The notes below the pieces were generated by a model, which saw only the letters and a program-made list of their open reading frames with translations, ran no database searches and was not told the origin of the DNA. Below, piece after piece: positions 1-64,000 of a stretch of DNA of 64,000 nucleotides. The stretch spans positions 1-64,000 of the forward strand of contig NZ_NBXD01000018.1 in assembly GCF_003399645.1 (NCBI RefSeq), written 5' to 3'. Origin of the DNA: Subtercola boreus. GTDB lineage: Bacteria > Actinomycetota > Actinomycetes > Actinomycetales > Microbacteriaceae. Position numbers and translations under genes: made by a program. The number at the start of each line of letters is the position of its first letter. The stretch's first letter is position 1.

Positions 1-47
1 GCAGGAAGAGGCTCCCGGCGCTCAACGCGTCCGGGCACGAAACAGAA

Positions 48-143
48 GTGGGCAGAACTCGTGGCCACCAGCGGGCAATTCCCCTGGCCACCAGCGGGCA
101 GAACTACTGGCCGCCCATGGGCAGTTTCACATGGCCGCTAACA
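48..143. repeat. Tandem 23-24 bp repeats, probable IS21-family element end
   Basis: Two near-identical 23-bp units start at 62 and 85, both opening TGGCCACCAGCGGGCA. A diverged third copy starts at 108 (TGGCCGCCCATGGGCA) and a partial fourth at 132. A half unit (GGGCAGAACTC) precedes them. Multiple short direct repeats of this kind are typical of the ends of actinobacterial IS21-type (istA/istB) elements, where they bind transposase. No transposase gene is visible, so the element would lie outside the window or be lost. I see no supported gene in 144-478. Confidence 0.45.
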
Positions 144-478
144 GCTGGCAGCGCGAACGCATCCGGGGTCTGGCTCAAGCTCATTGATGTACCTCGAGAA
201 ATGGCGCCTATCACTCTTGCTGCGCTGAGGCCGGGAGTTACTTGGCCAGATGCTCACGACGTGGGGTGAGTCGGGGTGGCTGTTCCCCGGCTTCGATATT
301 CTCTCCGAGACAGTTGTGGGCTCATCCCTCCCGGCCCAAGGCAGGCTGCAACAGGTAGACCGCCCGATTTCTCCGCCATTCTCATCGCACCAGGTTTAGG
401 TGCAGGCTGTAGCTGAGAAATCCTTCATATTGAGAATCGCTCCGCCGAGCGTTCGGAAGCGAGACGTCCTGCTCCTCT

Positions 479-874
479 TTAGAAGGAACCGTCGCGCGGC
501 TTCGTCGGTTTTAGTGGTCGCCGTCGATCACTCTCTACTGCGCCGGGAGCGACCGGAGTGCGAAGCCCACGAAAGAAAGAGACAGACACTGCTACCCAGA
601 GGACTGGAAGAAGTATCCCGACTACCCAATTGATGGAGGGGGTCGGTGACCACGGAATTAGCGCCCAAAAGCAAACTGTGCCCAAGAGAATCAGTGCTGA
701 GCCGACGAGAGTGAAAACCAGACGAACGCGACCCGCCCGAAGAAAAGTGCGAATACAGAACACGAGAACGCCGAAGATGACTAGAAAGAATCCTGAATCG
801 AAGAGGATCAACACAGCCAACCCCGGATCCTCAAGCAGTAGCACCAATTGAACACCCTCTTCTCGGCAAGGCAC
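479..874 (-). CDS. Small hypothetical integral membrane protein
   Basis: This 131-residue frame opens with GTG. It has three clear hydrophobic stretches, roughly residues 18-43, 50-75 and 81-103, followed by a basic cytoplasmic-looking tail. I do not recognise a family. A second GTG at residue 11 has a better purine-rich stretch upstream (GAAGAGGG) and may be the true start. It stands alone between the IS-like repeats and a decayed acetyltransferase gene, so it has no informative neighbours. The hydrophobicity pattern is the only support for calling it real; the opposite-strand frame here is strongly basic and non-hydrophobic, as expected of a shadow. Confidence 0.45.
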   Translation of the reverse strand: MPCREEGVQLVLLLEDPGLAVLILFDSGFFLVIFGVLVFCIRTFLRAGRVRLVFTLVGSALILLGTVCFWALIPWSPTPSINWVVGILLPVLWVAVSVSFFRGLRTPVAPGAVESDRRRPLKPTKPRDGSF

Positions 875-915
875 ATGTTAGTCCGATCACTTGTTCGACG
901 TCAGCTGTAAGCACG

Positions 916-1327
916 ATGGTGTGGGACGAACCACTAATCGCCGGTCTGGACGAGCCCACCGTGCAGTTCTGGGTGGAGCCCACCACCGACGGTGAGATTA
1001 TCGGCAGCACGGGATTCGAGCTGAGTGAGGATCGCAAGCACGCACTGATCCGCAGCGTCGCGGTCGCACCCGCGCACCGCACCGCAGGATCCGGCTCGCG
1101 CCTCGCGCGCTACGCACTGCACCAGGCGTATGCGGCAGGATCGACACGGGCGTGGCTCTTCTCGCGCCGATCCGGCCCGTTCTGGCAGAAGCTCGGGTTC
1201 ACGAGCGCAGACAGGTACGCCCTCGCGTCGGCTCTACCCGAAGCACATCAGGTGCGCCTGTTCGTTGAGCGGGCAGCTCGAACGGGAGGTCGCCTGGTCG
1301 CAGGTCTTGAAAGACGATGCCAGCTGA
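916..1327 (+). pseudogene. GNAT acetyltransferase (ArsN2-like), truncated and frameshifted
   Basis: The first frame carries an acetyl-CoA-binding GNAT core: a strand ending GEIIGSTGFEL, then LIRSVAVAPAHRTAGSGSRL (the Q/RxxGxG/A-type pyrophosphate loop), then FWQKLGF. This is the pattern of arsenic-locus ArsN2-type acetyltransferases. The usual 20-30 N-terminal residues before GLDEP are missing because a stop lies upstream of the ATG. Near base 1265 the homologous frame shifts: the natural-looking C-terminus (SGQLEREVAWSQVL) continues in the next frame to the stop at 1327, while the first frame runs on as basic low-complexity sequence into clpP. Both defects point to a dead gene, although the frameshift alone could be a sequencing error. 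Confidence 0.7.
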
Positions 1328-1359
1328 CCGAACGCTGCCGCGGGTGCCGGGTACGTCGT

Positions 1360-1374
1360 TCTGCTCGCAGCAGA
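1360..1374. promoter_or_regulatory. Predicted PopR-type operator upstream of the clpP pair
   Basis: A perfect palindrome TCTGCT-CGC-AGCAGA lies 56 bp before the ATG of the first clpP gene. From memory, Streptomyces PopR binds TCTGCC-N3-GGCAGA in front of clpP3-clpP4; this differs by one symmetric base and keeps the 3-bp spacer. The same half-sites occur between the regulator and the hydrolase at 3074-3096. Confidence 0.7.
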
Positions 1375-1429
1375 TCGGCTGAAAGCAGCGTGAGCCCCCA
1401 GACAGCGGGAGTGCGAGGAGAGTCAAGCC

Positions 1430-2044
1430 ATGGCAAACGACACCAGACCCCTCATGTTCACCGACACCATGCGACAGCAGCTGCTGCTGAAACGCGTGCT
1501 CGTTCTCGACGGCGCACTCGACGACGACAACGGCATGATGCTCGCGGCCCAACTGCTCGGTCTCGCCGCCGAGGACGCCACCGCTGACATCGCGCTGTGG
1601 ATCCACTCCCCCGGCGGCTCAGTCGCGTCGATGCTCGCGATTCGCGACGTGATGAAGCTCGTTCCCTGCGATGTCTCGACCCTCGCGGTCGGACTCGCGT
1701 GCAGTGCCGGCCAGTTTCTGCTCTCGTCAGGCGCCCCGGGCAAACGCGCTGCCCTGTCGCACGCGCGCATCCTGATGCACCAGGGCTCGGCGGGAATCGG
1801 CGGATCCGCCGTCGAAGTCGAGGTTCAAGCCGGTGATCTGAGGCACATGCGCGAGACCGTGCTGGGAATCATTTCGAACGACACCGGCCAGCCGATTGAC
1901 ACGATCTTCGAAGACTCGCTGCACGACCGCTGGTTCACGGCAGCGCAAGCGCGGGACTACGGCTTCATCGACCGCATCGCAGATTCCTTCGACCAGATTC
2001 TGCCCGGCCGCCGTCGACCGATCGGAATCGGGGTGCAGGCATGA
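1430..2044 (+). CDS. clpP3: ClpP-family serine protease subunit with intact triad (ClpP3-like)
   Basis: A 204-residue ClpP/S14 peptidase subunit. These proteins form heptameric rings that degrade substrates unfolded by ClpX or ClpC. The catalytic residues are all present: Ser92 in GLACSAGQFLL, His117 in HARILMHQ, and Asp166 in HDRWFTA. The substrate-strand motif HSPGGSV (59-65) is also intact. GAGGAG precedes the ATG, and the stop overlaps the next clpP start (ATGA), so the two are translationally coupled. No clpX or tig lies nearby, unlike the housekeeping clpP1-clpP2-clpX locus, so this is the accessory pair. A convergent PopR-like gene and a PopR-type palindrome upstream suggest stress-responsive control, as in Streptomyces clpP3-clpP4. 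Confidence 0.88.
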   Translation: MANDTRPLMFTDTMRQQLLLKRVLVLDGALDDDNGMMLAAQLLGLAAEDATADIALWIHSPGGSVASMLAIRDVMKLVPCDVSTLAVGLACSAGQFLLSSGAPGKRAALSHARILMHQGSAGIGGSAVEVEVQAGDLRHMRETVLGIISNDTGQPIDTIFEDSLHDRWFTAAQARDYGFIDRIADSFDQILPGRRRPIGIGVQA

Positions 2045-2634
2045 GCAGCTACACGATCCCGAACGTCATCGCCCAGCATGCACGTGGCGAACGCATCATG
2101 GATGTCTATTCCCACCTGCTGAGCGAACGAATCGTGTATCTCGGTACCGGCATCGATTCGGGGGTCGCCAACGCTCTCATCGCGCAGCTCCTACATCTCG
2201 AATCAGATGGCACCGGCCAGGAGATCAATATGTACATCAACTGCGAAGGTGGCGATCTCTCGGCGATGCTGGCCATCTACGACACGATGCAGTTCATCAC
2301 CTCGCCCATCGCCACGACGTGCGTCGGCGAAGCCGTCGGGGCCGGTGCCGCTCTCTTGGCGGCGGGCGAGCCGGGTCGGCGCGCAGCCCTGCGGCACGCA
2401 CGTATCGTGCTACACCAACCGGCCGGGCAGGGCCGCGGCACGATTCCCGATCTCATTCTGCAGGCCGATGAACTGGTGCGCATCAGGGCCGACCTCGAGG
2501 GCGTTCTCGCCGAGCATTCCGGTCAGAGTGTCGAGACACTGCGCCGTGACACCGACCGGGCCCGAATCTTCACGGCCGAGGCCGCCAGACAGTATGGCCT
2601 GATCGACGAGATCAGGATGCGACCGCGAACGTGA
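2041..2634 (+). CDS. clpP4: ClpP-family paralogue lacking catalytic Ser and Asp (ClpP4-like)
   Basis: A 197-residue ClpP fold coupled to the previous gene by a 4-bp overlap. It keeps His125 (HARIVLHQP), the LLAAGEPGRR strand and YGLIDEI near the C-terminus. At the nucleophile position the usual GQA(A)SA is GEAVGAG, giving Gly100 in place of serine. At the acid position the expected D-R-D-R-W/F is D-R-A-R-I-F, giving Ala174 in place of aspartate. The NSPGG motif is also altered (NCEGG). By eye this subunit cannot cleave peptide bonds and would act as a structural or regulatory ring partner, analogous in concept to plant ClpR. It is otherwise full length with no stops, which argues for selection as a non-catalytic subunit rather than decay. 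Confidence 0.85.
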   Translation: MSSYTIPNVIAQHARGERIMDVYSHLLSERIVYLGTGIDSGVANALIAQLLHLESDGTGQEINMYINCEGGDLSAMLAIYDTMQFITSPIATTCVGEAVGAGAALLAAGEPGRRAALRHARIVLHQPAGQGRGTIPDLILQADELVRIRADLEGVLAEHSGQSVETLRRDTDRARIFTAEAARQYGLIDEIRMRPRT

Positions 2635-2662
2635 GAGCAGATTTACGACGACGTCGAGAGTA

Positions 2663-3040
2663 TTACGCCGCGAAGGCGAGAGTCATCGTTGTGACCGTGC
2701 CTCCACGCTCGATCGATGGGTGCTGACCGATCTGGTGCCGCGGTTCGACGGCACTCGGCCCCCGCAGTTCTTTCGACAGCAACTCCGTGAGATCGAGGAG
2801 CGTCACTCCCAGGGCTCCCGCGATGGCGGCGATCATCTCACTGGAAGGTTCTTTGAGTCCACGTTCGATCTCGGACAGGTACTGCGGCGAGATACCGGCG
2901 CGGGCGGCCGTCTCAGCGAGCTTGTTACCGTTCGCGAGACGCAGCATCCTCAGCCTTCGGCCAAGAATGTGACGCAAGAGTGGTTCGAGCACAGGGGTTG
3001 TGCGAACCCGAATGGGTGAGGGCGCCTCGCTGCCGGTCAT
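2663..3040 (-). CDS. popR: PopR/ClgR-like XRE-family transcriptional regulator
   Basis: I place the start at an internal ATG (3040), giving 125 residues; the longer upstream frame has no family similarity and would overlap the hydrolase gene. A single Cro/CI-type helix-turn-helix occupies residues ~20-75, with TAARAGISPQYLSEIERG closely resembling the ClgR/PopR recognition helix. In Streptomyces such proteins activate clp operons and are themselves ClpP substrates through a C-terminal Ala-Ala; this protein ends ...LAFAA. It converges on the clpP pair (28-bp gap) and is divergent from a hydrolase gene, with TCTGCT-N3-AGCAGA half-sites in front of both targets. ClgR is the alternative name; the adjoining accessory clpP pair favours PopR. 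Confidence 0.8.
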   Translation of the reverse strand: MTGSEAPSPIRVRTTPVLEPLLRHILGRRLRMLRLANGNKLAETAARAGISPQYLSEIERGLKEPSSEMIAAIAGALGVTLLDLTELLSKELRGPSAVEPRHQIGQHPSIERGGTVTTMTLAFAA

Positions 3041-3073
3041 TCGGCCAGTCAAGCAGAAGGTCGCCGACAGTGC

Positions 3074-3096
3074 AGCAGAATTCTGCTCACAGCAGA
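3074..3096. promoter_or_regulatory. Triple half-site PopR-type operator
   Basis: Three overlapping arms read AGCAGA-AT-TCTGCT-CAC-AGCAGA. The right pair repeats the 3-bp-spaced palindrome found before the clpP genes; the left pair forms a second palindrome with a 2-bp spacer. The site lies between the regulator start (3040) and the hydrolase start (3152), so it can serve both divergent promoters. Confidence 0.65.
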
Positions 3097-3151
3097 GCCA
3101 GGGCCAACTCGGGAAGCGAAGACCGTCGGTGGCATGGGGAAGAGTCAAGGC

Positions 3152-3847
3152 ATGAAGACTATTGTCGTGCCGCCGCTGCTCTGCTCGCCTCTTGCGTACG
3201 TGCCCATTCTCGACACCCTGTGGTCCCGGGGGCAGGTGACGGTCGCAGACACGCGACATGACGACACCATCGCCGGGATGGCCGCACGGATTCTCTTTGA
3301 GAACGAGGGGAGCTTCGCTCTGCGCGGAACGAGCATGGGCGGGTGCGTCGCCCTCGAGGTGATGCGTCAGGCACCGGACCGAGTTCAGGCACTGGCCTTG
3401 GTCAGCACGTCAGCACGCGCAGACTCAGACGAGCAGAAGACAGCTCGTTCACGACAGTCGACCCTTGTGGAAGAGGGCCAGTTCGATGCTCTCATCGACG
3501 CTGCCTTTCCCGGTGTCGTCGCAGCCGAGAATGAATCCGACGACGAACTGCTCGCCCGGTGGCGAGCGATGACAAGACCCGTCGGGCCAGAAGCGTTTCT
3601 CCGCCAACAGCGGGCCGTCGTGGGACGGGCCGACCTCCGAAGCACCCTGGCCAGCATCACCTGCCCGACCGGGATCATCCACGGCACCGGCGACCGACTC
3701 ATACCCTTCGACGCCGCCGAGGAATCGGTAGCCCTACTTCCCAGTGCAAGGTTCACCGCTATCGAAGGCGCCGGCCACCTCCTGTTCTTCGAGCAGGCCG
3801 AAACGGCACGCAACGCCATCGGCGCTTGGCTCGACGACGCGGCCTGA
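3152..3847 (+). CDS. Alpha/beta hydrolase, probable PopR regulon member
   Basis: A 231-residue alpha/beta-fold hydrolase. The nucleophile elbow is GTSMGG (Ser61), the acid is Asp181 in HGTGDRLIP, and the base is His209 in GAGHLLFFE, so the triad is complete. The second ATG of the frame (3152) has GGGGAAGAG seven bases upstream and is preferred over 3134. No signal peptide is visible, so it should be cytoplasmic. Substrate cannot be told from sequence. The gene is divergent from the PopR-like regulator across a triple half-site operator. That makes it a likely co-regulated partner of the accessory Clp protease, although co-regulation does not show shared function. Confidence 0.8.
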   Translation: MKTIVVPPLLCSPLAYVPILDTLWSRGQVTVADTRHDDTIAGMAARILFENEGSFALRGTSMGGCVALEVMRQAPDRVQALALVSTSARADSDEQKTARSRQSTLVEEGQFDALIDAAFPGVVAAENESDDELLARWRAMTRPVGPEAFLRQQRAVVGRADLRSTLASITCPTGIIHGTGDRLIPFDAAEESVALLPSARFTAIEGAGHLLFFEQAETARNAIGAWLDDAA

Positions 3848-3970
3848 GCATCCCTGCGGCTGCCCACTGACGGGCGCAGGCTGTTCGACGCTCCTCCGCT
3901 CGTGGAACCGAGCGGGTTGCGGCCCACGGAGGTCAGGTTTTGATCTTGCCGCACCCGCATCCCTCCATCG

Positions 3971-4735
3971 TCAATAGACGGAATATCCGCCGTCCACCAC
4001 CAGGATCGATCCGGTGATGAAGGATGCCGCAGCGCTGGAGAGGAACACCACCGACGGTGAGATCTCGTCAGCGCTTGCAGCGCGAGTCATGGGGGCGTCA
4101 TCCACCCAGTAGCGCTTGAACTCTGGTCGGTGCAGCGGGGTCATGTCCGTGGCGACATAGCCCGGCGCGACCGCGTTGACACGAATATGCGAGGGCGCCC
4201 ATTCGGCAGCCAGTGAACGGGTGAGGTGGTGCACCGCAGCTTTCGAGGCATTGTAGGCAGGCTGCCACTGTGGGCGGTTGACGATGATCCCCGACATGGA
4301 CCCGATGTTCACGATCGCGGGAGCGTCACTGGCGCTGAGGTGAGGGAAGGCGGCGACGCACATCTTGAACAGGGCTTTGACGTTGAGGTTCATGACAAGG
4401 TCCCAGTCGTCATCTGTCACGGCGACGGAGGGATTGTGTACGCAGGCTCCAGCGTTGTTGACGAGAATGTCGAGACCGCCCATTCGCTCGACGGCTTCAC
4501 TCACGATCCTGTCAGGCTCACCAGGCTGCGTGATGTCACCGGTCAGCGCCGTGACTCCGTCAGCCGATCCGAGGGCTCTCAGCGCATCTGCGTTGGCGTC
4601 AGCATCCCGCGAGACGAAGACCACCTGGGCGCCGGCCTCGTGCAGGGCGACGACCTGCTCGAATCCCAGCCCGCGATTGCCCCCGGTGACAAGGGCACGA
4701 CGACCTGCGAGAGAGAACTTGCTCATGACATTCAT
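3971..4735 (-). CDS. Short-chain dehydrogenase/reductase
   Basis: A 254-residue classical SDR. The cofactor loop TGGNRGLG spans residues 17-24, NNAG is at 93-96, and the catalytic residues are Ser146 or Ser148, Tyr161 and Lys165 (YNASK). The C-terminal ITGSILVVDGGYSVY is typical of sugar-acid and polyol dehydrogenases of the gluconate 5-dehydrogenase type. AAGGA lies just before the first ATG; a second ATG three codons later is possible. It sits alone between a hydrolase and a decayed gene, so its substrate cannot be inferred. Residues following the cofactor strand do not settle NAD versus NADP. Confidence 0.85.
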   Translation of the reverse strand: MNVMSKFSLAGRRALVTGGNRGLGFEQVVALHEAGAQVVFVSRDADANADALRALGSADGVTALTGDITQPGEPDRIVSEAVERMGGLDILVNNAGACVHNPSVAVTDDDWDLVMNLNVKALFKMCVAAFPHLSASDAPAIVNIGSMSGIIVNRPQWQPAYNASKAAVHHLTRSLAAEWAPSHIRVNAVAPGYVATDMTPLHRPEFKRYWVDDAPMTRAASADEISPSVVFLSSAAASFITGSILVVDGGYSVY

Positions 4736-4826
4736 TGCGGTCCTTTGTGTTGAGCTCGGGAAGGCATCCCTCCCGTGATCTGATGCTACTCAACAGGATG
4801 CCATCACCCGCCACAGAGCCAGCCTC

Positions 4827-5485
4827 TCAGCCCCCAGCGAACGACAAACGCAGCCGCTCCGACACCTCGTCAATCGCGCGGGTTCGACTCTCCAGCGCCG
4901 GGAAGGTGAGGAACAGGTGCGGCACACCGGCCACGATGCAGGTGTACTCCGGCACACCTGCGCTTCTGAGCCGGAGCCCGTATTCGACCCCCTCGTCTCG
5001 GAGCGGGTCGCCACCGGCGATCACCAGCGTGGCGGGCGCGACGCCCGACAGATCAGTCCGGCGAAGCGGGCTCGCCTCCGGCTCGAGACGTCGCCGTTCG
5101 TCGGGTACGTAGAGGTCCCAGTACCACTCCATCTCGGCCGTCGTGAGCAGCAGCCCGGCCCCGTTCATCGCAGGGCGGCGATACCGTCGTCGATGGCCGC
5201 GGGATACGGATGCTCGGGGGCCAGACGGCAGTCGACGCTCACGACAGACGCGCCGGCCTTCCGACACAGGTCACGGCACAGTGTGTCGTTCGTGTCGAGA
5301 TCGCCGAGCATCGCCGTCTTGTCCTCGATCAGCACGAAGTCGAAGCCGGCACGCTCGAGAGTGCGGGCGACATCCACGGAGAACTCGCCGTCGAGCCGTT
5401 CTCCCCCGGATGCCCACGGGTCGTTCCACTCGTCGACGCCGAAGTTCAGGAACCACGCCAGATGGAACGGGCGGGAGGCGGGCAT
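4827..5485 (-). pseudogene. Chimeric remnant: flavin monooxygenase start fused to alpha/beta hydrolase pieces
   Basis: Read from 5485 downwards, the first ~55 residues (RPFHLAWFLNFGVDEW..., ending FDFVLIEDKTAM) match the N-terminus of NtaA/SnaA/DszA-type, luciferase-like flavin monooxygenases. In the same frame the sequence switches abruptly to an Abhydrolase_3 esterase segment (VVSVDCRLAPEHPYPAAIDDG) and stops at 5165. A shifted frame then continues with the esterase C-terminus (EMEWYWDLYVP..., LVIAGGDPLRDEG, GVPHLFL) to 4827. The HGGG oxyanion loop and GDSAGG nucleophile region between these pieces are absent. Two different genes were therefore joined by deletion, followed by a frameshift or further deletion; no functional product is expected. 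Confidence 0.75.
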
Positions 5486-5531
5486 GAGACGGGATCTGAC
5501 AGGATGGCCATGGGTCAGCTGCGCGAGGTGG

Positions 5532-6269
5532 TCACCGAGGCTCCCCACCCCGATTCGTACCGCCGTAGGCCGCAGGTACGAGGTCGAGCTGGGGCTCACC
5601 GCTTTCGACCAGTTCGAGGATTGCTTCGGCGACCCGCTCCGGCTCGTCGAAGGCCGCCCCGGCCGTCATCGCTTCCGCGTCAGCACGGCCTGCTCTGATC
5701 GAGCTCAGAAACTCTGTGCGTGTAGCAAACGGGATCATTGTGGAGACGGTGATCCCGGAGCCCTCGAGCTCGTTGCGGGCGATGGCCGAAAGACGCTCGA
5801 GAGCGATCTTCGACGCGACGTAGCCACCCGTTCCCGGCACATCAGCGAACGTCGTCCCGGAGCTGACATTGACGATGGCGCCTGCGCCCCGTCGGCGCAT
5901 GATTGGCAGCACGGCCTGCATCATTGCCAACGGTGCCACGAGATTCAGCTCGAGAACGCCACGAAAGTCGTCCAGTGAGATGGCTTCCATCTCAGCCTGC
6001 AGGCCCTGCCCCGCATTGTTGACGAGAATGTCGATGCGCCCGAAAGCTTCGATTGCGGCCTGGACCAGAGCCGTCACCTGCAGCACATCGGTAACGTCAC
6101 ACCGCACCGCGATCGCTCCCTCGAGCTGTCCCGCGAGTTCTCGCACCCGGTCTTCTCGTCGAGCGGCCAGAACGACGCGTGCTCCGGCGGCGGAGGCGGC
6201 CCGCGCGGTTGCGGCCCCGATACCCGATGACGCCCCCGTGACGATGACCACTGAACCCTCGATCTTCAT
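5532..6269 (-). CDS. Short-chain dehydrogenase/reductase, TetR-controlled
   Basis: A 245-residue SDR: TGASSGIG at 11-18, NNAG at 84-87, Ser136 or Ser137, and Tyr150/Lys154 (YVASK). RR at 37-38 after the second strand suggests NADP(H) preference, as in many YdfG/DltE-like SDRs of this length. It is divergent from a TetR gene, and a perfect 13-bp-arm inverted repeat lies between them, so the TetR protein very probably represses this gene and itself. AGGAG precedes the ATG. The substrate is unknown; many TetR-SDR pairs act on small carbonyl compounds. Confidence 0.86.
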   Translation of the reverse strand: MKIEGSVVIVTGASSGIGAATARAASAAGARVVLAARREDRVRELAGQLEGAIAVRCDVTDVLQVTALVQAAIEAFGRIDILVNNAGQGLQAEMEAISLDDFRGVLELNLVAPLAMMQAVLPIMRRRGAGAIVNVSSGTTFADVPGTGGYVASKIALERLSAIARNELEGSGITVSTMIPFATRTEFLSSIRAGRADAEAMTAGAAFDEPERVAEAILELVESGEPQLDLVPAAYGGTNRGGEPR

Positions 6270-6308
6270 GCTCTTCTCCTCTGTCCGTCTGCTGATCGAC
6301 TGAGCAGC

Positions 6309-6340
6309 CCTATTACGCTACTCCTCAGTAGCGTAATAGG
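6309..6340. promoter_or_regulatory. Perfect inverted repeat, TetR operator
   Basis: Arms CCTATTACGCTAC and GTAGCGTAATAGG are exact reverse complements of 13 bp separated by TCCTCA. The repeat lies 22 bp before the TetR ATG and 39 bp before the SDR ATG, where it would cover both divergent promoters. Confidence 0.8.
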
Positions 6341-6362
6341 TTTCCTGGGTTACCCTTGGTTC

Positions 6363-7019
6363 ATGGCCGGCCACTCCCCACCCGCAGATACTCTCAAATC
6401 GGGTGAACGGCAGGCCGGTCGGCCGTACGATCGCTCCGGCGACGGGATGATCCTGGCCGCAACCCTCGATCTCCTCACCGAGCGAAGCTACGACCGAGTG
6501 ACGCTCGATGATGTCGCTGCCCGTGCAGGAAAGGCGAAGACCACCATCTATCGCAGATGGGCCACGAAAGACGACCTCGTTCTCGCCGCGATCCATTCCA
6601 TCGGCCAGCCCCCCGAGGTCGCAGACCTCCCCGACGAGGGCACGCTCCGGGCCGATCTGCTCGCCGTGATCGACTCACCGTGGCTCGGCGGGCCCGCCCG
6701 GCGGATTCTGATCTTCGCCGGGCTCACCTCCGCCGCCAGAAGCTCAGCCGGTCTGGCAGACGCCATCCGCCTCCAGGTCACGGAGCCGTATGTCGACGTC
6801 TACCGCCGCATACTCGAACGAGCCATCGACCGGGGCGAGGTACCCGAGCAGATGGCGACCCGGGTGCCCATCCTGGCCGACATCATCCCGGCCATGAGCT
6901 CACACCGTGTGAGCACCACCAGCGAACACGTGCACCGCGACTTCTACATCGCCGTGATCGACGACGTGCTCCTTCCCGCACTCGTGCCGAAAGTGACGAG
7001 TTCATCCGAGGAGGCGTGA
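6363..7019 (+). CDS. TetR/AcrR-family repressor
   Basis: A 218-residue TetR regulator. The N-terminal helix-turn-helix covers about residues 27-73, with VTLDDVAARAGKAKTTIYRRW as the recognition unit. The C-terminal half resembles the TetR_C ligand-binding domain found after RRWxxKxxLV. No convincing Shine-Dalgarno precedes the ATG, so translation may be from a near-leaderless transcript starting inside or beside the operator. It is divergent from an SDR gene and convergent with an aldo/keto reductase gene (32-bp gap). Its likely role is repression of itself and the SDR, released by a small ligand that may be the SDR substrate. Confidence 0.87.
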   Translation: MAGHSPPADTLKSGERQAGRPYDRSGDGMILAATLDLLTERSYDRVTLDDVAARAGKAKTTIYRRWATKDDLVLAAIHSIGQPPEVADLPDEGTLRADLLAVIDSPWLGGPARRILIFAGLTSAARSSAGLADAIRLQVTEPYVDVYRRILERAIDRGEVPEQMATRVPILADIIPAMSSHRVSTTSEHVHRDFYIAVIDDVLLPALVPKVTSSSEEA

Positions 7020-7051
7020 AGGGTGAAATCGGTGGCGCGGGTCGATCTCGC

Positions 7052-7912
7052 TCAGCCGTGCTGCGAAAGGCTGGTGATTTCGGCGGAGGTGAGGCGGAGA
7101 TCGACGGCCTTGACGGAATCCTGCACGCTCGCCGGGCGTGAGGCGCCGGGAATCGGCACGACGACAGGCGCGAGCGCGAGTTCCCAGGCAAGCGCGACCT
7201 GTTGGGCGCTGACGCCCCGATCGTCGGCGACCGCCTGGAAAGCGGTGTGCTCTCCGATGTTGCCCGCGCGGCGGATGCCGCCGAGCGGTGACCAGGGAAG
7301 GAACGCGATGCCGAGCTTCGCGCAGTGCTCGAGCTCGGCGAGGCTCGACCGGAACGCGGGAGAGAACTGGTTCTGCACCGACGCCAGACGCCCGCCGAGC
7401 ACGTCGTTCGCTTCGTCGATCTGGGCAATGGTCGCGTTGGAGATGCCGGCCATCCGGATCACGCCCTGATCGAGGAGGTCGCGGAGCGCTCCGACCGAAT
7501 CGACATAGGGCACGTTCGGGTCGGGACGGTGAAACTGGTAGAGACCGACCGCGTCCACACCGAGCCTCAGGGCAGAGGCCTTCGCGGCCTGAATGAGATA
7601 CTCCGGTCGGCCGTTCAGCGTCCACGACCCGTCGCCGGGACGGAGGTGTCCGCCCTTGGTGGCGACGAGCACGTCGCTCGTATCACCGCTGGAGGATCGC
7701 AGCGCTTCGGCGATGAGTTCTTCGTTGTGACCGACCTCGTCGGCATGCTGGTGGTAAGCGTCTGCGGTGTCGATGAGGGTGACACCGGCGTCGAGCGCGG
7801 CGTGGATGGTCGTGATGGATCGGGCCCGGTCGGGCCGGCCTTCGATCGACATGGGCATCCCGCCGAGTCCGATCGCGCTGACGGAGTGGGTGCCGATGGT
7901 TCGTTGCTGCAC
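7052..7912 (-). CDS. Aldo/keto reductase
   Basis: A 286-residue AKR with the complete catalytic tetrad Asp48, Tyr53, Lys86 and His128 ([20 protein letters not shown]). The cofactor-binding C-terminus [15 protein letters not shown] is the NADP(H)-pyrophosphate and 2'-phosphate loop typical of the YajO/IolS-like branch. The protein is cytosolic and would reduce small aldehydes or ketones. It converges with the TetR gene and lies 63 bp downstream of the katG remnant on the same strand. Nothing in the sequence fixes the substrate. Confidence 0.86.
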
Positions 7913-7975
7913 GGTGATGCCTTTCGATCTGTGTTGGCGACTTTTCAGGAACTCTGTGGGACGCGACCTCGGGAG

Positions 7976-9356
<1,381 letters not shown>

Positions 9357-9454
9357 CTAAGATCAAGTGGGCGAGTCAGTCATCAGCTTCTCCCACCTGG
9401 TCTGAACGGCAATGACCGTGCTGCGAAACGCTAAGCAGGTGATCGGGGCAAAAG

Positions 9455-9475
9455 ATAGGTCGGCAAGCCTACCCT
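9455..9475. promoter_or_regulatory. DtxR/IdeR-like iron box (candidate)
   Basis: Imperfect palindrome with arms GGTCGGC and GCCTACC around AA. It resembles actinobacterial iron boxes containing the GGCAAGCCTA core. It lies about 100 bp upstream of the katG remnant on the minus strand, with no intact gene downstream of it, so it may be a fossil of the lost promoter. Confidence 0.35.
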
Positions 9476-9519
9476 TCCTGAGGGGGTCTCAGCCGATGCT
9501 CAGCCCCGGGGGACGCAGA

Positions 9520-9960
9520 TCACCGTGTGGTGTTCCGGCGGAGCATCGCGGAGCGCACCGACAGCCAGATCGCGAGGCCGTAAATGACGAACGCGACGAC
9601 GACGTGGATGGGAACGACCCAGTCCATGCCGAGCGTGGTGATGGCGTGGCCGAGCAGCCACTGGGCCACGCACCCCACGAACAGCGCCGCAGACGCGACA
9701 ACGAGACTCCTCGGCGCCTTTAGACGGGCGAATGCGATGACAGCAGCGACGAGCGCGAAGACCATAACGGGGTAGGCCACGAAGCCGTGGACATCAGTCC
9801 AGGTCTGCCTGGCATCATCGGCCAGCCCGTCGGTGATGAACTCCCCGGCGGTCAGGGCCTGCACGACGATGAAGAACACCGTCAGGCCGAGGAAGATCGT
9901 ATAGGCCCGGAGCGCGGGAATCGTGGTGGTGGGGTTCACAGACGGGGCGGAGGATGACAT
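9520..9960 (-). CDS. Four-helix integral membrane protein (DUF6220-like)
   Basis: I choose an internal ATG at 9960, because GAGAGAATC precedes it and hydrophobic sequence begins shortly after; this gives 146 residues. Four transmembrane segments lie near residues 16-39, 54-77, 82-105 and 110-134, with short loops and His residues at the ends of helices 2 and 4 (VHGF, PIHV). This layout and the helix-end histidines resemble DUF6220-type proteins, which have no settled function. It is monocistronic: the katG remnant lies downstream and an IS481 remnant lies immediately upstream. Family assignment is tentative; that it is a membrane protein is clear. Confidence 0.65.
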   Translation of the reverse strand: MSSSAPSVNPTTTIPALRAYTIFLGLTVFFIVVQALTAGEFITDGLADDARQTWTDVHGFVAYPVMVFALVAAVIAFARLKAPRSLVVASAALFVGCVAQWLLGHAITTLGMDWVVPIHVVVAFVIYGLAIWLSVRSAMLRRNTTR

Positions 9961-10103
9961 CGAGATTCTCTCTTCAGGGTCGATTCGGGTGGGACCGGAC
10001 GCCATCCAGCTAAGACGAATTTCTGGACCGGATGTAATTATTCGAATCCTCACAGGTTTGCTCCCTGACGGGCTCATGCAGCCGGGTTGACACCCTGCGC
10101 TAG

Positions 10104-11023
10104 CTGTACTGGGCCATCAGGTTGGTGACACGCGGTTGAGGGGTGTGGTTCCGATGCCGGTGTGGATGCGTTCAGTGTTGTGGTAGTCCAGCCACGGTGC
10201 AAGTGCTGCTTTGCGTTCGGTGTTGCTGGTGTACGGGCGGGCGTAGGCCCATTCGGTGGCGAGGGTGCGGTTCAGGCGTTCGAGTTTCCCATTCGTCCAA
10301 GGGCAGTGCGGTTTGATGAAGCGCTGCTGCGCACCGAGCTGGGCGACCGCAGCCTCGAACGCGGTCGAGTGCCGGTATGCGAACGCGTTGTCGCTGATCA
10401 CCCGCTCGATGCGGGGGATGCCTTGACTGGCGAAGAATTAGGCCGCTCGGAGGAGGACGCCGGCTGCGGTGGCACCTTACTCGTCGGCATGGATTTCGGC
10501 GTACGCGAGCCGGGTGCGGTCATCGATCACCGCGTGCACGTAGTCGTACCCGATGCCGCGTCCTCGGACTCTCTCTGACCGGCCGTGCACGCGCCAGCCG
10601 CCGCCATCAGGGACCCGGCCGAGCTTTTTCACGTCGACATGAACGAGTTCACCGGGCCGGTCCCGTTCGTACCGGGCTGGCACACCGGTTGCCGCAGCGA
10701 TCCTGGCCGGCCCGCACCGCATCCGTGACCGCGCCGCGATCACGGCCTGCTCGCGGTCGGTGCTCGTACGAGTCGGTGTGTGGTGGGGCCGGCTTGACCG
10801 GTCCGACAACCCGGTCAGACCCTCGGCCCGGTAGCGGCGCACCCACCGGTACGCGCACTGGCGGGAGATGCCGAGTTCCTTCGCGACGTGAGCTGCGGGA
10901 CGCCCCGCAAGAACCCGTTCAACAAGCAGCAACCTGCCGTGAACGGTGAGACGGGCATTAACGTGGGACATAAGGACCTCAAATCGAGCCCCGCACTGTC
11001 CCCAACGTCACGGCCCAGTACAG
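10104..11023 (-). mobile_element. Degenerate IS481-family insertion sequence
   Basis: Terminal inverted repeats match: CTGTACTGGGCC starts at 10104 and its reverse complement GGCCCAGTACAG ends at 11023, with similarity continuing inward (GTTGGTGACA against the complement of TGTCCCCAAC). The element is about 920 bp and encodes one broken transposase. No target duplication is obvious (CTAG to the left, AACG to the right). It is probably immobile. Confidence 0.8.
10117..10971 (-). pseudogene. IS481-family transposase, internally deleted with two in-frame stops
   Basis: The N-terminus has the IS481 helix-turn-helix (HVAKELGISRQCAYRWVRRY). The DDE catalytic core is recognisable as VHVDVKKLG, SDNAFAYR and NGKLERLNRT. 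Two TAA codons in the same frame interrupt the protein after IHADE and after LLRAA. In addition, about 30 residues usually found between GVPAR and YERDRPGELV are missing without a frame change. The protein is non-functional. Confidence 0.85.
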
Positions 11024-11164
11024 AACGTCTCGGCCAGAGCATCGATGTCTCCGGTCGAGAAAGGCACCCTCGGGTGAGCCACCCGTGCGTGTGTGACGTC
11101 TGGAGGCATGCTGGAAGCATAGGAGGCGGCAGGATACTCTCACTCTTCGGCCAAAGCAGATGCG

Positions 11165-12670
11165 TTAGTTTTTTTGCATCGTCACCACATTCCACGACAG
11201 GGGCGACAGCGTGACAACCCCGGTGACCGGTTCCTGTCTGGGCTCAACTTTGTAAGGATCATCCGCTGTATTGACGGCGTACGGATCATCGTTCTGCAGA
11301 ACGCGGTGATCTGTCACGTGATAGCCGGCCAGTGTTCCGCTGAGGCTGAGGTCGAGTTGCGTGGGATCCGTCGGCGATCGGTTCACCGCGAAGAGCACTA
11401 TCTCTCCCGTGGTGTCGTCGATCGTTGCGGCGGCGACAACCGATGACACCCGTCCGTATCGGTCGGTGTCGTGCTGCGGTGACGTCACGCTGAGGCGCAG
11501 GGAGCGGGTTCCTGCACGGCCGGCAACGTCGGCGAAAGGATAGAACGTCGATTGACGCCACGCACGGCCGCTTGGCTCGGTCGTGATCGGCGCGATGACG
11601 TTGACCAACTGCGCCAGACACGCCATCCGAACGCGATCACTGTGGTTCAGCAGCGAGATGAGGAGGGTGCCGAGAACAACGGCTTCTGCCGCGCTGTAGA
11701 TGTCTTCTGCCAGATCGGGTGCCTTACGCCAGGCTTCCCTCTCTGTGTCACCACGATGGAATTCCGTTTGGTGCCAGATGTTCCACTCATCGAACGACAG
11801 CTGGATCGTTTTCGGTGAGTGCAATTTCCCTTTCACGAAATCTGCTGTGGCGACGACCGAGTCGATGAAGTCGTCCATCGAATCCGATGACGCGAGAAAG
11901 CTGTTGAGATCGCGGTCGTCAACGTCCTCGTAGTAGTTGTGCAAGGAAATGTAGTCGACCTGGTCGTAGGTCTGTTCCAAGACGGTCGCCTCCCAGGCGC
12001 CGAAGGTGGGCATGCGACTGTTCGAGCTACCGCAGGCGACGAGTTCGATTGTTGGATCCACACGCCGCATTGCCTTTGCGGCCTCCACTGCGATGCGCCC
12101 GTATTCCATCGGGGTTTTGTGGCCGATCTGCCACGGCGCATCCATCTCGTTTCCGAGGCACCACACCTTCACGTTGTGCGGAGCTTGCACTCCGTGACGA
12201 CGTCGGAGGTCAGACCAGTAGGTTCCCCCGGGGTGATTGCAATATTCGACCAGGTTGCGCGCAGCATCAACGCCTCTCGTTCCCAGGTTGACGGCGAGCA
12301 TGAGTTCGACGCCGGCGCTCTTCGACCATTCGGCGAACTCGTTGAGGCCGACTTCATTGGTCTCCGTGCTTCGCCACGCCAGGTCGAGCCTGACCGGCCT
12401 CTCGCTGGCAGGGCCGACTCCGTCCTCCCAGTTGTAGGCCGAAACGAAGTTGCCGCCCGGATAGCGAACCATCGTCGGCCCGAGTTCTTTCACCAGAGTG
12501 AGTACGTCGCCGCGGAAGCCACGCGAATCGGCTGAGGGGTGGTTCGGTTCATAGATGCCGGTGTACACAGTACGACCCATGTGTTCGACGAAGCTGCCGA
12601 ACAGGCGTCGGTCGATCTCCCCGATCGTGAATGCCTCGTGCATGACCACCGTGGTGGGATTGCCTGTCAT
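11165..12670 (-). CDS. abfA: GH51 alpha-L-arabinofuranosidase
   Basis: A 501-residue intracellular GH51 enzyme that releases terminal arabinofuranose from arabino-oligosaccharides. The acid/base glutamate is Glu175 in CLGNEMD and the nucleophile is Glu295 in FDEWN. The N-terminal GSFVEHMGRTVYTGIYEP and MVRYPGGNFVS stretches are characteristic of the family, and the C-terminal beta-domain is complete. No signal peptide is seen. GAGGA lies before the ATG, only 7 bp after the stop of the MFS transporter, so the two form an operon. The FadR-type regulator upstream probably controls both. A decayed IS481 lies downstream. Confidence 0.93.
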   Translation of the reverse strand: MTGNPTTVVMHEAFTIGEIDRRLFGSFVEHMGRTVYTGIYEPNHPSADSRGFRGDVLTLVKELGPTMVRYPGGNFVSAYNWEDGVGPASERPVRLDLAWRSTETNEVGLNEFAEWSKSAGVELMLAVNLGTRGVDAARNLVEYCNHPGGTYWSDLRRRHGVQAPHNVKVWCLGNEMDAPWQIGHKTPMEYGRIAVEAAKAMRRVDPTIELVACGSSNSRMPTFGAWEATVLEQTYDQVDYISLHNYYEDVDDRDLNSFLASSDSMDDFIDSVVATADFVKGKLHSPKTIQLSFDEWNIWHQTEFHRGDTEREAWRKAPDLAEDIYSAAEAVVLGTLLISLLNHSDRVRMACLAQLVNVIAPITTEPSGRAWRQSTFYPFADVAGRAGTRSLRLSVTSPQHDTDRYGRVSSVVAAATIDDTTGEIVLFAVNRSPTDPTQLDLSLSGTLAGYHVTDHRVLQNDDPYAVNTADDPYKVEPRQEPVTGVVTLSPLSWNVVTMQKN

Positions 12671-12677
12671 AGGGTCC

Positions 12678-14078
12678 TCAATCTCGTGCCGCGCTGGCGG
12701 CCTCGGAAAGCTTCAGGGGTTCGACCTTCTTGATGACGAAAGCGAAGGTGATGATGCCGAGAACCAAGAAGGCCGTCGTCATCACCAGGGGTGCAGTGAA
12801 CGACCCGCCTGTCGCGTCGAGCAGCGCGCCCACTGCGATCGAGACCAGGATGCCGGCCACCGCTCCAGCGAAGTTCATGAGACCGGCGAGGGAGCCGACG
12901 TGTTTGACGGTGGGAGCCAGTTCGCCGGGCAGAAGCCAGACACTTGCGTTTGCGAAGGTGAGTGCTCCATAGGAGAGCGAGAGAAGCGCGATCGCGACGG
13001 CCGGACTGTCGGTACCGAGAGAGAGGAGGATGCAGGTCGAGACCGCGAGACCACCGATGATGCAGGTCTTCCGAGCCCGGGTCGCACTCCACCCGCGACG
13101 GATGAGCAGGTCGGCGACGTAGCCGCCGAGCCAACCGAGAAGCACGGCGAACAGAGCGGGAATCGACCCGAAGATGCCGAGTGACGGCAGCGAGAATCCG
13201 CGGCTCGTGATCAGGTAGGTGGGAAACCAGGTGACGAACCAGTAGATGACGAAGGCGATGCAGAAGTTGCCGAGCATCATGCCCCAGACAGCGCGGAAGC
13301 GTAGCAGGTCGACCCAACGGATGCGATCACGCGTCGCGGCGACATCCTGCTCCGACTCTTGACCCGCCTCGATGTACGCCAGTTCTTCTGCAGACACCAT
13401 TTTGTGTTCCTGCGGTTTGCGGTAGAACGCATACCAGACGGCGGCCCAGATGACACCGAGTATTCCGGTGATGACAAACGAGAACTCCCAACTGGTGAGG
13501 CTGATGACAAGCACCACGATGGGCAGGGAAAGCGCGGTGCCGACACGCGAACCGCTGTCGAAGATGGCGGTCGCGAGACCGCGTTCGCGCTTCGGCATCC
13601 ATTCGCGAACCGCTTTCACGTTGCTCGGGTACGCGGGAGCTTCTCCGATGCCCAACAGAAGTCGCAGCCCGAGCAGAGAGAGGAATCCTCGCCCGAGCGA
13701 GGTAGCCGCGGTGAAGATCGACCACAGGATCGCAGCCAGCGCGTAGCCACGTCGGGTACCGATCTTGTCGACGAACCAGCCGGCGAAAAGTTGAGCGACG
13801 GCGTAGGTCCAGAAGAAGCCGGAGAGGATGAGGCCGATTTCGGTGTTCGAGAGACTGAACTGCTGCTGGATCGAGGGCACGGCGGCGCTCAGATTCGCCC
13901 GGTCTATGTAGACGATTGCGGTACCGAGAAAAGCCAAGGCGATGATGACCCACCGGATGTTGCCTTTCGGCCGTGCGAGAGCCGCCGCATCGAGGTCGGT
14001 TCGGGGCCGGGTCTGAGTCGGTTGGCGGGCCTTGGCCGTTTGGTCTGTGGACGACCGGGCCGGAATACGGGATGACAT
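12678..14078 (-). CDS. MFS transporter, anion:cation symporter type
   Basis: A 466-residue major facilitator with about 12 transmembrane helices. It has the motif-A-like GWFVDKIGTRRGYA between helices 2 and 3, and IVYIDRANLSAAVP in helix 1, which is typical of the ACS branch (hexuronate, glucarate and galactarate carriers). About 40 hydrophilic residues precede helix 1. It is immediately followed by a GH51 arabinofuranosidase gene, so it may import arabinosides or related sugar acids; the ACS family points more to organic anions. A candidate GntR operator lies about 50 bp upstream. Confidence 0.87.
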   Translation of the reverse strand: MSSRIPARSSTDQTAKARQPTQTRPRTDLDAAALARPKGNIRWVIIALAFLGTAIVYIDRANLSAAVPSIQQQFSLSNTEIGLILSGFFWTYAVAQLFAGWFVDKIGTRRGYALAAILWSIFTAATSLGRGFLSLLGLRLLLGIGEAPAYPSNVKAVREWMPKRERGLATAIFDSGSRVGTALSLPIVVLVISLTSWEFSFVITGILGVIWAAVWYAFYRKPQEHKMVSAEELAYIEAGQESEQDVAATRDRIRWVDLLRFRAVWGMMLGNFCIAFVIYWFVTWFPTYLITSRGFSLPSLGIFGSIPALFAVLLGWLGGYVADLLIRRGWSATRARKTCIIGGLAVSTCILLSLGTDSPAVAIALLSLSYGALTFANASVWLLPGELAPTVKHVGSLAGLMNFAGAVAGILVSIAVGALLDATGGSFTAPLVMTTAFLVLGIITFAFVIKKVEPLKLSEAASAARD

Positions 14079-14128
14079 GTCTTCTCACTTCATCGGGAGG
14101 GGTGGCGGAACGGCCAACCCGGAACAAC

Positions 14129-14146
14129 TTGTACGATATGTGACAT
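14129..14146. promoter_or_regulatory. Candidate GntR operator before the transporter gene
   Basis: TTGT-N10-ACAT, sharing TTGT-N5-ATGTNACA with the palindrome at 14945-14974 in front of the regulator gene. It sits between the regulator stop and the MFS start. Confidence 0.5.
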
Positions 14147-14205
14147 CCAAATCGAAGACTGTGAAAGTGTCAAGTGGTTGCTCAGGGCAGCTCTTCATGG
14201 AGCTA

Positions 14206-14913
14206 TCAGGCGTTCAGGTAGTCGTTGGCTCCCGATCGGCCCTGCAGCAGGTTGGCGCGCATCGCACTTCCCGAACCCTCGGCGTCGCTCGCCACGATTC
14301 GCTCGAGGATGCGGGCGTGCGCCTCGACGAGCTCGTCGACGGGACGGCCTGCGTTTGTCCAACCCTCCCATACCTGCAGGAGCAGCCTGTCGAGCAGCGG
14401 AGCCACTGCCTCGATCGTCATCTGCATGAGGTCGTTGTGTGCAGCAACGACCACAGCCCGATGAAACGCCAGGTCGGCCCGATGCCTCGCGTCGTCGTCT
14501 CCAGCGGATCTCAACTGCTCAAGACGAGCACTGAGTTCGACCAGGTCCTCCCGCGTTGCGCGTCTTGCAGCCAACTCCGCGGCGGCCACCTCGATCGACT
14601 CGCGTAACTCCTGCACTTGAGCCAGGTCACTGCCGTGGACAGCGAAGCGCAGTCGAACCAGACGCTCGAGCTGACTACTCCCCGGCACAGTGATGACGCT
14701 CTGCGCTCCCTGCTGGCGAAGGAGGAGACCCTGTCCGGCGAGCTCGGCGATCGCCTCACGAACCACGGTCCGACTGACGCCGAGAGCTTCAGCGATCTCT
14801 GCGGCCGAGGGAATCGCGTCGCCTTCGCCCAGGCCGCGATCCCTGATCAGGTCGAGCACCGCATCGGCCGTCAGCGTGGTGAGCGAGGGGCGACGAAGAT
14901 CTTGGCGCTTCAT
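14206..14913 (-). CDS. GntR-family regulator, FadR subfamily
   Basis: A 235-residue protein with an N-terminal winged helix (residues ~10-75, EIAEALGVSRTVVREAIAEL) and an all-helical FCD ligand domain (DLAFHRAVVVAAHNDLM, with metal-ligand histidines). FCD regulators commonly bind organic acids. It lies upstream of, and in the same direction as, the MFS and arabinofuranosidase genes. A palindrome with GTCGACTTGT and ACAACTCGAC arms lies 31 bp before its start, and a related site precedes the MFS gene. Autoregulation and control of the uptake genes are inferred from these sites. Confidence 0.88.
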   Translation of the reverse strand: MKRQDLRRPSLTTLTADAVLDLIRDRGLGEGDAIPSAAEIAEALGVSRTVVREAIAELAGQGLLLRQQGAQSVITVPGSSQLERLVRLRFAVHGSDLAQVQELRESIEVAAAELAARRATREDLVELSARLEQLRSAGDDDARHRADLAFHRAVVVAAHNDLMQMTIEAVAPLLDRLLLQVWEGWTNAGRPVDELVEAHARILERIVASDAEGSGSAMRANLLQGRSGANDYLNA

Positions 14914-14944
14914 TGAATTCCTTCACGGGGGGTACATCGACCAT

Positions 14945-14974
14945 GTCGACTTGTGTGCCATGTTACAACTCGAC
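14945..14974. promoter_or_regulatory. Inverted repeat upstream of the GntR gene
   Basis: Arms GTCGACTTGT and ACAACTCGAC (9 of 10 complementary) with a 10-bp spacer. The inner TTGT-N10-ACAA core matches the site at 14129 and fits a dimeric FadR-type regulator. Confidence 0.55.
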
Positions 14975-15124
14975 GTCCCGAGAACCGGGCGGGCGGCGAC
15001 GTCACATCCTCATGTCGCTGGGCGAGCGTGCAGGGTGGCTGACGCCCGATCCCATCCAGGCAGACCACGGAGACTGACCGTTCAGCCCGAATCAACAGGG
15101 AGAAGCTACTCATGGATCTGAATC

Positions 15125-15400
15125 CTGACCCAGCCCGACGCCGTTGAGCGTGTCGCGCACGCAGTAGCTTCCTGGAGCAGCGTCGATCTCCTCGTCAACA
15201 ATGCCGGCAACGTGCGCGCAGGCAGGCTCGACCTCACGACCGACGCGGATGTCCACTCGATGACCGACCCGAACCGCCCGTCGGAAGGACGCCCCGCGAT
15301 GCAGCAACTCAACATCACCGACCCCCTGGTCGTCGATGAGGCCCTGGCACCCAACCTCGAGGCCCTCGAACTGGCCGTACGCGACCATCGCAGCATCTGA
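15125..15400 (+). pseudogene. SDR dehydrogenase fragment
   Basis: This frame reads LTQPDAVERVAHAV...VDLLVNNAGN and so contains the SDR NNAG strand. The cofactor loop upstream is missing (a TGA precedes the frame), and the YxxxK region downstream is replaced by unrelated sequence ending at 15400. A strong ribosome site and ATG at 15112 open an 11-codon frame that stops at once, suggesting that a deletion joined the original start to the middle of the gene. Confidence 0.6.
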
Positions 15401-15557
15401 GGGGTCGCAACGCTGGCAATGCCCTCTCCCGCGTCTGTCTTCGCTCGAGCGCCTCCGTTGACGACGGCCTCCGCATAATGGAAGTACCCGAAAATTCTCG
15501 CCGTATTCCACCGGAGCCGACGACTCACATCCGCACGCAGAGAAGGATTCACCACCC

Positions 15558-16136
15558 ATGGCAGGACTCAGCCTCTCGAAGGGCGCCAACCTCTCGCTCA
15601 CCAAGACCAGCCCCGGCCTGACCGTCGCGACTGTCGGGCTCGGCTGGGACCCCCGCACCACGGCCGGGGAACAGTTCGACCTCGACGCCTCCGCGATCCT
15701 CGTCGCAGCGAACGGGAAAGTGCGTTCGAGTGAGGATTTCATTTTCTACAACCAGATGGCGACCCCCGACCAGTCCGTCGTGCACCAGGGCGACAACCGA
15801 ACCGGCGAGGGAGACGGTGACGACGAACAGATTGTGATCACCCTCGCCTCCGTCGCCGACGACGTCCAGCGCATCATCATCGCCGTATCCATCCACGAGG
15901 CCGACAACCGCCACCAGAACTTCGGGCAAGTCCGTGCTGCGTTCTGCCGGGTCATGGACCAAGACCTGGAAGAGGTCGTGCGCTACGACCTCACCGAAGA
16001 CGCCGCCCAGGAAACTGCGATGGTCTTCGCCGAGGTCTATCGGAAGGGCACCGAATGGAAATTCAAAGCGGTCGGGCAGGGATACACCGACGGACTCGCG
16101 GGAATCGCCAAAGACTTCGGCGTACCACTCGACTGA
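15558..16136 (+). CDS. terD: TerD-family stress protein
   Basis: A 192-residue TerD-domain protein, full length for the family. Diagnostic segments are GLGWDPR, EQFDLDASAILV, a GDNRTGEGDGDDEQI acidic loop (Ca2+ binding) and AVSIHEA. TerD-like proteins are cytosolic calcium-binding proteins linked to tellurite, phage and general stress responses. AAGGATT lies before the ATG. It stands alone, with no terA, terB, terC or terZ beside it, between an SDR fragment and a MarR fragment, so its context is uninformative. The intact frame in a region of decayed genes suggests it is still in use. Confidence 0.92.
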   Translation: MAGLSLSKGANLSLTKTSPGLTVATVGLGWDPRTTAGEQFDLDASAILVAANGKVRSSEDFIFYNQMATPDQSVVHQGDNRTGEGDGDDEQIVITLASVADDVQRIIIAVSIHEADNRHQNFGQVRAAFCRVMDQDLEEVVRYDLTEDAAQETAMVFAEVYRKGTEWKFKAVGQGYTDGLAGIAKDFGVPLD

Positions 16137-16218
16137 GCCGACGCATTCAGCCCACAACCGCGGCCATCATCTACAGGCCGAGTATCAGCAGATCTTCTGC
16201 GGGGGTCTCTCCTGATGC

Positions 16219-16410
16219 TCATGCCAGGAGATCGAACGCTGAGGCCACCTGAGCCTGCTCTTGCGGGCTCAGCGCGGAAAGGATCCGGCTGAGCTCGGCG
16301 CGTCGACGTTCCGTGACCTCGTCGACCAACGACCGACCCTGGGATGTCGCGGAGATCAGAACTTCACGACGGCTGTCCGGACTCGAGGCGCGCTCGACCC
16401 AACGACCAAC
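16219..16410 (-). pseudogene. MarR-family regulator C-terminal fragment
   Basis: The minus strand reads the MarR wing and dimerisation helix: WVERASSPDSRREVLISATSQG, then EVTERRRAELSRIL and a natural stop at 16219. The N-terminal two thirds, including the recognition helix, is absent. An unrelated plus-strand piece with no recognisable family (about 16411-16544) adjoins it, which suggests a deletion junction. Confidence 0.6.
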
Positions 16411-16650
16411 TCGATGCCGATCTGGTCACCGCGATCTCGAGCGCGACGGGCACTCATGTCTCGCAGAAGCGGGCCACGATCGTCCAGGACGCCAGTGCAA
16501 TCGTCAGAGCGGATCTCGTCGCGCTGAACGAGCCTGCCGCCTGACCCCGGGCTCCGCCGACGAAATGATCGCCGACGCCCCTATCGGTCCAGCTCCACTC
16601 GGCGGTATGAAGGACTGAGCGCTGCACCAACGTTCCGGAAGGAGAACGAC

Positions 16651-18348
16651 GTGAGCATTGCCACGGAACCCGTCACGATCAGTGATTCGGCGAGACGCAA
16701 GGGAAACGTGCTGGTGAGCTGGCTCACCTCCACCGACCACAAGGTGATCGGGTACATGTACCTGATCGAGTCGTTCCTCTACTTCTGTTTCGGTGGAGTC
16801 ATGGCGTTGGTCATTCGGGCCCAGCTCTTCGAACCCGCCAGCCAGCTGTTGGCGACGAAAGACCAGTACAACCAGCTCTTCACCATGCACGGAACGATCA
16901 TGCTGCTGATGTTCGCCACTCCCCTGTTCTCGGGATTCGCAAACGTACTGATGCCGCTGCAGATCGGCGCTCCGGATGTCGCGTTCCCCCGCCTGAATGC
17001 GTTCGCGTTCTGGCTCTACACCTTCGGCAGCGCGATCGTGGTCGCCGGGTTCCTCACCCCCCAGGGTGCCGCGTCATTCGGCTGGTTCGCCTACGCACCG
17101 CTCTCCAGTACGACCTTCACCCCAGGCGATGGCGGCAATCTGTGGGTCTTCGGCCTGGTGCTCTCGGGCTTCGGCACCATCCTCGGCGCGGTGAACTTCA
17201 TCACCACCATCATCACCATGCGCGCTCCCGGCATGACGATGTTCCGGTTGCCGCTGTTCACCTGGACCACGCTCGTCACCGGGATCCTGATGCTGATGGC
17301 GTTCCCCGTTCTCGCGGCCGCGCTGTCGGCGCTGGGCATCGACCGGGTGTTCGACGCACACATCTACGATGCAGCGAATGGCGGTGTGCTGCTCTGGCAG
17401 CACCTGTTCTGGTTCTTCGGCCACCCGGAGGTGTACATCATCGCGCTGCCGTTCTTCGGCATCATCAGTGAAGTACTCCCTGTGTTCAGTCGCAAACCCC
17501 TGTTCGGCTACAAGACCCTCGTCTACGCCACCATCGCCATCGCCGCCCTCTCGGTCACGGTCTGGGCTCACCACATGTACGTCACCGGGTCGGTGCTGTT
17601 GCCGTTCTTCTCGCTGATGACCATGCTGATCGCCGTACCGACAGGGGTCAAGATCTTCAACTGGGTCGGCACGATGTGGCGCGGCTCCGTGACCTTCGAA
17701 ACACCGATGGTGTGGGCCGTCGGCTTTCTGATCACGTTCACGTTCGGCGGTCTGACCGGCGTCATCCTGGCTTCGCCGCCGCTCGACTTCCACGTCTCCG
17801 ACAGTTACTTCGTCGTCGCCCACTTCCACTACGTGGTCTTCGGCACCGTGGTGTTCGCGATGTTCGCGGGCTTCTACTTCTGGTGGCCGAAGTGGACCGG
17901 CAGGATGCTGAACGAGAAGCTCGGCCAGTGGCACTTCTGGCTCCTGTTCATCGGATTCCACACGACGTTCCTCATCCAGCACTGGCTGGGAGTCGTGGGC
18001 ATGCCCCGCCGGTACGCGTCGTACTCGCCCGATGACGGGTTCACGTGGATGAACCAGATCTCCACCGTGGGTGCGTTCCTGCTCGCCTCCTCGATGATCC
18101 CGTTCTTCCTGAACGTGTACATCACCGCCAGACGGGCTCCGCGAGCGACGGTGAACGACCCCTGGGGACACGCCCGGTCCCTGGAGTGGGCGACATCCTG
18201 CCCGCCACCGCGGCACAACTTCACGACCATCCCGCGCATTCGCTCGGAGTCCCCCGCTTTCGACCTGAACCATCCCGAAGCCGGTCTGCCCATCGGGGTG
18301 GGGCCCGCCGCGGACGCACCAGACGCTCCACCCCAGAAAGTCCGTTAG
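16651..18348 (+). CDS. ctaD: Cytochrome c oxidase subunit I (aa3 type), orphan copy
   Basis: A 565-residue heme-copper oxidase subunit I with 12 predicted helices. Heme and copper ligands are present: His80, His258, His307/His308, His391 and His393. So are Glu260 and Tyr262 (GHPEVY cross-link motif), the K-channel Lys334 (PTGVKIFNW), and the IGAPD aspartate of the D-channel. It should therefore be catalytically competent in the plasma membrane. AAGGAG precedes the GTG start. No ctaC, ctaE or qcr genes are nearby; decayed genes flank it on both sides. Actinobacteria often carry a second ctaD apart from the main cluster, and this looks like that accessory copy. Confidence 0.95.
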
Positions 18349-18369
18349 AGAGGCGCTGGGTGATGGAGG

Positions 18370-18552
18370 CTCTCCCCCCTCTGGTTGCTGGTTGTGATCT
18401 TCGTCGCGGCCGCAGCTGTCGTCTGGGTCGTCGGCATCCAACCGGCGAAGACGACCGATGTGCCCGATGAGAAGTTGCATTTCAGTAGCGCCCTCGGCGG
18501 CCTGATCGTGCGGGCGGGCGTCGACTCAGCCGGGCTCGCAGAGTGGTTGTGA
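18370..18552 (+). pseudogene. Sodium/calcium antiporter N-terminal fragment
   Basis: The frame reads LSPLWLLVVIFVAAAAVVWV, then GIQPAKTTDV, LHFSSALGGLIV. This is the first helix and loop of CaCA-type antiporters (typically G-x-x-L-S-x-T-T-D-V...GEALGGLILLA). It is cut off before the second signature and runs into unrelated sequence. No good start codon is in frame. Confidence 0.45.
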
Positions 18553-19160
18553 GAGTGGTGACGAGCCAGGTTTCGTACTCAGCGGCGGTTCGGCCGCCCT
18601 GCGTGGCGAAAAGGGAGAACATTTCGGGGCTGGCCGACGACCAGAGCGTGTCGGTGCGTTGCTGGTTCGAGATACCAGAGCGAAGGCCGGGTAAGGGGAA
18701 GGCGGCGGCCGCGACGCCTTCCATGGTGACTCTTCTCTTTCGCATCGAATCGGCGTAGCCGTCAGCGATCTCGGGGTCAGAGGCTGCCGCCCCGGGCTAC
18801 ATGTGCCAATAGGTGGATGTTCGGGCCGCGACTTGCACGAAGAGGTGCGCCACCGCGGCGAGATATGTCGGCGCCGTGGGATGGGTGCCTGCGGTCTCGG
18901 TGAGTTGTCTCCTGATCGCCTCCCGCCAGGAATCCGGTGTCAACGGGATTCCTGATGCGGTCGCCGCGGCGTCGGCGGCCGCGCGGAACAGGGCGCTCTG
19001 ACTGCCCCACGCAAGGTACAGCGTCTGCAACGACGCCCCGGCTCTCTCGGCGATCGACGTCACCGTCGTGGCGAGGTACCACGGTCGCGAAAGAGTTCAT
19101 CGGCGGCCCCGAGGAGGCGTGCCCGCGTCTCTTCACGACTGGCGAGCCAGGCGATCCGCC
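18482..19160 (-). pseudogene. TetR-family regulator, frameshifted with in-frame stop
   Basis: From 19160 down: ASREETRARLLGAADELFRDRG begins a TetR helix-turn-helix. After a one-base frameshift near 19075 it continues as TVTSIAERAGASLQTLYLAWGS. A TAG at about 18795 interrupts the ligand domain, which then resumes in the same frame as a typical TetR C-terminus (LWSSASPEMFSLF, EYETWLVTTLTTTL). The last ~20 codons to 18482 overlap the antiporter fragment and are probably read-through beyond the original end. Confidence 0.75.
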
Positions 19161-19189
19161 CTGTGCCGGAGACTGTGGCCCAACATCAC

Positions 19190-20497
19190 CGTCACCCCCG
19201 CCATCCGCGGGCGTTCGGTTCGACCGCGACCCGGAGGTCGTCACCCGCGATCTTCGGGGGTGGGGAAAGTCCGACGGGTCTCCCGAACCCTTCGGCCCCA
19301 CCGAGGGCGAAGACATCCACGACGCGATCGAGTGGGCAGCACAGCAGCCCTGGTCCAATGGCAGGATCGGGATGAGCGGGGTGTCGTATCTCGCGATACC
19401 CCAGTGGTCCGCGGCCGCGACGAAACCTCCCCACCTGGCAGCGATCAGCCCCTGGGAGGGGTTCACCGATGCCTATCGCGACTTCTCCTACCCCGGCGGC
19501 ATCCGGGAGAACGGATTCATGCGGGTCTGGAGTGCCTGGCAGAAATCCCTGCGGCCGAAATCGCCCTCGAGAGGATCGACGTGCCCGCACTGGTCTGCGG
19601 GAGCTTCTCCGACCAGAGTCTCCACTCCCGTGGTTCGTTCGAGGGGTTCCGGCGGGTCAGTTCGACACAGAAGTGGCTGTACACCCACAGAAGCCCGAAA
19701 TGGTCGACCTACTATGACGCAGACGCTCTCGCCGCCCAGACGGCGTTCTTCGACCACTTCCTCCGCGGTGACGACACAGGAATCCTCGAAACCCGGCGGT
19801 TCGCATCGAGGTCATGCAGACCCGAAAAGACGTCGCAGCCGTCTACACGGCTGACCAGTGGCCACCGAAGCAAGCCAGCCCCCTCGTCCTCCACCTCGAC
19901 GCTTCCGGCAACGCACTCTCCGCCACGTCACGTCCAGGGCCGGCGCAACAGGATGCGCCACACGGCAAGGCTCAGTTCCGCTGGCGATTCGAGCACCAGG
20001 CGGATGTCGACGGCCCGATGCGTCTGCGCGTCGCCGTCAGCATGGACCGCGACGATCTGACCCTGTTCGCCGGAGTCCGGAAGTTCTCCCGCGGCGAGGA
20101 GGTCGTCTTCGAGGGCTCCTACGGATTCACCGAAGACATCGTGACACGAGGGTGGCTCCGAGCGGCGCAGCGTGCAGTCGATCCCACGAAAGAGACCGAA
20201 TGGTAAGCGCTCCACCCCTTCACTGCCTCGAAACCTGTCGCGCCGGGACAGATCGTGCAACTCGATCTCACGCTGCTGCCCTCGGCGACCCGGTTCGCCG
20301 CGGGTGACGAACTCGTGCTCGAGCTGCAGGACCGCTTCTTCTTCCGGGCCCCACCACTGGTCGGGCAATTCCCCGCGATCTACCAGCACACCCCGCAGCA
20401 GGCCTGGCGCATCCACACCGGCGGAGACCACCACAGCTCGTTGACTGTGCCGCTCTGGAACAGCGTCGGGACAGGCCAGACCGGGGAGCTCCGATGA
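19190..20497 (+). pseudogene. CocE/NonD-family serine hydrolase, multiply frameshifted
   Basis: Pieces of an X-Pro dipeptidyl-peptidase/CocE esterase occur in order in alternating frames: RDLRGWGKSDG and GRIGMSGVSYLA (nucleophile Ser) in one frame, then ALERIDVPALVCGSFSDQ...FFDHFLRGDD in another. The C-terminal jelly-roll parts (SPLVLHLDASG, VSMDRDDLTLFAGV, then QLDLTLLPSATRF to the stop at 20497) follow in further frames. The N-terminal ~60 residues are missing. At least three frame changes are needed, so this is not a sequencing slip. The final segment overlaps the start of the next frame by ATGA. Confidence 0.75.
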
Positions 20498-20940
20498 GCG
20501 AGCCAGTCAGAAGAGCGGGAAGGGCACCGGGCACCGTCACGACTGCGAGAGTGCTTCTCGCGGCGGTCTCGCTGTACCACCTCGCCATCGTGCTGTTCAC
20601 CGTCACGCACACCGAACTGCTCCGCCAGAACATCGCGGTCGATCATCCCGGGTTTGCATCGTCAGCCGTCGAAGAAAGCGCTGGCTCGGCAACCGTCCTC
20701 GCTCTGGCGGTGCACATCCCCCTGTTCGTTCTCACCGGCTACCTGGCCGTCGCTCTCGCGAGCGGGCACCCCTGGTCGCTTCGACCGGCGACCGTGTCGC
20801 AACTGTTCGGTATCGCTTTCATGAGCCTCAGCACACCGCCCTTCGACGACCTCAGAGCACTCATCCCCCTGCTCATCGTGCTGCAGGCAAGCGTGATCGC
20901 CTCCTCTGGATCCCGCGCCGATCCTGAACGTTCTTCGCCA
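20494..20940 (+). pseudogene. Small membrane protein whose 3' end is lost
   Basis: It starts with an ATGA overlap on the CocE remnant. About 150 residues contain four hydrophobic segments (around residues 18-40, 65-90, 100-115 and 118-135) and look like a genuine membrane protein coupled to the hydrolase. There is no stop at the natural end: the frame stays open to 21684, but everything beyond ~20940 is antisense to the binding-protein gene and is not credible protein. I read this as loss of the original C-terminus or stop. Confidence 0.5.
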
Positions 20941-20990
20941 ACCACCCTCGATCACGTCGATCCCTCAGACAGGCGCAGATCGCTTCGGAG

Positions 20991-21025
20991 GAAGAGGTCC
21001 GGGGGTGATGCCCCCGAACCTCTTC
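20991..21025 (-). terminator. Hairpin terminator of the peptide-uptake operon
   Basis: Arms starting GAAGAGGTCCGGGGG and ending CCCCCGAACCTCTTC pair over about 16 bp with one mismatch and a short loop. It lies 27 bp beyond the stop of the minus-strand binding-protein gene. There is no U-tract, as is common in high-G+C actinobacteria. Confidence 0.7.
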
Positions 21026-21051
21026 TCCTCACCGAGACGCAGTACTGCCTG

Positions 21052-22620
21052 CTACTTGGTGAACCCGATGTCTTCCATGTGCAGGCTCAGCGTCGGGGTG
21101 ATGGTCGAGCCGGTGACGTTCTTGTTCATGAGGTAGTTGAGAGTCTCATAGTGGGTGAACGCCAACGGCGCATCCGCGGTGAACGTGGTGCGGATCTGCT
21201 GGTAGAGCGCCTTGCGCGCAGCCTGGTCGTCGCTTGCGGCGGCCTGGTCGATCAGGGCGTCGACCGCCGGGTTGGAGTAGCCGGTGGTGTTGATGGGGCC
21301 GCCCGACTTCGCGACCAGCGAATAGAAGTTGTCGGGGTCGATGGTGCGTTCCTGGTACGCGCTCGTGATTTGGTAGTCGAGCGAAGAATACTTGTCGTAC
21401 CAGACGGAGACGTCGACCGGATCGATGTTCATCGTGATGCCGACCTCCTTGAGTTCGTCGCGCACCACCTGTCCTGTCTTCAGCAGTTCGGGGTACTGCG
21501 ACAGGCCGAGGTAGTCGATCGTCAGCCCGTTGGCGTATCCGGCCTCAGCCAGAAGTTTCTTTGCCTGGGCGACGTCTTGCGTGGCTCCGAAGATCCCGGA
21601 TGCGTCGTACCACGCAGACCCGGTCGGTACCTCTTCGAGGCCGTCCTCCCCGGTGCCGAGGTAGGCGACGTCTTTGATGTCTGAGCGGTTGATCGCCAGT
21701 GCGACCGCCTGCCTGACCTTCGGGTCGTTGAACGGTGGCTTCGTGGTGTTCATGGCCAGAAAGTCCGGGATGCCGGCGACCGCACTGGTGACGTAGGTGA
21801 AGCGCGGGTCCTTGCTCAGCGAGCCGACCTGCTGCAGCGGCACGGCGTCGGCCCAGTCGATCTCGCCAGCGGAGAGAGCGTCGATCCGGCTCTGGTCGTT
21901 GGGGAGGAAGCGGAACGTGATCGCGTCGAGGTGGGGCAGATCCTTCTTGAAGTAGTCGGGGTTCTTCTTCACGGAGATGTGGTCGCCCTGCACCCATTCG
22001 ACAAAGGTGAACGGGCCGGTTCCGACGGGATTGCGAGTCGGATCAGACGACTCGATGGCCTTCTGATTGACGATCTCGCCATTGGTGGCGAGGTTGGTGA
22101 GGAAGGGGCCGAAGGCCCCTTTCAGATGGAAGACGACGGTCGTGGGGTCGGTCGCCTCGACGGAGGAGATCTGCTCGTAGAGACCGGCATAGGCGCTGGC
22201 CGTCGCCGGGTCGAGAATGCGGTTGAAGGTGTAGACCACGTCGGCAGACGAGAACTTCTCACCGTTCTGGAAGGTGGCGTTGTCGACCAGTGTGAAGGTC
22301 CAGGTGGTCGGGTCGGTCTGCACCCACTTGGTGGCCAGGTCGGGAACGAAGGTGCCGTCGGCGTTCAGGTCGATGAGCTTGGAGAAGATGCCCTCGTAGA
22401 CCTGCGCTCCGGTGTAGATGGATGAGGTGGCCGGGTCGAGCGAGTCGGGTTCGCCCGTGAGAGCGGCGCGCAGGGTGCCCCCGTCGGTGATCGAGGCCGC
22501 GGAGCCCGAGGTGGTGCCACCCGTGGAAGTGCCACAGGCCGTGAGGACGAGCGCTATCGAGAGTGAGAGCGCGCCGATGAAGGAGCGTTTGGCGACTCTG
22601 CGCCGGAGTGCTGTTTTCAT
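21052..22620 (-). CDS. Peptide-type ABC transporter substrate-binding lipoprotein (SBP_bac_5)
   Basis: A 522-residue family 5 extracellular binding protein. The signal peptide ends in a lipobox, LTAC, with Cys29 as the lipidation site. The family segment LRAALTGEPDSLDPATS follows, then DLATKW and the PVGTGPFTFVEW signature. It is the last gene of an operon and is separated by 67 bp from an alpha/beta hydrolase gene. The same operon encodes two permeases and two ATPases. The substrate is probably a peptide or a peptide-like amide; the M20 peptidase at the head of the operon supports this, but family 5 proteins also bind sugars and metals-chelates. Confidence 0.92.
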   Translation of the reverse strand: MKTALRRRVAKRSFIGALSLSIALVLTACGTSTGGTTSGSAASITDGGTLRAALTGEPDSLDPATSSIYTGAQVYEGIFSKLIDLNADGTFVPDLATKWVQTDPTTWTFTLVDNATFQNGEKFSSADVVYTFNRILDPATASAYAGLYEQISSVEATDPTTVVFHLKGAFGPFLTNLATNGEIVNQKAIESSDPTRNPVGTGPFTFVEWVQGDHISVKKNPDYFKKDLPHLDAITFRFLPNDQSRIDALSAGEIDWADAVPLQQVGSLSKDPRFTYVTSAVAGIPDFLAMNTTKPPFNDPKVRQAVALAINRSDIKDVAYLGTGEDGLEEVPTGSAWYDASGIFGATQDVAQAKKLLAEAGYANGLTIDYLGLSQYPELLKTGQVVRDELKEVGITMNIDPVDVSVWYDKYSSLDYQITSAYQERTIDPDNFYSLVAKSGGPINTTGYSNPAVDALIDQAAASDDQAARKALYQQIRTTFTADAPLAFTHYETLNYLMNKNVTGSTITPTLSLHMEDIGFTK

Positions 22621-22687
22621 GTGATTGCTTCCTTAGTGGCTGGTCAGTGCCGGCTCGAGGTGCCGTGTGGAGCGGGAGAGGGGATGT

Positions 22688-23491
22688 TCAGGATGCGCTG
22701 CGGACGAAGTCGATGAATGCTCTGTTGAACGGCTCGGGTGACTCCCAGAGGCAGGCGTGCCCGCCCGGTGTGGTTGCCCAGCGCGAGCCGGGAATGGCCT
22801 CGTGGAGGCGCTGGGAGAGTCGAACCGGAATGAGGATGTCTTCGTCACCGGCGAGAACGAGCGTCGGCACGGTGATGCTGCCGATCCGATCGAGAGCGTC
22901 ATGTTCCTGAATGACGTTCAGTTGGGCCAGGTAGGTCTCCACCTCCATGTCGAGTGAGGCCATCGCACCAGCGAACTCGGTCGCGTCGGCAGGCCGATGC
23001 TCGAAGAACGGCCCGGTGAATGCCCAGAGCGCCACATCGCGCATGACGAACGGAACATCGATCGCCTTCGCCAGATCGGCCCAGTACGCGAACATCTGCT
23101 GGCAGAAGGGGTCTGCGACGCCGTAGGTGCAGGCCAGGGTGAGGGACTTGAGCCCGTCCCCGTGCGCGATTGCGAACTCCTGGGCGATCATCCCGCCCAT
23201 CGACACCCCCATCAGGTGGAAGTCGGTGATGCCGAGCTCGTCCACCAGCGCCTTCGCGTCGTCAGCGAGGAGCGTGGAGGTGTAGGGCCCGGCTGGCCTG
23301 TCGGTCTCGCCGATACCGCGATTGTCGAATCGAAGAACCCGGAAACCCGCCTCGACGAGATCGGGGATCTGAAAGTCCCACGAATGAAGGTCGTCGGCAA
23401 GCCCGTTGATGAGCACGATGGTCTCGGTGGCGGTGTCGTCGCCGTCGATGAGGTAGTTGATGGTGATTCCGTTGACGTCAGCTACTGGCAT
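22688..23491 (-). CDS. Alpha/beta hydrolase of the peptide-uptake operon
   Basis: A 267-residue hydrolase with Ser97 (GVSMGG), Asp218 (AGDEDILIP) and His245 (GGHACLWE). The oxyanion region INGLADDLHSW and FDNRGIGETD are typical of PcaD/RutD-like cytosolic hydrolases. It overlaps the upstream ATPase gene by 14 bp and precedes the binding-protein gene. Its place inside a transport operon suggests it hydrolyses an ester, lactone or amide group on the imported compound. Confidence 0.85.
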   Translation of the reverse strand: MPVADVNGITINYLIDGDDTATETIVLINGLADDLHSWDFQIPDLVEAGFRVLRFDNRGIGETDRPAGPYTSTLLADDAKALVDELGITDFHLMGVSMGGMIAQEFAIAHGDGLKSLTLACTYGVADPFCQQMFAYWADLAKAIDVPFVMRDVALWAFTGPFFEHRPADATEFAGAMASLDMEVETYLAQLNVIQEHDALDRIGSITVPTLVLAGDEDILIPVRLSQRLHEAIPGSRWATTPGGHACLWESPEPFNRAFIDFVRSAS

Positions 23492-24299
23492 GGTTTTCTC
23501 CTGTCTGGTGGTCGGAAGGGGGACGCGGAATCGCCTTGAGCAGCGTTCGCGTGTACTCGTGCTGGGGCGCCGTCATGACCTGATCGGTGTCGCCTGTTTC
23601 GACGACCACGCCATGGAACAACACGGCGATGTCGTCACTGACGTGTTCGACGACTCCGAGATCGTGGGTGATGAAGAGGGATGCGACACCGAGGTCGCTC
23701 TGCAGGTCCATGAGCAGGTTGAGGATCTGCGCCTGCACGCTGACGTCGAGCGCACTGACCGGTTCATCGGCGATGATCAGCTCGGGATTGCTGGCCAACG
23801 CGGCGGCGATTCCCACCCTCTGGCGTTGGCCTCCGGAGAGGGCTGCGGGCAGGCGCGTTGCGAAAGCGGGGTTCAGGCCGACACGATCGAACAGGTCGAG
23901 CACCCGCCGTTCGCGGTCGACCGGTGTGCCGATGGCGAAGCAGTCGAGCGCTTCGCGAACGCTGCGGCCGACCGGCCAGCGGGGGTCGAGACTGCCGAAG
24001 GGGTCCTGGAAGACAGGCTGAACGCGGCGGCGGAAATCGACGAGCGCCCGGCCACTGAGGCTGGAGGTCTCGACACCGTCGAAGACGACGGAACCGGACT
24101 CGGCTTTCTCGAGACCGAGGATGCAGCGGCCGAGAGTGCTCTTGCCGCTGCCCGACTCGCCGACCAGACCGAGGGTTCTGCCTGTATCGACAGACACGGA
24201 GACGTCCCTGAGCGCATGCACACGGTGGCGGTTCCACGGTGGCCCGCCTGTCGTGAAGGTCTTCGTGAGGCCTTCGACCGTCAGCAGGTCGCCCGTCAT
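23478..24299 (-). CDS. Peptide ABC transporter ATP-binding protein (OppF/DppF-like)
   Basis: A 273-residue ATPase. Walker A is GESGSGKST, the Q-loop is PVFQDPFGSLDPR, the signature is LSGGQRQR, Walker B is LIIADEPVSALD, and the switch is THDLG. It lacks the usual C-terminal oligopeptide/dipeptide extension and its Fe-S cysteines, ending soon after the HEYTRTLL motif. It pairs with the OppD-like protein encoded just upstream (ATGA overlap) to energise the two permeases. Confidence 0.92.
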   Translation of the reverse strand: MTGDLLTVEGLTKTFTTGGPPWNRHRVHALRDVSVSVDTGRTLGLVGESGSGKSTLGRCILGLEKAESGSVVFDGVETSSLSGRALVDFRRRVQPVFQDPFGSLDPRWPVGRSVREALDCFAIGTPVDRERRVLDLFDRVGLNPAFATRLPAALSGGQRQRVGIAAALASNPELIIADEPVSALDVSVQAQILNLLMDLQSDLGVASLFITHDLGVVEHVSDDIAVLFHGVVVETGDTDQVMTAPQHEYTRTLLKAIPRPPSDHQTGENHASS

Positions 24300-25210
24300 C
24301 TCTCCGCCTCCTTCGCCTGTGCCAGAAGTTCGGCCTCGGAAAGGCTCTCGATGCTCCAGGCGGCCGGGATGACCGGAAGCCGTGTCCCTCGGGGAGCGCC
24401 CGCGGGGTTGGCGGCCAGGAGGGCCCGCGTGTACGGATGCTTCGGAGCCCTGAACAGCTCCCGGGCCGTGGCAACTTCGAGCAGGACCCCGCCGTACATC
24501 ACACCCACGCGATCGCAGACCTGCGCGATCACACCGAGGTCGTGCGAGATGAGCAGAACGGTTGTGCCGTGCACCGTGCGGAGGCGGTCGATCAGTTCGA
24601 GAACCTGCGCCTGGATCGTGACGTCGAGCGCCGTTGTCGGCTCGTCAGCGATCAGGAGCTGCGGATCGTTGGCCAGTGCTGCGGCGATCACGATGCGCTG
24701 GCGCTGGCCACCGGAGAGGCGGTGGGGTGCGTCCCCGTACCGGTCCGCCGCATCCGGAATGCCCACCTCTGTCATCAGGGCTGTCGCGCGTGCCTTGGCC
24801 TCCCGGCGGTCGATGAGGCGGTGCGCCCTGATGGTCTCGGCGATCTGGTCGCCGACAGGCCAGGTGGGGTCGAGGCTCGCGGATGCGTCCTGGAAGATCA
24901 TCGAGACTTCGTCGCCTCGCATCGATCGAAGCTGGGCATCGTCCTGACCGACAACCTCGCGCCCGTTGACGAGAATGCTGCCGGTGACGGTCGCGGTGCC
25001 GGGCAGGAGCCCCATCACCGCGTTCGCGAGCGTGCTCTTGCCGCTGCCACTCTCCCCCACGATGCCGAAGATCTCGCCGCGCCGTAGCGCCAGAGTGACG
25101 CCGTCGACCGCCGGCCCGACGGGGGACGCGTCATCGGTCGCGAAAGTGACGCTGACGTCGGTGAACTGCAGGACGTCGGCCGGGACCTCGATCCGGTCAT
25201 CGGGACTCAT
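24296..25210 (-). CDS. Peptide ABC transporter ATP-binding protein (OppD/DppD-like)
   Basis: A 304-residue ATPase with Walker A GESGSGKST, the Q-loop MIFQDASASLDPTW, signature LSGGQRQR, Walker B LLIADEPTTALD and switch SHDLG. The C-terminal oligopeptide-transporter motif HPYTRALLAANP is present, followed by a short oligo_HPY tail. Four-base overlaps join it to the permease gene upstream and the second ATPase gene downstream. Confidence 0.93.
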   Translation of the reverse strand: MSPDDRIEVPADVLQFTDVSVTFATDDASPVGPAVDGVTLALRRGEIFGIVGESGSGKSTLANAVMGLLPGTATVTGSILVNGREVVGQDDAQLRSMRGDEVSMIFQDASASLDPTWPVGDQIAETIRAHRLIDRREAKARATALMTEVGIPDAADRYGDAPHRLSGGQRQRIVIAAALANDPQLLIADEPTTALDVTIQAQVLELIDRLRTVHGTTVLLISHDLGVIAQVCDRVGVMYGGVLLEVATARELFRAPKHPYTRALLAANPAGAPRGTRLPVIPAAWSIESLSEAELLAQAKEAER

Positions 25211-26079
25211 TCTGCGACCCCCTTCGGATCGAAGGCGCGGCGAAGGCCCTCGCCGAGGAAAGTGAACGCGAGAACCGCGACCACGATCGCGAGGCCGGGG
25301 AAGATCTCGACCCAGGGAGCCTGCACCAGCACATCACGACCGTCGCTCAGCATCCCGCCGAGCGACGGGGTCGGCGGCTGCGTGCCCAGTCCGAGGAAGC
25401 TGAGGCCCGCTTCGAGCTGCAACGCAAAGGCGCTGAGTACAGAGGCCTGCACGATCACCGGGCCCATCGCGTTGGGTGCGACGTGACTCACGATCACCCT
25501 CAGATGGCCCGCGCCCCGCGCCCTGGCCCCGACGACGAACTCGTTGCGAGTCACGATGAGGGTGCTCGAGCGCATCACCCTGGCCAGGATCGGCAGGTAG
25601 ATGACGGCGATCGCGAGGGCTGCCACCGCGCTTCCGGGCCCGAGAATGGCGATGAAGGTGATGGCGAGAAGCATCGCCGGCAGCACGAGGATCATGTCGA
25701 GCGTGCGCGAGATCGTGGTGTCGACCCACCGCCCGAAGTATCCGGCGAGCAGCCCGAGTGGTACGGCGATGATCGTCGACACGAGCACCGCCGACACCGA
25801 GACCAGGAGGCTCACGCGCAGGCCGTAGAGCACCCGGCTCAGCACGTCGCGCCCCAGTACGTCAGAGCCGAAGGGGTGGTCGAAGCTCGGTGCACCGAGC
25901 ACCTCCCTCACCACGACCGCCTCAGGGTCGTGTGGAGCCAGGAGGGGTGCGGCGATGGCCAGAATGGCGAGCACGCCGAGCAGCGCGCCCCCACCCAGGA
26001 GGAAGCGCGTGGATGACCGCCTCCTCGCCCGCGGCGTCGTGATCGGCGCCACGCGTTCGAGCTGCGTCTGAACGCTCAT
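25207..26079 (-). CDS. Peptide ABC transporter permease (OppC/DppC-like)
   Basis: A 290-residue inner-membrane permease with six predicted helices after a cytoplasmic N-terminus. The coupling-helix (EAA) region is EFVVGARARGAGHLRVIVSHVAPN, followed by GLSFLGLGTQPPTPSLGGML, the OppC hallmark. FDHPFGSDVLGRDVLSRVLYG near residue 65-85 is also diagnostic. It is coupled by ATGA overlaps on both sides. Confidence 0.93.
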   Translation of the reverse strand: MSVQTQLERVAPITTPRARRRSSTRFLLGGGALLGVLAILAIAAPLLAPHDPEAVVVREVLGAPSFDHPFGSDVLGRDVLSRVLYGLRVSLLVSVSAVLVSTIIAVPLGLLAGYFGRWVDTTISRTLDMILVLPAMLLAITFIAILGPGSAVAALAIAVIYLPILARVMRSSTLIVTRNEFVVGARARGAGHLRVIVSHVAPNAMGPVIVQASVLSAFALQLEAGLSFLGLGTQPPTPSLGGMLSDGRDVLVQAPWVEIFPGLAIVVAVLAFTFLGEGLRRAFDPKGVAE

Positions 26080-27035
26080 GTCGACTTCCCATCTGAGACC
26101 CGCGGGTCAAGAGCTCCGACCAGGATGTCGGTTATCAGCGAGACCACGATGAACGTGACGGCGATCGCGAGCACGCCGGCCTGGACTGCCGGGTAGTTGC
26201 GCTGGGTGATCGCAGTGACGACGAGTCGACCGACACCGGGGAGGGCGAAGAGCGTCTCGATGATGATGGCCCCACCGAGCAGCACGCCGATCTGGATGCC
26301 GATGACCGTGACGATGGCCGGGGCCGCGTTGCGGAGCGCATGGCCCGACACGATCCTGCGGGTGCTGAGCCCTTTGGCGCGCAGGAAAGTGATGAAGGGC
26401 CTGTCGAGTACACCGGTCAGTGCGCTTCGCGTGGTGCGCAGAATGTAGGCGGCCTCGCCGACCGCCAACGTCAGCACGGGCAGGATCATGTACCGGAGGT
26501 TGTTCACGGGGTCGTCGGCGAAGGGCACATAGCCCGAGGGCGGCAGGATCGCCAGCGTTCCGGTGAACAGGAGAACGAGCATGATGCCCAGCCAGAAGTC
26601 GGGAATGCTGATGCCGAAGACGACGAAACCCTCGGTCAGGCGTTTGACCCACCTGCCACCGGTGGCGGCCCTGATACCCAGGGGGACGCCGATGGCCACG
26701 GCGAGCACGATGGCAAGCCCGGTGAGCTCGAACGTCACCGGCAGGCGCTGGGCGAGAAGTTCTGACAGTGGTGCGTGACTGACGATGTCGGAGCCCAGGT
26801 CACCGCGGAACAGTGCGCCCGCCCAGTTCAGGTACTGGGTCAGGATGTCCTGGTCGAGCCCGAGCTGGTGACGGACTTCGGCGACGTTCGCATCCGTCGC
26901 CCTGAATCCGAGCATGGTGCGAACAGGGTCTCCGGGAACGAGCCTGATGATGAGGAACACGACGATGCTCATGACGAAGAGCACCGGAATCGTCAGCAGA
27001 ACACGTCGCGCGACGAAGGCGAGTCGGGATGTCAT
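26076..27035 (-). CDS. Peptide ABC transporter permease (OppB/DppB-like)
   Basis: A 319-residue permease with six predicted helices. The N-terminal RRVLLTIPVLFVMSIVVFLI and RLVPGDPVRTMLG are the OppB signature; the coupling region reads FLRAKGLSTRRIVSGHALRN. It forms the channel with the OppC-like protein. The start overlaps the stop of the regulator gene (ATGA). Confidence 0.93.
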   Translation of the reverse strand: MTSRLAFVARRVLLTIPVLFVMSIVVFLIIRLVPGDPVRTMLGFRATDANVAEVRHQLGLDQDILTQYLNWAGALFRGDLGSDIVSHAPLSELLAQRLPVTFELTGLAIVLAVAIGVPLGIRAATGGRWVKRLTEGFVVFGISIPDFWLGIMLVLLFTGTLAILPPSGYVPFADDPVNNLRYMILPVLTLAVGEAAYILRTTRSALTGVLDRPFITFLRAKGLSTRRIVSGHALRNAAPAIVTVIGIQIGVLLGGAIIIETLFALPGVGRLVVTAITQRNYPAVQAGVLAIAVTFIVVSLITDILVGALDPRVSDGKST

Positions 27036-27811
27036 TCTTCGTGCTCCGCTCGCTCGACCAGAGCGCGGATGAGGGTTTCAGACAGGGTGAAGTGCTTCGC
27101 GGCGATGTGGGATGCCTCGTCTTCCCGCCCGTCGATGACGGCGGACACCAGCTCCTGGTGCTGCCTGATCGCCTGCCTGCGCACCTCGTCGGTGTAGGGC
27201 TCGGCACCGAGGTTCAGGCTGATCCTGGTTCGGAGTTCGACAGAGAGGTTGACGAGGATCGGATTATGGGTGGCTTGGGCGATCGCCTGGTGCAGGCTCG
27301 AGTCGGCGCGGCGGGAAGCGTCGTGGTCGGGTGCATCGAGATAGTCCTGGAGGGCTGTCGAGATCCGTGCGGCATCCTCGTCGGTGCAGCGGAGCGCCGC
27401 GGTACGCGCGATCATCGGCTCGACGAGGGTTCGTGCGTCGAAGATCTGCTCGAACTCCTCCCAATTGGGTACCAGGTGCCTCCGCACGTGTTCGGCCGAG
27501 GTCGGCCCCCAGTCGGCGAGAACGAAGTATCCACCATTGCGACCGTGACGCACTTCGAGGTACCCGGTCTGGGTGAGCTGCTTGAGCGCCTCCCGCACCG
27601 ATGTGCGCGATACCCCGAGCATCGACGCCAGTTCCCGTTCGGTGGGCAACTGTTGTGTCGTCACGTACACCCCCAGGGCGATGGCCGTGACGAGCCGGTC
27701 GACGACATCGTCGGCGACGCGGCGGGAGACGATCGGCGCTGCCCATTGACCCACGGTCGTGGGCTCGTCGAGAGTGTCCGGATCGGCGCCGGACGCTGTT
27801 TCGACGCTCAT
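27032..27811 (-). CDS. FadR-subfamily GntR regulator inside the peptide operon
   Basis: I choose the ATG at 27811, which overlaps the peptidase stop and gives 259 residues; the longer frame is an antisense shadow of the peptidase. The winged helix is at ~35-95 (ELASMLGVSRTSVREALKQL, GRNGGYFV) and an FCD domain follows (SSLHQAIAQATHN with the usual His ligands). It is the second gene of the operon, between the peptidase and permease genes, so the regulator and transporter are made from one message. A candidate operator lies upstream of the first gene at 29098-29123. Confidence 0.88.
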   Translation of the reverse strand: MSVETASGADPDTLDEPTTVGQWAAPIVSRRVADDVVDRLVTAIALGVYVTTQQLPTERELASMLGVSRTSVREALKQLTQTGYLEVRHGRNGGYFVLADWGPTSAEHVRRHLVPNWEEFEQIFDARTLVEPMIARTAALRCTDEDAARISTALQDYLDAPDHDASRRADSSLHQAIAQATHNPILVNLSVELRTRISLNLGAEPYTDEVRRQAIRQHQELVSAVIDGREDEASHIAAKHFTLSETLIRALVERAEHEE

Positions 27812-29073
27812 TCGACCTCCTCGAATCGCATCAGGAGGAACCGGGCGAGTGTTCGCGCGGCGTCGACGATGCTCTGGAGGTCGACGGATTCGTCGACCCC
27901 GTGCATGTCGAAGGCGGTCGCCCCGAAACACACGGCCGGAATACCGAAATCGTTGAGATAGGTGCGCGCGTCGGTCGTGCTTCCCAGAGTGAACGCTTCG
28001 AGGGTCGTGCCGTGGGCATCGGAATTCGCACGTCGCAGGTCCCTCACGAGAGCACTGTCTTCATCGAGCAGGTACCCGCCCGCCCGAAAGCCCGACAGCG
28101 TGACAACCGGCTGTGCAGGGAAATCCCGATCGGCTTCGACCGCGTCGGAAATGACGGCCCTGATACGCTCCTCCGCCTGCGTCGCCGACCAGCCACGAGG
28201 AAAACCGATGCGGATGCCGAGGCTCGCCGTCGCAGGCGCCGTCGAGGTCCAGTCGCCGGAGCGCACCGTGCCGAGATTGACGTTGTAGGGGCGCGAACCT
28301 CCGGGCATGCTCGGCTCGGGCTCGCTGGCGACGAGGGACTCCGACCAGCTCTGGAGTGTCGCCACGATGCGCATCCCCAACTCAATGGCATTCGCAACCC
28401 CGTGCGATGCCTCCGCGTGGGCAGAGAAGGCAATCACATCGACGTCGACCCACAACACACCCACGCCGCCCACCATGAGGCCGCCCTGCGTCGGTTCGAG
28501 CACGACGACCTCGGCGGCCGTCACTCCCTGTTCCGCGAGGGAGCGGAGTGTTCCGTTCCCGGTGCACTCCTCTTCGATGACGGCAAGGAAGCCGAGGCGG
28601 TTCGTCGCGAAGAGCCCGGGTGCGACATCCCGTAGCGCGCGGAGTGCGAGTATTCCCACAGCGAAGCCCGCCTTCATGTCTCCCGCACCGCGGCCGAACA
28701 GTCGGCCGTTGCGACGTTCGGGAGAGAAAGGCGGCGACGTCCAGAGTTCGGGCGACTCGGCGGGTACGACATCCATGTGACCGTTCAGGAGAAGGGTCAG
28801 CTCCTGTTCGCCGGGCGTTGTGGCCAGAAGCTGGAATCTCTCGTCGCTGAGCCGGCTGGACGGCGCAGTGACGCCCGCGCGCGGGTCGTCGAAAGGGGCA
28901 TTGTCGAAGGGCAGTCGCGTCGTGTCGAGCCCCACCTGCTTCGCTTCTTCTTCGAACACTTCGAGGGCGGCCTGCTCGTGGCCGATCATGCTCGAAGCCG
29001 CCACAAGTCGCTCGAGGAAGGCAAAGGCCTCTTCTGTGTGAGCGTCGATGGCGCGGTCAAGGTGGTTCGACAT
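27808..29073 (-). CDS. M20-family metallopeptidase/deacylase (ArgE/DapE-like)
   Basis: A 421-residue M20 enzyme and first gene of the operon. The metal site is visible: His99 and Asp101 (GHMDVVP), Asp132 (GRGAGDMKAG), the catalytic/ligand Glu pair 167-168 (VIEEEC), Asp near the dimerisation domain end, and a C-terminal His (DMHGVDES). The enzyme is cytosolic and would cleave an N-acylated amino acid or dipeptide delivered by the transporter. The presence of ArgE/DapE-type residues does not separate peptidase from N-deacylase activity. Confidence 0.9.
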   Translation of the reverse strand: MSNHLDRAIDAHTEEAFAFLERLVAASSMIGHEQAALEVFEEEAKQVGLDTTRLPFDNAPFDDPRAGVTAPSSRLSDERFQLLATTPGEQELTLLLNGHMDVVPAESPELWTSPPFSPERRNGRLFGRGAGDMKAGFAVGILALRALRDVAPGLFATNRLGFLAVIEEECTGNGTLRSLAEQGVTAAEVVVLEPTQGGLMVGGVGVLWVDVDVIAFSAHAEASHGVANAIELGMRIVATLQSWSESLVASEPEPSMPGGSRPYNVNLGTVRSGDWTSTAPATASLGIRIGFPRGWSATQAEERIRAVISDAVEADRDFPAQPVVTLSGFRAGGYLLDEDSALVRDLRRANSDAHGTTLEAFTLGSTTDARTYLNDFGIPAVCFGATAFDMHGVDESVDLQSIVDAARTLARFLLMRFEEVE

Positions 29074-29097
29074 GGCGGGAGATCCTCGTTCGCCTAA

Positions 29098-29123
29098 TGG
29101 TTTAGAGTCCAGACCCTATACCA
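29098..29123. promoter_or_regulatory. Candidate FadR-type operator of the peptide operon
   Basis: Half-sites TGGTTTAG and CTATACCA (7 of 8 complementary) flank a 10-bp spacer, 25 bp before the first gene of the operon. The TGGT...ACCA ends are usual for FCD-type GntR regulators, and the operon encodes one. Confidence 0.5.
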
Positions 29124-29237
29124 AATACGCACCTATCCGCACGAGCTGATAGACGTATCCGCCGATCCGTTACGTTCTCGGAATATGCCCGTCATGCGCC
29201 CGAAACACTGCGGGACGTCGTCGTGTCGAACCCGGCC

Positions 29238-29972
29238 TCAGCTGGGGCTCACCTCGCTGGCGAAGACGACCACGTTATCCACGTAGTGGCCGGTCGAGTC
29301 GTCGAAGACCCCGCCACAGGTGATGAGCCTGAGCTGCGCTGTCGGTGTCGGCGCGTAGACCTCCCCCGTGGGGAACGCGGCCTTCGCCACCTCGATCTCA
29401 CGGTCGACGGCGAACACCCGCGTGCTGCCGTCAGACAGCGTCACCGTCACCCGGTCGCCGACTTTAAGCGACGAGAGTTCGTAGAACACGGCTGGACCGA
29501 CCGCATCGTCGATGTGCCCCGCGATGACGGCCGGCCCGACATCACCCGGCACAACACCCTCCTGGTACCACCCGGCCGAGGCGAAGTTCTTCGGCGGCTG
29601 TATCCATCCGGTCGCATCGCGGCTCAGCGCCTCGAGCCCCGAGTCGACCCCGATGGCAGCGATCTGCACCCGCACGGGCGTGATGCCCTGCTGCTCCAGA
29701 TCCGGGCCAGCAGGCCCTGCCGGGTCCTGGTTCGAACCCAGCGCCCCCCGCGCTGCGGCGGCTGGAGGCTCGGGCGCAGCCGCTGTCGGGGTGACCGGGG
29801 CGGGTGTGGTCGCTGCCGCTCGGCCGCCGGCATCTCCTGACCCGCTTACGCCTGCAGCGCTTCCGGCGCCCGCAGAACAGCCCGACAGCGCGATCGTCAG
29901 AACCAGAAGGCACCCACCCAGAACCGCCAGCACGCGCGGTGGTTCGCCCGGCGACGCAGCGCGACGGGTCAT
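29238..29972 (-). CDS. Class F sortase, lipoprotein-like, lacking arginine after the cysteine
   Basis: A 244-residue protein with a signal peptide ending in a lipobox (LSGC, Cys32), a Ala/Pro/Gly-rich linker to ~residue 95, then a sortase beta-barrel. The catalytic His153 (VIAGHIDDA) and Cys219 (LRLITCGG) are clear, and the short class F layout fits. No arginine occurs anywhere after Cys219; many class F enzymes have one shortly downstream (FDR or HYRDN). Arg215 precedes the Cys. The gene overlaps the DUF4397 gene by ATGA, which marks that protein as a likely substrate or partner. No LPxTG-type protein is seen in the window. Confidence 0.85.
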   Translation of the reverse strand: MTRRAASPGEPPRVLAVLGGCLLVLTIALSGCSAGAGSAAGVSGSGDAGGRAAATTPAPVTPTAAAPEPPAAAARGALGSNQDPAGPAGPDLEQQGITPVRVQIAAIGVDSGLEALSRDATGWIQPPKNFASAGWYQEGVVPGDVGPAVIAGHIDDAVGPAVFYELSSLKVGDRVTVTLSDGSTRVFAVDREIEVAKAAFPTGEVYAPTPTAQLRLITCGGVFDDSTGHYVDNVVVFASEVSPS

Positions 29973-31015
29973 CGGGTGCGTTGCGGCAGAGAGGGCGGGT
30001 CTTGAACCAGAGCCGGAGCGGGACCGTCAGGGCGGTGTGAGCGCCGCAGGGCAACCCCGACCAGCAGAGCCAGCGCCAGCGCCAGACTCGACGCCACCAG
30101 CAGACTCGACGCCGTTGCCAGAGGTCCCGCCATACCCCCAGGGGATGCGAGATGGGCATTGACATGCACACCGGTGCCGCCGCCGCCGGTCTGAATACCG
30201 CCTGTCGGCAGGGCGGTGACACTCGACGCATCCGCCACCGACGTGACGGTGACGCCCCCGCTCGCGTTGTCGAGCACGAACAGGGTGGAGACAGCCCCGA
30301 CCGGCAGGTCGACCTGTGCCGACGACGTCGTCGGCCCGCCCGATACCGTCAGGGTCGACGGCCCCGCCTCGACGTTCGAGTACGGCGAAGCCGTGCCAGA
30401 CGTCACACCTGCGGCCAGTACCGTTCCCGTCGAGGTCGACACCGTGACACTCGGTACGGCAGTCGAAGCCTGAACGACACGAATACGTGACTCGCCCGCC
30501 GCCGGAGCGGTCAGATCGTCGGAGAACACCGCCGCCTTGAGTGAGGCGTTCTTCCCGTACGCCGCAACGGTGAGGGGCTGGCCACTGGCCACCGTGATCG
30601 ACGCCTGAATGACCGGGGACGTCATGTCCCCGCCCGTCGGCACCATCGAAACGATGTACGCCCCCTTCGGCAGGGCGATGTAGTTCGAGACCTGCCCGTA
30701 GGCGATGTCCTGCAGAGAGCTCACGACCGACCCTCCCGCGAGCGCCGTCAACTGGATGTCGACCGCCGAGGTGTCAGGCGAGAGGTGAGCCAGCCGCACC
30801 CACCCTGTCGACGCGGCTTCGGACACGGCCGCAGCCGGGACAGCCGAAGGCGTCGCCGAGGCGACCTGGAGTGTCGGGCCTCCGACCATGGCACCGACGA
30901 TGAGACCGAAGAGCGCCGCCACAACGACGCCCGACACCCGAAGACGGCGACGTGGAGGAACCTCTCCGCCCCGAGCGGCCCGCTGCACATTCCCACACCC
31001 GAGTGTTTTCACCAT
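29969..31015 (-). CDS. DUF4397 surface protein with C-terminal transmembrane anchor
   Basis: From the ATG at 31015 (GAGAGAGAA upstream) this is 348 residues. A signal/anchor helix lies near residues 28-55. Two DUF4397 beta domains follow, recognised by VRLAHLSPDTSAVDIQL, YIALPKGAYIV and IRVVQASTAVPSVTV. The C-terminus has a hydrophobic helix (LLVASSLALALALLVGVALRR) and a 20-residue tail. The layout resembles a cell-wall sorting signal, but no LPxTG motif precedes the helix; the nearest sequence is HLASPGGMAG. It is coupled to a class F sortase gene, so it may carry a non-standard sorting motif or simply be membrane-anchored. Confidence 0.85.
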   Translation of the reverse strand: MVKTLGCGNVQRAARGGEVPPRRRLRVSGVVVAALFGLIVGAMVGGPTLQVASATPSAVPAAAVSEAASTGWVRLAHLSPDTSAVDIQLTALAGGSVVSSLQDIAYGQVSNYIALPKGAYIVSMVPTGGDMTSPVIQASITVASGQPLTVAAYGKNASLKAAVFSDDLTAPAAGESRIRVVQASTAVPSVTVSTSTGTVLAAGVTSGTASPYSNVEAGPSTLTVSGGPTTSSAQVDLPVGAVSTLFVLDNASGGVTVTSVADASSVTALPTGGIQTGGGGTGVHVNAHLASPGGMAGPLATASSLLVASSLALALALLVGVALRRSHRPDGPAPALVQDPPSLPQRTR

Positions 31016-31053
31016 GTCGGTTCTCTCTCTCTTCGTCGCACCAGCGCTGCACA

Positions 31054-31935
31054 TCAGGAAGCCGGTGCGGGCGAGGGAAGCAGTGACGATGGCTCCCCGG
31101 GTGCAAACGTCACCAGCACACCGGCGGGAACGCGTGCAACAGACTCGACCTCGACCGGGGCGCTCAACCCCTGGAACCAGGCCTCGACCGAGGCCGCGGC
31201 TGCGGCTGCGGCTGAGGCTGCGGCGCCAGCCGAGGCCGCACTTCCCGGGGCAGTACTGCCCGGGACCGTTGCGTCGGTGCCCAGCGGCACTCCCGCAAGG
31301 CCGGAGACCAGTATCCGGCGGCGTACCTCAGCCGTTCCGGTACCCGCATCGGCGGCCGGAAAGTCGGCCACGGTCAGTCGCGTCTGCCCCAGGTACTGAC
31401 CGAGGCTCAGGATGCCGCGGGCATCGACCTGGCCCGCGACCAGCAGTTCGCGGGCATTCGCTGAGAGCGTGAGCCCCGCGTTGCTGGCCAGCTGGCTCCC
31501 GGCGAACGTTCGCGCCGCTGCCACCTGAACCGCCGTGGCGCCAACAGCTGCACTGCCGGCGATCGGCGCGTTGCCCACTGAGCCGTCGCCCACTGAGCCG
31601 TCGCCCACTGAGCCGTCGCCCACAGAGCCGTCGCCCATCGTGCCCGGAGCGAGCATGGGCACCTCCGGAGCAGCGCCGCCCTGGTTCAGAGCCGTGTTGC
31701 TGTCGAGTGCGACGACCGGTGACGTGCCGAGCGTCGGAGCCATCATCGCGACCGTCGCAACGACGGCCACTGCCGCCGCCGCCAGCAGGGCCACCCCGAG
31801 ACGTTTTCTTCGTACAACACGGATGACATGCCGGGGCTCAGGACGCCTCGGTTTGCGGTGGTGCGCACCAGTCTTCACTGCTGCGTGCCTGTGATGCTCG
31901 CCGAGGGGATTCACGTGAAGCGAAAAACTGGTCAT
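31054..31935 (-). CDS. Membrane-anchored secreted protein with GDGSV repeats
   Basis: A 293-residue type II membrane protein: about 45 basic and histidine-rich cytoplasmic residues, one helix (~47-66), then an Ala/Gly/Ser-rich extracellular part. Four GDGSV units lie around residues 100-120 and an Ala-rich stretch near 235-255. I recognise no catalytic domain. It is the first gene of an operon with the DUF4397 and sortase genes (38-bp gap), so it is probably part of the same envelope assembly. The Ala-rich and repeat parts suggest a flexible spacer. No homologue can be named by eye. Confidence 0.65.
   Translation of the reverse strand: MTSFSLHVNPLGEHHRHAAVKTGAHHRKPRRPEPRHVIRVVRRKRLGVALLAAAAVAVVATVAMMAPTLGTSPVVALDSNTALNQGGAAPEVPMLAPGTMGDGSVGDGSVGDGSVGDGSVGNAPIAGSAAVGATAVQVAAARTFAGSQLASNAGLTLSANARELLVAGQVDARGILSLGQYLGQTRLTVADFPAADAGTGTAEVRRRILVSGLAGVPLGTDATVPGSTAPGSAASAGAAASAAAAAAASVEAWFQGLSAPVEVESVARVPAGVLVTFAPGEPSSLLPSPAPAS
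31574..31633. repeat. 15-bp tandem repeat, four units, coding
   Basis: Unit CCCACTGAGCCGTCG occurs four times without gaps; the fourth has one change (CCCACAGAGCCGTCG). It lies inside the repeat-bearing membrane protein and encodes GDGSV on the minus strand. Length change by slippage would keep the reading frame. Confidence 0.95.
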
Positions 31936-32246
31936 TCGGGGCCCTTTGCATCAGCTCGCACACGGTGGTGCGGGCAGGGACTGCGACCCTGGTCAGTTTC
32001 CTCCGCAGAACCTGCGGTGTCAGTCGATTCTGAACCCCCATCGCACTATCCGCACCTGTTTGGGGGGTTTCCGTCAAAATCTCACCCTCTTTTTTGTGCG
32101 CCGACGCTGTGAGGCAACCGACCCTCGCTACCCGAAGCGTGCGCCTGATCGTCGGGGCCGAGGGCATGCCTCACTCTTCTACGAGCGCAGAGGGGGAGAA
32201 TCGTTGCACGACCACAGAGCGCTCAGCTCTCACTCAAGGAGACCCC
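31936..32246. other. Divergent intergenic region
   Basis: This 311-bp stretch separates the minus-strand sortase locus from the plus-strand flavoprotein gene. It must hold both promoters. Local A/T-rich runs (ATCTCACCCTCTTTTTTGTG near 32080-32100) stand out from the high-G+C background. Open frames crossing it are strongly basic and look like shadows. I see no RNA gene or clear operator. Confidence 0.5.
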
Positions 32247-32639
32247 ATGACCCTGCCAGACCACCTGCTCGAGCTGCTCCGTCAGCCGAGTCCGTGCTTT
32301 CTCTCCACCCTCATGGCCGACGGTTCCCCGCAGGTGACGGAGACGTGGGTCGACACCGACGGCGAACACGTCATCATCAATACCGTGGTCGGCTTCGTGA
32401 AAGTCAGGAACGTTCAGCGCGACCCGCGGGTGGCCGTGGCGATCCAGGACCCCCAGAACCCGTTCCGGTACATCCAGGTGCGGGGCGAAGTCGTCAGTAT
32501 GACGACGGAGGGCGGCGTGGAGAGCATCGAGGCCCTGTCGCAGAAGTACACCGGACAGCCCTACCCCTGGTACGGCGGACGCGACCAGGAGCGCATCATC
32601 CTGACCATTGCGGCGACCAGTATCAGCGGGCAGGGGTAG
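32247..32639 (+). CDS. PPOX-class F420/FMN-dependent oxidoreductase
   Basis: A 130-residue split-barrel flavoprotein. AAGGAG at 32236-32241 fixes the ATG at 32247 rather than the longer upstream frame. Family features are CFLSTLMADGSPQVTETWVD at the N-terminus, the VRNVQRDPRVAVAI strand-helix that binds the cofactor phosphate, and IQVRGEV. Small proteins of this kind in actinobacteria commonly use F420 (TIGR03618-like) to reduce or oxidise unknown small molecules. It is convergent with the photolyase-like gene (7-bp gap). Confidence 0.83.
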   Translation: MTLPDHLLELLRQPSPCFLSTLMADGSPQVTETWVDTDGEHVIINTVVGFVKVRNVQRDPRVAVAIQDPQNPFRYIQVRGEVVSMTTEGGVESIEALSQKYTGQPYPWYGGRDQERIILTIAATSISGQG

Positions 32640-32646
32640 CGCCCCG

Positions 32647-33861
32647 TCAGAGACCCTGTTGCGCGAGCAGCCGCGGAATCTGCTCACGGAAGGGAAAGAA
32701 GCCCCGCGACGCGTGTGGCCACGCGAGAGTGTCCCACCGCCGCTGGAGGGTCGACAGCGTCACCCCTTCCGAAGCGACGGCGGCCCGCAGAGTGTCGATG
32801 CGCTCCCGCACCGGACCGACCGGAGCAAACGGCATCACGATGGAGTTCAGATTCTCTGACGCCGCCCACTCGAGCACGGTCGACGCGAACGTGTCGGAGA
32901 GCACGTGTGGCCGACCACTCGCGCCGGAGCGTGCGACGCCGTCGTCGAGAGCCGACATCGTGAACTCGGCCACCGCATCCGAGGCACCCAACGGCGAGCG
33001 GTCGTCGGCTCGGGCGAACCCGACCACAGCGACGAGCCGGTTGTGGGAGGTGACCGACGGATGTTCGGCCAGCAGACCGGGCGCATCCAGGTCTTCTTCG
33101 TGCAGGAGCAGACCCGACCGCGACCCGCTGGGGCTCGGCTCCGGCGGTGCGAGGGGTGAACGCGTCGGCAGCGGATCCTCGACGAGAGCCCGCGCCGTTG
33201 TGGCCAGCCCCTTCGGAGAGAAACGCCCTTCCGTGAAACGGGAGATGTTCGACTGGGACGCGAGATAGGTCTTGCCTGCCGTCTGGAGGCCGGCCACCCA
33301 CCGCCACGACAGTGTGTTCGACGCGGCATCCCCATCGAGAAGATGACGGTAGAAGAAGTCCGCGCCCAGTTGCCACGGCAGGCGCAGGGTGAAGATCCAG
33401 ATGCTCGCGAACCACATGCGGGTGTGATTGTGGAGGTACCCGGTCTCGATGAGTTCCTGCGCCCAGACATCCATCGCGTCGATCCCGGTGCGACCGACGA
33501 TCGCATCCCGATAGTCGCCGGCCTCGGTCTGGCCGGCCTGAGCGAGTTCGACGACATCCCGTCGGTACCGCAGCCAGACGTCGGGGTTCTGTTCGAGCCA
33601 GCCCTTCCAGTAGGTGCGCCACATGACTTCCTGTACGAACTTCTCGCTCGAGGAGAGTCGGTGCTGGCCGAGCACGGCGGCGACGACTTCACTCTCCGTC
33701 AGGAGCCGATGCCGGATGTACGGAGAGAGCGACGAGACGTTGTCGCGACCCGGCCCGGCGTCGAGGTTGCGATCTCGGGCGTACTGCGATCCTGCTCGGG
33801 GAACGAAGTCGGCGAGGGCTTCGAGGGCGGCCGCACGAGTGGGAGTGAACACCCTTGCCAT
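32647..33861 (-). CDS. Photolyase/cryptochrome-like flavoprotein with FAD domain at the N-terminus
   Basis: A 404-residue protein. Residues ~45-215 carry the photolyase FAD-binding domain: SSLSPYIRHRLL, EVMWRTYWKGW, TGYLHNHTRMWFASIW, ASNTLSWRWVAG and QSNISRFTEG. In canonical photolyases this domain follows an N-terminal alpha/beta antenna domain of ~150 residues. Here it starts almost at once, and the extra domain lies C-terminally (residues ~240-400: SGLLLHEEDLD, LVAVVGFARADD, VLEWAASENLNSIVMP, then WPHASRGFFPFREQIP). That part looks like a Rossmann-type antenna remnant, so domain order appears inverted. DNA repair or light sensing is possible; the function is not settled by sequence. Confidence 0.78.
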   Translation of the reverse strand: MARVFTPTRAAALEALADFVPRAGSQYARDRNLDAGPGRDNVSSLSPYIRHRLLTESEVVAAVLGQHRLSSSEKFVQEVMWRTYWKGWLEQNPDVWLRYRRDVVELAQAGQTEAGDYRDAIVGRTGIDAMDVWAQELIETGYLHNHTRMWFASIWIFTLRLPWQLGADFFYRHLLDGDAASNTLSWRWVAGLQTAGKTYLASQSNISRFTEGRFSPKGLATTARALVEDPLPTRSPLAPPEPSPSGSRSGLLLHEEDLDAPGLLAEHPSVTSHNRLVAVVGFARADDRSPLGASDAVAEFTMSALDDGVARSGASGRPHVLSDTFASTVLEWAASENLNSIVMPFAPVGPVRERIDTLRAAVASEGVTLSTLQRRWDTLAWPHASRGFFPFREQIPRLLAQQGL

Positions 33862-33968
33862 TATGAGCGCCCCTGCAGTGACGGCGGCCCCGCCCGCGCC
33901 GGGGTTGACGTCAAGACCCGGTACTGTTGGCTGCCGTGGCCCACGTTCGCCTCACCAGACAGGAACCC

Positions 33969-34781
33969 GTGACATCTTCGAGCACCTCCGCGTCGACGCT
34001 GGTGGTCATTCCCGCGTTCGGTTCGCCGGAGTTGACGGATGCGGTCGTCGCCGACCTGTGTCGCGACGGAAGCGACCTCGACCCGGCCGTGCGCATCGTG
34101 GTGGTCGACAACGCCGGTGACTACGTGCTGCCCGAAGGCCGCATCTCGGTGTACCGCCCGGGGCAGAACCTGCGGTGGATCGGCGCCACGAACTGGGCCC
34201 TCGAGGAGTCCTCGCGCGCGGGACATGCGGTCTGCGTGGTGCTGAACAACGACATCCGGCTGTCGCCCGGGTTCCTCGACGGGTTGCTCGCCCCGTTCCG
34301 GAGCGCAGACGACATCGCGATGGCGGCGGCCTGCTACGACGACTTCTGGCTGCATCAGCGGGCCCATACGATCCCCCGGGTCGCCGCAGAGTACGTGCCA
34401 CGCGACGTGCTCCGCGACGTCGACTTCTGCGACGGTACCGCGATCGCATTCGCAGTACCCTCCGTGGCCCTGCTGGGGGGTCTCGACGAGGTCACGTTCG
34501 CCGGGCACGGCTACGGAGCGGACATCGACCTGGCCATCCGGGTGCGCGCGGCCGGCCTTCGATGCGTGGTCACCGAGGGCGCCTACGTCTCGCACCTGCG
34601 TCGCCAGACGATGAACCGCACCGGCCAGACGTCGGAGGGCAACCGCGCAGAGATCCTCGATGGTCTGAACGCGAAGTGGGGCGACGGCTGGCGGGCGGAG
34701 GCCGGGCTCTCGCCGGCGTCGTTCCCCGCCCACAACACCGGCAACGGCGCATCGTGGTACCTGACCCCGCCGACGTGGTGA
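33969..34781 (+). CDS. Family 2 glycosyltransferase
   Basis: About 270 residues. The GT-A core is visible: STLVVIPAFGSPE, RIVVVDNAGDYVL, NLRWIGATNWAL and the metal-binding VVLNNDIRLSPGF, with GHGYGADIDLAIRVRAAG as the acceptor-side motif. It transfers a nucleotide sugar to an unknown acceptor. The start is uncertain: a GTG at 33969 after AGGAA gives the family-like N-terminus, while 33927 and 33936 are also in frame. It overlaps the next glycosyltransferase gene by GTGA. Confidence 0.82.
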   Translation: MTSSSTSASTLVVIPAFGSPELTDAVVADLCRDGSDLDPAVRIVVVDNAGDYVLPEGRISVYRPGQNLRWIGATNWALEESSRAGHAVCVVLNNDIRLSPGFLDGLLAPFRSADDIAMAAACYDDFWLHQRAHTIPRVAAEYVPRDVLRDVDFCDGTAIAFAVPSVALLGGLDEVTFAGHGYGADIDLAIRVRAAGLRCVVTEGAYVSHLRRQTMNRTGQTSEGNRAEILDGLNAKWGDGWRAEAGLSPASFPAHNTGNGASWYLTPPTW

Positions 34782-35800
34782 GCCGTTCCGGCCCCTCCCC
34801 GCGGCGGATCGTCTACGCGGGTTTCGCCACCCGCCACCACAGCGGCGGTGTGCACGTGATGACCCAGCACGTGCGGCTGCTCTGCGCGGGCGGCCACGAC
34901 GCTCGGTTGTGGCTGCCCGATCCGGCTGACCGCACCGACTGGATCGGGGATGACGTACCGATGCTGTTCGGCGCCACCCTCCCGATCGGCGCCGACGATC
35001 TCCTGGTGCTGCCGGAGACACCGACCATCCAGGGCCGCGACCCGGCGCCCGGAGCACGGAAGGTCATCTTCAACCAGAACCACTTCTACACCTTCGCCGC
35101 CGGCGCCCCCGGCGAGAACTTTCCCGGCTGGGCGCCTGAGCCCGCGGTCTGGGCGGTGTCGGCCGAGAGCCGCGACGTGCTCGCCGCCACGCTTCCCGGC
35201 CTGACGGTGGGGCTCGTGCCCAATCCGGTCGACGGCGAGCTGTTCTCCCCCGGCCCGACCGGGCAGCTCCGGGTGAGCTGGTTTCCCAAGAAGCGGCCTC
35301 GGGAGGCCTCCCTCCTTGCGCGGATGCTCGCCGACGACCCCCGGCTCTCCGGGGTGGAGCTGGTGGAGCTGAGAGAGGCCCCGCGGGCCGAGGTGGCTGC
35401 CACCCTGGCGACGACGGCGATCTTCATCGCCCTCGGGCACACCGAGAGCTTCGGTCTGCCCGTCGCCGAAGCGCTGGCGTCAGGATGTCTCGTGGTCGGC
35501 TACGACGGCGGAGGCGGTCACGAACTGTTCGAGGCGCCCGGAGCGTGGCGGGTTCCAGACCAGCGACCACTGCTGATCCGAGACCGGGTGGCCGAGCTCA
35601 TCCAGAACATCGACGCCCGGGCGTCGGTGCGCGCCGCGAACCGACGCTGGGTGCTGGAGCGCTACCCCTTCGCCCGCACTGCTGCAGCGCTGCAGGAGGC
35701 GGTCGACGCTGCGTGGGCGGGGCCCGGCGCTGACACCGTGGCGGAGCATCCGGTCGCCTGGCTCGAGAGCCTCGGGCCCAACTTCACGGCGTACGCCTGA
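34778..35800 (+). CDS. Family 4-type glycosyltransferase
   Basis: A ~340-residue GT-B enzyme starting at one of two adjacent GTG codons (34775 or 34778) that overlap the previous stop. The acceptor domain begins RRIVYAGFATRHHSGGVHVM. The nucleotide-sugar domain has FIALGHTESFGLPVAEALASGCLVVGYDGGGGHELF, where E-F-G-L-P-x-x-E-A is the GT4 donor motif. It is probably made with the upstream GT2 as part of an extracellular glycan or glycolipid pathway. It is convergent with the 2-hydroxyacid dehydrogenase gene (4-bp gap). Confidence 0.84.
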   Translation: MSRSGPSPRRIVYAGFATRHHSGGVHVMTQHVRLLCAGGHDARLWLPDPADRTDWIGDDVPMLFGATLPIGADDLLVLPETPTIQGRDPAPGARKVIFNQNHFYTFAAGAPGENFPGWAPEPAVWAVSAESRDVLAATLPGLTVGLVPNPVDGELFSPGPTGQLRVSWFPKKRPREASLLARMLADDPRLSGVELVELREAPRAEVAATLATTAIFIALGHTESFGLPVAEALASGCLVVGYDGGGGHELFEAPGAWRVPDQRPLLIRDRVAELIQNIDARASVRAANRRWVLERYPFARTAAALQEAVDAAWAGPGADTVAEHPVAWLESLGPNFTAYA

Positions 35801-35804
35801 CGGG

Positions 35805-36719
35805 TCAGTAGGCGCCCTTCACGACGTTGATGAGGTCGTCGCCGGCCACGTACCGTCGAATCTGGTCGGTGACCAGCGCGAAGGCTCGCGCTCCCGCCGA
35901 GGCGACGGAGCCGGCCGCGTGCGGGGTGATGATCAGGTTCGGTGCCTTCCAGAGCGGGTGGCCCGAGGGCAGTGGCTCCGGCTCCATCACGTCGAGAGCG
36001 GCGCGCAGGCGGCCAGACGTCAGCTCGGAGAGCAGTGCTTCGGTGTCGACGACCTTGCCCCGCGCGACGTTGACCAGGAGGGCGCCATCGGGCATCCGGG
36101 CCAGGAATTCGGCGTCCACGAGCCCCGTCGTGTCTGAGGTGAGCGGAACGGTCAGCACCACCACGTCGGCCTCGGGCAGCAGGCTCGGCAGTTCCGAGAT
36201 GGCGTGGATGTCGTCACGAGCCGTGTGCGCCACGAGCACCGGATCGGCGTCGAAGGCCCGCAGCCGGCGGGCGGTCTGCTCGCCGAGGTCACCGGCGCCG
36301 ATGATCAGCACCCGCTTGTCGCGCAGATCGTCGGCCTCCATCGGGTTCCATCGGCCCTCCTGCTGCGACTCGATGAAGTGGGGCAGCCGCCGGAGCGTCG
36401 CCAGGACGACCGTCAGAACCAGCTCGGCGACGGCCGAACCGTGAACACCGCGCGCCGTGCACAGCGTGACCCCGTCTGGGACGGAGTCGAGGATGTCCTC
36501 CACTCCCGCGCTCGTCAGCTGGGTGACCTCGAGCTTCGGCAGGGCAGCGAACTTGTCGGCGAGGTTGGTGGAATCCTCGACCTGCGGCACCCAGAAGACG
36601 GTCTCCGCCAGTTTGTCGGGTTTGTCGTCCTCACCGTTCCAGACGATCACCTCTACCCCGTCGGGAAGGTCTCCGAGGAGTTCTTGAGCGTTCGAGTCGG
36701 GTACGCATACGACAGTCAT
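35805..36719 (-). CDS. D-2-hydroxyacid dehydrogenase
   Basis: From the ATG at 36719 this is 304 residues. The NAD loop is GAGDLGEQTARRL, and the catalytic set is Arg in NVARGKVVD, Glu in DVMEPEPLP, and His in ITPHAAG. HGSAVAELVLTVVLATLR is the usual lid helix. The enzyme interconverts a 2-keto acid and a D-2-hydroxy acid with NAD(P)H (glyoxylate/hydroxypyruvate reductase-like). The longer upstream frame has no family match. It is divergent from the lactone-oxidase-like gene. Confidence 0.88.
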   Translation of the reverse strand: MTVVCVPDSNAQELLGDLPDGVEVIVWNGEDDKPDKLAETVFWVPQVEDSTNLADKFAALPKLEVTQLTSAGVEDILDSVPDGVTLCTARGVHGSAVAELVLTVVLATLRRLPHFIESQQEGRWNPMEADDLRDKRVLIIGAGDLGEQTARRLRAFDADPVLVAHTARDDIHAISELPSLLPEADVVVLTVPLTSDTTGLVDAEFLARMPDGALLVNVARGKVVDTEALLSELTSGRLRAALDVMEPEPLPSGHPLWKAPNLIITPHAAGSVASAGARAFALVTDQIRRYVAGDDLINVVKGAY

Positions 36720-36911
36720 GGCTTCAGCGTAGTCACCGTCATGGCCGGGCTGCAGTCCTAGTGTCTCCGGGACTTCTACACAAGGTGAAACTTCGTTCAT
36801 GGAAGGTACTTAGAATGCAATCAGGCACCCGGAAGTTCGTTTGCCGGTGAATCTTCTCTGCGGATCAATGCGGCTCCGAAGACAGGACCGATTGTGAACA
36901 GGAGACGCGCC

Positions 36912-38297
36912 ATGACTGCTACTACGCAGCTCACCTACCCCAGCCAGGAGCCGGAGCTCACGGGTGAGGACATCCGCCTGCGCAACTGGGCCAAGAACGC
37001 ACGGCTCGGTCCCCCCGGTTCTGTGGTCGCTCCGACCACGGAGGCGGAGCTTCAGGACTTGCTGTCTACCAGCGACGGCACGGTGAGGATGATCGGGAGC
37101 CGGATGTCACCCGGCCGGATGATGCAGGTCGCGAACAGCGATGGCACGCTGCTCGACCTCAGTGCGCTGAGCGGCCTGATCTCCAGCACCGACGACACCG
37201 TGACCTTCGCGGGTTCGACTCCCCTGGCCGCCGTCTACGCGTTTCTCCTGGCACGGGGGCAGATGCTGCCCGCCTCGCCCGGGGTGATCGCCGAGCAGAC
37301 GCTGGCCGGCGCCCTCTCCACCGGCACCCATGGCCAGGGCCTGCAGCAGAGTGCGATCGCCGGCGCCGCGCTGTCGATCCGGATGGTGCTGGCCGACGGT
37401 TCGGTGGCGGAGTTCGACCGCGACCACCCGGACTTCGGCGCGGTGCAGCTCAGCCTCGGTTCGCTCGGAGTCATCACGGCGGTGACGTTGAAGGCTCGGG
37501 AGTCGGTGATCTACACCTGCCTCAAGACTGCCGTCAGCGCCGACAACCTGGAGGCCGACCTCGGGACCTGGAACCGGGAGAACAGTCTGGTCAAAGCGTG
37601 GTGGTTCCCCCAGGAGGGCCAGGTGCAGGTCTGGAAGGCCAACGAGGCCAGCGACGAAGAGGTCATGCGGTACCGGGCCGGCGGCGGTGAGCTGCTCGCG
37701 CACGCGAACACCAACAACTCGATGAACGACACCGTGGAGTCGACCCTCCGCCAGATGCGCGACGACACCAAGGGAGTGGCCGACGGCGGCAAGCCGCTTC
37801 GCACCATGACCCGGTTCAGGGACTTCACCGACGTCACGGGAGACATCTACCAGGTGTTCTGCAAGGGCATCGCGACTCCCCAGATCAACGTCGAGATCGC
37901 CGTCCCACTGGCCCGGGCCGGAGAAGTCATCAGGATGATCAAAGACTGGCACCGCGAGACCCGTCCCCGGATGCACTATCCGGTCATCCTGCGCTGCACC
38001 GGCCCATCCGACGGCTGGTTGAGCCCGTCGCACGGCCAGGACACCTGCTACTTCGGCTTCGTGGTCTACTACGCGGCCGATGGGTCGCTCTCCGAGGAGG
38101 GCGAGAGCTTTCTGAGGGCGGTCGAACGGGCTCTGGCCGACGAGGGCGGGCGTCCGCACTGGGGCAAGTATTTCGACGAGTCTCTGTATGACTGGCCGGC
38201 GCTCTACCCCCAGTGGGAGGCCTTCCGTCGGGTTCGCGAGGCGCTCGACCCCCAGCACCGCTTCGCCAATGCGTTCACTGCGGCACTGCTTGACTGA
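36912..38297 (+). CDS. FAD-linked oxidase, sugar-lactone oxidase-like
   Basis: I start at 36912 (AGGAG at 36899-36903) instead of the GTG six codons earlier, giving 461 residues. The PCMH-type FAD domain spans ~25-190, with TGTHGQGLQQSAIAGAA and SLGSLGVITAVTL typical of the D-arabinono-1,4-lactone/L-gulonolactone oxidase family. The C-terminal ALO domain ends WGKYFDES...DPQHRFANAF. It oxidises a sugar, lactone or sugar alcohol using oxygen or another acceptor. It is followed by a GT8 gene at 33 bp, so the two are probably co-transcribed. Confidence 0.86.
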   Translation: MTATTQLTYPSQEPELTGEDIRLRNWAKNARLGPPGSVVAPTTEAELQDLLSTSDGTVRMIGSRMSPGRMMQVANSDGTLLDLSALSGLISSTDDTVTFAGSTPLAAVYAFLLARGQMLPASPGVIAEQTLAGALSTGTHGQGLQQSAIAGAALSIRMVLADGSVAEFDRDHPDFGAVQLSLGSLGVITAVTLKARESVIYTCLKTAVSADNLEADLGTWNRENSLVKAWWFPQEGQVQVWKANEASDEEVMRYRAGGGELLAHANTNNSMNDTVESTLRQMRDDTKGVADGGKPLRTMTRFRDFTDVTGDIYQVFCKGIATPQINVEIAVPLARAGEVIRMIKDWHRETRPRMHYPVILRCTGPSDGWLSPSHGQDTCYFGFVVYYAADGSLSEEGESFLRAVERALADEGGRPHWGKYFDESLYDWPALYPQWEAFRRVREALDPQHRFANAFTAALLD

Positions 38298-38330
38298 CCG
38301 GGCCCGGCTACAACGACAGGAGTACCACCG

Positions 38331-39215
38331 ATGAACGCCTGGGTGACGTTGTTGACGCAGCCCAATTACCTCGTCGGGGTGAGGGTGTTGCGCGCCTCAC
38401 TGGCCGCATCCGGCAGCGTCATCCCCCTCGTGGTGATGGTGACCGACGGGATCGACGAGCAGACTCGGCAGCTTCTTCGAAACGACGGATGCCTCGTACG
38501 GGAGGTGGCGCCGCTCAGGCCGGCCGGCGGGTCGGGCGACAGCTACGCCAACTCCCGTTTTGCGGAGGTATGGACCAAGCTGGCCGTCTGGGGACTCACC
38601 GAGTTCGAGCGCATCGTCTTCCTCGACGCCGACATGCTGGTCATCCGGAACATGGATGAGCTGTTCTCACTGGACCTGCCCGATGGAGCCATCGCCGCGT
38701 GTCACGCCTGCCGGTGCAACCCCAACCGCATCGCGAGCTATCCGCCGAGCTGGACGCCGGCCACCTGCTTCTACACCCACTGCCGGGGCGGGGACCACGT
38801 CACCGAGCCGGATGCGACCGACAACTACCTGAACGGTGGATTCCTCGTGCTCTCGCCCGATGAGACCGTTCTCGCAGACATGGTGGGGCGGCTGGGGGCT
38901 CTGGAGGACCTGTCTCACTACGCGTTCGCCGAACAGGACTTCCTCAACGAGTTCTACCGCGATCGGTGGCGACCACTGCCCTACGTCTACAACGCACTGA
39001 AGACCCTGCCGCACCAACACCCGTCGGTCTGGGATCTGGCGGCGGTTGCGAACATCCACTACATCATCGACAAGCCGTGGGAGAAGCCCCTCGACCCCGC
39101 CGACCGGTACTTCGAGGTGAACAGCCTGTGGTGGGAGAGGGAAGACACCCTGGACTCGCCCGTCCAGGCGGTCACACAGCCGACTCCATCACCCGCCACC
39201 ACTCCCGGGCGATGA
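38331..39215 (+). CDS. Family 8 glycosyltransferase (glycogenin/galactinol-synthase-like)
   Basis: A 294-residue retaining GT-A enzyme. The manganese-binding DxD is FLDADML (residues 98-104); NYLNGGFLVLSP and NIHYIIDKPW are the other GT8 motifs. A cysteine-rich insert, CHACRCNPNRIASYPPSW, then ATCFYTHC, is like the loop in plant and fungal galactinol-synthase/glycogenin-type proteins. Its acceptor is unknown. The 3' end overlaps the convergent SGNH esterase gene by 44 bp. Confidence 0.87.
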   Translation: MNAWVTLLTQPNYLVGVRVLRASLAASGSVIPLVVMVTDGIDEQTRQLLRNDGCLVREVAPLRPAGGSGDSYANSRFAEVWTKLAVWGLTEFERIVFLDADMLVIRNMDELFSLDLPDGAIAACHACRCNPNRIASYPPSWTPATCFYTHCRGGDHVTEPDATDNYLNGGFLVLSPDETVLADMVGRLGALEDLSHYAFAEQDFLNEFYRDRWRPLPYVYNALKTLPHQHPSVWDLAAVANIHYIIDKPWEKPLDPADRYFEVNSLWWEREDTLDSPVQAVTQPTPSPATTPGR

Positions 39216-39807
39216 GTTCGTGTCCCCCGGCGCTGGGATGCACGCCGTCCTCGATGACCGAGGCCGGGCCGGTCGCGCGGGCCTCTGCAGCGAAGAGATC
39301 GTTCAGCGGGATGAGGGTCGCGTCGTAGTGCACCGCCAGGTCTCGAACGACCTGGATCTTGGCGTCGAGGTCGTCAGTGTGCCAGGTGTGCTGCTCGCTC
39401 GTCACCGGTACCAGGAAGGGTTCGAGCAGCACTAGCCGGCGCAGGGTCAGCGCGGACAGCGCCCGGTCGAGCATCACCGAGTAGGTGGCCCGGAACTCAG
39501 CGGCCGACGTCGACAGCCCGGAGTCGAAGCGTCGCCACATATCGTTCACCCCGATCATGACCGAGAGGATGTCGGGCTTGATCTGCATAACATCGACCTC
39601 CCACCGCGCGAGCAGGTCGATCGTGCGGTCGCCGCCGACACCGGTGTTCACCACCTGAACGGGCTTTTCGTGCCGGGCGGCGATCTCGGCTATCCGGCGC
39701 ACGTATCCGTCGCCGAGGTTCCCGCCGAGGCGCCCGTCGGGGTCGGTCCGGCGCCCGGCGTCGGTGATGCTGTCGCCCGTGAAGAGGAGCGTGGTCTGCA
39801 CGGTCAT
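39172..39807 (-). CDS. SGNH/GDSL-type esterase of the mannan operon
   Basis: A 211-residue SGNH hydrolase with all four blocks: Ser13 (FTGDSITD), the glycine block NTGVGGDRT, Asn88 (IGVNDMW), and Asp187/His190 (EDGVHPS). It lacks a signal peptide. It is the last gene of the mannan operon, overlapping the ABC exporter stop by ATGA. A natural role would be removing acetyl esters from imported manno-oligosaccharides; this is inferred from context, since SGNH sequence does not define the ester. Confidence 0.88.
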   Translation of the reverse strand: MTVQTTLLFTGDSITDAGRRTDPDGRLGGNLGDGYVRRIAEIAARHEKPVQVVNTGVGGDRTIDLLARWEVDVMQIKPDILSVMIGVNDMWRRFDSGLSTSAAEFRATYSVMLDRALSALTLRRLVLLEPFLVPVTSEQHTWHTDDLDAKIQVVRDLAVHYDATLIPLNDLFAAEARATGPASVIEDGVHPSAGGHELIAREWWRVMESAV

Positions 39808-41537
39808 GCCTGCGCCCCCAACAGTTGGGTGTAGCGGCCACCGAGAGCCACGAGCTCCTCATGCGTTCCGAGCTCGATGATGTGCCCCCGTTCCAGAACC
39901 GCGATGCGGTCTGCTGATCGTATCGTCGAGAGGCGGTGGGCCACGACGAGGGTCGTGCGACCCTCCATCAGTCGCTGCAGGGCCTCCTGCACCGAGCGCT
40001 CCGATTCACTGTCGAGCGCCGAGGTCGCCTCATCGAGGATCAGCACACGAGGATTGCGCACGAGTGCCCGGGCGATGGCGAAGCGCTGGCGTTGTCCGCC
40101 CGACAGGCGGGCCCCACGCTCTCCGACATGAGTGTGCCACCCGTCGGGCATGGCCTCGATCACGTCGAGGGCGTTCGCATCGCGAAGAGCACGGTGCACC
40201 TGTTCGTCGGTCGCGCGGGCCATACCGTAGGTGACGTTGTCGCGCACCGAACCCTCGAAGAGAACCGACTCCTGCGGCACGACGGAGAAGAAGCGCCGTG
40301 CGGCACGCATGTCGAGGTCATTGATGTCACGACCGTCGAGCAGGATGCGACCGGAACTCGGTCGGAGAAATCCGAGCACCAGGTTGAGCAGTGTCGACTT
40401 GCCCGACCCCGACGGGCCGACGAACGCCACCGTCTCGCCAGCGCGGATGTGCAGGGTGATGTTCGACAGGGCGGGCCGGTCCGCGTCGTCGTGCTCGAAC
40501 CCGCCGTTCTCGATCAAAATGTCGCCGGTGACCTCGGAGGCCGGGGTACGACCGAAGTTGAGCTCGACATCCGGCTCCTGCAGAACCTCGCAGATCGACT
40601 TGATCGATTCACGACCCTTCGTGATGACCGGCGCGAGCGAGAGCATGTTGATGATGCTCCCGGTCAGGATCGTGAAGTAGGTGCTGAGCAGCACGACTTC
40701 ACCGGCGGTGATCGGAATGAAGCCGGTGAGGGCGGCCAGTGCGGCACCGGTGAGGCAGAGCAGTCCGAGCGTCTGGTACGAGATCCAGCTCAGCGCACCG
40801 AACGATCCGTTCAGCCGGTCGAGCGCGAGCCCGGCGTCGCGAACCCCTTCGGCACTCGAACCGACCCGGTCGGCCGCCACGGCCTCGAGACCATGGGCCC
40901 GGGTGATCGGCATGAGGGTGGCCATCTCGCCAACCCGGGCGGAGAGATGCTCGACCGTGTGCCGGAAGTGCTCGTTGCGCGCGTTCGAGCGGGCGCGCAG
41001 CCCCCGCACCAGCAGGGCGGCCACCGGCACGGCCAGCAGGAAGACCGGCACGAAGGCCGGAACCCGCACGGCCGTCACGACGATCGCGCCGGCGAGGATG
41101 AAGAGCGCCGAGATACCGGTCTGCGCCGTCTGCTGCAGCATGAGCTCGATATTCTCGACGTCACGAACGAGCTTGGTCTGCATGACCGACGAACTCGCCC
41201 GGGCGTGATACCCGATCGACAGGCCCTGCAGGTGGTGCGCGAGACGATTGCGCACCTCGACCGCGAGCTGCCGAACGCTACCCATGTAGAGCTTCACGAA
41301 CAGGATGTTCGAGGGGAAGTTCTGCACCAGCAGCAGCAGAGCGATCCCCAGCAGCGTCACGAGCCGAAGAGGGTCTCCGTGCTCGACGACGACATCGATG
41401 ACCGCCGAGGTGATGACAGGAAGCACCCAGATCGGCGAGTCCTTGACGCCGAAGACGAGGATCGACAACAGGATGCGCGACCGGAACGGCCTGAGCCACG
41501 CCAGCAGAGTCGCGAAGGGCCGGGCGACGTCGAGCAC
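39804..41537 (-). CDS. Half-size ABC exporter (multidrug/lipid type)
   Basis: About 577 residues: six transmembrane helices (to ~residue 320), then an ATPase with Walker A GPSGSGKST, signature LSGGQRQR, Walker B VLILDEATSALD and a switch His (VAHRLST). The open frame extends far upstream, but that part is a shadow of the GH113 gene. GTG at 41537 is the first credible start and gives the usual family length. It lies 29 bp after the glycosidase stop and overlaps the esterase gene, so an exporter sits inside a sugar-uptake operon. It would act as a homodimer. Confidence 0.85.
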   Translation of the reverse strand: MLDVARPFATLLAWLRPFRSRILLSILVFGVKDSPIWVLPVITSAVIDVVVEHGDPLRLVTLLGIALLLLVQNFPSNILFVKLYMGSVRQLAVEVRNRLAHHLQGLSIGYHARASSSVMQTKLVRDVENIELMLQQTAQTGISALFILAGAIVVTAVRVPAFVPVFLLAVPVAALLVRGLRARSNARNEHFRHTVEHLSARVGEMATLMPITRAHGLEAVAADRVGSSAEGVRDAGLALDRLNGSFGALSWISYQTLGLLCLTGAALAALTGFIPITAGEVVLLSTYFTILTGSIINMLSLAPVITKGRESIKSICEVLQEPDVELNFGRTPASEVTGDILIENGGFEHDDADRPALSNITLHIRAGETVAFVGPSGSGKSTLLNLVLGFLRPSSGRILLDGRDINDLDMRAARRFFSVVPQESVLFEGSVRDNVTYGMARATDEQVHRALRDANALDVIEAMPDGWHTHVGERGARLSGGQRQRFAIARALVRNPRVLILDEATSALDSESERSVQEALQRLMEGRTTLVVAHRLSTIRSADRIAVLERGHIIELGTHEELVALGGRYTQLLGAQA

Positions 41538-41566
41538 CTCGTCGCTGGCCGGGCGCGCCCCGCGGC

Positions 41567-42547
41567 TCAGGTCGACACCCGGCGAGAAAACCGCTCGCTC
41601 CGCGCAGCGTAGTGCTGGCGCACCACCGAGGCAGCGGCCTTGCCATAGATGCAGTAGTCGTCGTTGCCGGAGGCGTCTTCGGCAAGGTAGAGCACGGCCG
41701 GCCAGTCCCACAGCATGAAACCCTGCACCCAGTCGCGGGCATTCGTTCGAGAGAACGCGTCTTCGTACCACCGGGCCTGCTCCTCCTCTGAGGGGGCACC
41801 GACGAGGGTCCAGTCGTTGGGGCGGGCGGCGGAACCGGCCCGACTCGGGCATCCGCTCTCCATGAAGAGGAACGGCTTGCCCGCCTCGCGTACAACCCGC
41901 TCGATCCTGTCGAGCTGCACATCCCACTCCCCGAGGGGGTAGTACCCGCTCGAGGAGATGACGTCCACCGCATCCCACCAGGTCACCCGGTTCTCCTGGT
42001 ACTTGTCGCAGTTGTAGGTGATCGTGCCGGTGTAGACCGTGCGAACGCGGGCGATCAGGGCCCGCCACTCGCTCGCCCGCTTGTCGGTCTGCACCATCTC
42101 GCATCCGATGCAGAGCATCTCGCAGCCCTCGGCCTCGGCGATGCGGGCGTAGTGCACGATGAACTCTCCGTAGGAGTCGAACCACTCGGCCCAGCTCGGC
42201 TCGCCGGGCACCTCCTCGTCGAAGAAGCCGATGAAGGCGCGCCACGTTCCGTCGGCGACGTTCACCACCGGTTTCAGACAGACCGAGAAGCCGAGGCCCT
42301 TCGCCTCGCGGATACCCCACCGCACTTCGTCGTCGGTGGGGGCCGGTTCGTCGCGGAACCGGATGGTGGTCGACTGCGCCGTGTCCTGCTGGGCGGCAAA
42401 GCTCAGGGCGACCCAGGTGACGTCGAGGTCGGTGAGTTTCGCCATCGATGCGGATGCGGCCGGGGTCGCCCAGGTGCCGCGAACCCCGGTCCAGCCCCAC
42501 GTCATTCCGCAGAACTGCTCGTCTGTCGTGATGCTCCGGTGGCTCAT
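41567..42547 (-). CDS. GH113-like beta-1,4-mannanase
   Basis: A 326-residue TIM-barrel hydrolase. GH113-type catalytic residues are Glu150 (CIGCEMVQ) and Glu230 (PFLFMESGCPS); SGYYPLGEWD and WVQGFMLWDWPA fit the same family. It has no signal peptide, so it acts on imported manno-oligosaccharides in the cytoplasm. It overlaps the GH2 gene by ATGA, and a GH2 mannosidase beside it supports mannan degradation. Family assignment is from motif memory; GH5 or GH26 are less likely because their signature motifs are absent. Confidence 0.82.
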   Translation of the reverse strand: MSHRSITTDEQFCGMTWGWTGVRGTWATPAASASMAKLTDLDVTWVALSFAAQQDTAQSTTIRFRDEPAPTDDEVRWGIREAKGLGFSVCLKPVVNVADGTWRAFIGFFDEEVPGEPSWAEWFDSYGEFIVHYARIAEAEGCEMLCIGCEMVQTDKRASEWRALIARVRTVYTGTITYNCDKYQENRVTWWDAVDVISSSGYYPLGEWDVQLDRIERVVREAGKPFLFMESGCPSRAGSAARPNDWTLVGAPSEEEQARWYEDAFSRTNARDWVQGFMLWDWPAVLYLAEDASGNDDYCIYGKAAASVVRQHYAARSERFSRRVST

Positions 42548-45072
42548 GGCAAGAGCTCCACCAGTTGGTTGGCGCTTCGCAGCACGAGGTGGTCAGCGAC
42601 ATCCGCCGCCGTGAGCTGCTTCGACGAACGCACGGTGAACGTGGCGCTCTCCCCCGGCAGGAGTGTCTGCAGCTGGTCGTCGACCGTCGCCTGGGCGTCG
42701 AGCCTGTCGATCAGCAGCGCCACGTCCCGCACGAGATTGCGGGCCGTGACCGTCACGGCGTAGCCCTCCGGCCCAGGCTCCACCCGGGTCAGGAGGTCGG
42801 CCGGCTCCAGTCTGGAGTCGCGGTACTCGGCGAAGAACCAGAGCGCCCGAACGTCGCCGAGGGTGACCGAGACCAGCTCGCCGCCCGCGTCGAGGGGGGT
42901 TGAAACATCCGTCGGCACCTCGAGCACGAGGGTCGACCGGCCCCCCACCAGAGCCTCGCCGGTCGTCGTCGACAGCACCCGGCCGTCGAAGTCGTGACGG
43001 GAGAAGGCGAGCTCACCCGACCACGGCTCGTCGGAGTCGTTCACGACCGCGACGACGAGGTGCTCACCCCGCGGCTGCACCGTGAGCAGCCGATCGGCGT
43101 AGGCGTGCTTGACGGCATGGAAGAGGGGCTTCTCGCGCCCGTCGCCGTCGATCGCCGCCCACGAGGTGACGGGCCAGCAGTCGTTCAGCTGCCAGACGAT
43201 CGTGCCGGCGCAGACCGGACTGATCGACCGGAAGTGCTCGATGGCCACCTGAACGGCGGTCGCCTGGTTGAGCGACATCGCCCAGTGCCAGTCGTTCATG
43301 TCGTCGGGAAGCGGCAGGTGGGCGACGAGACCGTCGATGAGCTTGTCGTTGCCCTCCATCGCCTTCTGGTGCACCAGCATTCCGGGCGACTCCGGGGTGA
43401 GCGGGTCGTCGGAGAGGGAGCGGGTCAGGGTCGACCAGGCGGGCGGACCCTGCCAGCCGAACTCGGCCACGAAGCGCGCGGTGACATCGCGGTACCCGGG
43501 GTAGTCCTGCCGGTTCCACAGCTCCCAGAGGTGTGTCGAGCCGTGCAGCGGGTCGTTCGGGTGGTGGGCGGGGGCGGGTGCGCCCGAGCCGTCGGGCGCG
43601 TCGGACCGTGCCGCTTCGGGCGAGAACGGGCTCCCCGGTGTGTACGGGCGGAAGGGGTCGAGTTCTGCGACCAGCGACGGCAGCAGCTCGAGGTAGTAGC
43701 CCAGCCCCCACGACCGTCCGCCGAGGCGCGGTTCCCAATTCCACTCCTCGAAGCCCCAGATGTTCTCGTTGTTGCCGTTCCAGAGGGCGAGGCTCGGGTG
43801 CGGCATGATGCGGGCGATGTTGTCGCGGGCCTCCGCCTCGACCTCGGAGCGCATCGGCTCGTCTTCGGTGTAGGCCGCGCAGGCGAACAGGAAGTCCTGC
43901 CAGACCAGCAGCCCGCGCTCGTCGCAGAGGTCGTAGAAGTCACTGCTCTCGTAGATGCCGCCGCCCCAGACCCTGACGAGGTTGATGTTCGCCGCCCTCG
44001 CCTGCGCCAGCCGCCGGTCGTACCGCGCCCGGTCGACCCGGTGCGGGAATGCGTCGTCGGGGATCCAGTTGACGCCGCGCACGAAGATCGGGCGGTCGTT
44101 GACGATGAAGGTGAACGGGGTGCCGTTCTCGTCGGGCTCGTGGTCGATGCGCACGGTGCGGAACCCGACCCGGCCCGCCCAGGCGTCGAGAACCGTGTCG
44201 CCGTCGAGCAGCGCGACATCCACGTCGTAGAGGGGCTGCGCTCCGTGGCCGGCGGGCCACCAGCGCTCGACGTCGTCGACCGCGATCTCGAGCTCGGCGC
44301 TGAGTGCGTCCGGCTGCACCTCGACCTCGACCGTCTCCCCCGAGAGCGAGAGGCGCAGCGTCAGCGGTGAATTCGCCGCCCCGCCCCGCTCGACGTCGGC
44401 GCGAACCACGACGGAGCCCCGATCATCCTGAACTGTCGCGGTGGGCCGCACCGACGCGAGCCTCGCGGTCGACCAGCTGACGAGGGAGACGGGCCGCCAC
44501 ATGCCGACAGACGCCGTGTCGATACCCCAGTCCCAGCCGAAGCTGCAGGCCATCTTGCGGATGCTGTTGTACGGGTGGTGGTTCACGTGCGGCCGGTAGC
44601 CCTGGTCGAGGCTCGCCCGGTCGGCGTACTTCACCGGAGACGAGAAGGTGACCACGAGGTCGTTCGAACCCTGTCGCAACAGCGGCGCGACGTCGAACCG
44701 GTAGGTGCGGTGCATGTTCTTCGTGTCGGCGACCGCGTGCCCGTTCAGCTCGATCGAGGCAATCGTGTCGACCCCCTCGAAGACCAGCTGTGTGCGATCG
44801 TGACCGTCATCGCTGAACGAGAACGTCGTCGAGTACCGCCAGTCGCACGACCCGATCCAGGCGAGCAGGCGCTCGTTGTCGTCGAGATAGGGGTCGTCGA
44901 TGAGCCCCGCCGCCATCAGGTCGGTGTGGATGCTGCCGGGCACGACAGCCGGTAATGCCCGACCTCGCAGATACTCGGGCACGGGCCCGCCGACGGCCTC
45001 GGCAGACCACCCCTCGTGCAGCAGTCTCGTCTGGATCAGCCGGGCGGTGGTCTCGGTGCGGGTGAACGTCAC
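42544..45072 (-). CDS. GH2 beta-mannosidase
   Basis: A GTG at 45072 overlapping the permease stop gives 842 residues; the longer frame upstream is an antisense shadow. Domains in order are the sugar-binding jelly roll (WIGSCDWRYSTTF, GVDTIASIELNG), an Ig-like domain, the TIM barrel (PIFVRGVNWIPDD, NLVRVWGGGIYE), and C-terminal Ig-like domains. The acid/base is Glu436 (WNGNNENIWG) and the nucleophile is Glu537 (FVAEFGWQGPP). CSFGWDWG and VRVWGGG are the beta-mannosidase rather than the beta-galactosidase pattern. It removes terminal mannose from the oligosaccharides left by the mannanase. Confidence 0.92.
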   Translation of the reverse strand: MTFTRTETTARLIQTRLLHEGWSAEAVGGPVPEYLRGRALPAVVPGSIHTDLMAAGLIDDPYLDDNERLLAWIGSCDWRYSTTFSFSDDGHDRTQLVFEGVDTIASIELNGHAVADTKNMHRTYRFDVAPLLRQGSNDLVVTFSSPVKYADRASLDQGYRPHVNHHPYNSIRKMACSFGWDWGIDTASVGMWRPVSLVSWSTARLASVRPTATVQDDRGSVVVRADVERGGAANSPLTLRLSLSGETVEVEVQPDALSAELEIAVDDVERWWPAGHGAQPLYDVDVALLDGDTVLDAWAGRVGFRTVRIDHEPDENGTPFTFIVNDRPIFVRGVNWIPDDAFPHRVDRARYDRRLAQARAANINLVRVWGGGIYESSDFYDLCDERGLLVWQDFLFACAAYTEDEPMRSEVEAEARDNIARIMPHPSLALWNGNNENIWGFEEWNWEPRLGGRSWGLGYYLELLPSLVAELDPFRPYTPGSPFSPEAARSDAPDGSGAPAPAHHPNDPLHGSTHLWELWNRQDYPGYRDVTARFVAEFGWQGPPAWSTLTRSLSDDPLTPESPGMLVHQKAMEGNDKLIDGLVAHLPLPDDMNDWHWAMSLNQATAVQVAIEHFRSISPVCAGTIVWQLNDCWPVTSWAAIDGDGREKPLFHAVKHAYADRLLTVQPRGEHLVVAVVNDSDEPWSGELAFSRHDFDGRVLSTTTGEALVGGRSTLVLEVPTDVSTPLDAGGELVSVTLGDVRALWFFAEYRDSRLEPADLLTRVEPGPEGYAVTVTARNLVRDVALLIDRLDAQATVDDQLQTLLPGESATFTVRSSKQLTAADVADHLVLRSANQLVELLP

Positions 45073-45899
45073 TTGGTGGCTCCTTGGGTGAATCCGTTGT
45101 AGATGTAGCGCTGCAGCACCAGAAAGATGATGAGGGTCGGGATGATGACGATCATCGCTCCGGCGGAGATGATCTCCCATTCCGAGCCGAACGGTCCCTT
45201 GAAACGGAACAGTGCGGTCGAAATGACTCCGAGCTTCGGGTTGGGGGCGTAGAGGTAGGGAAGGTAGAACTCGTTGTAGATCGCGATGCCCTTCACGATC
45301 ACCACCGTGGCGATCGCCGGCTTCAGCAGCGGGAGGATCACCCGCCAGTAGATGCCGAACTTACTCGCACCGTCGAGCATCGCGGCCTCATCGAGCTCTT
45401 TCGGGATCGACTGCATGAACTGCACGAAGATGTAGATCGAGACGATGTCGGTGCCGAGGTTCAGCGCGATGAGAGCCCAGAGACTGTTGAACAATCCGAG
45501 CCCGTTGACGATCTGGAAGGTCGCGACCTGCGTCGTGACCGCCGGGATCAGCGTGGCGAGCAGGAAGAGCCCGATGATGATCTTCTTGAACCGGAACTCG
45601 AACCGGTCGATGGCGTAGGCGGTCATCGTGCCGATCAGGATGGTGCCGACGAGGGAGACGACCAGCACGAAGGTCGTGTTCACGAAGCCCAGCGCCATGT
45701 TCCCACGGGTGAACGCGGTGACGAAGTTCTCGAAGTTGAACCAGTTGCGGGGCAGATCGAGCGGACTGCTGTTCGCGTACTCCTCCTTCGACTTGAACGA
45801 GGTGATGAAGAGCACCACGAGCGGCAGCAGCGTGATGAAGCAGGCCACCACGAGCGAGAGGTACTTGAGACCGGTGAAGAGGTTCGCCACACTCCTCAT
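45069..45899 (-). CDS. Sugar ABC transporter permease (MalG/LacG type)
   Basis: A 276-residue permease with six helices. The EAA coupling loop reads ELDEAAMLDGASKFGIYWRVILPLLKP. The N-terminal FITSFKSKEEY and C-terminal RYIYNGFTQGATK are usual for the CUT1 family. It overlaps the partner permease (ATGA) and the mannosidase (GTGA), so the whole chain is translationally coupled. Confidence 0.94.
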   Translation of the reverse strand: MRSVANLFTGLKYLSLVVACFITLLPLVVLFITSFKSKEEYANSSPLDLPRNWFNFENFVTAFTRGNMALGFVNTTFVLVVSLVGTILIGTMTAYAIDRFEFRFKKIIIGLFLLATLIPAVTTQVATFQIVNGLGLFNSLWALIALNLGTDIVSIYIFVQFMQSIPKELDEAAMLDGASKFGIYWRVILPLLKPAIATVVIVKGIAIYNEFYLPYLYAPNPKLGVISTALFRFKGPFGSEWEIISAGAMIVIIPTLIIFLVLQRYIYNGFTQGATK

Positions 45900-46885
45900 G
45901 TCAGGTTCACTTCGTCGTCAGGGAGCAGCTTGCGCTGCACGAGCGTCACGATGAGCACGATCACCAGGAGCACGACGGCCATCGCCGAGGCCAGCCCGAC
46001 CTGCCGGAAGGTGAACGCCTGCCGGATCGTCTCGATCACGAAGGTGGCACTTCCGTTCGCTCCCCCCGTCATGATGAACGGGATCTCGAAGACCGCCAGG
46101 CTGCCCGAGATCGCGAGGATGAACGACAGGCTGATGATCCTCTTGATCCCCGGCACGATGATGAACCGGAACTGCTGGAACCTGTTCGCCCCGTCGAGAT
46201 CTGCCGCCTCGTACAGCTGCGAGGGAATGGACTGGATCGCGCCGAGGAACAGCACGAAGTTCAGACCCGTGTAGCGCCAGACCGAGGTCGCCGCGAGCGA
46301 CGGGTTCACCGCATCCGGATTGCCCAGCCACTGGGTGGTGACCTCCTGCAGCCCGACCGCTTTCAACAGGCTGTCGAGCGTGCCGTCGGGCTGGAAGAAG
46401 TACAAAAACATCAGCCCGATCGCGACCCCGTTGATCAGGTAGGGAAAGAACAGGATGCCCTTGAACAGGTTGCGGAAGCGGGTGCTGAAGCTGAGCACCG
46501 TCGCGAAGTAGAGCGCGAGCCCCATCTGGATGAACGATGCCGCGATGTAGAACAGGCTCACGTAGAAGACCCGGAACACCTCGGGATCGGTGAAGATCTC
46601 GATGAAGTTGTCGGCTCCGACGATGTTCTTGGTCTTGTCGATCCCGTCCCAGTCCGTGACGCTGAACCAGATGAGGTTCGCCGCCGGAACGTAGGTGAAG
46701 GTGATCAGGAAGGCGAGCGGAACGATGAGGAAGAGGTACGGAGTGATCTTCCGGTGCCTCACCCCCGATCGCCCCGCCCGCTTCTTCTGCCCGGCCGTGA
46801 CGGCTGGTTCAGCGAGGGGCAGCAACGCCCCGGCAAGACGGGTCACAGCGCTCAGGACCCGGCGCCCGCTCGTGCTTCGGCCCAT
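45896..46885 (-). CDS. Sugar ABC transporter permease (MalF/LacF type)
   Basis: A 329-residue CUT1 permease. The EAA loop reads QLYEAADLDGANRFQQFRFIIVPGIKR. The ATG at 46885 overlaps the binding-protein gene by 34 bp and adds a polar N-terminus; an in-frame GTG at 46846, just after the binding-protein stop, is an alternative start. The helices begin at PYLFLIVPLAFLITFTYVP. It forms the channel with the MalG-type partner. Confidence 0.92.
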   Translation of the reverse strand: MGRSTSGRRVLSAVTRLAGALLPLAEPAVTAGQKKRAGRSGVRHRKITPYLFLIVPLAFLITFTYVPAANLIWFSVTDWDGIDKTKNIVGADNFIEIFTDPEVFRVFYVSLFYIAASFIQMGLALYFATVLSFSTRFRNLFKGILFFPYLINGVAIGLMFLYFFQPDGTLDSLLKAVGLQEVTTQWLGNPDAVNPSLAATSVWRYTGLNFVLFLGAIQSIPSQLYEAADLDGANRFQQFRFIIVPGIKRIISLSFILAISGSLAVFEIPFIMTGGANGSATFVIETIRQAFTFRQVGLASAMAVVLLVIVLIVTLVQRKLLPDDEVNLT

Positions 46886-48144
46886 TTCTGATTGAGCTGG
46901 GCGAAGTACGACTCCTTGTCACCGTCGGCTGCGCCGCGGGCGATGTCGACAAGCTTCTGGCGATAGATGCCACCGAACAGGTCGATCTCGGCCGCGTTGT
47001 AGATGTCGGAGTCGAGCGACGGGTTCTCGGGTGCGTCGAGCTGCACGTAGTTCACGCCGGCGGCATCGAGGTCCTTCAGGGTGTCGGGGGTCGCGCCGTC
47101 GATCGCGGTCGGAAGCGCGCCGGAGAGCTCGGAGTAGCCGGACTCATCCGTGAACCAGTCGATCCACGCCCGTGCGGTGACCTTGTTCGACGAGTTCACG
47201 TTGATCGCGTTGTTGAAGTCGCCCGCGATGGTCACGTTGTACTTGCCATCGGTCTGGTAGGGGAAGGGCATGTAGCCGATATCGGCCGGATCGGTGCCCG
47301 CCGCAGTCGCGGCCTCCTGCATCTGGATGACCGACCAGGAGCCGAGCAGCATGGTGCCGATCTCGCCCTTCGCCAGCGCAGGCTTCGAGCTCTCCCACGC
47401 GGTGGTGAGCGGGTCGGGCTCGGACAGGCCGTTCGAAACAATGTCGTAGATCAGGCCGTCGATGATGTTCTCCTCGCTCCCGGCGCTCCATGGCGCATCC
47501 GAGGAGTCCCTGTCCTTCACCACGGTGGTCTTGCCGGTGAAGCCCTGCGGGCCCTGCCACTGGCTGAGCGGCCAGACGTCCTTGTAGTTCGTGTAGTACG
47601 GGATGGCCTGGGTGTTGTTCTTGATCAGCTGCAGGTCGGCGATGAACGCGGCGGGGGTGGTCGGCAGGCCCTTCACACCGGCGTCGCTCCACACCTTCTT
47701 GTTGTAGACGATGCCGTTGGCGCTGCCGAAGGTCGGGATGCCGTACTGCGTTCCGTCGTAGGACTTGTCGTTCAGAAAGCGGTACTTCTTCGCGAGGTCG
47801 TCTTTGTTGCCCAGAGGCTCGAAGAACTGCGAGAACTGGGTGGGCAGAACCTGGCTCGGAATGAGCAGAACGTCGCCATAGTCCTTCGTGCTCAGGCGCG
47901 TGTTCACCTCGCCCTCGTAGTCGGTTATCGCCTCGAACGTGACGTTCGTGCCGGGGTACTTCGCTTCGAAGGTCTTCTTGTAGTCCTGGAAGACCGTGTC
48001 GACGATGTCGGTGCGGTTGGTCAGAACCGTGATGTCGCCGGACGGTTTGCCGTCTCCCCCGCCGGAGTCTCCGCCCGCCGTGCAGCCGGTGAGTATGAGG
48101 GCGAACGTCGCCAGGAATGCGGCGGCGATGTGTTTCTTAGCCAT
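46852..48144 (-). CDS. Sugar-binding lipoprotein of the mannan operon
   Basis: A 430-residue family 1 binding protein. The signal peptide ends in LTGC with Cys21 as the lipidation site. ITVLTNRTDIVDTVFQDYKK and YGIPTFGSANGIVYNKKVW are the family's lobe-1 signatures. First gene of the operon; the predicted LacI operator is 37 bp upstream. Binding of manno-oligosaccharides is inferred from the operon, not from binding-site residues. No ATPase gene is present, as is usual for actinobacterial CUT1 systems, which share an MsiK-type ATPase encoded elsewhere. Confidence 0.92.
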   Translation of the reverse strand: MAKKHIAAAFLATFALILTGCTAGGDSGGGDGKPSGDITVLTNRTDIVDTVFQDYKKTFEAKYPGTNVTFEAITDYEGEVNTRLSTKDYGDVLLIPSQVLPTQFSQFFEPLGNKDDLAKKYRFLNDKSYDGTQYGIPTFGSANGIVYNKKVWSDAGVKGLPTTPAAFIADLQLIKNNTQAIPYYTNYKDVWPLSQWQGPQGFTGKTTVVKDRDSSDAPWSAGSEENIIDGLIYDIVSNGLSEPDPLTTAWESSKPALAKGEIGTMLLGSWSVIQMQEAATAAGTDPADIGYMPFPYQTDGKYNVTIAGDFNNAINVNSSNKVTARAWIDWFTDESGYSELSGALPTAIDGATPDTLKDLDAAGVNYVQLDAPENPSLDSDIYNAAEIDLFGGIYRQKLVDIARGAADGDKESYFAQLNQKWAEARAGAGS

Positions 48145-48180
48145 GGGTTGATCTCCATCTCCATTGATTGAGACGACTGT

Positions 48181-48196
48181 ATGTCATCGTTGACAT
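48181..48196. promoter_or_regulatory. LacI-type operator of the mannan operon
   Basis: Perfect palindrome ATGTCA-TCGT-TGACAT, 37 bp before the binding-protein ATG and between it and the divergent LacI gene. A weaker element containing AACGTT lies at about 48214-48230 closer to the regulator. The TGTCA...TGACA form is typical of actinobacterial LacI sites. Confidence 0.7.
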
Positions 48197-48320
48197 TAAA
48201 ACAGCCCCCATTGGGATAACGTTCTGATCACACAGCCAAGATGCTGGTCTCACGGGTCGAATTGCGGATGCGACCCACGTGTCCACGTGGACATGATCGG
48301 CTCGGTGCTAGTGTTCCGCT

Positions 48321-49382
48321 ATGACGGAGTCGAGCGCGGAGATGATGCCGGAGGCCCCACCGGCGGTCGGCCTCGCCGCTCCGGCGCAGCCGCGTGCGAC
48401 ACTCGCCGACGTGGGACGACTCGCCGGGGTCAGCGCCAAGACCGTCTCCCGGGTCGTGCTCGGCAGCAGTAGCGTGACACCCGAGACGCGGGACCGCGTT
48501 CTCCGCGCGGCCCGAACGCTTCGGTTCCGCCCCAACCACCTCGCCCGAGACCTGCGGTACGGCAGCGTCACCAACACTGTCGCGTTCGTGATCGGCGACC
48601 TGACGAACCCGTTCTACTTCGCGGTCGCCGCAGGAATCGAGCGAGAACTCGCCCGGCACGGGCTCCTGATGATCCTGGCCTCGACCGACGACGAACCCGA
48701 GAGCGAGAAGAGGGTCGTCGAGGCGCTCCTGCAACAGCGCGTGCGCGCCCTGCTGATGGTTCCCATCGCCTCCGACCAGTCCTACCTCGAGGGGGAACGC
48801 CAGCTCGGCACCCCCGTCGTCTGCATCGACCGCCCGGCCACGAACCTGATCGCCGACTCGGTGGTGCTCGCGAACTCCGACGGAACCGCCGAGGCCGTTC
48901 GCGCCCTCATCCGGCTCGGCCACCGCCGCATCGCGTTCGTCTGCTCGCCCGCCGCCCTGTTCACCCATCAGGAACGCCTGCGGGGCTACCGGCAGGCCCT
49001 CCGGGAGGCGGGGGTCACCGACACGACGCGCTGGGAGCGCCTCGAGGAGGCCGGCGGAGCATCCGCCGCCGACTCTGTGCGGGACCTCCTCGCCATGGCC
49101 GACCCGCCGACAGCCATCGTGGCCGGCAACAACCGCGCGAGTTCGGGGGTGCTGCACGCCCTTCGCGAAAGCGCCGATGACGTCGCGTTCATCGGCTTCG
49201 ACGATTTCGAGCTGGCCGACGCCTACGGCATCAGCGTCGTCGCGTACGACCCCGCCGAACTCGGCCGCACCGCCGCACAGCTCGTGGTCTCCCGCATGGA
49301 CGACCTCACCGGCCCTCCGCGGCACGTCGAGATTCCCACCCGGCTCATCCCGCGCGGATCGGGCGAGCGAGGCGCACCGTGA
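48321..49382 (+). CDS. LacI-family regulator of the mannan operon
   Basis: A 353-residue regulator. The DNA-binding domain is at ~27-81 (TLADVGRLAGVSAKTVSRVV, then the hinge helix at RPNHLARDLR). A periplasmic-binding-like sensor domain follows (VAFVIGDLTNPFYFAVAAGI, FIGFDDFELADAYGISVVAYDP). About 25 Ala/Pro-rich residues precede the helix-turn-helix. Divergent from the mannan operon with a palindrome between them, so it most likely represses that operon until a mannoside is present. The beta-glucoside operon downstream has its own ROK regulator. Confidence 0.92.
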   Translation: MTESSAEMMPEAPPAVGLAAPAQPRATLADVGRLAGVSAKTVSRVVLGSSSVTPETRDRVLRAARTLRFRPNHLARDLRYGSVTNTVAFVIGDLTNPFYFAVAAGIERELARHGLLMILASTDDEPESEKRVVEALLQQRVRALLMVPIASDQSYLEGERQLGTPVVCIDRPATNLIADSVVLANSDGTAEAVRALIRLGHRRIAFVCSPAALFTHQERLRGYRQALREAGVTDTTRWERLEEAGGASAADSVRDLLAMADPPTAIVAGNNRASSGVLHALRESADDVAFIGFDDFELADAYGISVVAYDPAELGRTAAQLVVSRMDDLTGPPRHVEIPTRLIPRGSGERGAP

Positions 49383-49428
49383 CCTGCCTGTCGGGCTGCG
49401 GGGCGGTCATCCCAATCCGGTGAAATCT

Positions 49429-49448
49429 TTATAACAAAAGTATTGTAA
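49429..49448. promoter_or_regulatory. A/T-rich candidate ROK operator or promoter
   Basis: A 20-bp A/T-rich stretch with pseudo-dyad TTANAANA and TNTTNTAA ends stands out from the high-G+C background, 76 bp before the binding-protein gene. Operators of NagC/Mlc-type ROK repressors have this character, and a ROK gene is in the operon. It could also simply be the -35/-10 region. Confidence 0.4.
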
Positions 49449-49524
49449 GTTTCTTCTCCAGCGCGTAGCGTCTCACCAAGGCCCAGCCGTGGCGATCACA
49501 ATGACGTGTTGAAAGGCAAGAAGA

Positions 49525-50910
49525 ATGAAGAAATCCAAGTACGTGCTGGCGGCCGTGGGGCTCGCTTCGGCCGTCTCGCTGGTGCTCAGCGGATGCAGCG
49601 GCGGCGGCGATTCGTCGGCAGACGCTTCGAGCGAACCGGCCGCGACCTCGGGCGAGGTCACCTGGTGGGGCTATACGCCCGACACCCCCGTCGCGGAGCG
49701 GTACATCGCCGAGTTCAACAAAGAGTTCCCCGACATCAAAGTCACCTACAAGAACTTCGAGAACGTCGACTATCGAACCACCCTCACCCCCGCGCTCGAC
49801 TCCGGCAAGGGTCCCGACGTCTTCGTGCTCTCCCCCGCCGGCGGCACACCCGACCTCTGGGGCCCCTACGCCATCGATCTCGCACCCCTCGCCCAGGAGA
49901 AGCTGGGCGCAGACTGGGAGTCGAAGTTCGGCGAGGGCTACGCCAAGCAGCTGAACGACTCGACGGGCCGCCTCGTCTCCGCTCCGATGGGCGGTATGGC
50001 AGCCGGGTTCCTCTGGATCGACCAGAACATTCTCGACGCAGCCGGCGCCAGCGTTCCCACCGACTACAACTCCTGGGTAGACACCTGCGCGAAGATCACC
50101 GCGATCGGCAAGACCTGCTTCACCATGGGCGCCGGCGGTGCCGACACGTTCCCCACCGAGATGTTCCACTCGATCGCCAACTCGGTCGATCCGAACTTCT
50201 TCATCGAAGCCGCGACCGGCAAGGCGAAGTGGAGCGACCCGGCTGGCATCGAGACCCTCAACATCGTCAAGAAGATGAGGGCAGACGGCATCATCAGCTC
50301 CGATGCGCTCGACGGCACGCAGTACCCGCTCGCCAACGAGGCCTTCATGCGCGGCGACGCCGCGATGGTGCAGATGGGCTTCTGGTACACGCAGTACTCG
50401 GGTGCCGAATCGTGCAAGACCTCCATGGAGGCGGCCGGCGTCGCGAACCCGACCTGCTTCGTGCAGCTTCCCGCGGCGTTCCCGGATGTCGCGGGCAAAG
50501 GCAATGGCTCGGCCTACTTCGGCGAAGCCGACTACGGCCTGGCGATCAGCGCCGACTCACCGAACATCGGAGCGTCGAAGACGTTCGTGTCGTGGATGAC
50601 CATGTCGACGACCGGCCAGCAGAACGTCGCGAACGCACTCGACCTGCTGCCCGCCCTCCAGGGCGTGAAGCCCGACTTCGCCTCGATCAGCCTGGTCGAC
50701 GACTCGGTGCAGAAGCCCGCCATCGAGGAGCTCATCTCCGAGAGCGGCTCGACGACGCAGTCACGGCAGTACCAGACGACCGAGAAGACCCTCGATGCGA
50801 TCGTCATCGCGATCCAGCAGGTGCTCGACCCGACCGTCAACAAGTCCGTCGACGACATCGCCGCTGAACTGCAGTCCTCCTCCGAGGCCAGTACCGTCGG
50901 CGCCAACTGA
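49525..50910 (+). CDS. Sugar-binding lipoprotein of the beta-glucoside operon
   Basis: A 461-residue family 1 binding protein with an N-terminal signal peptide and lipobox (VLSGC, Cys24). EVTWWGYTPDTPVAERYIAEFNK is the usual lobe-1 start and PDVFVLSPAG a ligand-site strand. GAAAGGCAAGAAG precedes the ATG. First gene of an eight-gene plus-strand operon that ends with a GH1 glycosidase, which suggests beta-glucosides as ligands. No dedicated ATPase gene is present. Confidence 0.92.
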   Translation: MKKSKYVLAAVGLASAVSLVLSGCSGGGDSSADASSEPAATSGEVTWWGYTPDTPVAERYIAEFNKEFPDIKVTYKNFENVDYRTTLTPALDSGKGPDVFVLSPAGGTPDLWGPYAIDLAPLAQEKLGADWESKFGEGYAKQLNDSTGRLVSAPMGGMAAGFLWIDQNILDAAGASVPTDYNSWVDTCAKITAIGKTCFTMGAGGADTFPTEMFHSIANSVDPNFFIEAATGKAKWSDPAGIETLNIVKKMRADGIISSDALDGTQYPLANEAFMRGDAAMVQMGFWYTQYSGAESCKTSMEAAGVANPTCFVQLPAAFPDVAGKGNGSAYFGEADYGLAISADSPNIGASKTFVSWMTMSTTGQQNVANALDLLPALQGVKPDFASISLVDDSVQKPAIEELISESGSTTQSRQYQTTEKTLDAIVIAIQQVLDPTVNKSVDDIAAELQSSSEASTVGAN

Positions 50911-50945
50911 CCGGCACGCGGGCGACCGGGCGAAAAGCGAGCACC

Positions 50946-51926
50946 ATGACTGTGACAACGGCGCGGCCGAAGACATCCGCCCCCGCGCGTTCGGGCCACT
51001 CCGGCCCGAACGCGCGGGGGGCGAAGCGAAGAACCTCCCACCTGGTTCCGGGCGGGCTGGTCTGGATCCTGCCCGGCTTCATCATCTCGGTGGGTCTGAT
51101 CTACTACAGCATCGTCTATTCCGGCTACCTGTCGTTCTTCGACTGGGGTGGTGGCCGGTCGAAGATGATCCCCGCGGGGTTCGACAACTACGTGCAGGCG
51201 TTCACCGATCCGACGTTCTACACGGCCCTCCGCAACACCGTCATCTACTTCGTGGCCGTGTTCGCCGTGCAGGTCGTCGGCGGTGTGCTGTTCGCCGCGG
51301 TGATGCACTCGAAGATCTTCTTCGCGAACGTCTACAAGGTCATCGTGGTCATCCCCGTGGTCGTGGCTCCCGCCACTCTGGCCCCGGCGCACATCCAGGC
51401 CTGGCAGACCGACGGCACGGTCAACCAGATCCTCGAGGCAATCGGCCTCGGTTCCCTCGCCCAGGGCTGGATCGGCCAGTCGACGACCTCCCTGGTGGTC
51501 GTGACCCTGGTTGGATGCTGGGGGTCGGTCGGTTTCGGATTCATCCTGTTCTATGCGGGCATGGCCCAGATCGACCCCGAAATGCTGGAGGCGGCCCGGA
51601 TCGACGGGGCCGGCAACCTCCGACTGCTGTTCTCCGTCGTTCTGCCGAATCTCAAGCCCATCACCATCTCGCTCGCGATCCTGAACTTCATCACCGCGCT
51701 CAAGCTGTTCGACAACGTCTGGCTGATCACCCAGGGCGGGCCGGCGCACTCCTCGGAGTTCCTCGGCACGATGATCTATGCCGAGACCGCCGGCACGGGC
51801 CGAAATCTCGGGTACGCCGCGACCCTGTCGGTCATCCTGCTGGTGATCGCCGTGTCGGTCTCGGTGATCATCCAGCTGCGCAGTCGCGAACGCAAGGCAC
51901 TCATTGAGGAGACTCCGGATGTTTGA
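50946..51926 (+). CDS. Sugar ABC transporter permease (MalF type)
   Basis: A 326-residue CUT1 permease with six helices after a basic N-terminus. The coupling loop reads EMLEAARIDGAGNLRLLFSVVLPNLKP. WLITQGGPAHSSEFLGTMIYAE is the MalF-type periplasmic loop after helix 5. The stop overlaps the start of the partner permease by 8 bp, and it lies 35 bp after the binding-protein gene. Confidence 0.93.
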   Translation: MTVTTARPKTSAPARSGHSGPNARGAKRRTSHLVPGGLVWILPGFIISVGLIYYSIVYSGYLSFFDWGGGRSKMIPAGFDNYVQAFTDPTFYTALRNTVIYFVAVFAVQVVGGVLFAAVMHSKIFFANVYKVIVVIPVVVAPATLAPAHIQAWQTDGTVNQILEAIGLGSLAQGWIGQSTTSLVVVTLVGCWGSVGFGFILFYAGMAQIDPEMLEAARIDGAGNLRLLFSVVLPNLKPITISLAILNFITALKLFDNVWLITQGGPAHSSEFLGTMIYAETAGTGRNLGYAATLSVILLVIAVSVSVIIQLRSRERKALIEETPDV

Positions 51927-52707
51927 GACGCGCTCGCTGCGATCGAAACTGATTCTGCAGCTCATCGTCACGGTGTGCATGATCCCGTTCCTCATCCCGA
52001 TCTACGCGATGGTCTCCCGATCGTTCGCCGGATCGGGGTGGGGCAACTACGCCGCCGTTCTCGCGGTGCCCGGCTTCGCCCGCTTCTTCCTCAACTCGGC
52101 CATCGTGGCAGGCGGATCGATCGTCATCATCTATCTCGCGACCATGGCCGCGGCCTTCGGGTTCTCCAAGCTCCGGGTGAAGCGCAAGGAAGTGCTCTTC
52201 TGGATGATGATGGCCGCGCTCACTCTGCCGGAGGTCGTGCTGATCGCACCGCTGTATGCGACGGCCGTGCGGCTCGACCTGCTCGGAACGTTCTGGGCGG
52301 TCATCCTGCCCATCGCAGCCCTGCAGATCCCGTTCACCGTGCTCATCACCCGCGGCTATGTCGACGGCATCCCCGACACCCTGTTCGAGGCTGCACGACT
52401 CGATGGCGCCGGCACGTGGCGCATGTTCTGGTCGGTTCTCGTACCGCTCGCAAAACCGATGGCTGTTGCGCTGATCGTCTTGGTGCTGATCAATTCCTGG
52501 AACGCCTATCTCTCGCCGAAGGTGTTCCTCACCGACGAAGACATGGGCGTCGTCACGCTGCTGCCCGAGTTCTTCCGCCGTCAGTACAATGACGACACCC
52601 CGAAGATCCTCGCCGCCGCCGTGGTCACAGCCATTCCGACCGTCGTCGCGTACATTCTGCTGCAGAAGCAGTTCGAGCGGGGCATGGCAGCGGGCGCAAT
52701 CAAATGA
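51919..52707 (+). CDS. Sugar ABC transporter permease (MalG type)
   Basis: A 262-residue CUT1 permease. I choose the ATG at 51919 because GAGGAGA lies just before it; a start five codons earlier is also open. The coupling loop reads TLFEAARLDGAGTWRMFWSVLVPLAKP. It ends QFERGMAAGAIK, a usual CUT1 terminus. Partner of the preceding permease. Confidence 0.93.
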   Translation: MFETRSLRSKLILQLIVTVCMIPFLIPIYAMVSRSFAGSGWGNYAAVLAVPGFARFFLNSAIVAGGSIVIIYLATMAAAFGFSKLRVKRKEVLFWMMMAALTLPEVVLIAPLYATAVRLDLLGTFWAVILPIAALQIPFTVLITRGYVDGIPDTLFEAARLDGAGTWRMFWSVLVPLAKPMAVALIVLVLINSWNAYLSPKVFLTDEDMGVVTLLPEFFRRQYNDDTPKILAAAVVTAIPTVVAYILLQKQFERGMAAGAIK

Positions 52708-52729
52708 CAGCCATCCCTGAGGAGACATC

Positions 52730-53953
52730 GTGAGTACTGTTCGGCGACTCGGACCGTCTTCAGAGAACACCCGCAGCGCCATCCTCGACATGGTGCGCTC
52801 CAGCGGCACGGTCAGCCGTATCGAACTGTCGGAGATGTCAGGGCTGACCCCCACGTCGATCACGCGCATCGTGAAGTCGCTCATCGAAGACCGCCTCGTC
52901 GTCGAGACCGGCTTCAGCGACTCCACCGGGGGCAAACGGCGGAGCCTCATCGAACTGAACCCGCATGCCCGCTATGCCGTCGGCATTTCGCTCGACGACG
53001 CCCGTCTCACTTACGTCGTTGCCGATCTCGGCGGAACCGTCGTCGGGCACCACATCTCCGCCGGGATCGCCGGAACCCCGCCGAGCGACGTGGTGCTTCG
53101 CATCGGCGACGAACTGGAGGGGCTCTTTCTCGACCTCGAGATCCCGACCTCCGACATCGTCGGTATCGGGGTGGCCGGGGCCGGGCTCGACCTCAGCGCC
53201 GGAGCCGAACGCATCTCGCTCACGTCGGACGACTGGGACACCTTCGCCGTGCAGGAAGCCCTCGAGACCCGGATGGGGCTGCCCGTCGTTCGGGACAATG
53301 ACGCCGCCTGCGCGGCCCTCGGCAACTTCTGGGCCGGCCGGCTGTCGGCCAGCCAGGACTTCGCCACCCTCTACATGTCGAACGGCTTCGGACTGGGGCT
53401 GATGATCGGCGGGAGTGTGAGCCGCGGCTCCTCCTCCAACGTCGGTGAGATCGGCCACATGACGCTCGACATCGGTGGGCCGGCCTGCTGGTGCGGGTCA
53501 CGCGGCTGCCTGGAGATCCTGGCCGGCCCGCGCGCGATCGTCGGCTCGGCCATGGCCGACCCTGCACTCGCCCGCGACCTCGGGCTGTCGGGTGACGACG
53601 CGCATCTGCGACACAACTTCGACATGATCGCCCGCTCGGCGGCGGGCGGTGACCGGCGCTCCGCCCAGCTGATCGAGAGGTCGGCGGCCTACGTCGCCGC
53701 CGCGGTGCTCTCGGTCGTCAACCTCCTCGACCTCGGCCGCATCTACCTGGCCGGGCCGGGTTTCGCCGATGCGGGCGACTTCTACCTGCGCGCCATCACC
53801 GATCGGGTCGCGCGATTCGCGCGCACCAAGTCGGTGCACGGCGTCGAGATCACGCTGTCGGATCCGGGGCTCGACGCCGCGGCCGTCGGCGCCGCATCCC
53901 TCGCTCTGCAGCACGTTCTGACCCCCCACACTCGCGCCGAACGCGGCGTCTGA
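52730..53953 (+). CDS. ROK-family transcriptional regulator
   Basis: A 407-residue NagC/XylR-type ROK protein starting at GTG after GAGGAGA. A MarR-like winged helix lies at ~15-70 (LSEMSGLTPTSITRIVKSLIE), followed by the ROK domain with a DLGGT phosphate motif, GEIGHMTLD, and the zinc cluster CWCGSRGCLE. The zinc and GH motifs are intact, but presence of the DNA-binding domain marks it as a repressor, not a kinase. It is the fourth gene of the operon it presumably controls, so its own level rises with induction. Confidence 0.92.
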   Translation: MSTVRRLGPSSENTRSAILDMVRSSGTVSRIELSEMSGLTPTSITRIVKSLIEDRLVVETGFSDSTGGKRRSLIELNPHARYAVGISLDDARLTYVVADLGGTVVGHHISAGIAGTPPSDVVLRIGDELEGLFLDLEIPTSDIVGIGVAGAGLDLSAGAERISLTSDDWDTFAVQEALETRMGLPVVRDNDAACAALGNFWAGRLSASQDFATLYMSNGFGLGLMIGGSVSRGSSSNVGEIGHMTLDIGGPACWCGSRGCLEILAGPRAIVGSAMADPALARDLGLSGDDAHLRHNFDMIARSAAGGDRRSAQLIERSAAYVAAAVLSVVNLLDLGRIYLAGPGFADAGDFYLRAITDRVARFARTKSVHGVEITLSDPGLDAAAVGAASLALQHVLTPHTRAERGV

Positions 53954-54018
53954 CCCGCCGCGGTTCTGCGGCCACACCACGGGGCATCCGCCCACACCGA
54001 GAGAGAGGACTGGCACTC

Positions 54019-54825
54019 ATGGCCATCCGTTCCATTCTGATCAACGTCGAAGACGTCAAGCGCTCCGTCGACTTCTACACCCGCTACCTCGGGGCCGAAG
54101 TCGTCGAGGCTTCGGACGACAGCGCCGTACTCGATGCCGTCGCAGGCCAGCTGCGCCTCGTGCGTCTCGGCGCCGGGGCGGGCGGCGCCGGGGCGGGCGG
54201 TGCGGGCGGCGGTGACGCATCGACCTGGATCCCCGACGACCTACAGGCGGGCTTCCGGCACGTCGGCTTCAAAGTCGCCGACATGGATGCTCGGGTCGAC
54301 GCGCTGCACAAGGGCGGTGTTCCGTTCCATCTCGAACCGATCCACGCCGAGGGCGACGTGCGGATCACCTTCTTCTACGACCCCGACGGCACGCTGCTCG
54401 AGCTCGTCGAGGGCCCGCTGCAGTACCACGAGGTGTTCGACCGTGAGGCTGTGGACGCGGACTGGGCGCTCGGCACCCCGACCCGGCCGCGGTTCGACCA
54501 CGTCGCTGAGACGGTGAACGACCTCGAAGCGACGAAGCAGTACTTCGGCGAACTCGGTTACAGCCTCATGTCGGGGATCCACCAGCCCAGCGACGACCGT
54601 GGCTTCGAGATCGCCTTCCTTCGCGACGGCGACACGTCGCTCGAGATCTTCACCTATGAGAAGGTCGAGAAGTCGAAGCGACAGCCGCAGCTCGAGGCAC
54701 CGGGCTTCCTCGCCGTCGAGTTCGAGGGCGGCATGCCGCCGGGCGCCGAATCCGTGGGTACCCGAGCGGGCCTCGAGATCGTCGCCGACCCCGACGGGTT
54801 GCTGCACGCCGTCACGGGGTCGTGA
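54019..54825 (+). CDS. Two-domain VOC (glyoxalase/dioxygenase superfamily) protein
   Basis: A 268-residue protein with two vicinal-oxygen-chelate modules. Module one (1-~135) has HVGFKV (metal His) and LLELVEGP (metal Glu); module two (from ~155) starts RFDHVAETVNDLEATKQYFGELGYS. Between strands of module one is a 16-residue Gly/Ala loop encoded by 15-bp G/C repeats. VOC proteins include extradiol dioxygenases, glyoxalases and epimerases; the residues seen do not choose among them. It is coupled to the aldo/keto reductase gene by a 1-bp gap, so it probably acts on the sugar or aglycone released by the operon's GH1. Confidence 0.8.
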   Translation: MAIRSILINVEDVKRSVDFYTRYLGAEVVEASDDSAVLDAVAGQLRLVRLGAGAGGAGAGGAGGGDASTWIPDDLQAGFRHVGFKVADMDARVDALHKGGVPFHLEPIHAEGDVRITFFYDPDGTLLELVEGPLQYHEVFDREAVDADWALGTPTRPRFDHVAETVNDLEATKQYFGELGYSLMSGIHQPSDDRGFEIAFLRDGDTSLEIFTYEKVEKSKRQPQLEAPGFLAVEFEGGMPPGAESVGTRAGLEIVADPDGLLHAVTGS

Positions 54826-54826
54826 G

Positions 54827-55780
54827 GTGCGCTGGCAGCTGAACCCCCTGGGCTCCACCGGGCTCACGGTGAGCCCGGTCACGCTCGGTGGCGCTCCGCT
54901 CGGCAGCATGCCCGAGAACTTCGGCTACACCGTGGCCGAGAACGATGCCATCGCCTTCGTGAAGACTGTGCTCGACAGCGACATCCGCTCGATCGACACG
55001 TCGAACGGCTACTCGGGCGGTCAGAGCGAGGTGCGCATCGGCCGTGCGATCGCCGAGTACGGCGGCCTGCCCGCCGACGTGCTGGTGATGACCAAGGTGG
55101 ATGCCCGTGATGACGACTACAGCGGCGACCGCATCCGGCGCTCCCTCGAAGAGAGCCGTGAGCGGCTCGGCTTGTCACCGCTGCCCGTGGTGCACCTGCA
55201 CGATCCGGAGTTCCACGACTTCGAAGCCATGACCGCTCCGGGCGGCGCTGTCGAGGCCCTCGTCGCAGCACGTGAGCGCGGTGAGATCGGGCACCTCGGC
55301 CTGGCCGGCGGCACGGTGCACGAGATGGCCCGGTATCTCGACCTCGGCGTCTTCGAACTGCTGCTCGTTCACAACCGGTACACGCTGGTCGACCGAAGCG
55401 CCGAAGACCTGATCGAACGGGCATCCGCCCAGGGCATGGCCGTTCTCAATGCGGCGGTGCTCGGAGGGGGCATTCTGGCCGACACCACCGGCACCAACAC
55501 CCAGTACGGTTACCGGCCGGCGTCACCGGAGACACTCGACGCGATCCGGCGGATGCGCGAGGTCTGTGCGTCGTACGGCACCGACCTGGCGACCGCCGCC
55601 ATCCGCTTCTCGACGCGGGAGAAGCGCGTGCACTCCACCATCGTCGGCATCAGCAAACCGGCGCGCATCGAGTCGACCATCACGGCCGCCACCGCCGACC
55701 TGCCCGACGACTTCTGGGGCGAGCTCGAAACGCTGCTCCCCTCCCCCGAGAACTGGCTCGACGCGCCACTCTCCTCCTGA
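54827..55780 (+). CDS. Aldo/keto reductase (aldose dehydrogenase-like)
   Basis: Starting at GTG 54827, one base after the VOC stop, this is 317 residues. The tetrad is Asp57, Tyr62 (DTSNGYSGG), Lys90 (MTKVDA) and His125 (VHLHDPEF). FGYTVAENDAIAFVKTVLDSDIRSIDTS and VGISKPARIESTI resemble the D-threo-aldose 1-dehydrogenase/L-fucose dehydrogenase branch. It would oxidise an aldose to a lactone or reduce an aldehyde. The longer upstream frame is a VOC shadow. Confidence 0.87.
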   Translation: MRWQLNPLGSTGLTVSPVTLGGAPLGSMPENFGYTVAENDAIAFVKTVLDSDIRSIDTSNGYSGGQSEVRIGRAIAEYGGLPADVLVMTKVDARDDDYSGDRIRRSLEESRERLGLSPLPVVHLHDPEFHDFEAMTAPGGAVEALVAARERGEIGHLGLAGGTVHEMARYLDLGVFELLLVHNRYTLVDRSAEDLIERASAQGMAVLNAAVLGGGILADTTGTNTQYGYRPASPETLDAIRRMREVCASYGTDLATAAIRFSTREKRVHSTIVGISKPARIESTITAATADLPDDFWGELETLLPSPENWLDAPLSS

Positions 55781-55822
55781 CCTCCCTTCGTCGCCGTTCC
55801 CTACAGAAAACCGAGTACACCC

Positions 55823-56245
55823 ATGCCTCTCGTTCGAATCGACCTGCACGAACCCCTCCGCGATCTGCGGCCGCAGATGAGTGACGCCATCCACAGCGCG
55901 CTTGTCGAGGGGTGGGAGATGCCAGCCGACGATCTGTTCCAGATCTTCCGCCTGCACGAGCCCGGCGACCTGTTCTACAGCCGCACCTTCCCCGAGGCCG
56001 ACCGCACCGACATCGTCTTCATCCAGATCCTCGCCTTCACCGGGTACAGCCCCGAGGTGAAACAGCGCGGTGCCACTCTGGTGGTCGACCGGCTCGAGGC
56101 GCTCGGTATCAAGCGGGACAACATCCTGATCGCCCTGAGCGAGAACGGCGACGGGGACTGGCTCGCGCCTGCTGCGGCAGCTGCTGCCCCCGCCTCGGCG
56201 TCGGTACCCACCTCGGAGTCGGTTCTCGCGGAGGCGGCCTCATGA
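55823..56245 (+). CDS. Tautomerase-family protein
   Basis: A 140-residue tautomerase. After removal of the initiator Met, Pro1 (MPLVRIDL) is the catalytic base of this superfamily. The body fits the tautomerase_2 group (LFQIFRLHEPGDLFY, TDIVFIQILAFTGYSPEVKQ, IALSENGDGDW). The C-terminal 25 residues are an Ala-rich tail. It is followed by the GH1 gene with an ATGA overlap. Keto-enol isomerisation of a 2-keto acid is the usual role; its presence beside VOC and AKR genes hints at aglycone or keto-sugar metabolism. Confidence 0.88.
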   Translation: MPLVRIDLHEPLRDLRPQMSDAIHSALVEGWEMPADDLFQIFRLHEPGDLFYSRTFPEADRTDIVFIQILAFTGYSPEVKQRGATLVVDRLEALGIKRDNILIALSENGDGDWLAPAAAAAAPASASVPTSESVLAEAAS

Positions 56246-57624
56246 CGCCCTCACGATCCGACTTTCCGCCCTCGTTCGTCTGGGGCACCGCCACGGCCTC
56301 GTACCAGATCGAAGGCGCCACCACCGAAGACGGGCGGGGCGCCAGCATCTGGGACACCTTCGCCCGGCGGCCCGGCGCCATCGCCGACGGTTCGACCGGG
56401 GATGTGGCCGACGACCACTACCACCGCATGGCCGGCGATGTCGCACTCATGGCCGACCTCGGTGTCGAGGCGTACCGGTTCTCGATCGCGTGGCCGCGCA
56501 TCCAGCCGCTCGGCAACGGCGAGGTGAACCGCGCCGGCATCGACTTCTACCGCAGGCTCGCCGACGAGCTGCTGGAGAAGGGCATCACGCCGTGGGCGAC
56601 CCTCTACCACTGGGATCTGCCCCAGGCGCTCGAAGACGCCGGCGGCTGGTTGGAGCGCGATACCGCTCACCGGTTCGCCGACTACGCCGGTCTCGTCGCA
56701 TCCGAGCTCGGCGACGTGGTCTCGAACTGGATCACGCTGAACGAGCCGTGGTGCTCCGCGTTCCTCGGCTATGCCAGCGGTGAGCACGCGCCGGGCCGGC
56801 AGGAGGGTACCCACGCCGCCCGCGCCGCCCACCACCTGCTGCTCGGTCACGCTCTGGCGCTGCCGAACATCCGGAGCGCGGCACCGGAGGCGAACGTCGG
56901 CATCACCCTCAACCTCTATTCAGTGCACGCGGCGAGCGACAGCGAGGCCGACCGGGATGCTGCACGGCGCATCGACGGACTCGGCAACCGGCTCTTCCTC
57001 GACCCGGTGCTCACGGGTGCCTATCCGGATGATGTACTCGACGACCTCGGCGAAGCAGCCTGGTTCGAGCAGAACGCCACCCCCGATGACCTCGCCGCGA
57101 TCTCGGCGCCGATCGACTTTCTCGGCATCAACTACTACAGCCGGCACACGGTGCGTGCAGGTACTGCCGAGACCCTGCCGCCGGGCCTCGCCAGCACGAA
57201 CCCCGGGAGCGAGTTCGTGCAGTTCATCGAGACCGGCGCCTTGCGCACTCAGATGGGTTGGGAGATCCATCCCGACGGCCTCGTCGACGTGCTCGCCATG
57301 GCCACCGCCAAGGCACCCGGCCTGCCGCTCTACATCACCGAGAACGGCTCGGCGTACCCCGACGTCGTGTCGGCAGACGGCACCGTCGACGACCCCGAAC
57401 GCCTCGACTACCTCCAACGCCACCTCGATGCCTGCCGCGAAGCTCTGGCTGCGGGGGTACCTCTCGCGGGCTACTTCGCCTGGTCGCTGATCGACAATTT
57501 CGAGTGGGCATGGGGGTATTCGCGCCGCTTCGGGCTCGTGCACGTCGACTACGACACCCAGGTGCGTACCCCCAAATCGAGCGCCCTCTGGCTCCGCGAC
57601 ATGCTGCGCGCCGAGGTGCGTTAA
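56242..57624 (+). CDS. GH1 beta-glucosidase
   Basis: A 460-residue GH1 enzyme, cytosolic. FVWGTATASYQIEGA is the family N-terminus; the acid/base is Glu168 (ITLNEPW) and the nucleophile is Glu367 (YITENGS). The aglycone/glycone residues WSLIDNFEWAWGYSRRFG are intact. It hydrolyses beta-glucosides (or related glycosides) brought in by the ABC system encoded upstream. Last gene of the operon, overlapping the tautomerase by 4 bp; the next gene is convergent. Confidence 0.94.
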   Translation: MTPSRSDFPPSFVWGTATASYQIEGATTEDGRGASIWDTFARRPGAIADGSTGDVADDHYHRMAGDVALMADLGVEAYRFSIAWPRIQPLGNGEVNRAGIDFYRRLADELLEKGITPWATLYHWDLPQALEDAGGWLERDTAHRFADYAGLVASELGDVVSNWITLNEPWCSAFLGYASGEHAPGRQEGTHAARAAHHLLLGHALALPNIRSAAPEANVGITLNLYSVHAASDSEADRDAARRIDGLGNRLFLDPVLTGAYPDDVLDDLGEAAWFEQNATPDDLAAISAPIDFLGINYYSRHTVRAGTAETLPPGLASTNPGSEFVQFIETGALRTQMGWEIHPDGLVDVLAMATAKAPGLPLYITENGSAYPDVVSADGTVDDPERLDYLQRHLDACREALAAGVPLAGYFAWSLIDNFEWAWGYSRRFGLVHVDYDTQVRTPKSSALWLRDMLRAEVR

Positions 57625-57682
57625 GGGCGCCCGCTGACTGTCGGCGGGAATGTCGTCACCTGGGAGGCACCGAGCAGCCGCG

Positions 57683-58342
57683 TCATCCGCTCGGTAGGGT
57701 CTGCAGGATGTTCGACAGGATGCTGTCGGCCGAGATGGGCGAATCGAAAACGACAGACGAGATCGAGACCCAGTAGCCCGTCTCGGTGAAGACGTCGAAC
57801 ACGGGGACCTCGGTGCCGTTCTCGACGTAGCCGCGGTTGCCGGCGGTGCCGCTGAGTGCGGCGTCGAGGGTTCCGGTGCCCTTGATCTTCGCCTCGTACG
57901 TCGCAAGATCGGCCGAGCTGGGGTTGGCGACTCCGACCGAGATCGACGATCCACTCGACGCGTTCAGCCAGGAGCAGATCTTTCCGTCGAGCTTCGCGAT
58001 GGTGGCGAAGCTGTTGTCGCCCGAGACCTCTGCGCCGGCGTCGGCGGTGAAATCGGGGCTGATGCTGGCGATGGTCGAGTCGGCCACCAGCGAGGAGCAG
58101 GCGATGGCGACAGCCGAGCCGGACGCTGCCGGCGAGGCCGTCGGGGACGTGGTCGGCGACGGGGTGGGCGTCGATGTCGGGTGCGGTGACGCAGACGGAG
58201 TCACCGTGACGGTCACCGTCGGGGATGGTGACGACGCTGGTGTCGACGGAGAGCATCCGGCCAGTACGGCGAACGACACGGCCACCAACGACGTGGCCGA
58301 AGTGATGCGGAACGCCCGAACCGGGCGCCGAAAAGTCTGCAT
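57683..58342 (-). CDS. Lipoprotein of unknown function with Ser/Thr/Pro linker
   Basis: A 219-residue predicted lipoprotein. The signal peptide ends VLAGC (Cys30), followed by a ~45-residue Ser/Pro/Thr linker and a globular domain from ~residue 76. Cys82 and Cys125 (KICSWLN) may form a disulphide, a pattern like some DUF3558-type proteins. No catalytic motif is evident. It is monocistronic and convergent with the GH1 gene. Its domain is the extracellular face of the membrane. Confidence 0.75.
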   Translation of the reverse strand: MQTFRRPVRAFRITSATSLVAVSFAVLAGCSPSTPASSPSPTVTVTVTPSASPHPTSTPTPSPTTSPTASPAASGSAVAIACSSLVADSTIASISPDFTADAGAEVSGDNSFATIAKLDGKICSWLNASSGSSISVGVANPSSADLATYEAKIKGTGTLDAALSGTAGNRGYVENGTEVPVFDVFTETGYWVSISSVVFDSPISADSILSNILQTLPSG

Positions 58343-58577
58343 TGCTACTCCCCTGAATCTGTGTGCACATCGTGACAGAGAGGCGGCGCCGCAGACCGGC
58401 GATCCCCGGTTCTTACCTCGAAAGGGGGGAGGTCCAGCGGGGGACGCTCGACAGCACGTGCACGTCTCATGACACGTGCGGCGGGAGGGCCGTGTACGGA
58501 GGTGAACGCTCCGCTATCCTTTCCCGGTGCCTGCGGCCGTTTTGTCAGGCGGGCACGACGAGACGAAGGGGAGCGCG

Positions 58578-59111
58578 ATGAGCAACAGGAAGAGCTTCGA
58601 GACGGATGGGCGCACCGTCTCGTTCGCAGACGAGGGGGCGGGCCCGGCCCTCGCACTCGTGATCGATCCGACAGCCGATCTCGACCGTCTCGCGACACTC
58701 TCGCACCTCGTCTCGGCAGCAGACTTTCGTGTCGTGCGCATCCAGACCGACCATGCAGACGATGTCTTCGCGACACTCGACCATCTCGACATCGCCGATG
58801 CGTGGATCGGCGGCCACGGCGCAGGCGGAGTCATCGCACGCCGAGCCGCAACCGCCCATCGTGAACGCGTGAACGGAGTGCTGCTCCTGGGGGTCGAACT
58901 GCAGGAGGCAGCGCTGCCCGACGGTATCCCGGTACTGGTCGTGCAGGCGAGCGATGACGAGGTCACGCCCCCGGCCAACGGGGAGGCGCTGCGGGTCTCC
59001 GCTCCGGGGCTTGTCAGCGTGGTGACGATCGAGGGCGGCGGCCACCATTTTCCCCAGACGCGGGCCGGCGAGGCAGCGTGGGCGATCGAGGACTACCTCG
59101 ATTGGGACTGA
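58578..59111 (+). CDS. Alpha/beta hydrolase fold protein without a serine nucleophile
   Basis: GGGGAG before the ATG at 58578 favours this start over one 17 codons earlier; the product is 177 residues. The fold pattern is that of a small alpha/beta hydrolase: IGGHGAGGVIARRAA elbow, VLVVQASDDEVTPP acid loop and GGGHHFPQ. At the nucleophile the usual GHSxGG is GGHGAGG, so Gly81 replaces Ser. Asp127 and His156/157 remain. It lacks the cap region and is probably non-catalytic or uses another residue. Flanks give no function. Confidence 0.7.
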   Translation: MSNRKSFETDGRTVSFADEGAGPALALVIDPTADLDRLATLSHLVSAADFRVVRIQTDHADDVFATLDHLDIADAWIGGHGAGGVIARRAATAHRERVNGVLLLGVELQEAALPDGIPVLVVQASDDEVTPPANGEALRVSAPGLVSVVTIEGGGHHFPQTRAGEAAWAIEDYLDWD

Positions 59112-59123
59112 CTGCTCCCTCGC

Positions 59124-59342
59124 TCAGACGCCGGTGCGGTCACGCCTCGGCCGGCGGAGGCCTGCCACGATCAGCACGATGCCGACTACGGCGACAACGA
59201 TTCCGATGTACAGCCACATGCGTTCGCCGGTCATCGAACTGCCGGGGATGAGATTGGCACCCTGCCCGGCGAACACTGCTCCGACCAGCAGAGCGACCAC
59301 GCCGACGATCACGAGAGCTGTTCGACCCATTCGGTTGTTCAT
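59124..59342 (-). CDS. Two-helix small membrane protein
   Basis: A 72-residue protein with helices ~8-27 and ~42-62, and a basic C-terminus (GLRRPRRDR). Between the helices is a short polar loop (GANLIPGSSMTGERMW). Homologous short membrane proteins are common in actinobacteria and have no known function. It is convergent with the degenerate hydrolase and divergent from the GNAT gene. Confidence 0.7.
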   Translation of the reverse strand: MNNRMGRTALVIVGVVALLVGAVFAGQGANLIPGSSMTGERMWLYIGIVVAVVGIVLIVAGLRRPRRDRTGV

Positions 59343-59410
59343 GGTCTCAACCTACCCTCGGCCCGCGATGGGCGCGCATCGACACGGGTGCTCGCCGCTA
59401 GCGTTGTCTC

Positions 59411-60094
59411 ATGCACGTGCTCGACGATCCCATCCGATCTGCCCTCACCTCGAGGCACGCCCTCCTGGCGACGGCCGACGGAACGGCGCTCCGCTACCCG
59501 CCCGACGTCGCACCCTTCGGATCGATGCCGCCTCGCCCGACGTCAGACGACTGGGCGGCCCTGGCCCGACTGACCACCGACGATGATCCCTCGGCCATGT
59601 TCGTACCCGCCGGGTTCGCCGTGCCGTCGGGCTGGGTCACCCACCTGAGCCTTGGGCTCACGCAGTTGACCGACGACCGAGTGGAGGCGTCTGGGCCGCG
59701 CGGCTGGGACATCGTCGATCTGGGCGACGACCAGGTCGAGGAGATGCTCGAGCTGACCGCGCTGACCCGGCCGGGCCCGTTCCTGCCGCGGACCCTTCTG
59801 TTCGGCGGGTATGTCGGCATCCGTCAGCGCGGCACGCTTGTCGCGATGGCCGGGCGGCGCCTCAGCATGCCGGGCTGGGTCGAGGTCAGCGCCGTCTGCA
59901 CCCACCCCGACGCTCGCGGCCACGGCTTCGCCCGGCGACTGATCACAGAAGTGGTGCGCGGCATCCGGGCTGACGGTGACCGGGCCTTTCTCCATGTGGC
60001 GCACGGGAACCCGGCCCAGGGCGTCTATGAGGCGATGGGGTTCACCGTGCGTCGTGACGACCTGAAGGTGGTCGACGTCTCACCTCGGGGCTGA
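59411..60094 (+). CDS. GNAT-family N-acetyltransferase (FR47-like)
   Basis: A 227-residue protein. The C-terminal GNAT domain (~100-220) has the acetyl-CoA strand and loop VSAVCTHPDARGHGFARRLITEVV (R-G-x-G-x-A) and a terminal NPAQGVYEAMGF. The N-terminal ~100 residues are of the FR47 type. It acetylates an amine on a small molecule or peptide; the substrate is not evident. Separated from the cupin gene by 12 bp, so the two are likely co-transcribed. Confidence 0.85.
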   Translation: MHVLDDPIRSALTSRHALLATADGTALRYPPDVAPFGSMPPRPTSDDWAALARLTTDDDPSAMFVPAGFAVPSGWVTHLSLGLTQLTDDRVEASGPRGWDIVDLGDDQVEEMLELTALTRPGPFLPRTLLFGGYVGIRQRGTLVAMAGRRLSMPGWVEVSAVCTHPDARGHGFARRLITEVVRGIRADGDRAFLHVAHGNPAQGVYEAMGFTVRRDDLKVVDVSPRG

Positions 60095-60106
60095 GAGGAT
60101 CTGGGG

Positions 60107-60448
60107 ATGACAGAACCCGTTGTGCGAAACACCCTGCTCGAGCAGACCCTCCCCGGGAAGATCACGGGAGCTGTGGCGATGCGCCGGATCACCCTGCAAC
60201 CGAACGTGGAGGGTGGCCCGCACCATCACAACGGTCCCGTCTTCGGTGTCGTCGAATCAGGTTCGGTCTTCTTCCGGGTCGACGGCGGCCCTGAAAAGAT
60301 CCTGCGGGCGGGCGACGTGTTCTACGAGCCTGCTGACGTCGTGATCGACCGGTTCGATGCCACCGACGAAGGCGTCACGTTTCTTGGCGTCTTCCTCTCG
60401 GAACCCGGCGTGGATCCCGAGCTGACCGCCGGCCCGCCACCCGCGTGA
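60107..60448 (+). CDS. Small single-domain cupin
   Basis: A 113-residue cupin. Motif 1 is GGPHHHNGPVFGVVESGSV with three consecutive histidines as likely metal ligands plus an acidic residue; motif 2 is AGDVFYEPADVVIDRF. It lies 12 bp after the GNAT gene. Small cupins of this type serve varied roles (isomerase, dioxygenase, sensor) and sequence alone does not decide. Confidence 0.83.
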   Translation: MTEPVVRNTLLEQTLPGKITGAVAMRRITLQPNVEGGPHHHNGPVFGVVESGSVFFRVDGGPEKILRAGDVFYEPADVVIDRFDATDEGVTFLGVFLSEPGVDPELTAGPPPA

Positions 60449-60547
60449 GCGCGGGTAGCGGCCGGCTTGTGATCAGGATGTGCCGAACGGGTTGCCCCCG
60501 GGCGTTGTCCGCGAAAGACTCGTCAGACCGCTGTCGACAGGAGACAC

Positions 60548-61189
60548 GTGCGTTCGTCCGTCCCGATCCCCGGCAATCCGTGGCCGCACGACATGGTGCT
60601 GAGCGTCGAAGACAACCCGAAGGCGCTCATCGATATGCTCTGGGTGCGCGAAGCGTGGGGTCTGCAGCCCGACGGTGACGACCTGCCTCCTCTTCTCGCA
60701 GACCAATCCGTGCGGGAGCACTCCGAATCCGTCGATGTTTCGAAACGCGCACTGTGGCAGAGCGCCTGGCCCTCCGTCTGGGCCGCCTGCGTCGACCATG
60801 CCGGTCGGGTGAGCACTGAAGACCTCTTCACCCGGCTGCATCAGACGGCGAACGGGTCGGCAGAGCGGGCGGAACTCCTGAGGGAGCTTCTCGGCCCGGA
60901 CTGGCGTGACCGCTTCGGCGACGAGGCCTTCGACGAGCGCTACCGAGCGTGGACCACTGGAAACTTCGAGGCCCTCTTCCGAGGCCACCGCCGGCCGTTG
61001 GACGAAGATCCCGAGCGCGTATCGCTCGCTTCATTGGTTCCCGCCTGGGAGGCGGGCCTGACCAGAGTCGTGACTGTTCCGTGCGCGGGAACCCACTCTC
61101 GAAAGATCGGACCGCACACGCTTCTCGTCACCGCCGAGACCCGGGAGAACCCGGAGCGGTACGCCGAAGCGCTGGACGGGTTCCGCTAG
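60548..61189 (+). CDS. Conserved-looking hypothetical protein
   Basis: A 213-residue soluble protein starting at GTG after ACAGGAGACAC. It is rich in Trp and charged residues and has no signal peptide or membrane helix. Segments such as SVEDNPKALIDMLWVREAWGL and LGPDWRDRFGDEAFDERYRAW look like folded helical sequence, which supports a real gene. I do not recognise a family or catalytic motif. Confidence 0.7.
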   Translation: MRSSVPIPGNPWPHDMVLSVEDNPKALIDMLWVREAWGLQPDGDDLPPLLADQSVREHSESVDVSKRALWQSAWPSVWAACVDHAGRVSTEDLFTRLHQTANGSAERAELLRELLGPDWRDRFGDEAFDERYRAWTTGNFEALFRGHRRPLDEDPERVSLASLVPAWEAGLTRVVTVPCAGTHSRKIGPHTLLVTAETRENPERYAEALDGFR

Positions 61190-61200
61190 GTACGCGCCAC

Positions 61201-61234
61201 GGCGTCAGACGGTGTCGGGCGTCAGACGGTGTCG
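61201..61234. repeat. 17-bp tandem duplication at a stop codon
   Basis: GGCGTCAGACGGTGTCG occurs twice in succession. The minus-strand hypothetical gene ends in the second copy (stop at 61222-61224); the first copy repeats the same terminal codons and stop outside the gene. Confidence 0.9.
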
Positions 61235-61500
61235 GGCGTCCGACCGCTCCGGGCCAGGATCTGTTCGACGTCGATGCGTCCCAGCAGGTCGTCCCACTGG
61301 ATCGAACGCGCTTCCTCAGCGACTGCCTCCTCGGCGAAGACCTTGCCGTTCCGGTGCACCACAACACCTTCGGGAACCATCGTGTTCAGCTCGGCGAGTA
61401 CGGTGTCGTCTGCCGTCTCAGAGTCGAAATCGGCCCCCATGGTGGCGATGTAATCGGCTGACACGGTGTACGCGACGATTCCCACTTCGATCTGGCTCAT
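61222..61500 (-). CDS. Small acidic hypothetical protein
   Basis: A 92-residue soluble, acidic protein (MSQIEVGIVAYTVSADYIAT..., ending RSGRTPDTV). It has no recognisable motif or membrane segment. The start follows a purine-rich stretch. It lies 9 bp downstream of the GNAT gene on the same strand and convergent with the larger hypothetical gene. Its C-terminal codons and stop are duplicated in tandem just downstream. Confidence 0.6.
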   Translation of the reverse strand: MSQIEVGIVAYTVSADYIATMGADFDSETADDTVLAELNTMVPEGVVVHRNGKVFAEEAVAEEARSIQWDDLLGRIDVEQILARSGRTPDTV

Positions 61501-61509
61501 GCATCCAGC

Positions 61510-62151
61510 CTACGCCGCCCGTCTCGGCCCGCGAGGGCCGGGAGTGGACCCGGTGCGCGCGAAGGTCAGCCACTCCTCGTCCAGTACGTAGCCGAGGGCT
61601 CTGTTCGCAGCGATGCTTGCAGGGTTGTCGAGCGAGCCACCAGTCCGGAACCATACGTAGCCCTCCTCGACAAGCGCGAGGACAGATGCGGCTTTCACTG
61701 CCGTTCCGAGCCCTCTGCCCCGCATCTCCTGCTGCACCACGGTGAAGTCCGTCTCGACCGCTTTCTCACCGACGTCGACATAGGTCATGCCCACCAGCTG
61801 GCCTTCGGGCCGAAAGGCTCCCCAGCCCCGATGCACGATGGTGGGGGTCGCTTGAGCGGAGTTCAGCCGGTCGTGCGCGGTGGCGACGTCGCCGGGATAG
61901 TCGCCAGCGGTCACGGCGTCCAGATCAAGGATCGCCGCGACATCCGATGACCTGAGCTCTCGTACAGTCACGAGACGTTCCACCCGGCGCATCAGGGCCG
62001 CCAGCCGTCCTTCACTGTCGCCTCCGATCGCGAGGCCCGCTCCCCACGACCCGGCGATGACCGCCCAGCCTGCTGCCTCCAGCTCGACTCGAACGGCGGG
62101 ATCGGCCCTGACCACCCTGCGTTCCTTCTCCCGAGCAGCAGAGGCTTTCAT
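61510..62151 (-). CDS. GNAT-family N-acetyltransferase
   Basis: Starting at ATG 62151 this is 213 residues; the long open frame upstream is antisense to the ABC ATPase gene and is not coding. The GNAT loop is VVQQEMRGRGLGTAVKAASV (Q/R-x-x-G-x-G), followed by RTGGSLDNPASIAANRALGY, typical of the RimI-like fold that keeps an Asn/Ser triad. The N-terminal ~70 residues are separate. It overlaps the small membrane-protein gene by ATGA. Substrate unknown. Confidence 0.85.
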   Translation of the reverse strand: MKASAAREKERRVVRADPAVRVELEAAGWAVIAGSWGAGLAIGGDSEGRLAALMRRVERLVTVRELRSSDVAAILDLDAVTAGDYPGDVATAHDRLNSAQATPTIVHRGWGAFRPEGQLVGMTYVDVGEKAVETDFTVVQQEMRGRGLGTAVKAASVLALVEEGYVWFRTGGSLDNPASIAANRALGYVLDEEWLTFARTGSTPGPRGPRRAA

Positions 62152-62438
62152 TCGGACTTTCGCCGGCGCTCCTGCACTCCCGCCTGCGCACCGAATTCGC
62201 GCTCGAGGTCGGCGGTCAGGGTGGCGGCCCGCTTGAGTTGAGCGATGCCCTGAACCACGAAGACGGGGCCCAGGAGGAGCACGGGCAGCCGGGTGACCTC
62301 GAAGCCAGACCTGATGTAGAGCCACGTCGCGAAGAACGCATACAGAACGCCCCCGATGACAGCGATCCTGGCGAACACCCGGGTTCGGTCGATGGCGATC
62401 CGGCGCTGAATCGGACTCTTCGCCGGACTGTTGGTCAC
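62148..62438 (-). CDS. Small two-helix membrane protein
   Basis: A 96-residue protein with hydrophobic stretches near 22-42 (ARIAVIGGVLYAFFATWLY) and 51-67 (LPVLLLGPVFVVQGIAQL), flanked by a basic N-terminus and a charged helical C-terminus. No family recognised. Its stop overlaps the start of the GNAT gene (ATGA), so the pair is co-expressed. It is divergent from the ABC ATPase gene. Confidence 0.65.
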   Translation of the reverse strand: MTNSPAKSPIQRRIAIDRTRVFARIAVIGGVLYAFFATWLYIRSGFEVTRLPVLLLGPVFVVQGIAQLKRAATLTADLEREFGAQAGVQERRRKSE

Positions 62439-62590
62439 GATCCGTACCCCCTCCGCACTCGACCGATGAAGGGACAGGTCTGCGCTGCCCCAGATGATTC
62501 ACCACACTATCGCCCAGCTGCACCGGCGCTGTGTTACGCCGGGTGTCCTCGCTCACCGGGTGAGCGGATGTCGCGGGGTACGTTCGAGAA

Positions 62591-63457
62591 GTGACCCGTT
62601 CAGCACCCTCTCTCAACGCGCCGCGCAAGCGGCTCTCAGGGTCGGGCGCTTCTGCGGTCGCCTTCCAGCGGGTGGGCAAGTCCTTCGCGCCACCGGCGGT
62701 CAGACGCAACAGGAAGGCCGCGCCATCCGCCGCCCCGGTCGGCCCCGTCGACGTGCTGCGTGATGTTTCGATCGAGATCGCGGCCGGCGAGGTCGTGGCG
62801 ATCCTCGGCACGAGCGGATGCGGCAAGTCCACTCTTCTGCGCATCGTCTCGGGCCTCGAACACGCCACCTCCGGGTCGGTCACCCTCGATGGAACCGCCG
62901 TGACAGCCATCGACGCGCGCTGCGCGTTCGCCCTCCAGGAGCCGCGCCTGCTGCCGTGGCGCACCCTCAGCGCGAATGTGTCGCTGGGCCTTCCGCCGGG
63001 CACGCCGGCCGCTGAGGGCCGGGCCCGCGTGCACGAGCTGTTGCGGCTCGTCGGCCTCGAGCACGCTGCCGAGCAGCGCCCGCACGAAGTCTCGGGCGGT
63101 ATGGCCCAGCGGGCATCCCTCGCCCGCGCGCTCGCCCGCGACCCCCACGTTCTTCTGCTCGACGAGCCGTTCGGCGCGCTCGACGCCCTCACCCGCCTGA
63201 AGATGCAGGAACTGCTGCTCGACATCCACGCGGCCGCACCCACCACGGTGCTGCTCGTCACGCACGACGTCGATGAGGCGCTGCAGCTGGCCGATCGCAT
63301 CATCCTGCTCGGGCGGGAGGACGGGCTTGCGGGCTCGACCGTCGCGCAGGTGTCGACGCCGCCGGGGACCCGCCCGCGCGACCGCGGATCTGCCGAACTC
63401 GCCGAGCTGCGGGCCGAACTGCTGGCCAGTCTGGGCATCGCCCGCCACCAGGCCTGA
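62591..63457 (+). CDS. Nitrate/sulfonate-type ABC transporter ATPase (SsuB-like)
   Basis: A 288-residue ATPase. Walker A is GTSGCGKST, the Q-loop has LQEPRLLPWRTL, the signature is VSGGMAQR, and Walker B is VLLLDEPFGALD, followed by LKMQELLLDI and THDVDEAL. EPRLLPW is characteristic of the sulfonate/nitrate/taurine family. The N-terminal ~25 residues are a low-complexity extension. It is 98 bp before the binding-protein gene, with the permease probably beyond the window. Confidence 0.92.
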   Translation: MTRSAPSLNAPRKRLSGSGASAVAFQRVGKSFAPPAVRRNRKAAPSAAPVGPVDVLRDVSIEIAAGEVVAILGTSGCGKSTLLRIVSGLEHATSGSVTLDGTAVTAIDARCAFALQEPRLLPWRTLSANVSLGLPPGTPAAEGRARVHELLRLVGLEHAAEQRPHEVSGGMAQRASLARALARDPHVLLLDEPFGALDALTRLKMQELLLDIHAAAPTTVLLVTHDVDEALQLADRIILLGREDGLAGSTVAQVSTPPGTRPRDRGSAELAELRAELLASLGIARHQA

Positions 63458-63554
63458 CGCTCGCCGCGGCATCCGCGCGCCGCACGCCGACCCACGACCC
63501 ACGCCGTAGAAACAGCCCACAACACCCCACGCACCGACGAAAGAGACACCCCCA

Positions 63555-64000
63555 TGAGAAAAACACCCTTCGGCATTGCGGCCCTGGTAGCCGGCGCCAC
63601 CTCGGTCGCCCTGCTGCTCTCGGGCTGCGTCGCGGGCGAGAGCTCGGGCGCGGCCGCCGCGCCCGCCAGCGCCGCGCCCTCCGGAACCGTCACCGAGGGC
63701 GGCACCCTGAACATCGACTACGCGACCTACAATCCGCTGAGCCTCGTCATCAAGAACAACGGCTGGCTCGAGCAGGCCCTCAAAGGCCAGAACATCACCG
63801 TGAACTGGGTGAAGTCGGCCGGCTCGAACAAGGCCAACCAGGCGCTGCTCTCCGGCGCGATCGATGTCGGATCGACGGCCGGCTCGGCCGCCCTGCTCGC
63901 CAAGGCGAATGGCAGCGGCATCCAGGTCATCGACATCTTCTCCCAGCCCAACTGGGCCGCGCTCGTGGTGCCGGCGAACTCGGCGATCAAGACGGTTGCC
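63555..64000 (+). CDS. Sulfonate/nitrate-type binding lipoprotein, N-terminal part
   Basis: The first 148 residues are inside the window; the gene runs off the right edge. The signal peptide ends LLSGC (Cys25). NIDYATYNPLSLVIKNNGWLEQAL and VNWVKSAGSNKANQALLSGAIDVGSTAGSAALL are the lobe-1 motifs of SsuA/NMT1-type aliphatic sulfonate binding proteins. It should deliver a sulfonate or a related anion to the ABC system of the ATPase encoded upstream. Confidence 0.9.

Follow-up and report, generated by a model that had tools for sequence, protein, structure and literature searches.

A predicted PopR-controlled backup Clp protease in Subtercola boreus, with apparently split ClpP3/ClpP4 function and a divergent hydrolase probably under the same operator

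Why does an actinobacterium that already encodes a housekeeping ClpP pair keep a second one, and what would switch it on? The question is raised by the first 64,000 nucleotides of Subtercola boreus contig NZ_NBXD01000018.1 (assembly GCF_003399645.1; hereafter the window). The genome encodes four ClpP proteins, a housekeeping pair on contig C12 and an accessory pair in the window, where the latter has the following surroundings:

1360-1374, no strand: distal one of two predicted PopR-type operators before clpP3, TCTGCTCGCAGCAGA, at -70 from the clpP3 ATG
1375-1389, no strand: predicted proximal operator abutting the distal one, TCGGCTGAAAGCAGC, 10 of 12 positions, at -55 from the clpP3 ATG
1418-1423, plus strand: possible clpP3 -10 element GAGAGT, 43 bp counted from where the proximal operator begins
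1430-2044, plus strand: clpP3-type gene, Pfam CLP_protease, catalytic Ser92-His117-Asp166 intact
2041-2634, plus strand: clpP4-type gene, product predicted to be inactive, with Gly100 and Ala174 in place of the catalytic Ser and Asp and His125 still present
2663-3040, minus strand: popR-type activator gene, HTH_3, C-terminus ending in LAFAA (Ala-Ala)
3082-3096, no strand: predicted single PopR-type operator, TCTGCTCACAGCAGA, at -56 relative to the popR start and -70 relative to the hydrolase ATG
3140-3145, plus strand: possible hydrolase -10 element AAGAGT, overlapping the 9-mer AGAGTCAAG (3141-3149; twin at 1419-1427)
3152-3847, plus strand: alpha/beta hydrolase gene with nucleophile motif GTSMGG, a candidate PopR-regulated gene in this strain

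Pfam matches bear out the gene layout of the original prediction: two coupled clpP genes (CLP_protease twice, 4e-51 and 3e-61, with a 4-base overlap), a convergent regulator gene (HTH_3) and a hydrolase gene divergent from the regulator (Abhydrolase_1). We place the hydrolase start at 3152 rather than at 3134, in line with the beginnings of the six orthologues found. The layout recalls the PopR-clpP3 clpP4 backup module described in Streptomyces lividans (Viala 2000, 2002), as related in the consulted parts of three papers citing that work (PMC9765437, PMC12607617, PMC9775585). Both modules combine an accessory clpP pair, a ClgR-paralogue activator with an Ala-Ala end and a clpP3 promoter with two palindromic sites side by side, whereas the half-sites differ (TCTGCT in the perfect sites of the window, TCTGCC in S. 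lividans) and the window, unlike the S. lividans module, has a divergent hydrolase. Judged by its sequence, the window module is a member of the known PopR-clpP3clpP4 system. The original prediction was thus right about the type of circuit, but it overlooked the active-site loss in ClpP4.

To place this loss, we used 72 actinobacterial accessory pairs from several families, fetched out of a larger number found, with two of the searches each limited to 30 loci. They remained from 84 aligned sequences once 12 without two separate ClpP hits were dropped (L187-L192 and L194-L199, which are single ClpPs of the phylum sample and have intact triads). Another ClpP search matched 280/396, from which no frequency is drawn because its E limit failed to split accessory from single ClpPs. 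The Ser-His-Asp triad is complete in 72/72 ClpP3 and in 4/72 ClpP4 of the fetched pairs (L125, L129, L130 and L174), and housekeeping triads are intact in 54/54 alignments (27 loci; six genomes counted twice). Different residues (Ser, His or Asp) have been lost in different lineages: the window ClpP4 (Gly100, His125, Ala174) lacks Ser and Asp, whereas the Streptomyces-like loci lack His. A single clade of inactive ClpP4s was rejected (p-AU 0.00013) in a test run once the first tree was known; L126 and hkP1 were omitted in the second tree only.

Two missing triad residues and the patchy occurrence of the pair (a close ClpP4 relative in 58/398 family genomes) could also mean that clpP4 is decaying and that the accessory pair as a whole is on its way out. 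We think this very unlikely, given that the clpP4 frame is open throughout, with 93-97% identity in the two nearest congeners, that several positions outside the triad are invariant across the 72 loci, and that none of the 72 ClpP3s has lost its triad.

If ClpP4 is retained, its residues at the ATPase-docking positions hint at why. All 72 ClpP4s have Tyr at the Y62-equivalent, where 68/72 ClpP3s also carry an aromatic; Phe or Tyr occupies the F82-equivalent in 60/72 ClpP4s versus 0/72 ClpP3s; and neither protein has an aromatic at the Y60-equivalent in the 72 loci. The window ClpP4 has aromatics at two of the three positions. Though the docking-residue argument is partial, triad loss combined with docking aromatics, one of them absent throughout ClpP3, suggests that ClpP4 most likely provides docking and a scaffold within a ClpP3P4 core, and the backup core looks divided into a cutting (ClpP3) and a docking (ClpP4) subunit.

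Precedents exist for such a division. In the Streptomyces housekeeping protease, ClpP1 cuts and ClpP2, whose serine is dispensable, docks the ATPase (PMC9765437, in the part consulted), which is the arrangement we propose for ClpP3P4; Streptomyces ClpP2 keeps the dispensable serine, whereas most ClpP4s lack the triad in their sequence. The cyanobacterial ClpP3/ClpR mixed core likewise pairs one catalytically complete with one triad-less subunit (PMC4673316, in the part consulted). It differs from the actinobacterial pairs, in which ClpP4 has lost the triad through different residues in different lineages and which are under predicted PopR control. The likeness to ClpR is a comparison of how the cores would work, the tree being an actinobacterial one.

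What would control this core? The palindrome TCTGCT-N3-AGCAGA is exact at 1360-1374 and 3082-3096, before the clpP pair and in the hydrolase/regulator region, just where it had been reported. With up to one mismatch allowed, the 64 kb contain these two matches and no other (0.09 expected; two such matches in 0/100 dinucleotide shuffles), and across the 3.67-Mb assembly neither this palindrome nor the wider form TCTGCY-N3-RGCAGA has any further exact copy. The bare genome-wide count was discarded as evidence: the backwards control pattern also has two exact sites, and sites with one mismatch number 43 against 110 for the control. What is unusual is where the two palindromes sit, not how many the genome holds. 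Nor is the motif restricted to this module, since four of six genomes without an accessory pair carry one or two exact sites. One exact site in such a genome lies about 780 bp past housekeeping clpP2.

The first clpP operator stands as originally described, but not as a single site, since a second, weaker one abuts it at 1375-1389. Together (1360-1389) they match two abutting TCTGCC-3N-GGCAGA-type sites at 22/24 positions. A tandem scoring at least 18/24 precedes clpP3 in 62/72 loci (single-base shuffles, 1/1440), and in 49 of these 62 an in-frame clpP3 start follows the proximal site at 55-57 nt. The full Streptomyces PopR site is given as TCTGCC-3N-GGCGAATCTGCC-3N-GGCAGA in the consulted part of PMC9775585, which agrees with the TCTGCC-N3-GGCAGA operator named in the original prediction. 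Among nine Streptomyces-like loci, three have the published tandem letter for letter (L178, L181, L182) and two differ from it at a single base (L180, L186); in the other four (L176, L177, L179 and L225, the only named Streptomyces) none was found in the stretch scanned, and these four belong to the 10/72 clpP3 promoters with that result. The symmetric one-base change (C to T) singled out in the original prediction is real and unremarkable, the position being C or T among relatives. A -10-like signal, located for clpP3 by an operator-aligned profile across 62 promoters, lies at the same distance from the operator in the clpP3 and popR promoter sets, and the clpP3 start is probably leaderless judging from these alignments.

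A popR gene, encoding the putative activator, is present in 68/72 loci, convergent in 68/68 of those that have it (it could be missed in L215 and L223, many loci having only 1500 bases of flank), and the Ala-Ala end recurs in 66/68. The best NCBIfam model for the regulator is ClgR (NF041677), and an Ala-Ala end has been reported for ClgR too, so one might take it for ClgR itself, acting on general proteostasis genes. We give this reading slightly less credence still than gene decay: the score is 55.2 bits, far under the curated cut-off of 170; another ClgR-like HTH is encoded at C13:87479 (44% identity over 61 residues); the regulator is syntenic with clpP3-clpP4 in 68 loci; and the operators have a 3-bp spacer, unlike the ClgR form GTTCGC-5N-GCG (PMC9775585, in the part consulted).

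PopR would probably act on its own gene as well. A site of at least 10/12 occurs in 45/68 popR promoters (shuffles, 43/1360), in 40 of these 45 at 54-58 nt from an in-frame start. No such site was found in the other 23/68; the self-operator, clear in the window, is weak in the nine Streptomyces-like loci, which score just 8-9. In relatives without the hydrolase, congeners included, the site sits at about -55 to -57 from popR. The palindrome at 3082-3096 is, by prediction, first of all popR's own operator, and positive feedback is likely. The divergent gene was dismissed as general owner of this site, which keeps its distance to popR. By eye rather than by homology, the longest frames opposite popR mostly point in its direction (22 loci, window included). 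In L225, the neighbour divergent from popR is annotated as a SigB/SigF-type sigma factor.

Does the same operator then serve the hydrolase? The distance from operator to hydrolase ATG is exactly 70 bp, that of the distal site to clpP3 (a match spotted after the fact); the two leaders have 11/13 bases in common, and AGAGTCAAG occurs only twice in 64 kb, before these two genes. A recent duplication of the clpP3 promoter was rejected as the origin of this likeness, as only 12/42 bases between operator and leader agree. It is a serious possibility, to which we give somewhat less than even weight, that the palindrome serves popR alone, with the hydrolase a bystander outside PopR control. In L117 and L118 the operator has the same place before popR and the hydrolase was not found there; the gene lies beside the module in 1/72 loci, the window's own (a more distant copy could be missed, many loci having only 1500 bases of flank); its promoter shows no operator at -55 (3/12 positions); and none of the six orthologues found in other genera is preceded by the operator, their genomes also lacking an accessory ClpP pair. 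The shared spacing and leader block are what this reading leaves aside. The hydrolase was rejected as a conserved regulon member, being found in at least 7/398 family genomes including its own (E 1e-30) and, at E 1e-45, in at least 1/394 class genomes, namely its own; both counts score the best seven or fewer candidates per genome, so some orthologues may be missed. The proposed recruitment thus has promoter geometry in its favour and conservation against it, at a site that is primarily popR's, and recruitment to the PopR regulon in this genome only is plausible.

We consider it likely that the window encodes a PopR-controlled backup Clp protease of split ClpP3/ClpP4 function, with the hydrolase probably under the same operator; we infer the regulatory steps from the published S. 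lividans circuit and the conserved geometry. As long as ClpP1P2 works, it would degrade the activator via the C-terminal Ala-Ala; loss or inhibition of ClpP1P2 would let PopR accumulate and bind the pair of adjoining 15-bp palindromes before clpP3-clpP4 as well as the one upstream of popR. It would recruit RNA polymerase to promoters that are probably leaderless, with a -10 predicted to begin 43-44 bp after the start of the proximal site. ClpP3, with its full triad, would cut and ClpP4 would dock and scaffold the ClpP3P4 core, and in this strain the divergent hydrolase would probably now be under the popR-side operator. A bolder extension, which we rate as unlikely, joins a split-function protease, its docking subunit inactivated separately in several lineages (Ser, His or Asp), to an emergency regulon that in this strain gained a lactonase/esterase-like hydrolase removing an ester- or beta-lactone-type ClpP1P2 inhibitor, so that one operator would command an alternative protease and detoxification.

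The PopR circuit, known from Streptomyces, is now charted at base level across 72 loci in several actinobacterial families, and its operator-to-promoter geometry is fixed. Loss of the ClpP4 triad by different routes would directly explain the retention of two subunits, and offers a design rule for mixed Clp cores that can be tested. The module may also bear on the tolerance of Clp-targeting compounds, as ClpP3P4 is reportedly insensitive to acyldepsipeptides (PMC12607617, in the part consulted).

Among the matters examined near the window's start, which coincides with the contig edge (G000:C18, position 1), two coupled clpP genes, a convergent regulator and a divergent alpha/beta hydrolase were all present as the original prediction described them.

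Features of the accessory ClpP locus
1360-1374, distal clpP3 operator, a perfect palindrome
1375-1389, proximal clpP3 operator, 10/12 positions, abutting the distal site
1430-2044, clpP3-type gene
2041-2634, clpP4-type gene, overlapping the clpP3-type gene by 4 bases
2663-3040, minus strand, HTH regulator gene (popR-type), convergent with the clpP pair
3082-3096, popR-side operator, at -56 from popR and exactly -70 from the hydrolase ATG
3152-3847, alpha/beta hydrolase gene (3152 being the best start), divergent from the regulator

Directly 5' of the clpP pair lies a GNAT acetyltransferase (916-1587; ArsN2 matched weakly, at 64 of 125 bits), whose open frame extends over the operators of clpP3 and enters that gene in a different frame. 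At 4827-5599 (minus strand), an esterase/lipase-like reading seems by eye to be divided between a frame of 146 aa and an overlapping one of 144 aa and is perhaps a broken gene. Besides the window's accessory ClpP pair the genome has one other, the housekeeping pair on contig C12; a ClgR-like HTH protein (L229, C13:87479) has ...LAAR as its C-terminus rather than Ala-Ala.

Pairs for comparison were drawn from 60 relatives of this genome, phylum and family samples, plasmid records and named genomes (those kept being Nocardia, Microbacterium, another Microbacteriaceae, Nonomuraea, Tsukamurella, Amycolatopsis, Actinophytocola and Luteipulveratus). The family sample (f1) is most likely Microbacteriaceae, since the named Microbacteriaceae pair closely with its rows in the tree; close relatives of the window's ClpP4 occurred in 58 of its 398 genomes, our own included. 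Of 84 sequences entered, 12 single-ClpP loci were left out, which left 72 pairs, no two sharing a ClpP4 sequence. A popR homologue accompanied 68 of these, always convergent with the clpP pair (68/68), and its product ended in Ala-Ala in 66 (VA and AV in the remaining two). Nine Streptomyces-like loci formed one clade with the named L225, on a Streptomyces fungicidicus plasmid, where popR's divergent neighbor carries the annotation SigB/SigF-type sigma factor (5254-6141). Large plasmids of Embleya and Prescottella also carry clpP3-clpP4-popR loci (L226; L227), and the record listing alone gives two Clp genes on a Tsukamurella plasmid.

Both predicted TCTGCT-N3-AGCAGA palindromes were exact and in place, though the clpP-side one proved to be not single but one of two abutting 15-bp palindromes. 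No further match with at most one mismatch was found within the 64-kb window (0.09 expected), and the two are the only exact copies in the 3.67-Mb assembly, as they are for the relaxed TCTGCY-N3-RGCAGA. Because a backwards control pattern also occurs twice in the assembly, the number of exact sites alone is not striking; their placement is. Tandems scoring at least 18/24 were found in 62/72 loci versus 1/1440 regions given single-base shuffles, with the proximal site 55-57 nt before an in-frame start in 49 of the 62. The motif also recurs away from such modules: exact TCTGCY-N3-RGCAGA occurred, one or two each, in 4/6 genomes without the accessory pair. One such genome (G256) has a perfect TCTGCTCAGAGCAGA palindrome ~780 bp beyond the end of its housekeeping clpP2 (L170, C1:3398066-3398080). 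The congener L119 has at least five abutting 15-bp sites at its clpP3 promoter (about 5775-5850), not two.

The covered part of a review citing Viala 2000 (PMC9775585) gives the PopR site as TCTGCC-3N-GGCGAA-TCTGCC-3N-GGCAGA. Three of the nine Streptomyces-like loci (L178, L181, L182) match it letter for letter and two (L180, L186) with one base changed; in the stretch scanned, no tandem was found in the other four, L225 among them.

At popR itself, a site of at least 10/12 was present in 45/68 loci versus 43/1360 shuffles, and in 40 of the 45 it lay 54-58 nt from an in-frame start of popR. The popR promoters of the nine Streptomyces-like loci reached only 8-9. Since popR has a self-operator, positive feedback is likely. 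When promoters were aligned on the operator, the popR set revealed a TAnnnT-like -10 (T 66%, A 46%, T 60%) whose distance from the first base of the operator was 44 bp; the clpP3 set had A 66% and T 67% at the matching places. This equal distance fits an activator contacting RNA polymerase. The start codon directly follows the -10, so clpP3 and popR messages are probably leaderless.

Recruitment of the hydrolase to the regulon, also predicted, is plausible from geometry, but the gene was found at only 1/72 module loci. Since congeners L117 and L118 keep an identical popR-side operator at the same place and no hydrolase was found in either, 3082-3096 most likely belonged to popR first. The 70 bp from operator to hydrolase ATG recurs between the distal clpP3 site and its ATG, the 13-base leaders of the two genes are identical at 11 positions, and AGAGTCAAG occurs in the window only at 1419 and 3141. 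Between operator and leader, however, only 12/42 bases agree, and the hydrolase promoter has no proximal site (3/12 at that place). Co-activation by PopR is thus plausible, probably weaker than at clpP3, and would be special to this S. boreus strain. The hydrolase occurred in 7/398 family-sample genomes, ours included, and under a stricter limit in 1/394 of the class sample, namely ours. The hosts of the six other orthologues have two ClpPs only, and the best operator scores in the 300 bases 5' were 8-9/12. The closest described matches of the hydrolase were weak: PcaD-type enol-lactonase models scored far below cut-off, and the esterase of PDB 4uhh/4uhc matched at E about 1e-17.

In the window's second ClpP, the catalytic Ser is Gly and the Asp is Ala. 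The Ser-His-Asp triad was intact in ClpP3 of 72/72 pairs and in housekeeping ClpPs in 54/54 alignments (from 27 loci, with six genomes entering twice), and in ClpP4 of just four (L125, L129, L130, L174). In the remaining ClpP4s the triad places had AHD (32), GHD (17), SGD (8), SHA (3), GHA (2), and GND, SSD, ATE, SGE, GHE and GHQ (one locus each). Streptomyces-like His-to-Gly loci formed one clade (100/99), Asp-to-Ala loci L184, L185 and L193 a separate one (100/100), and Ser-to-Ala/Gly loci lay in a third region. A single clade of dead ClpP4s, a group chosen once the first tree was known, was rejected with triad columns removed (p-AU 0.00013), and the fewest dead/alive changes were three. Given the separate clades and this rejection, the triad was most likely lost more than once, via different residues.

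We take the places of the ClpP ATPase pocket to be Y60, Y62 and F82 in E. coli mature numbering. At Y62, ClpP4 has Tyr in 72/72 and ClpP3 an aromatic in 68/72 (Trp 54); at F82, ClpP4 has Phe/Tyr in 60 (His 11, Leu 1) and ClpP3 an aromatic in none (Leu 52, Ala 9, Ile 4, Thr 4, Val 3). Neither protein has an aromatic at Y60 in the 72 pairs. On these residues the two subunits divide clearly in catalysis but only in part in docking. Places were matched by motif to Y74, Y76 and F96 of PMC9765437, whose covered part reports that the Streptomyces housekeeping core needs the ClpP1 serine and not that of ClpP2, and that the three ATPases tested all dock on ClpP2. Such a division of labor appears to reach its end point in ClpP4; cyanobacterial ClpP3/ClpR is a known parallel (covered part of PMC4673316). 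No statement that ClpP4 lacks the triad was found in the covered parts of the open-access literature, and an earlier mention elsewhere, as in subscription work, is possible.

The locus truly belongs to the PopR-ClpP3P4 backup protease system, which is known in principle. As far as our searches go, what is new is the geometry, across actinobacteria, of the tandem operators and the popR self-operator, the loss of the ClpP4 triad, and the strain-specific hydrolase adjoining the popR-side operator.
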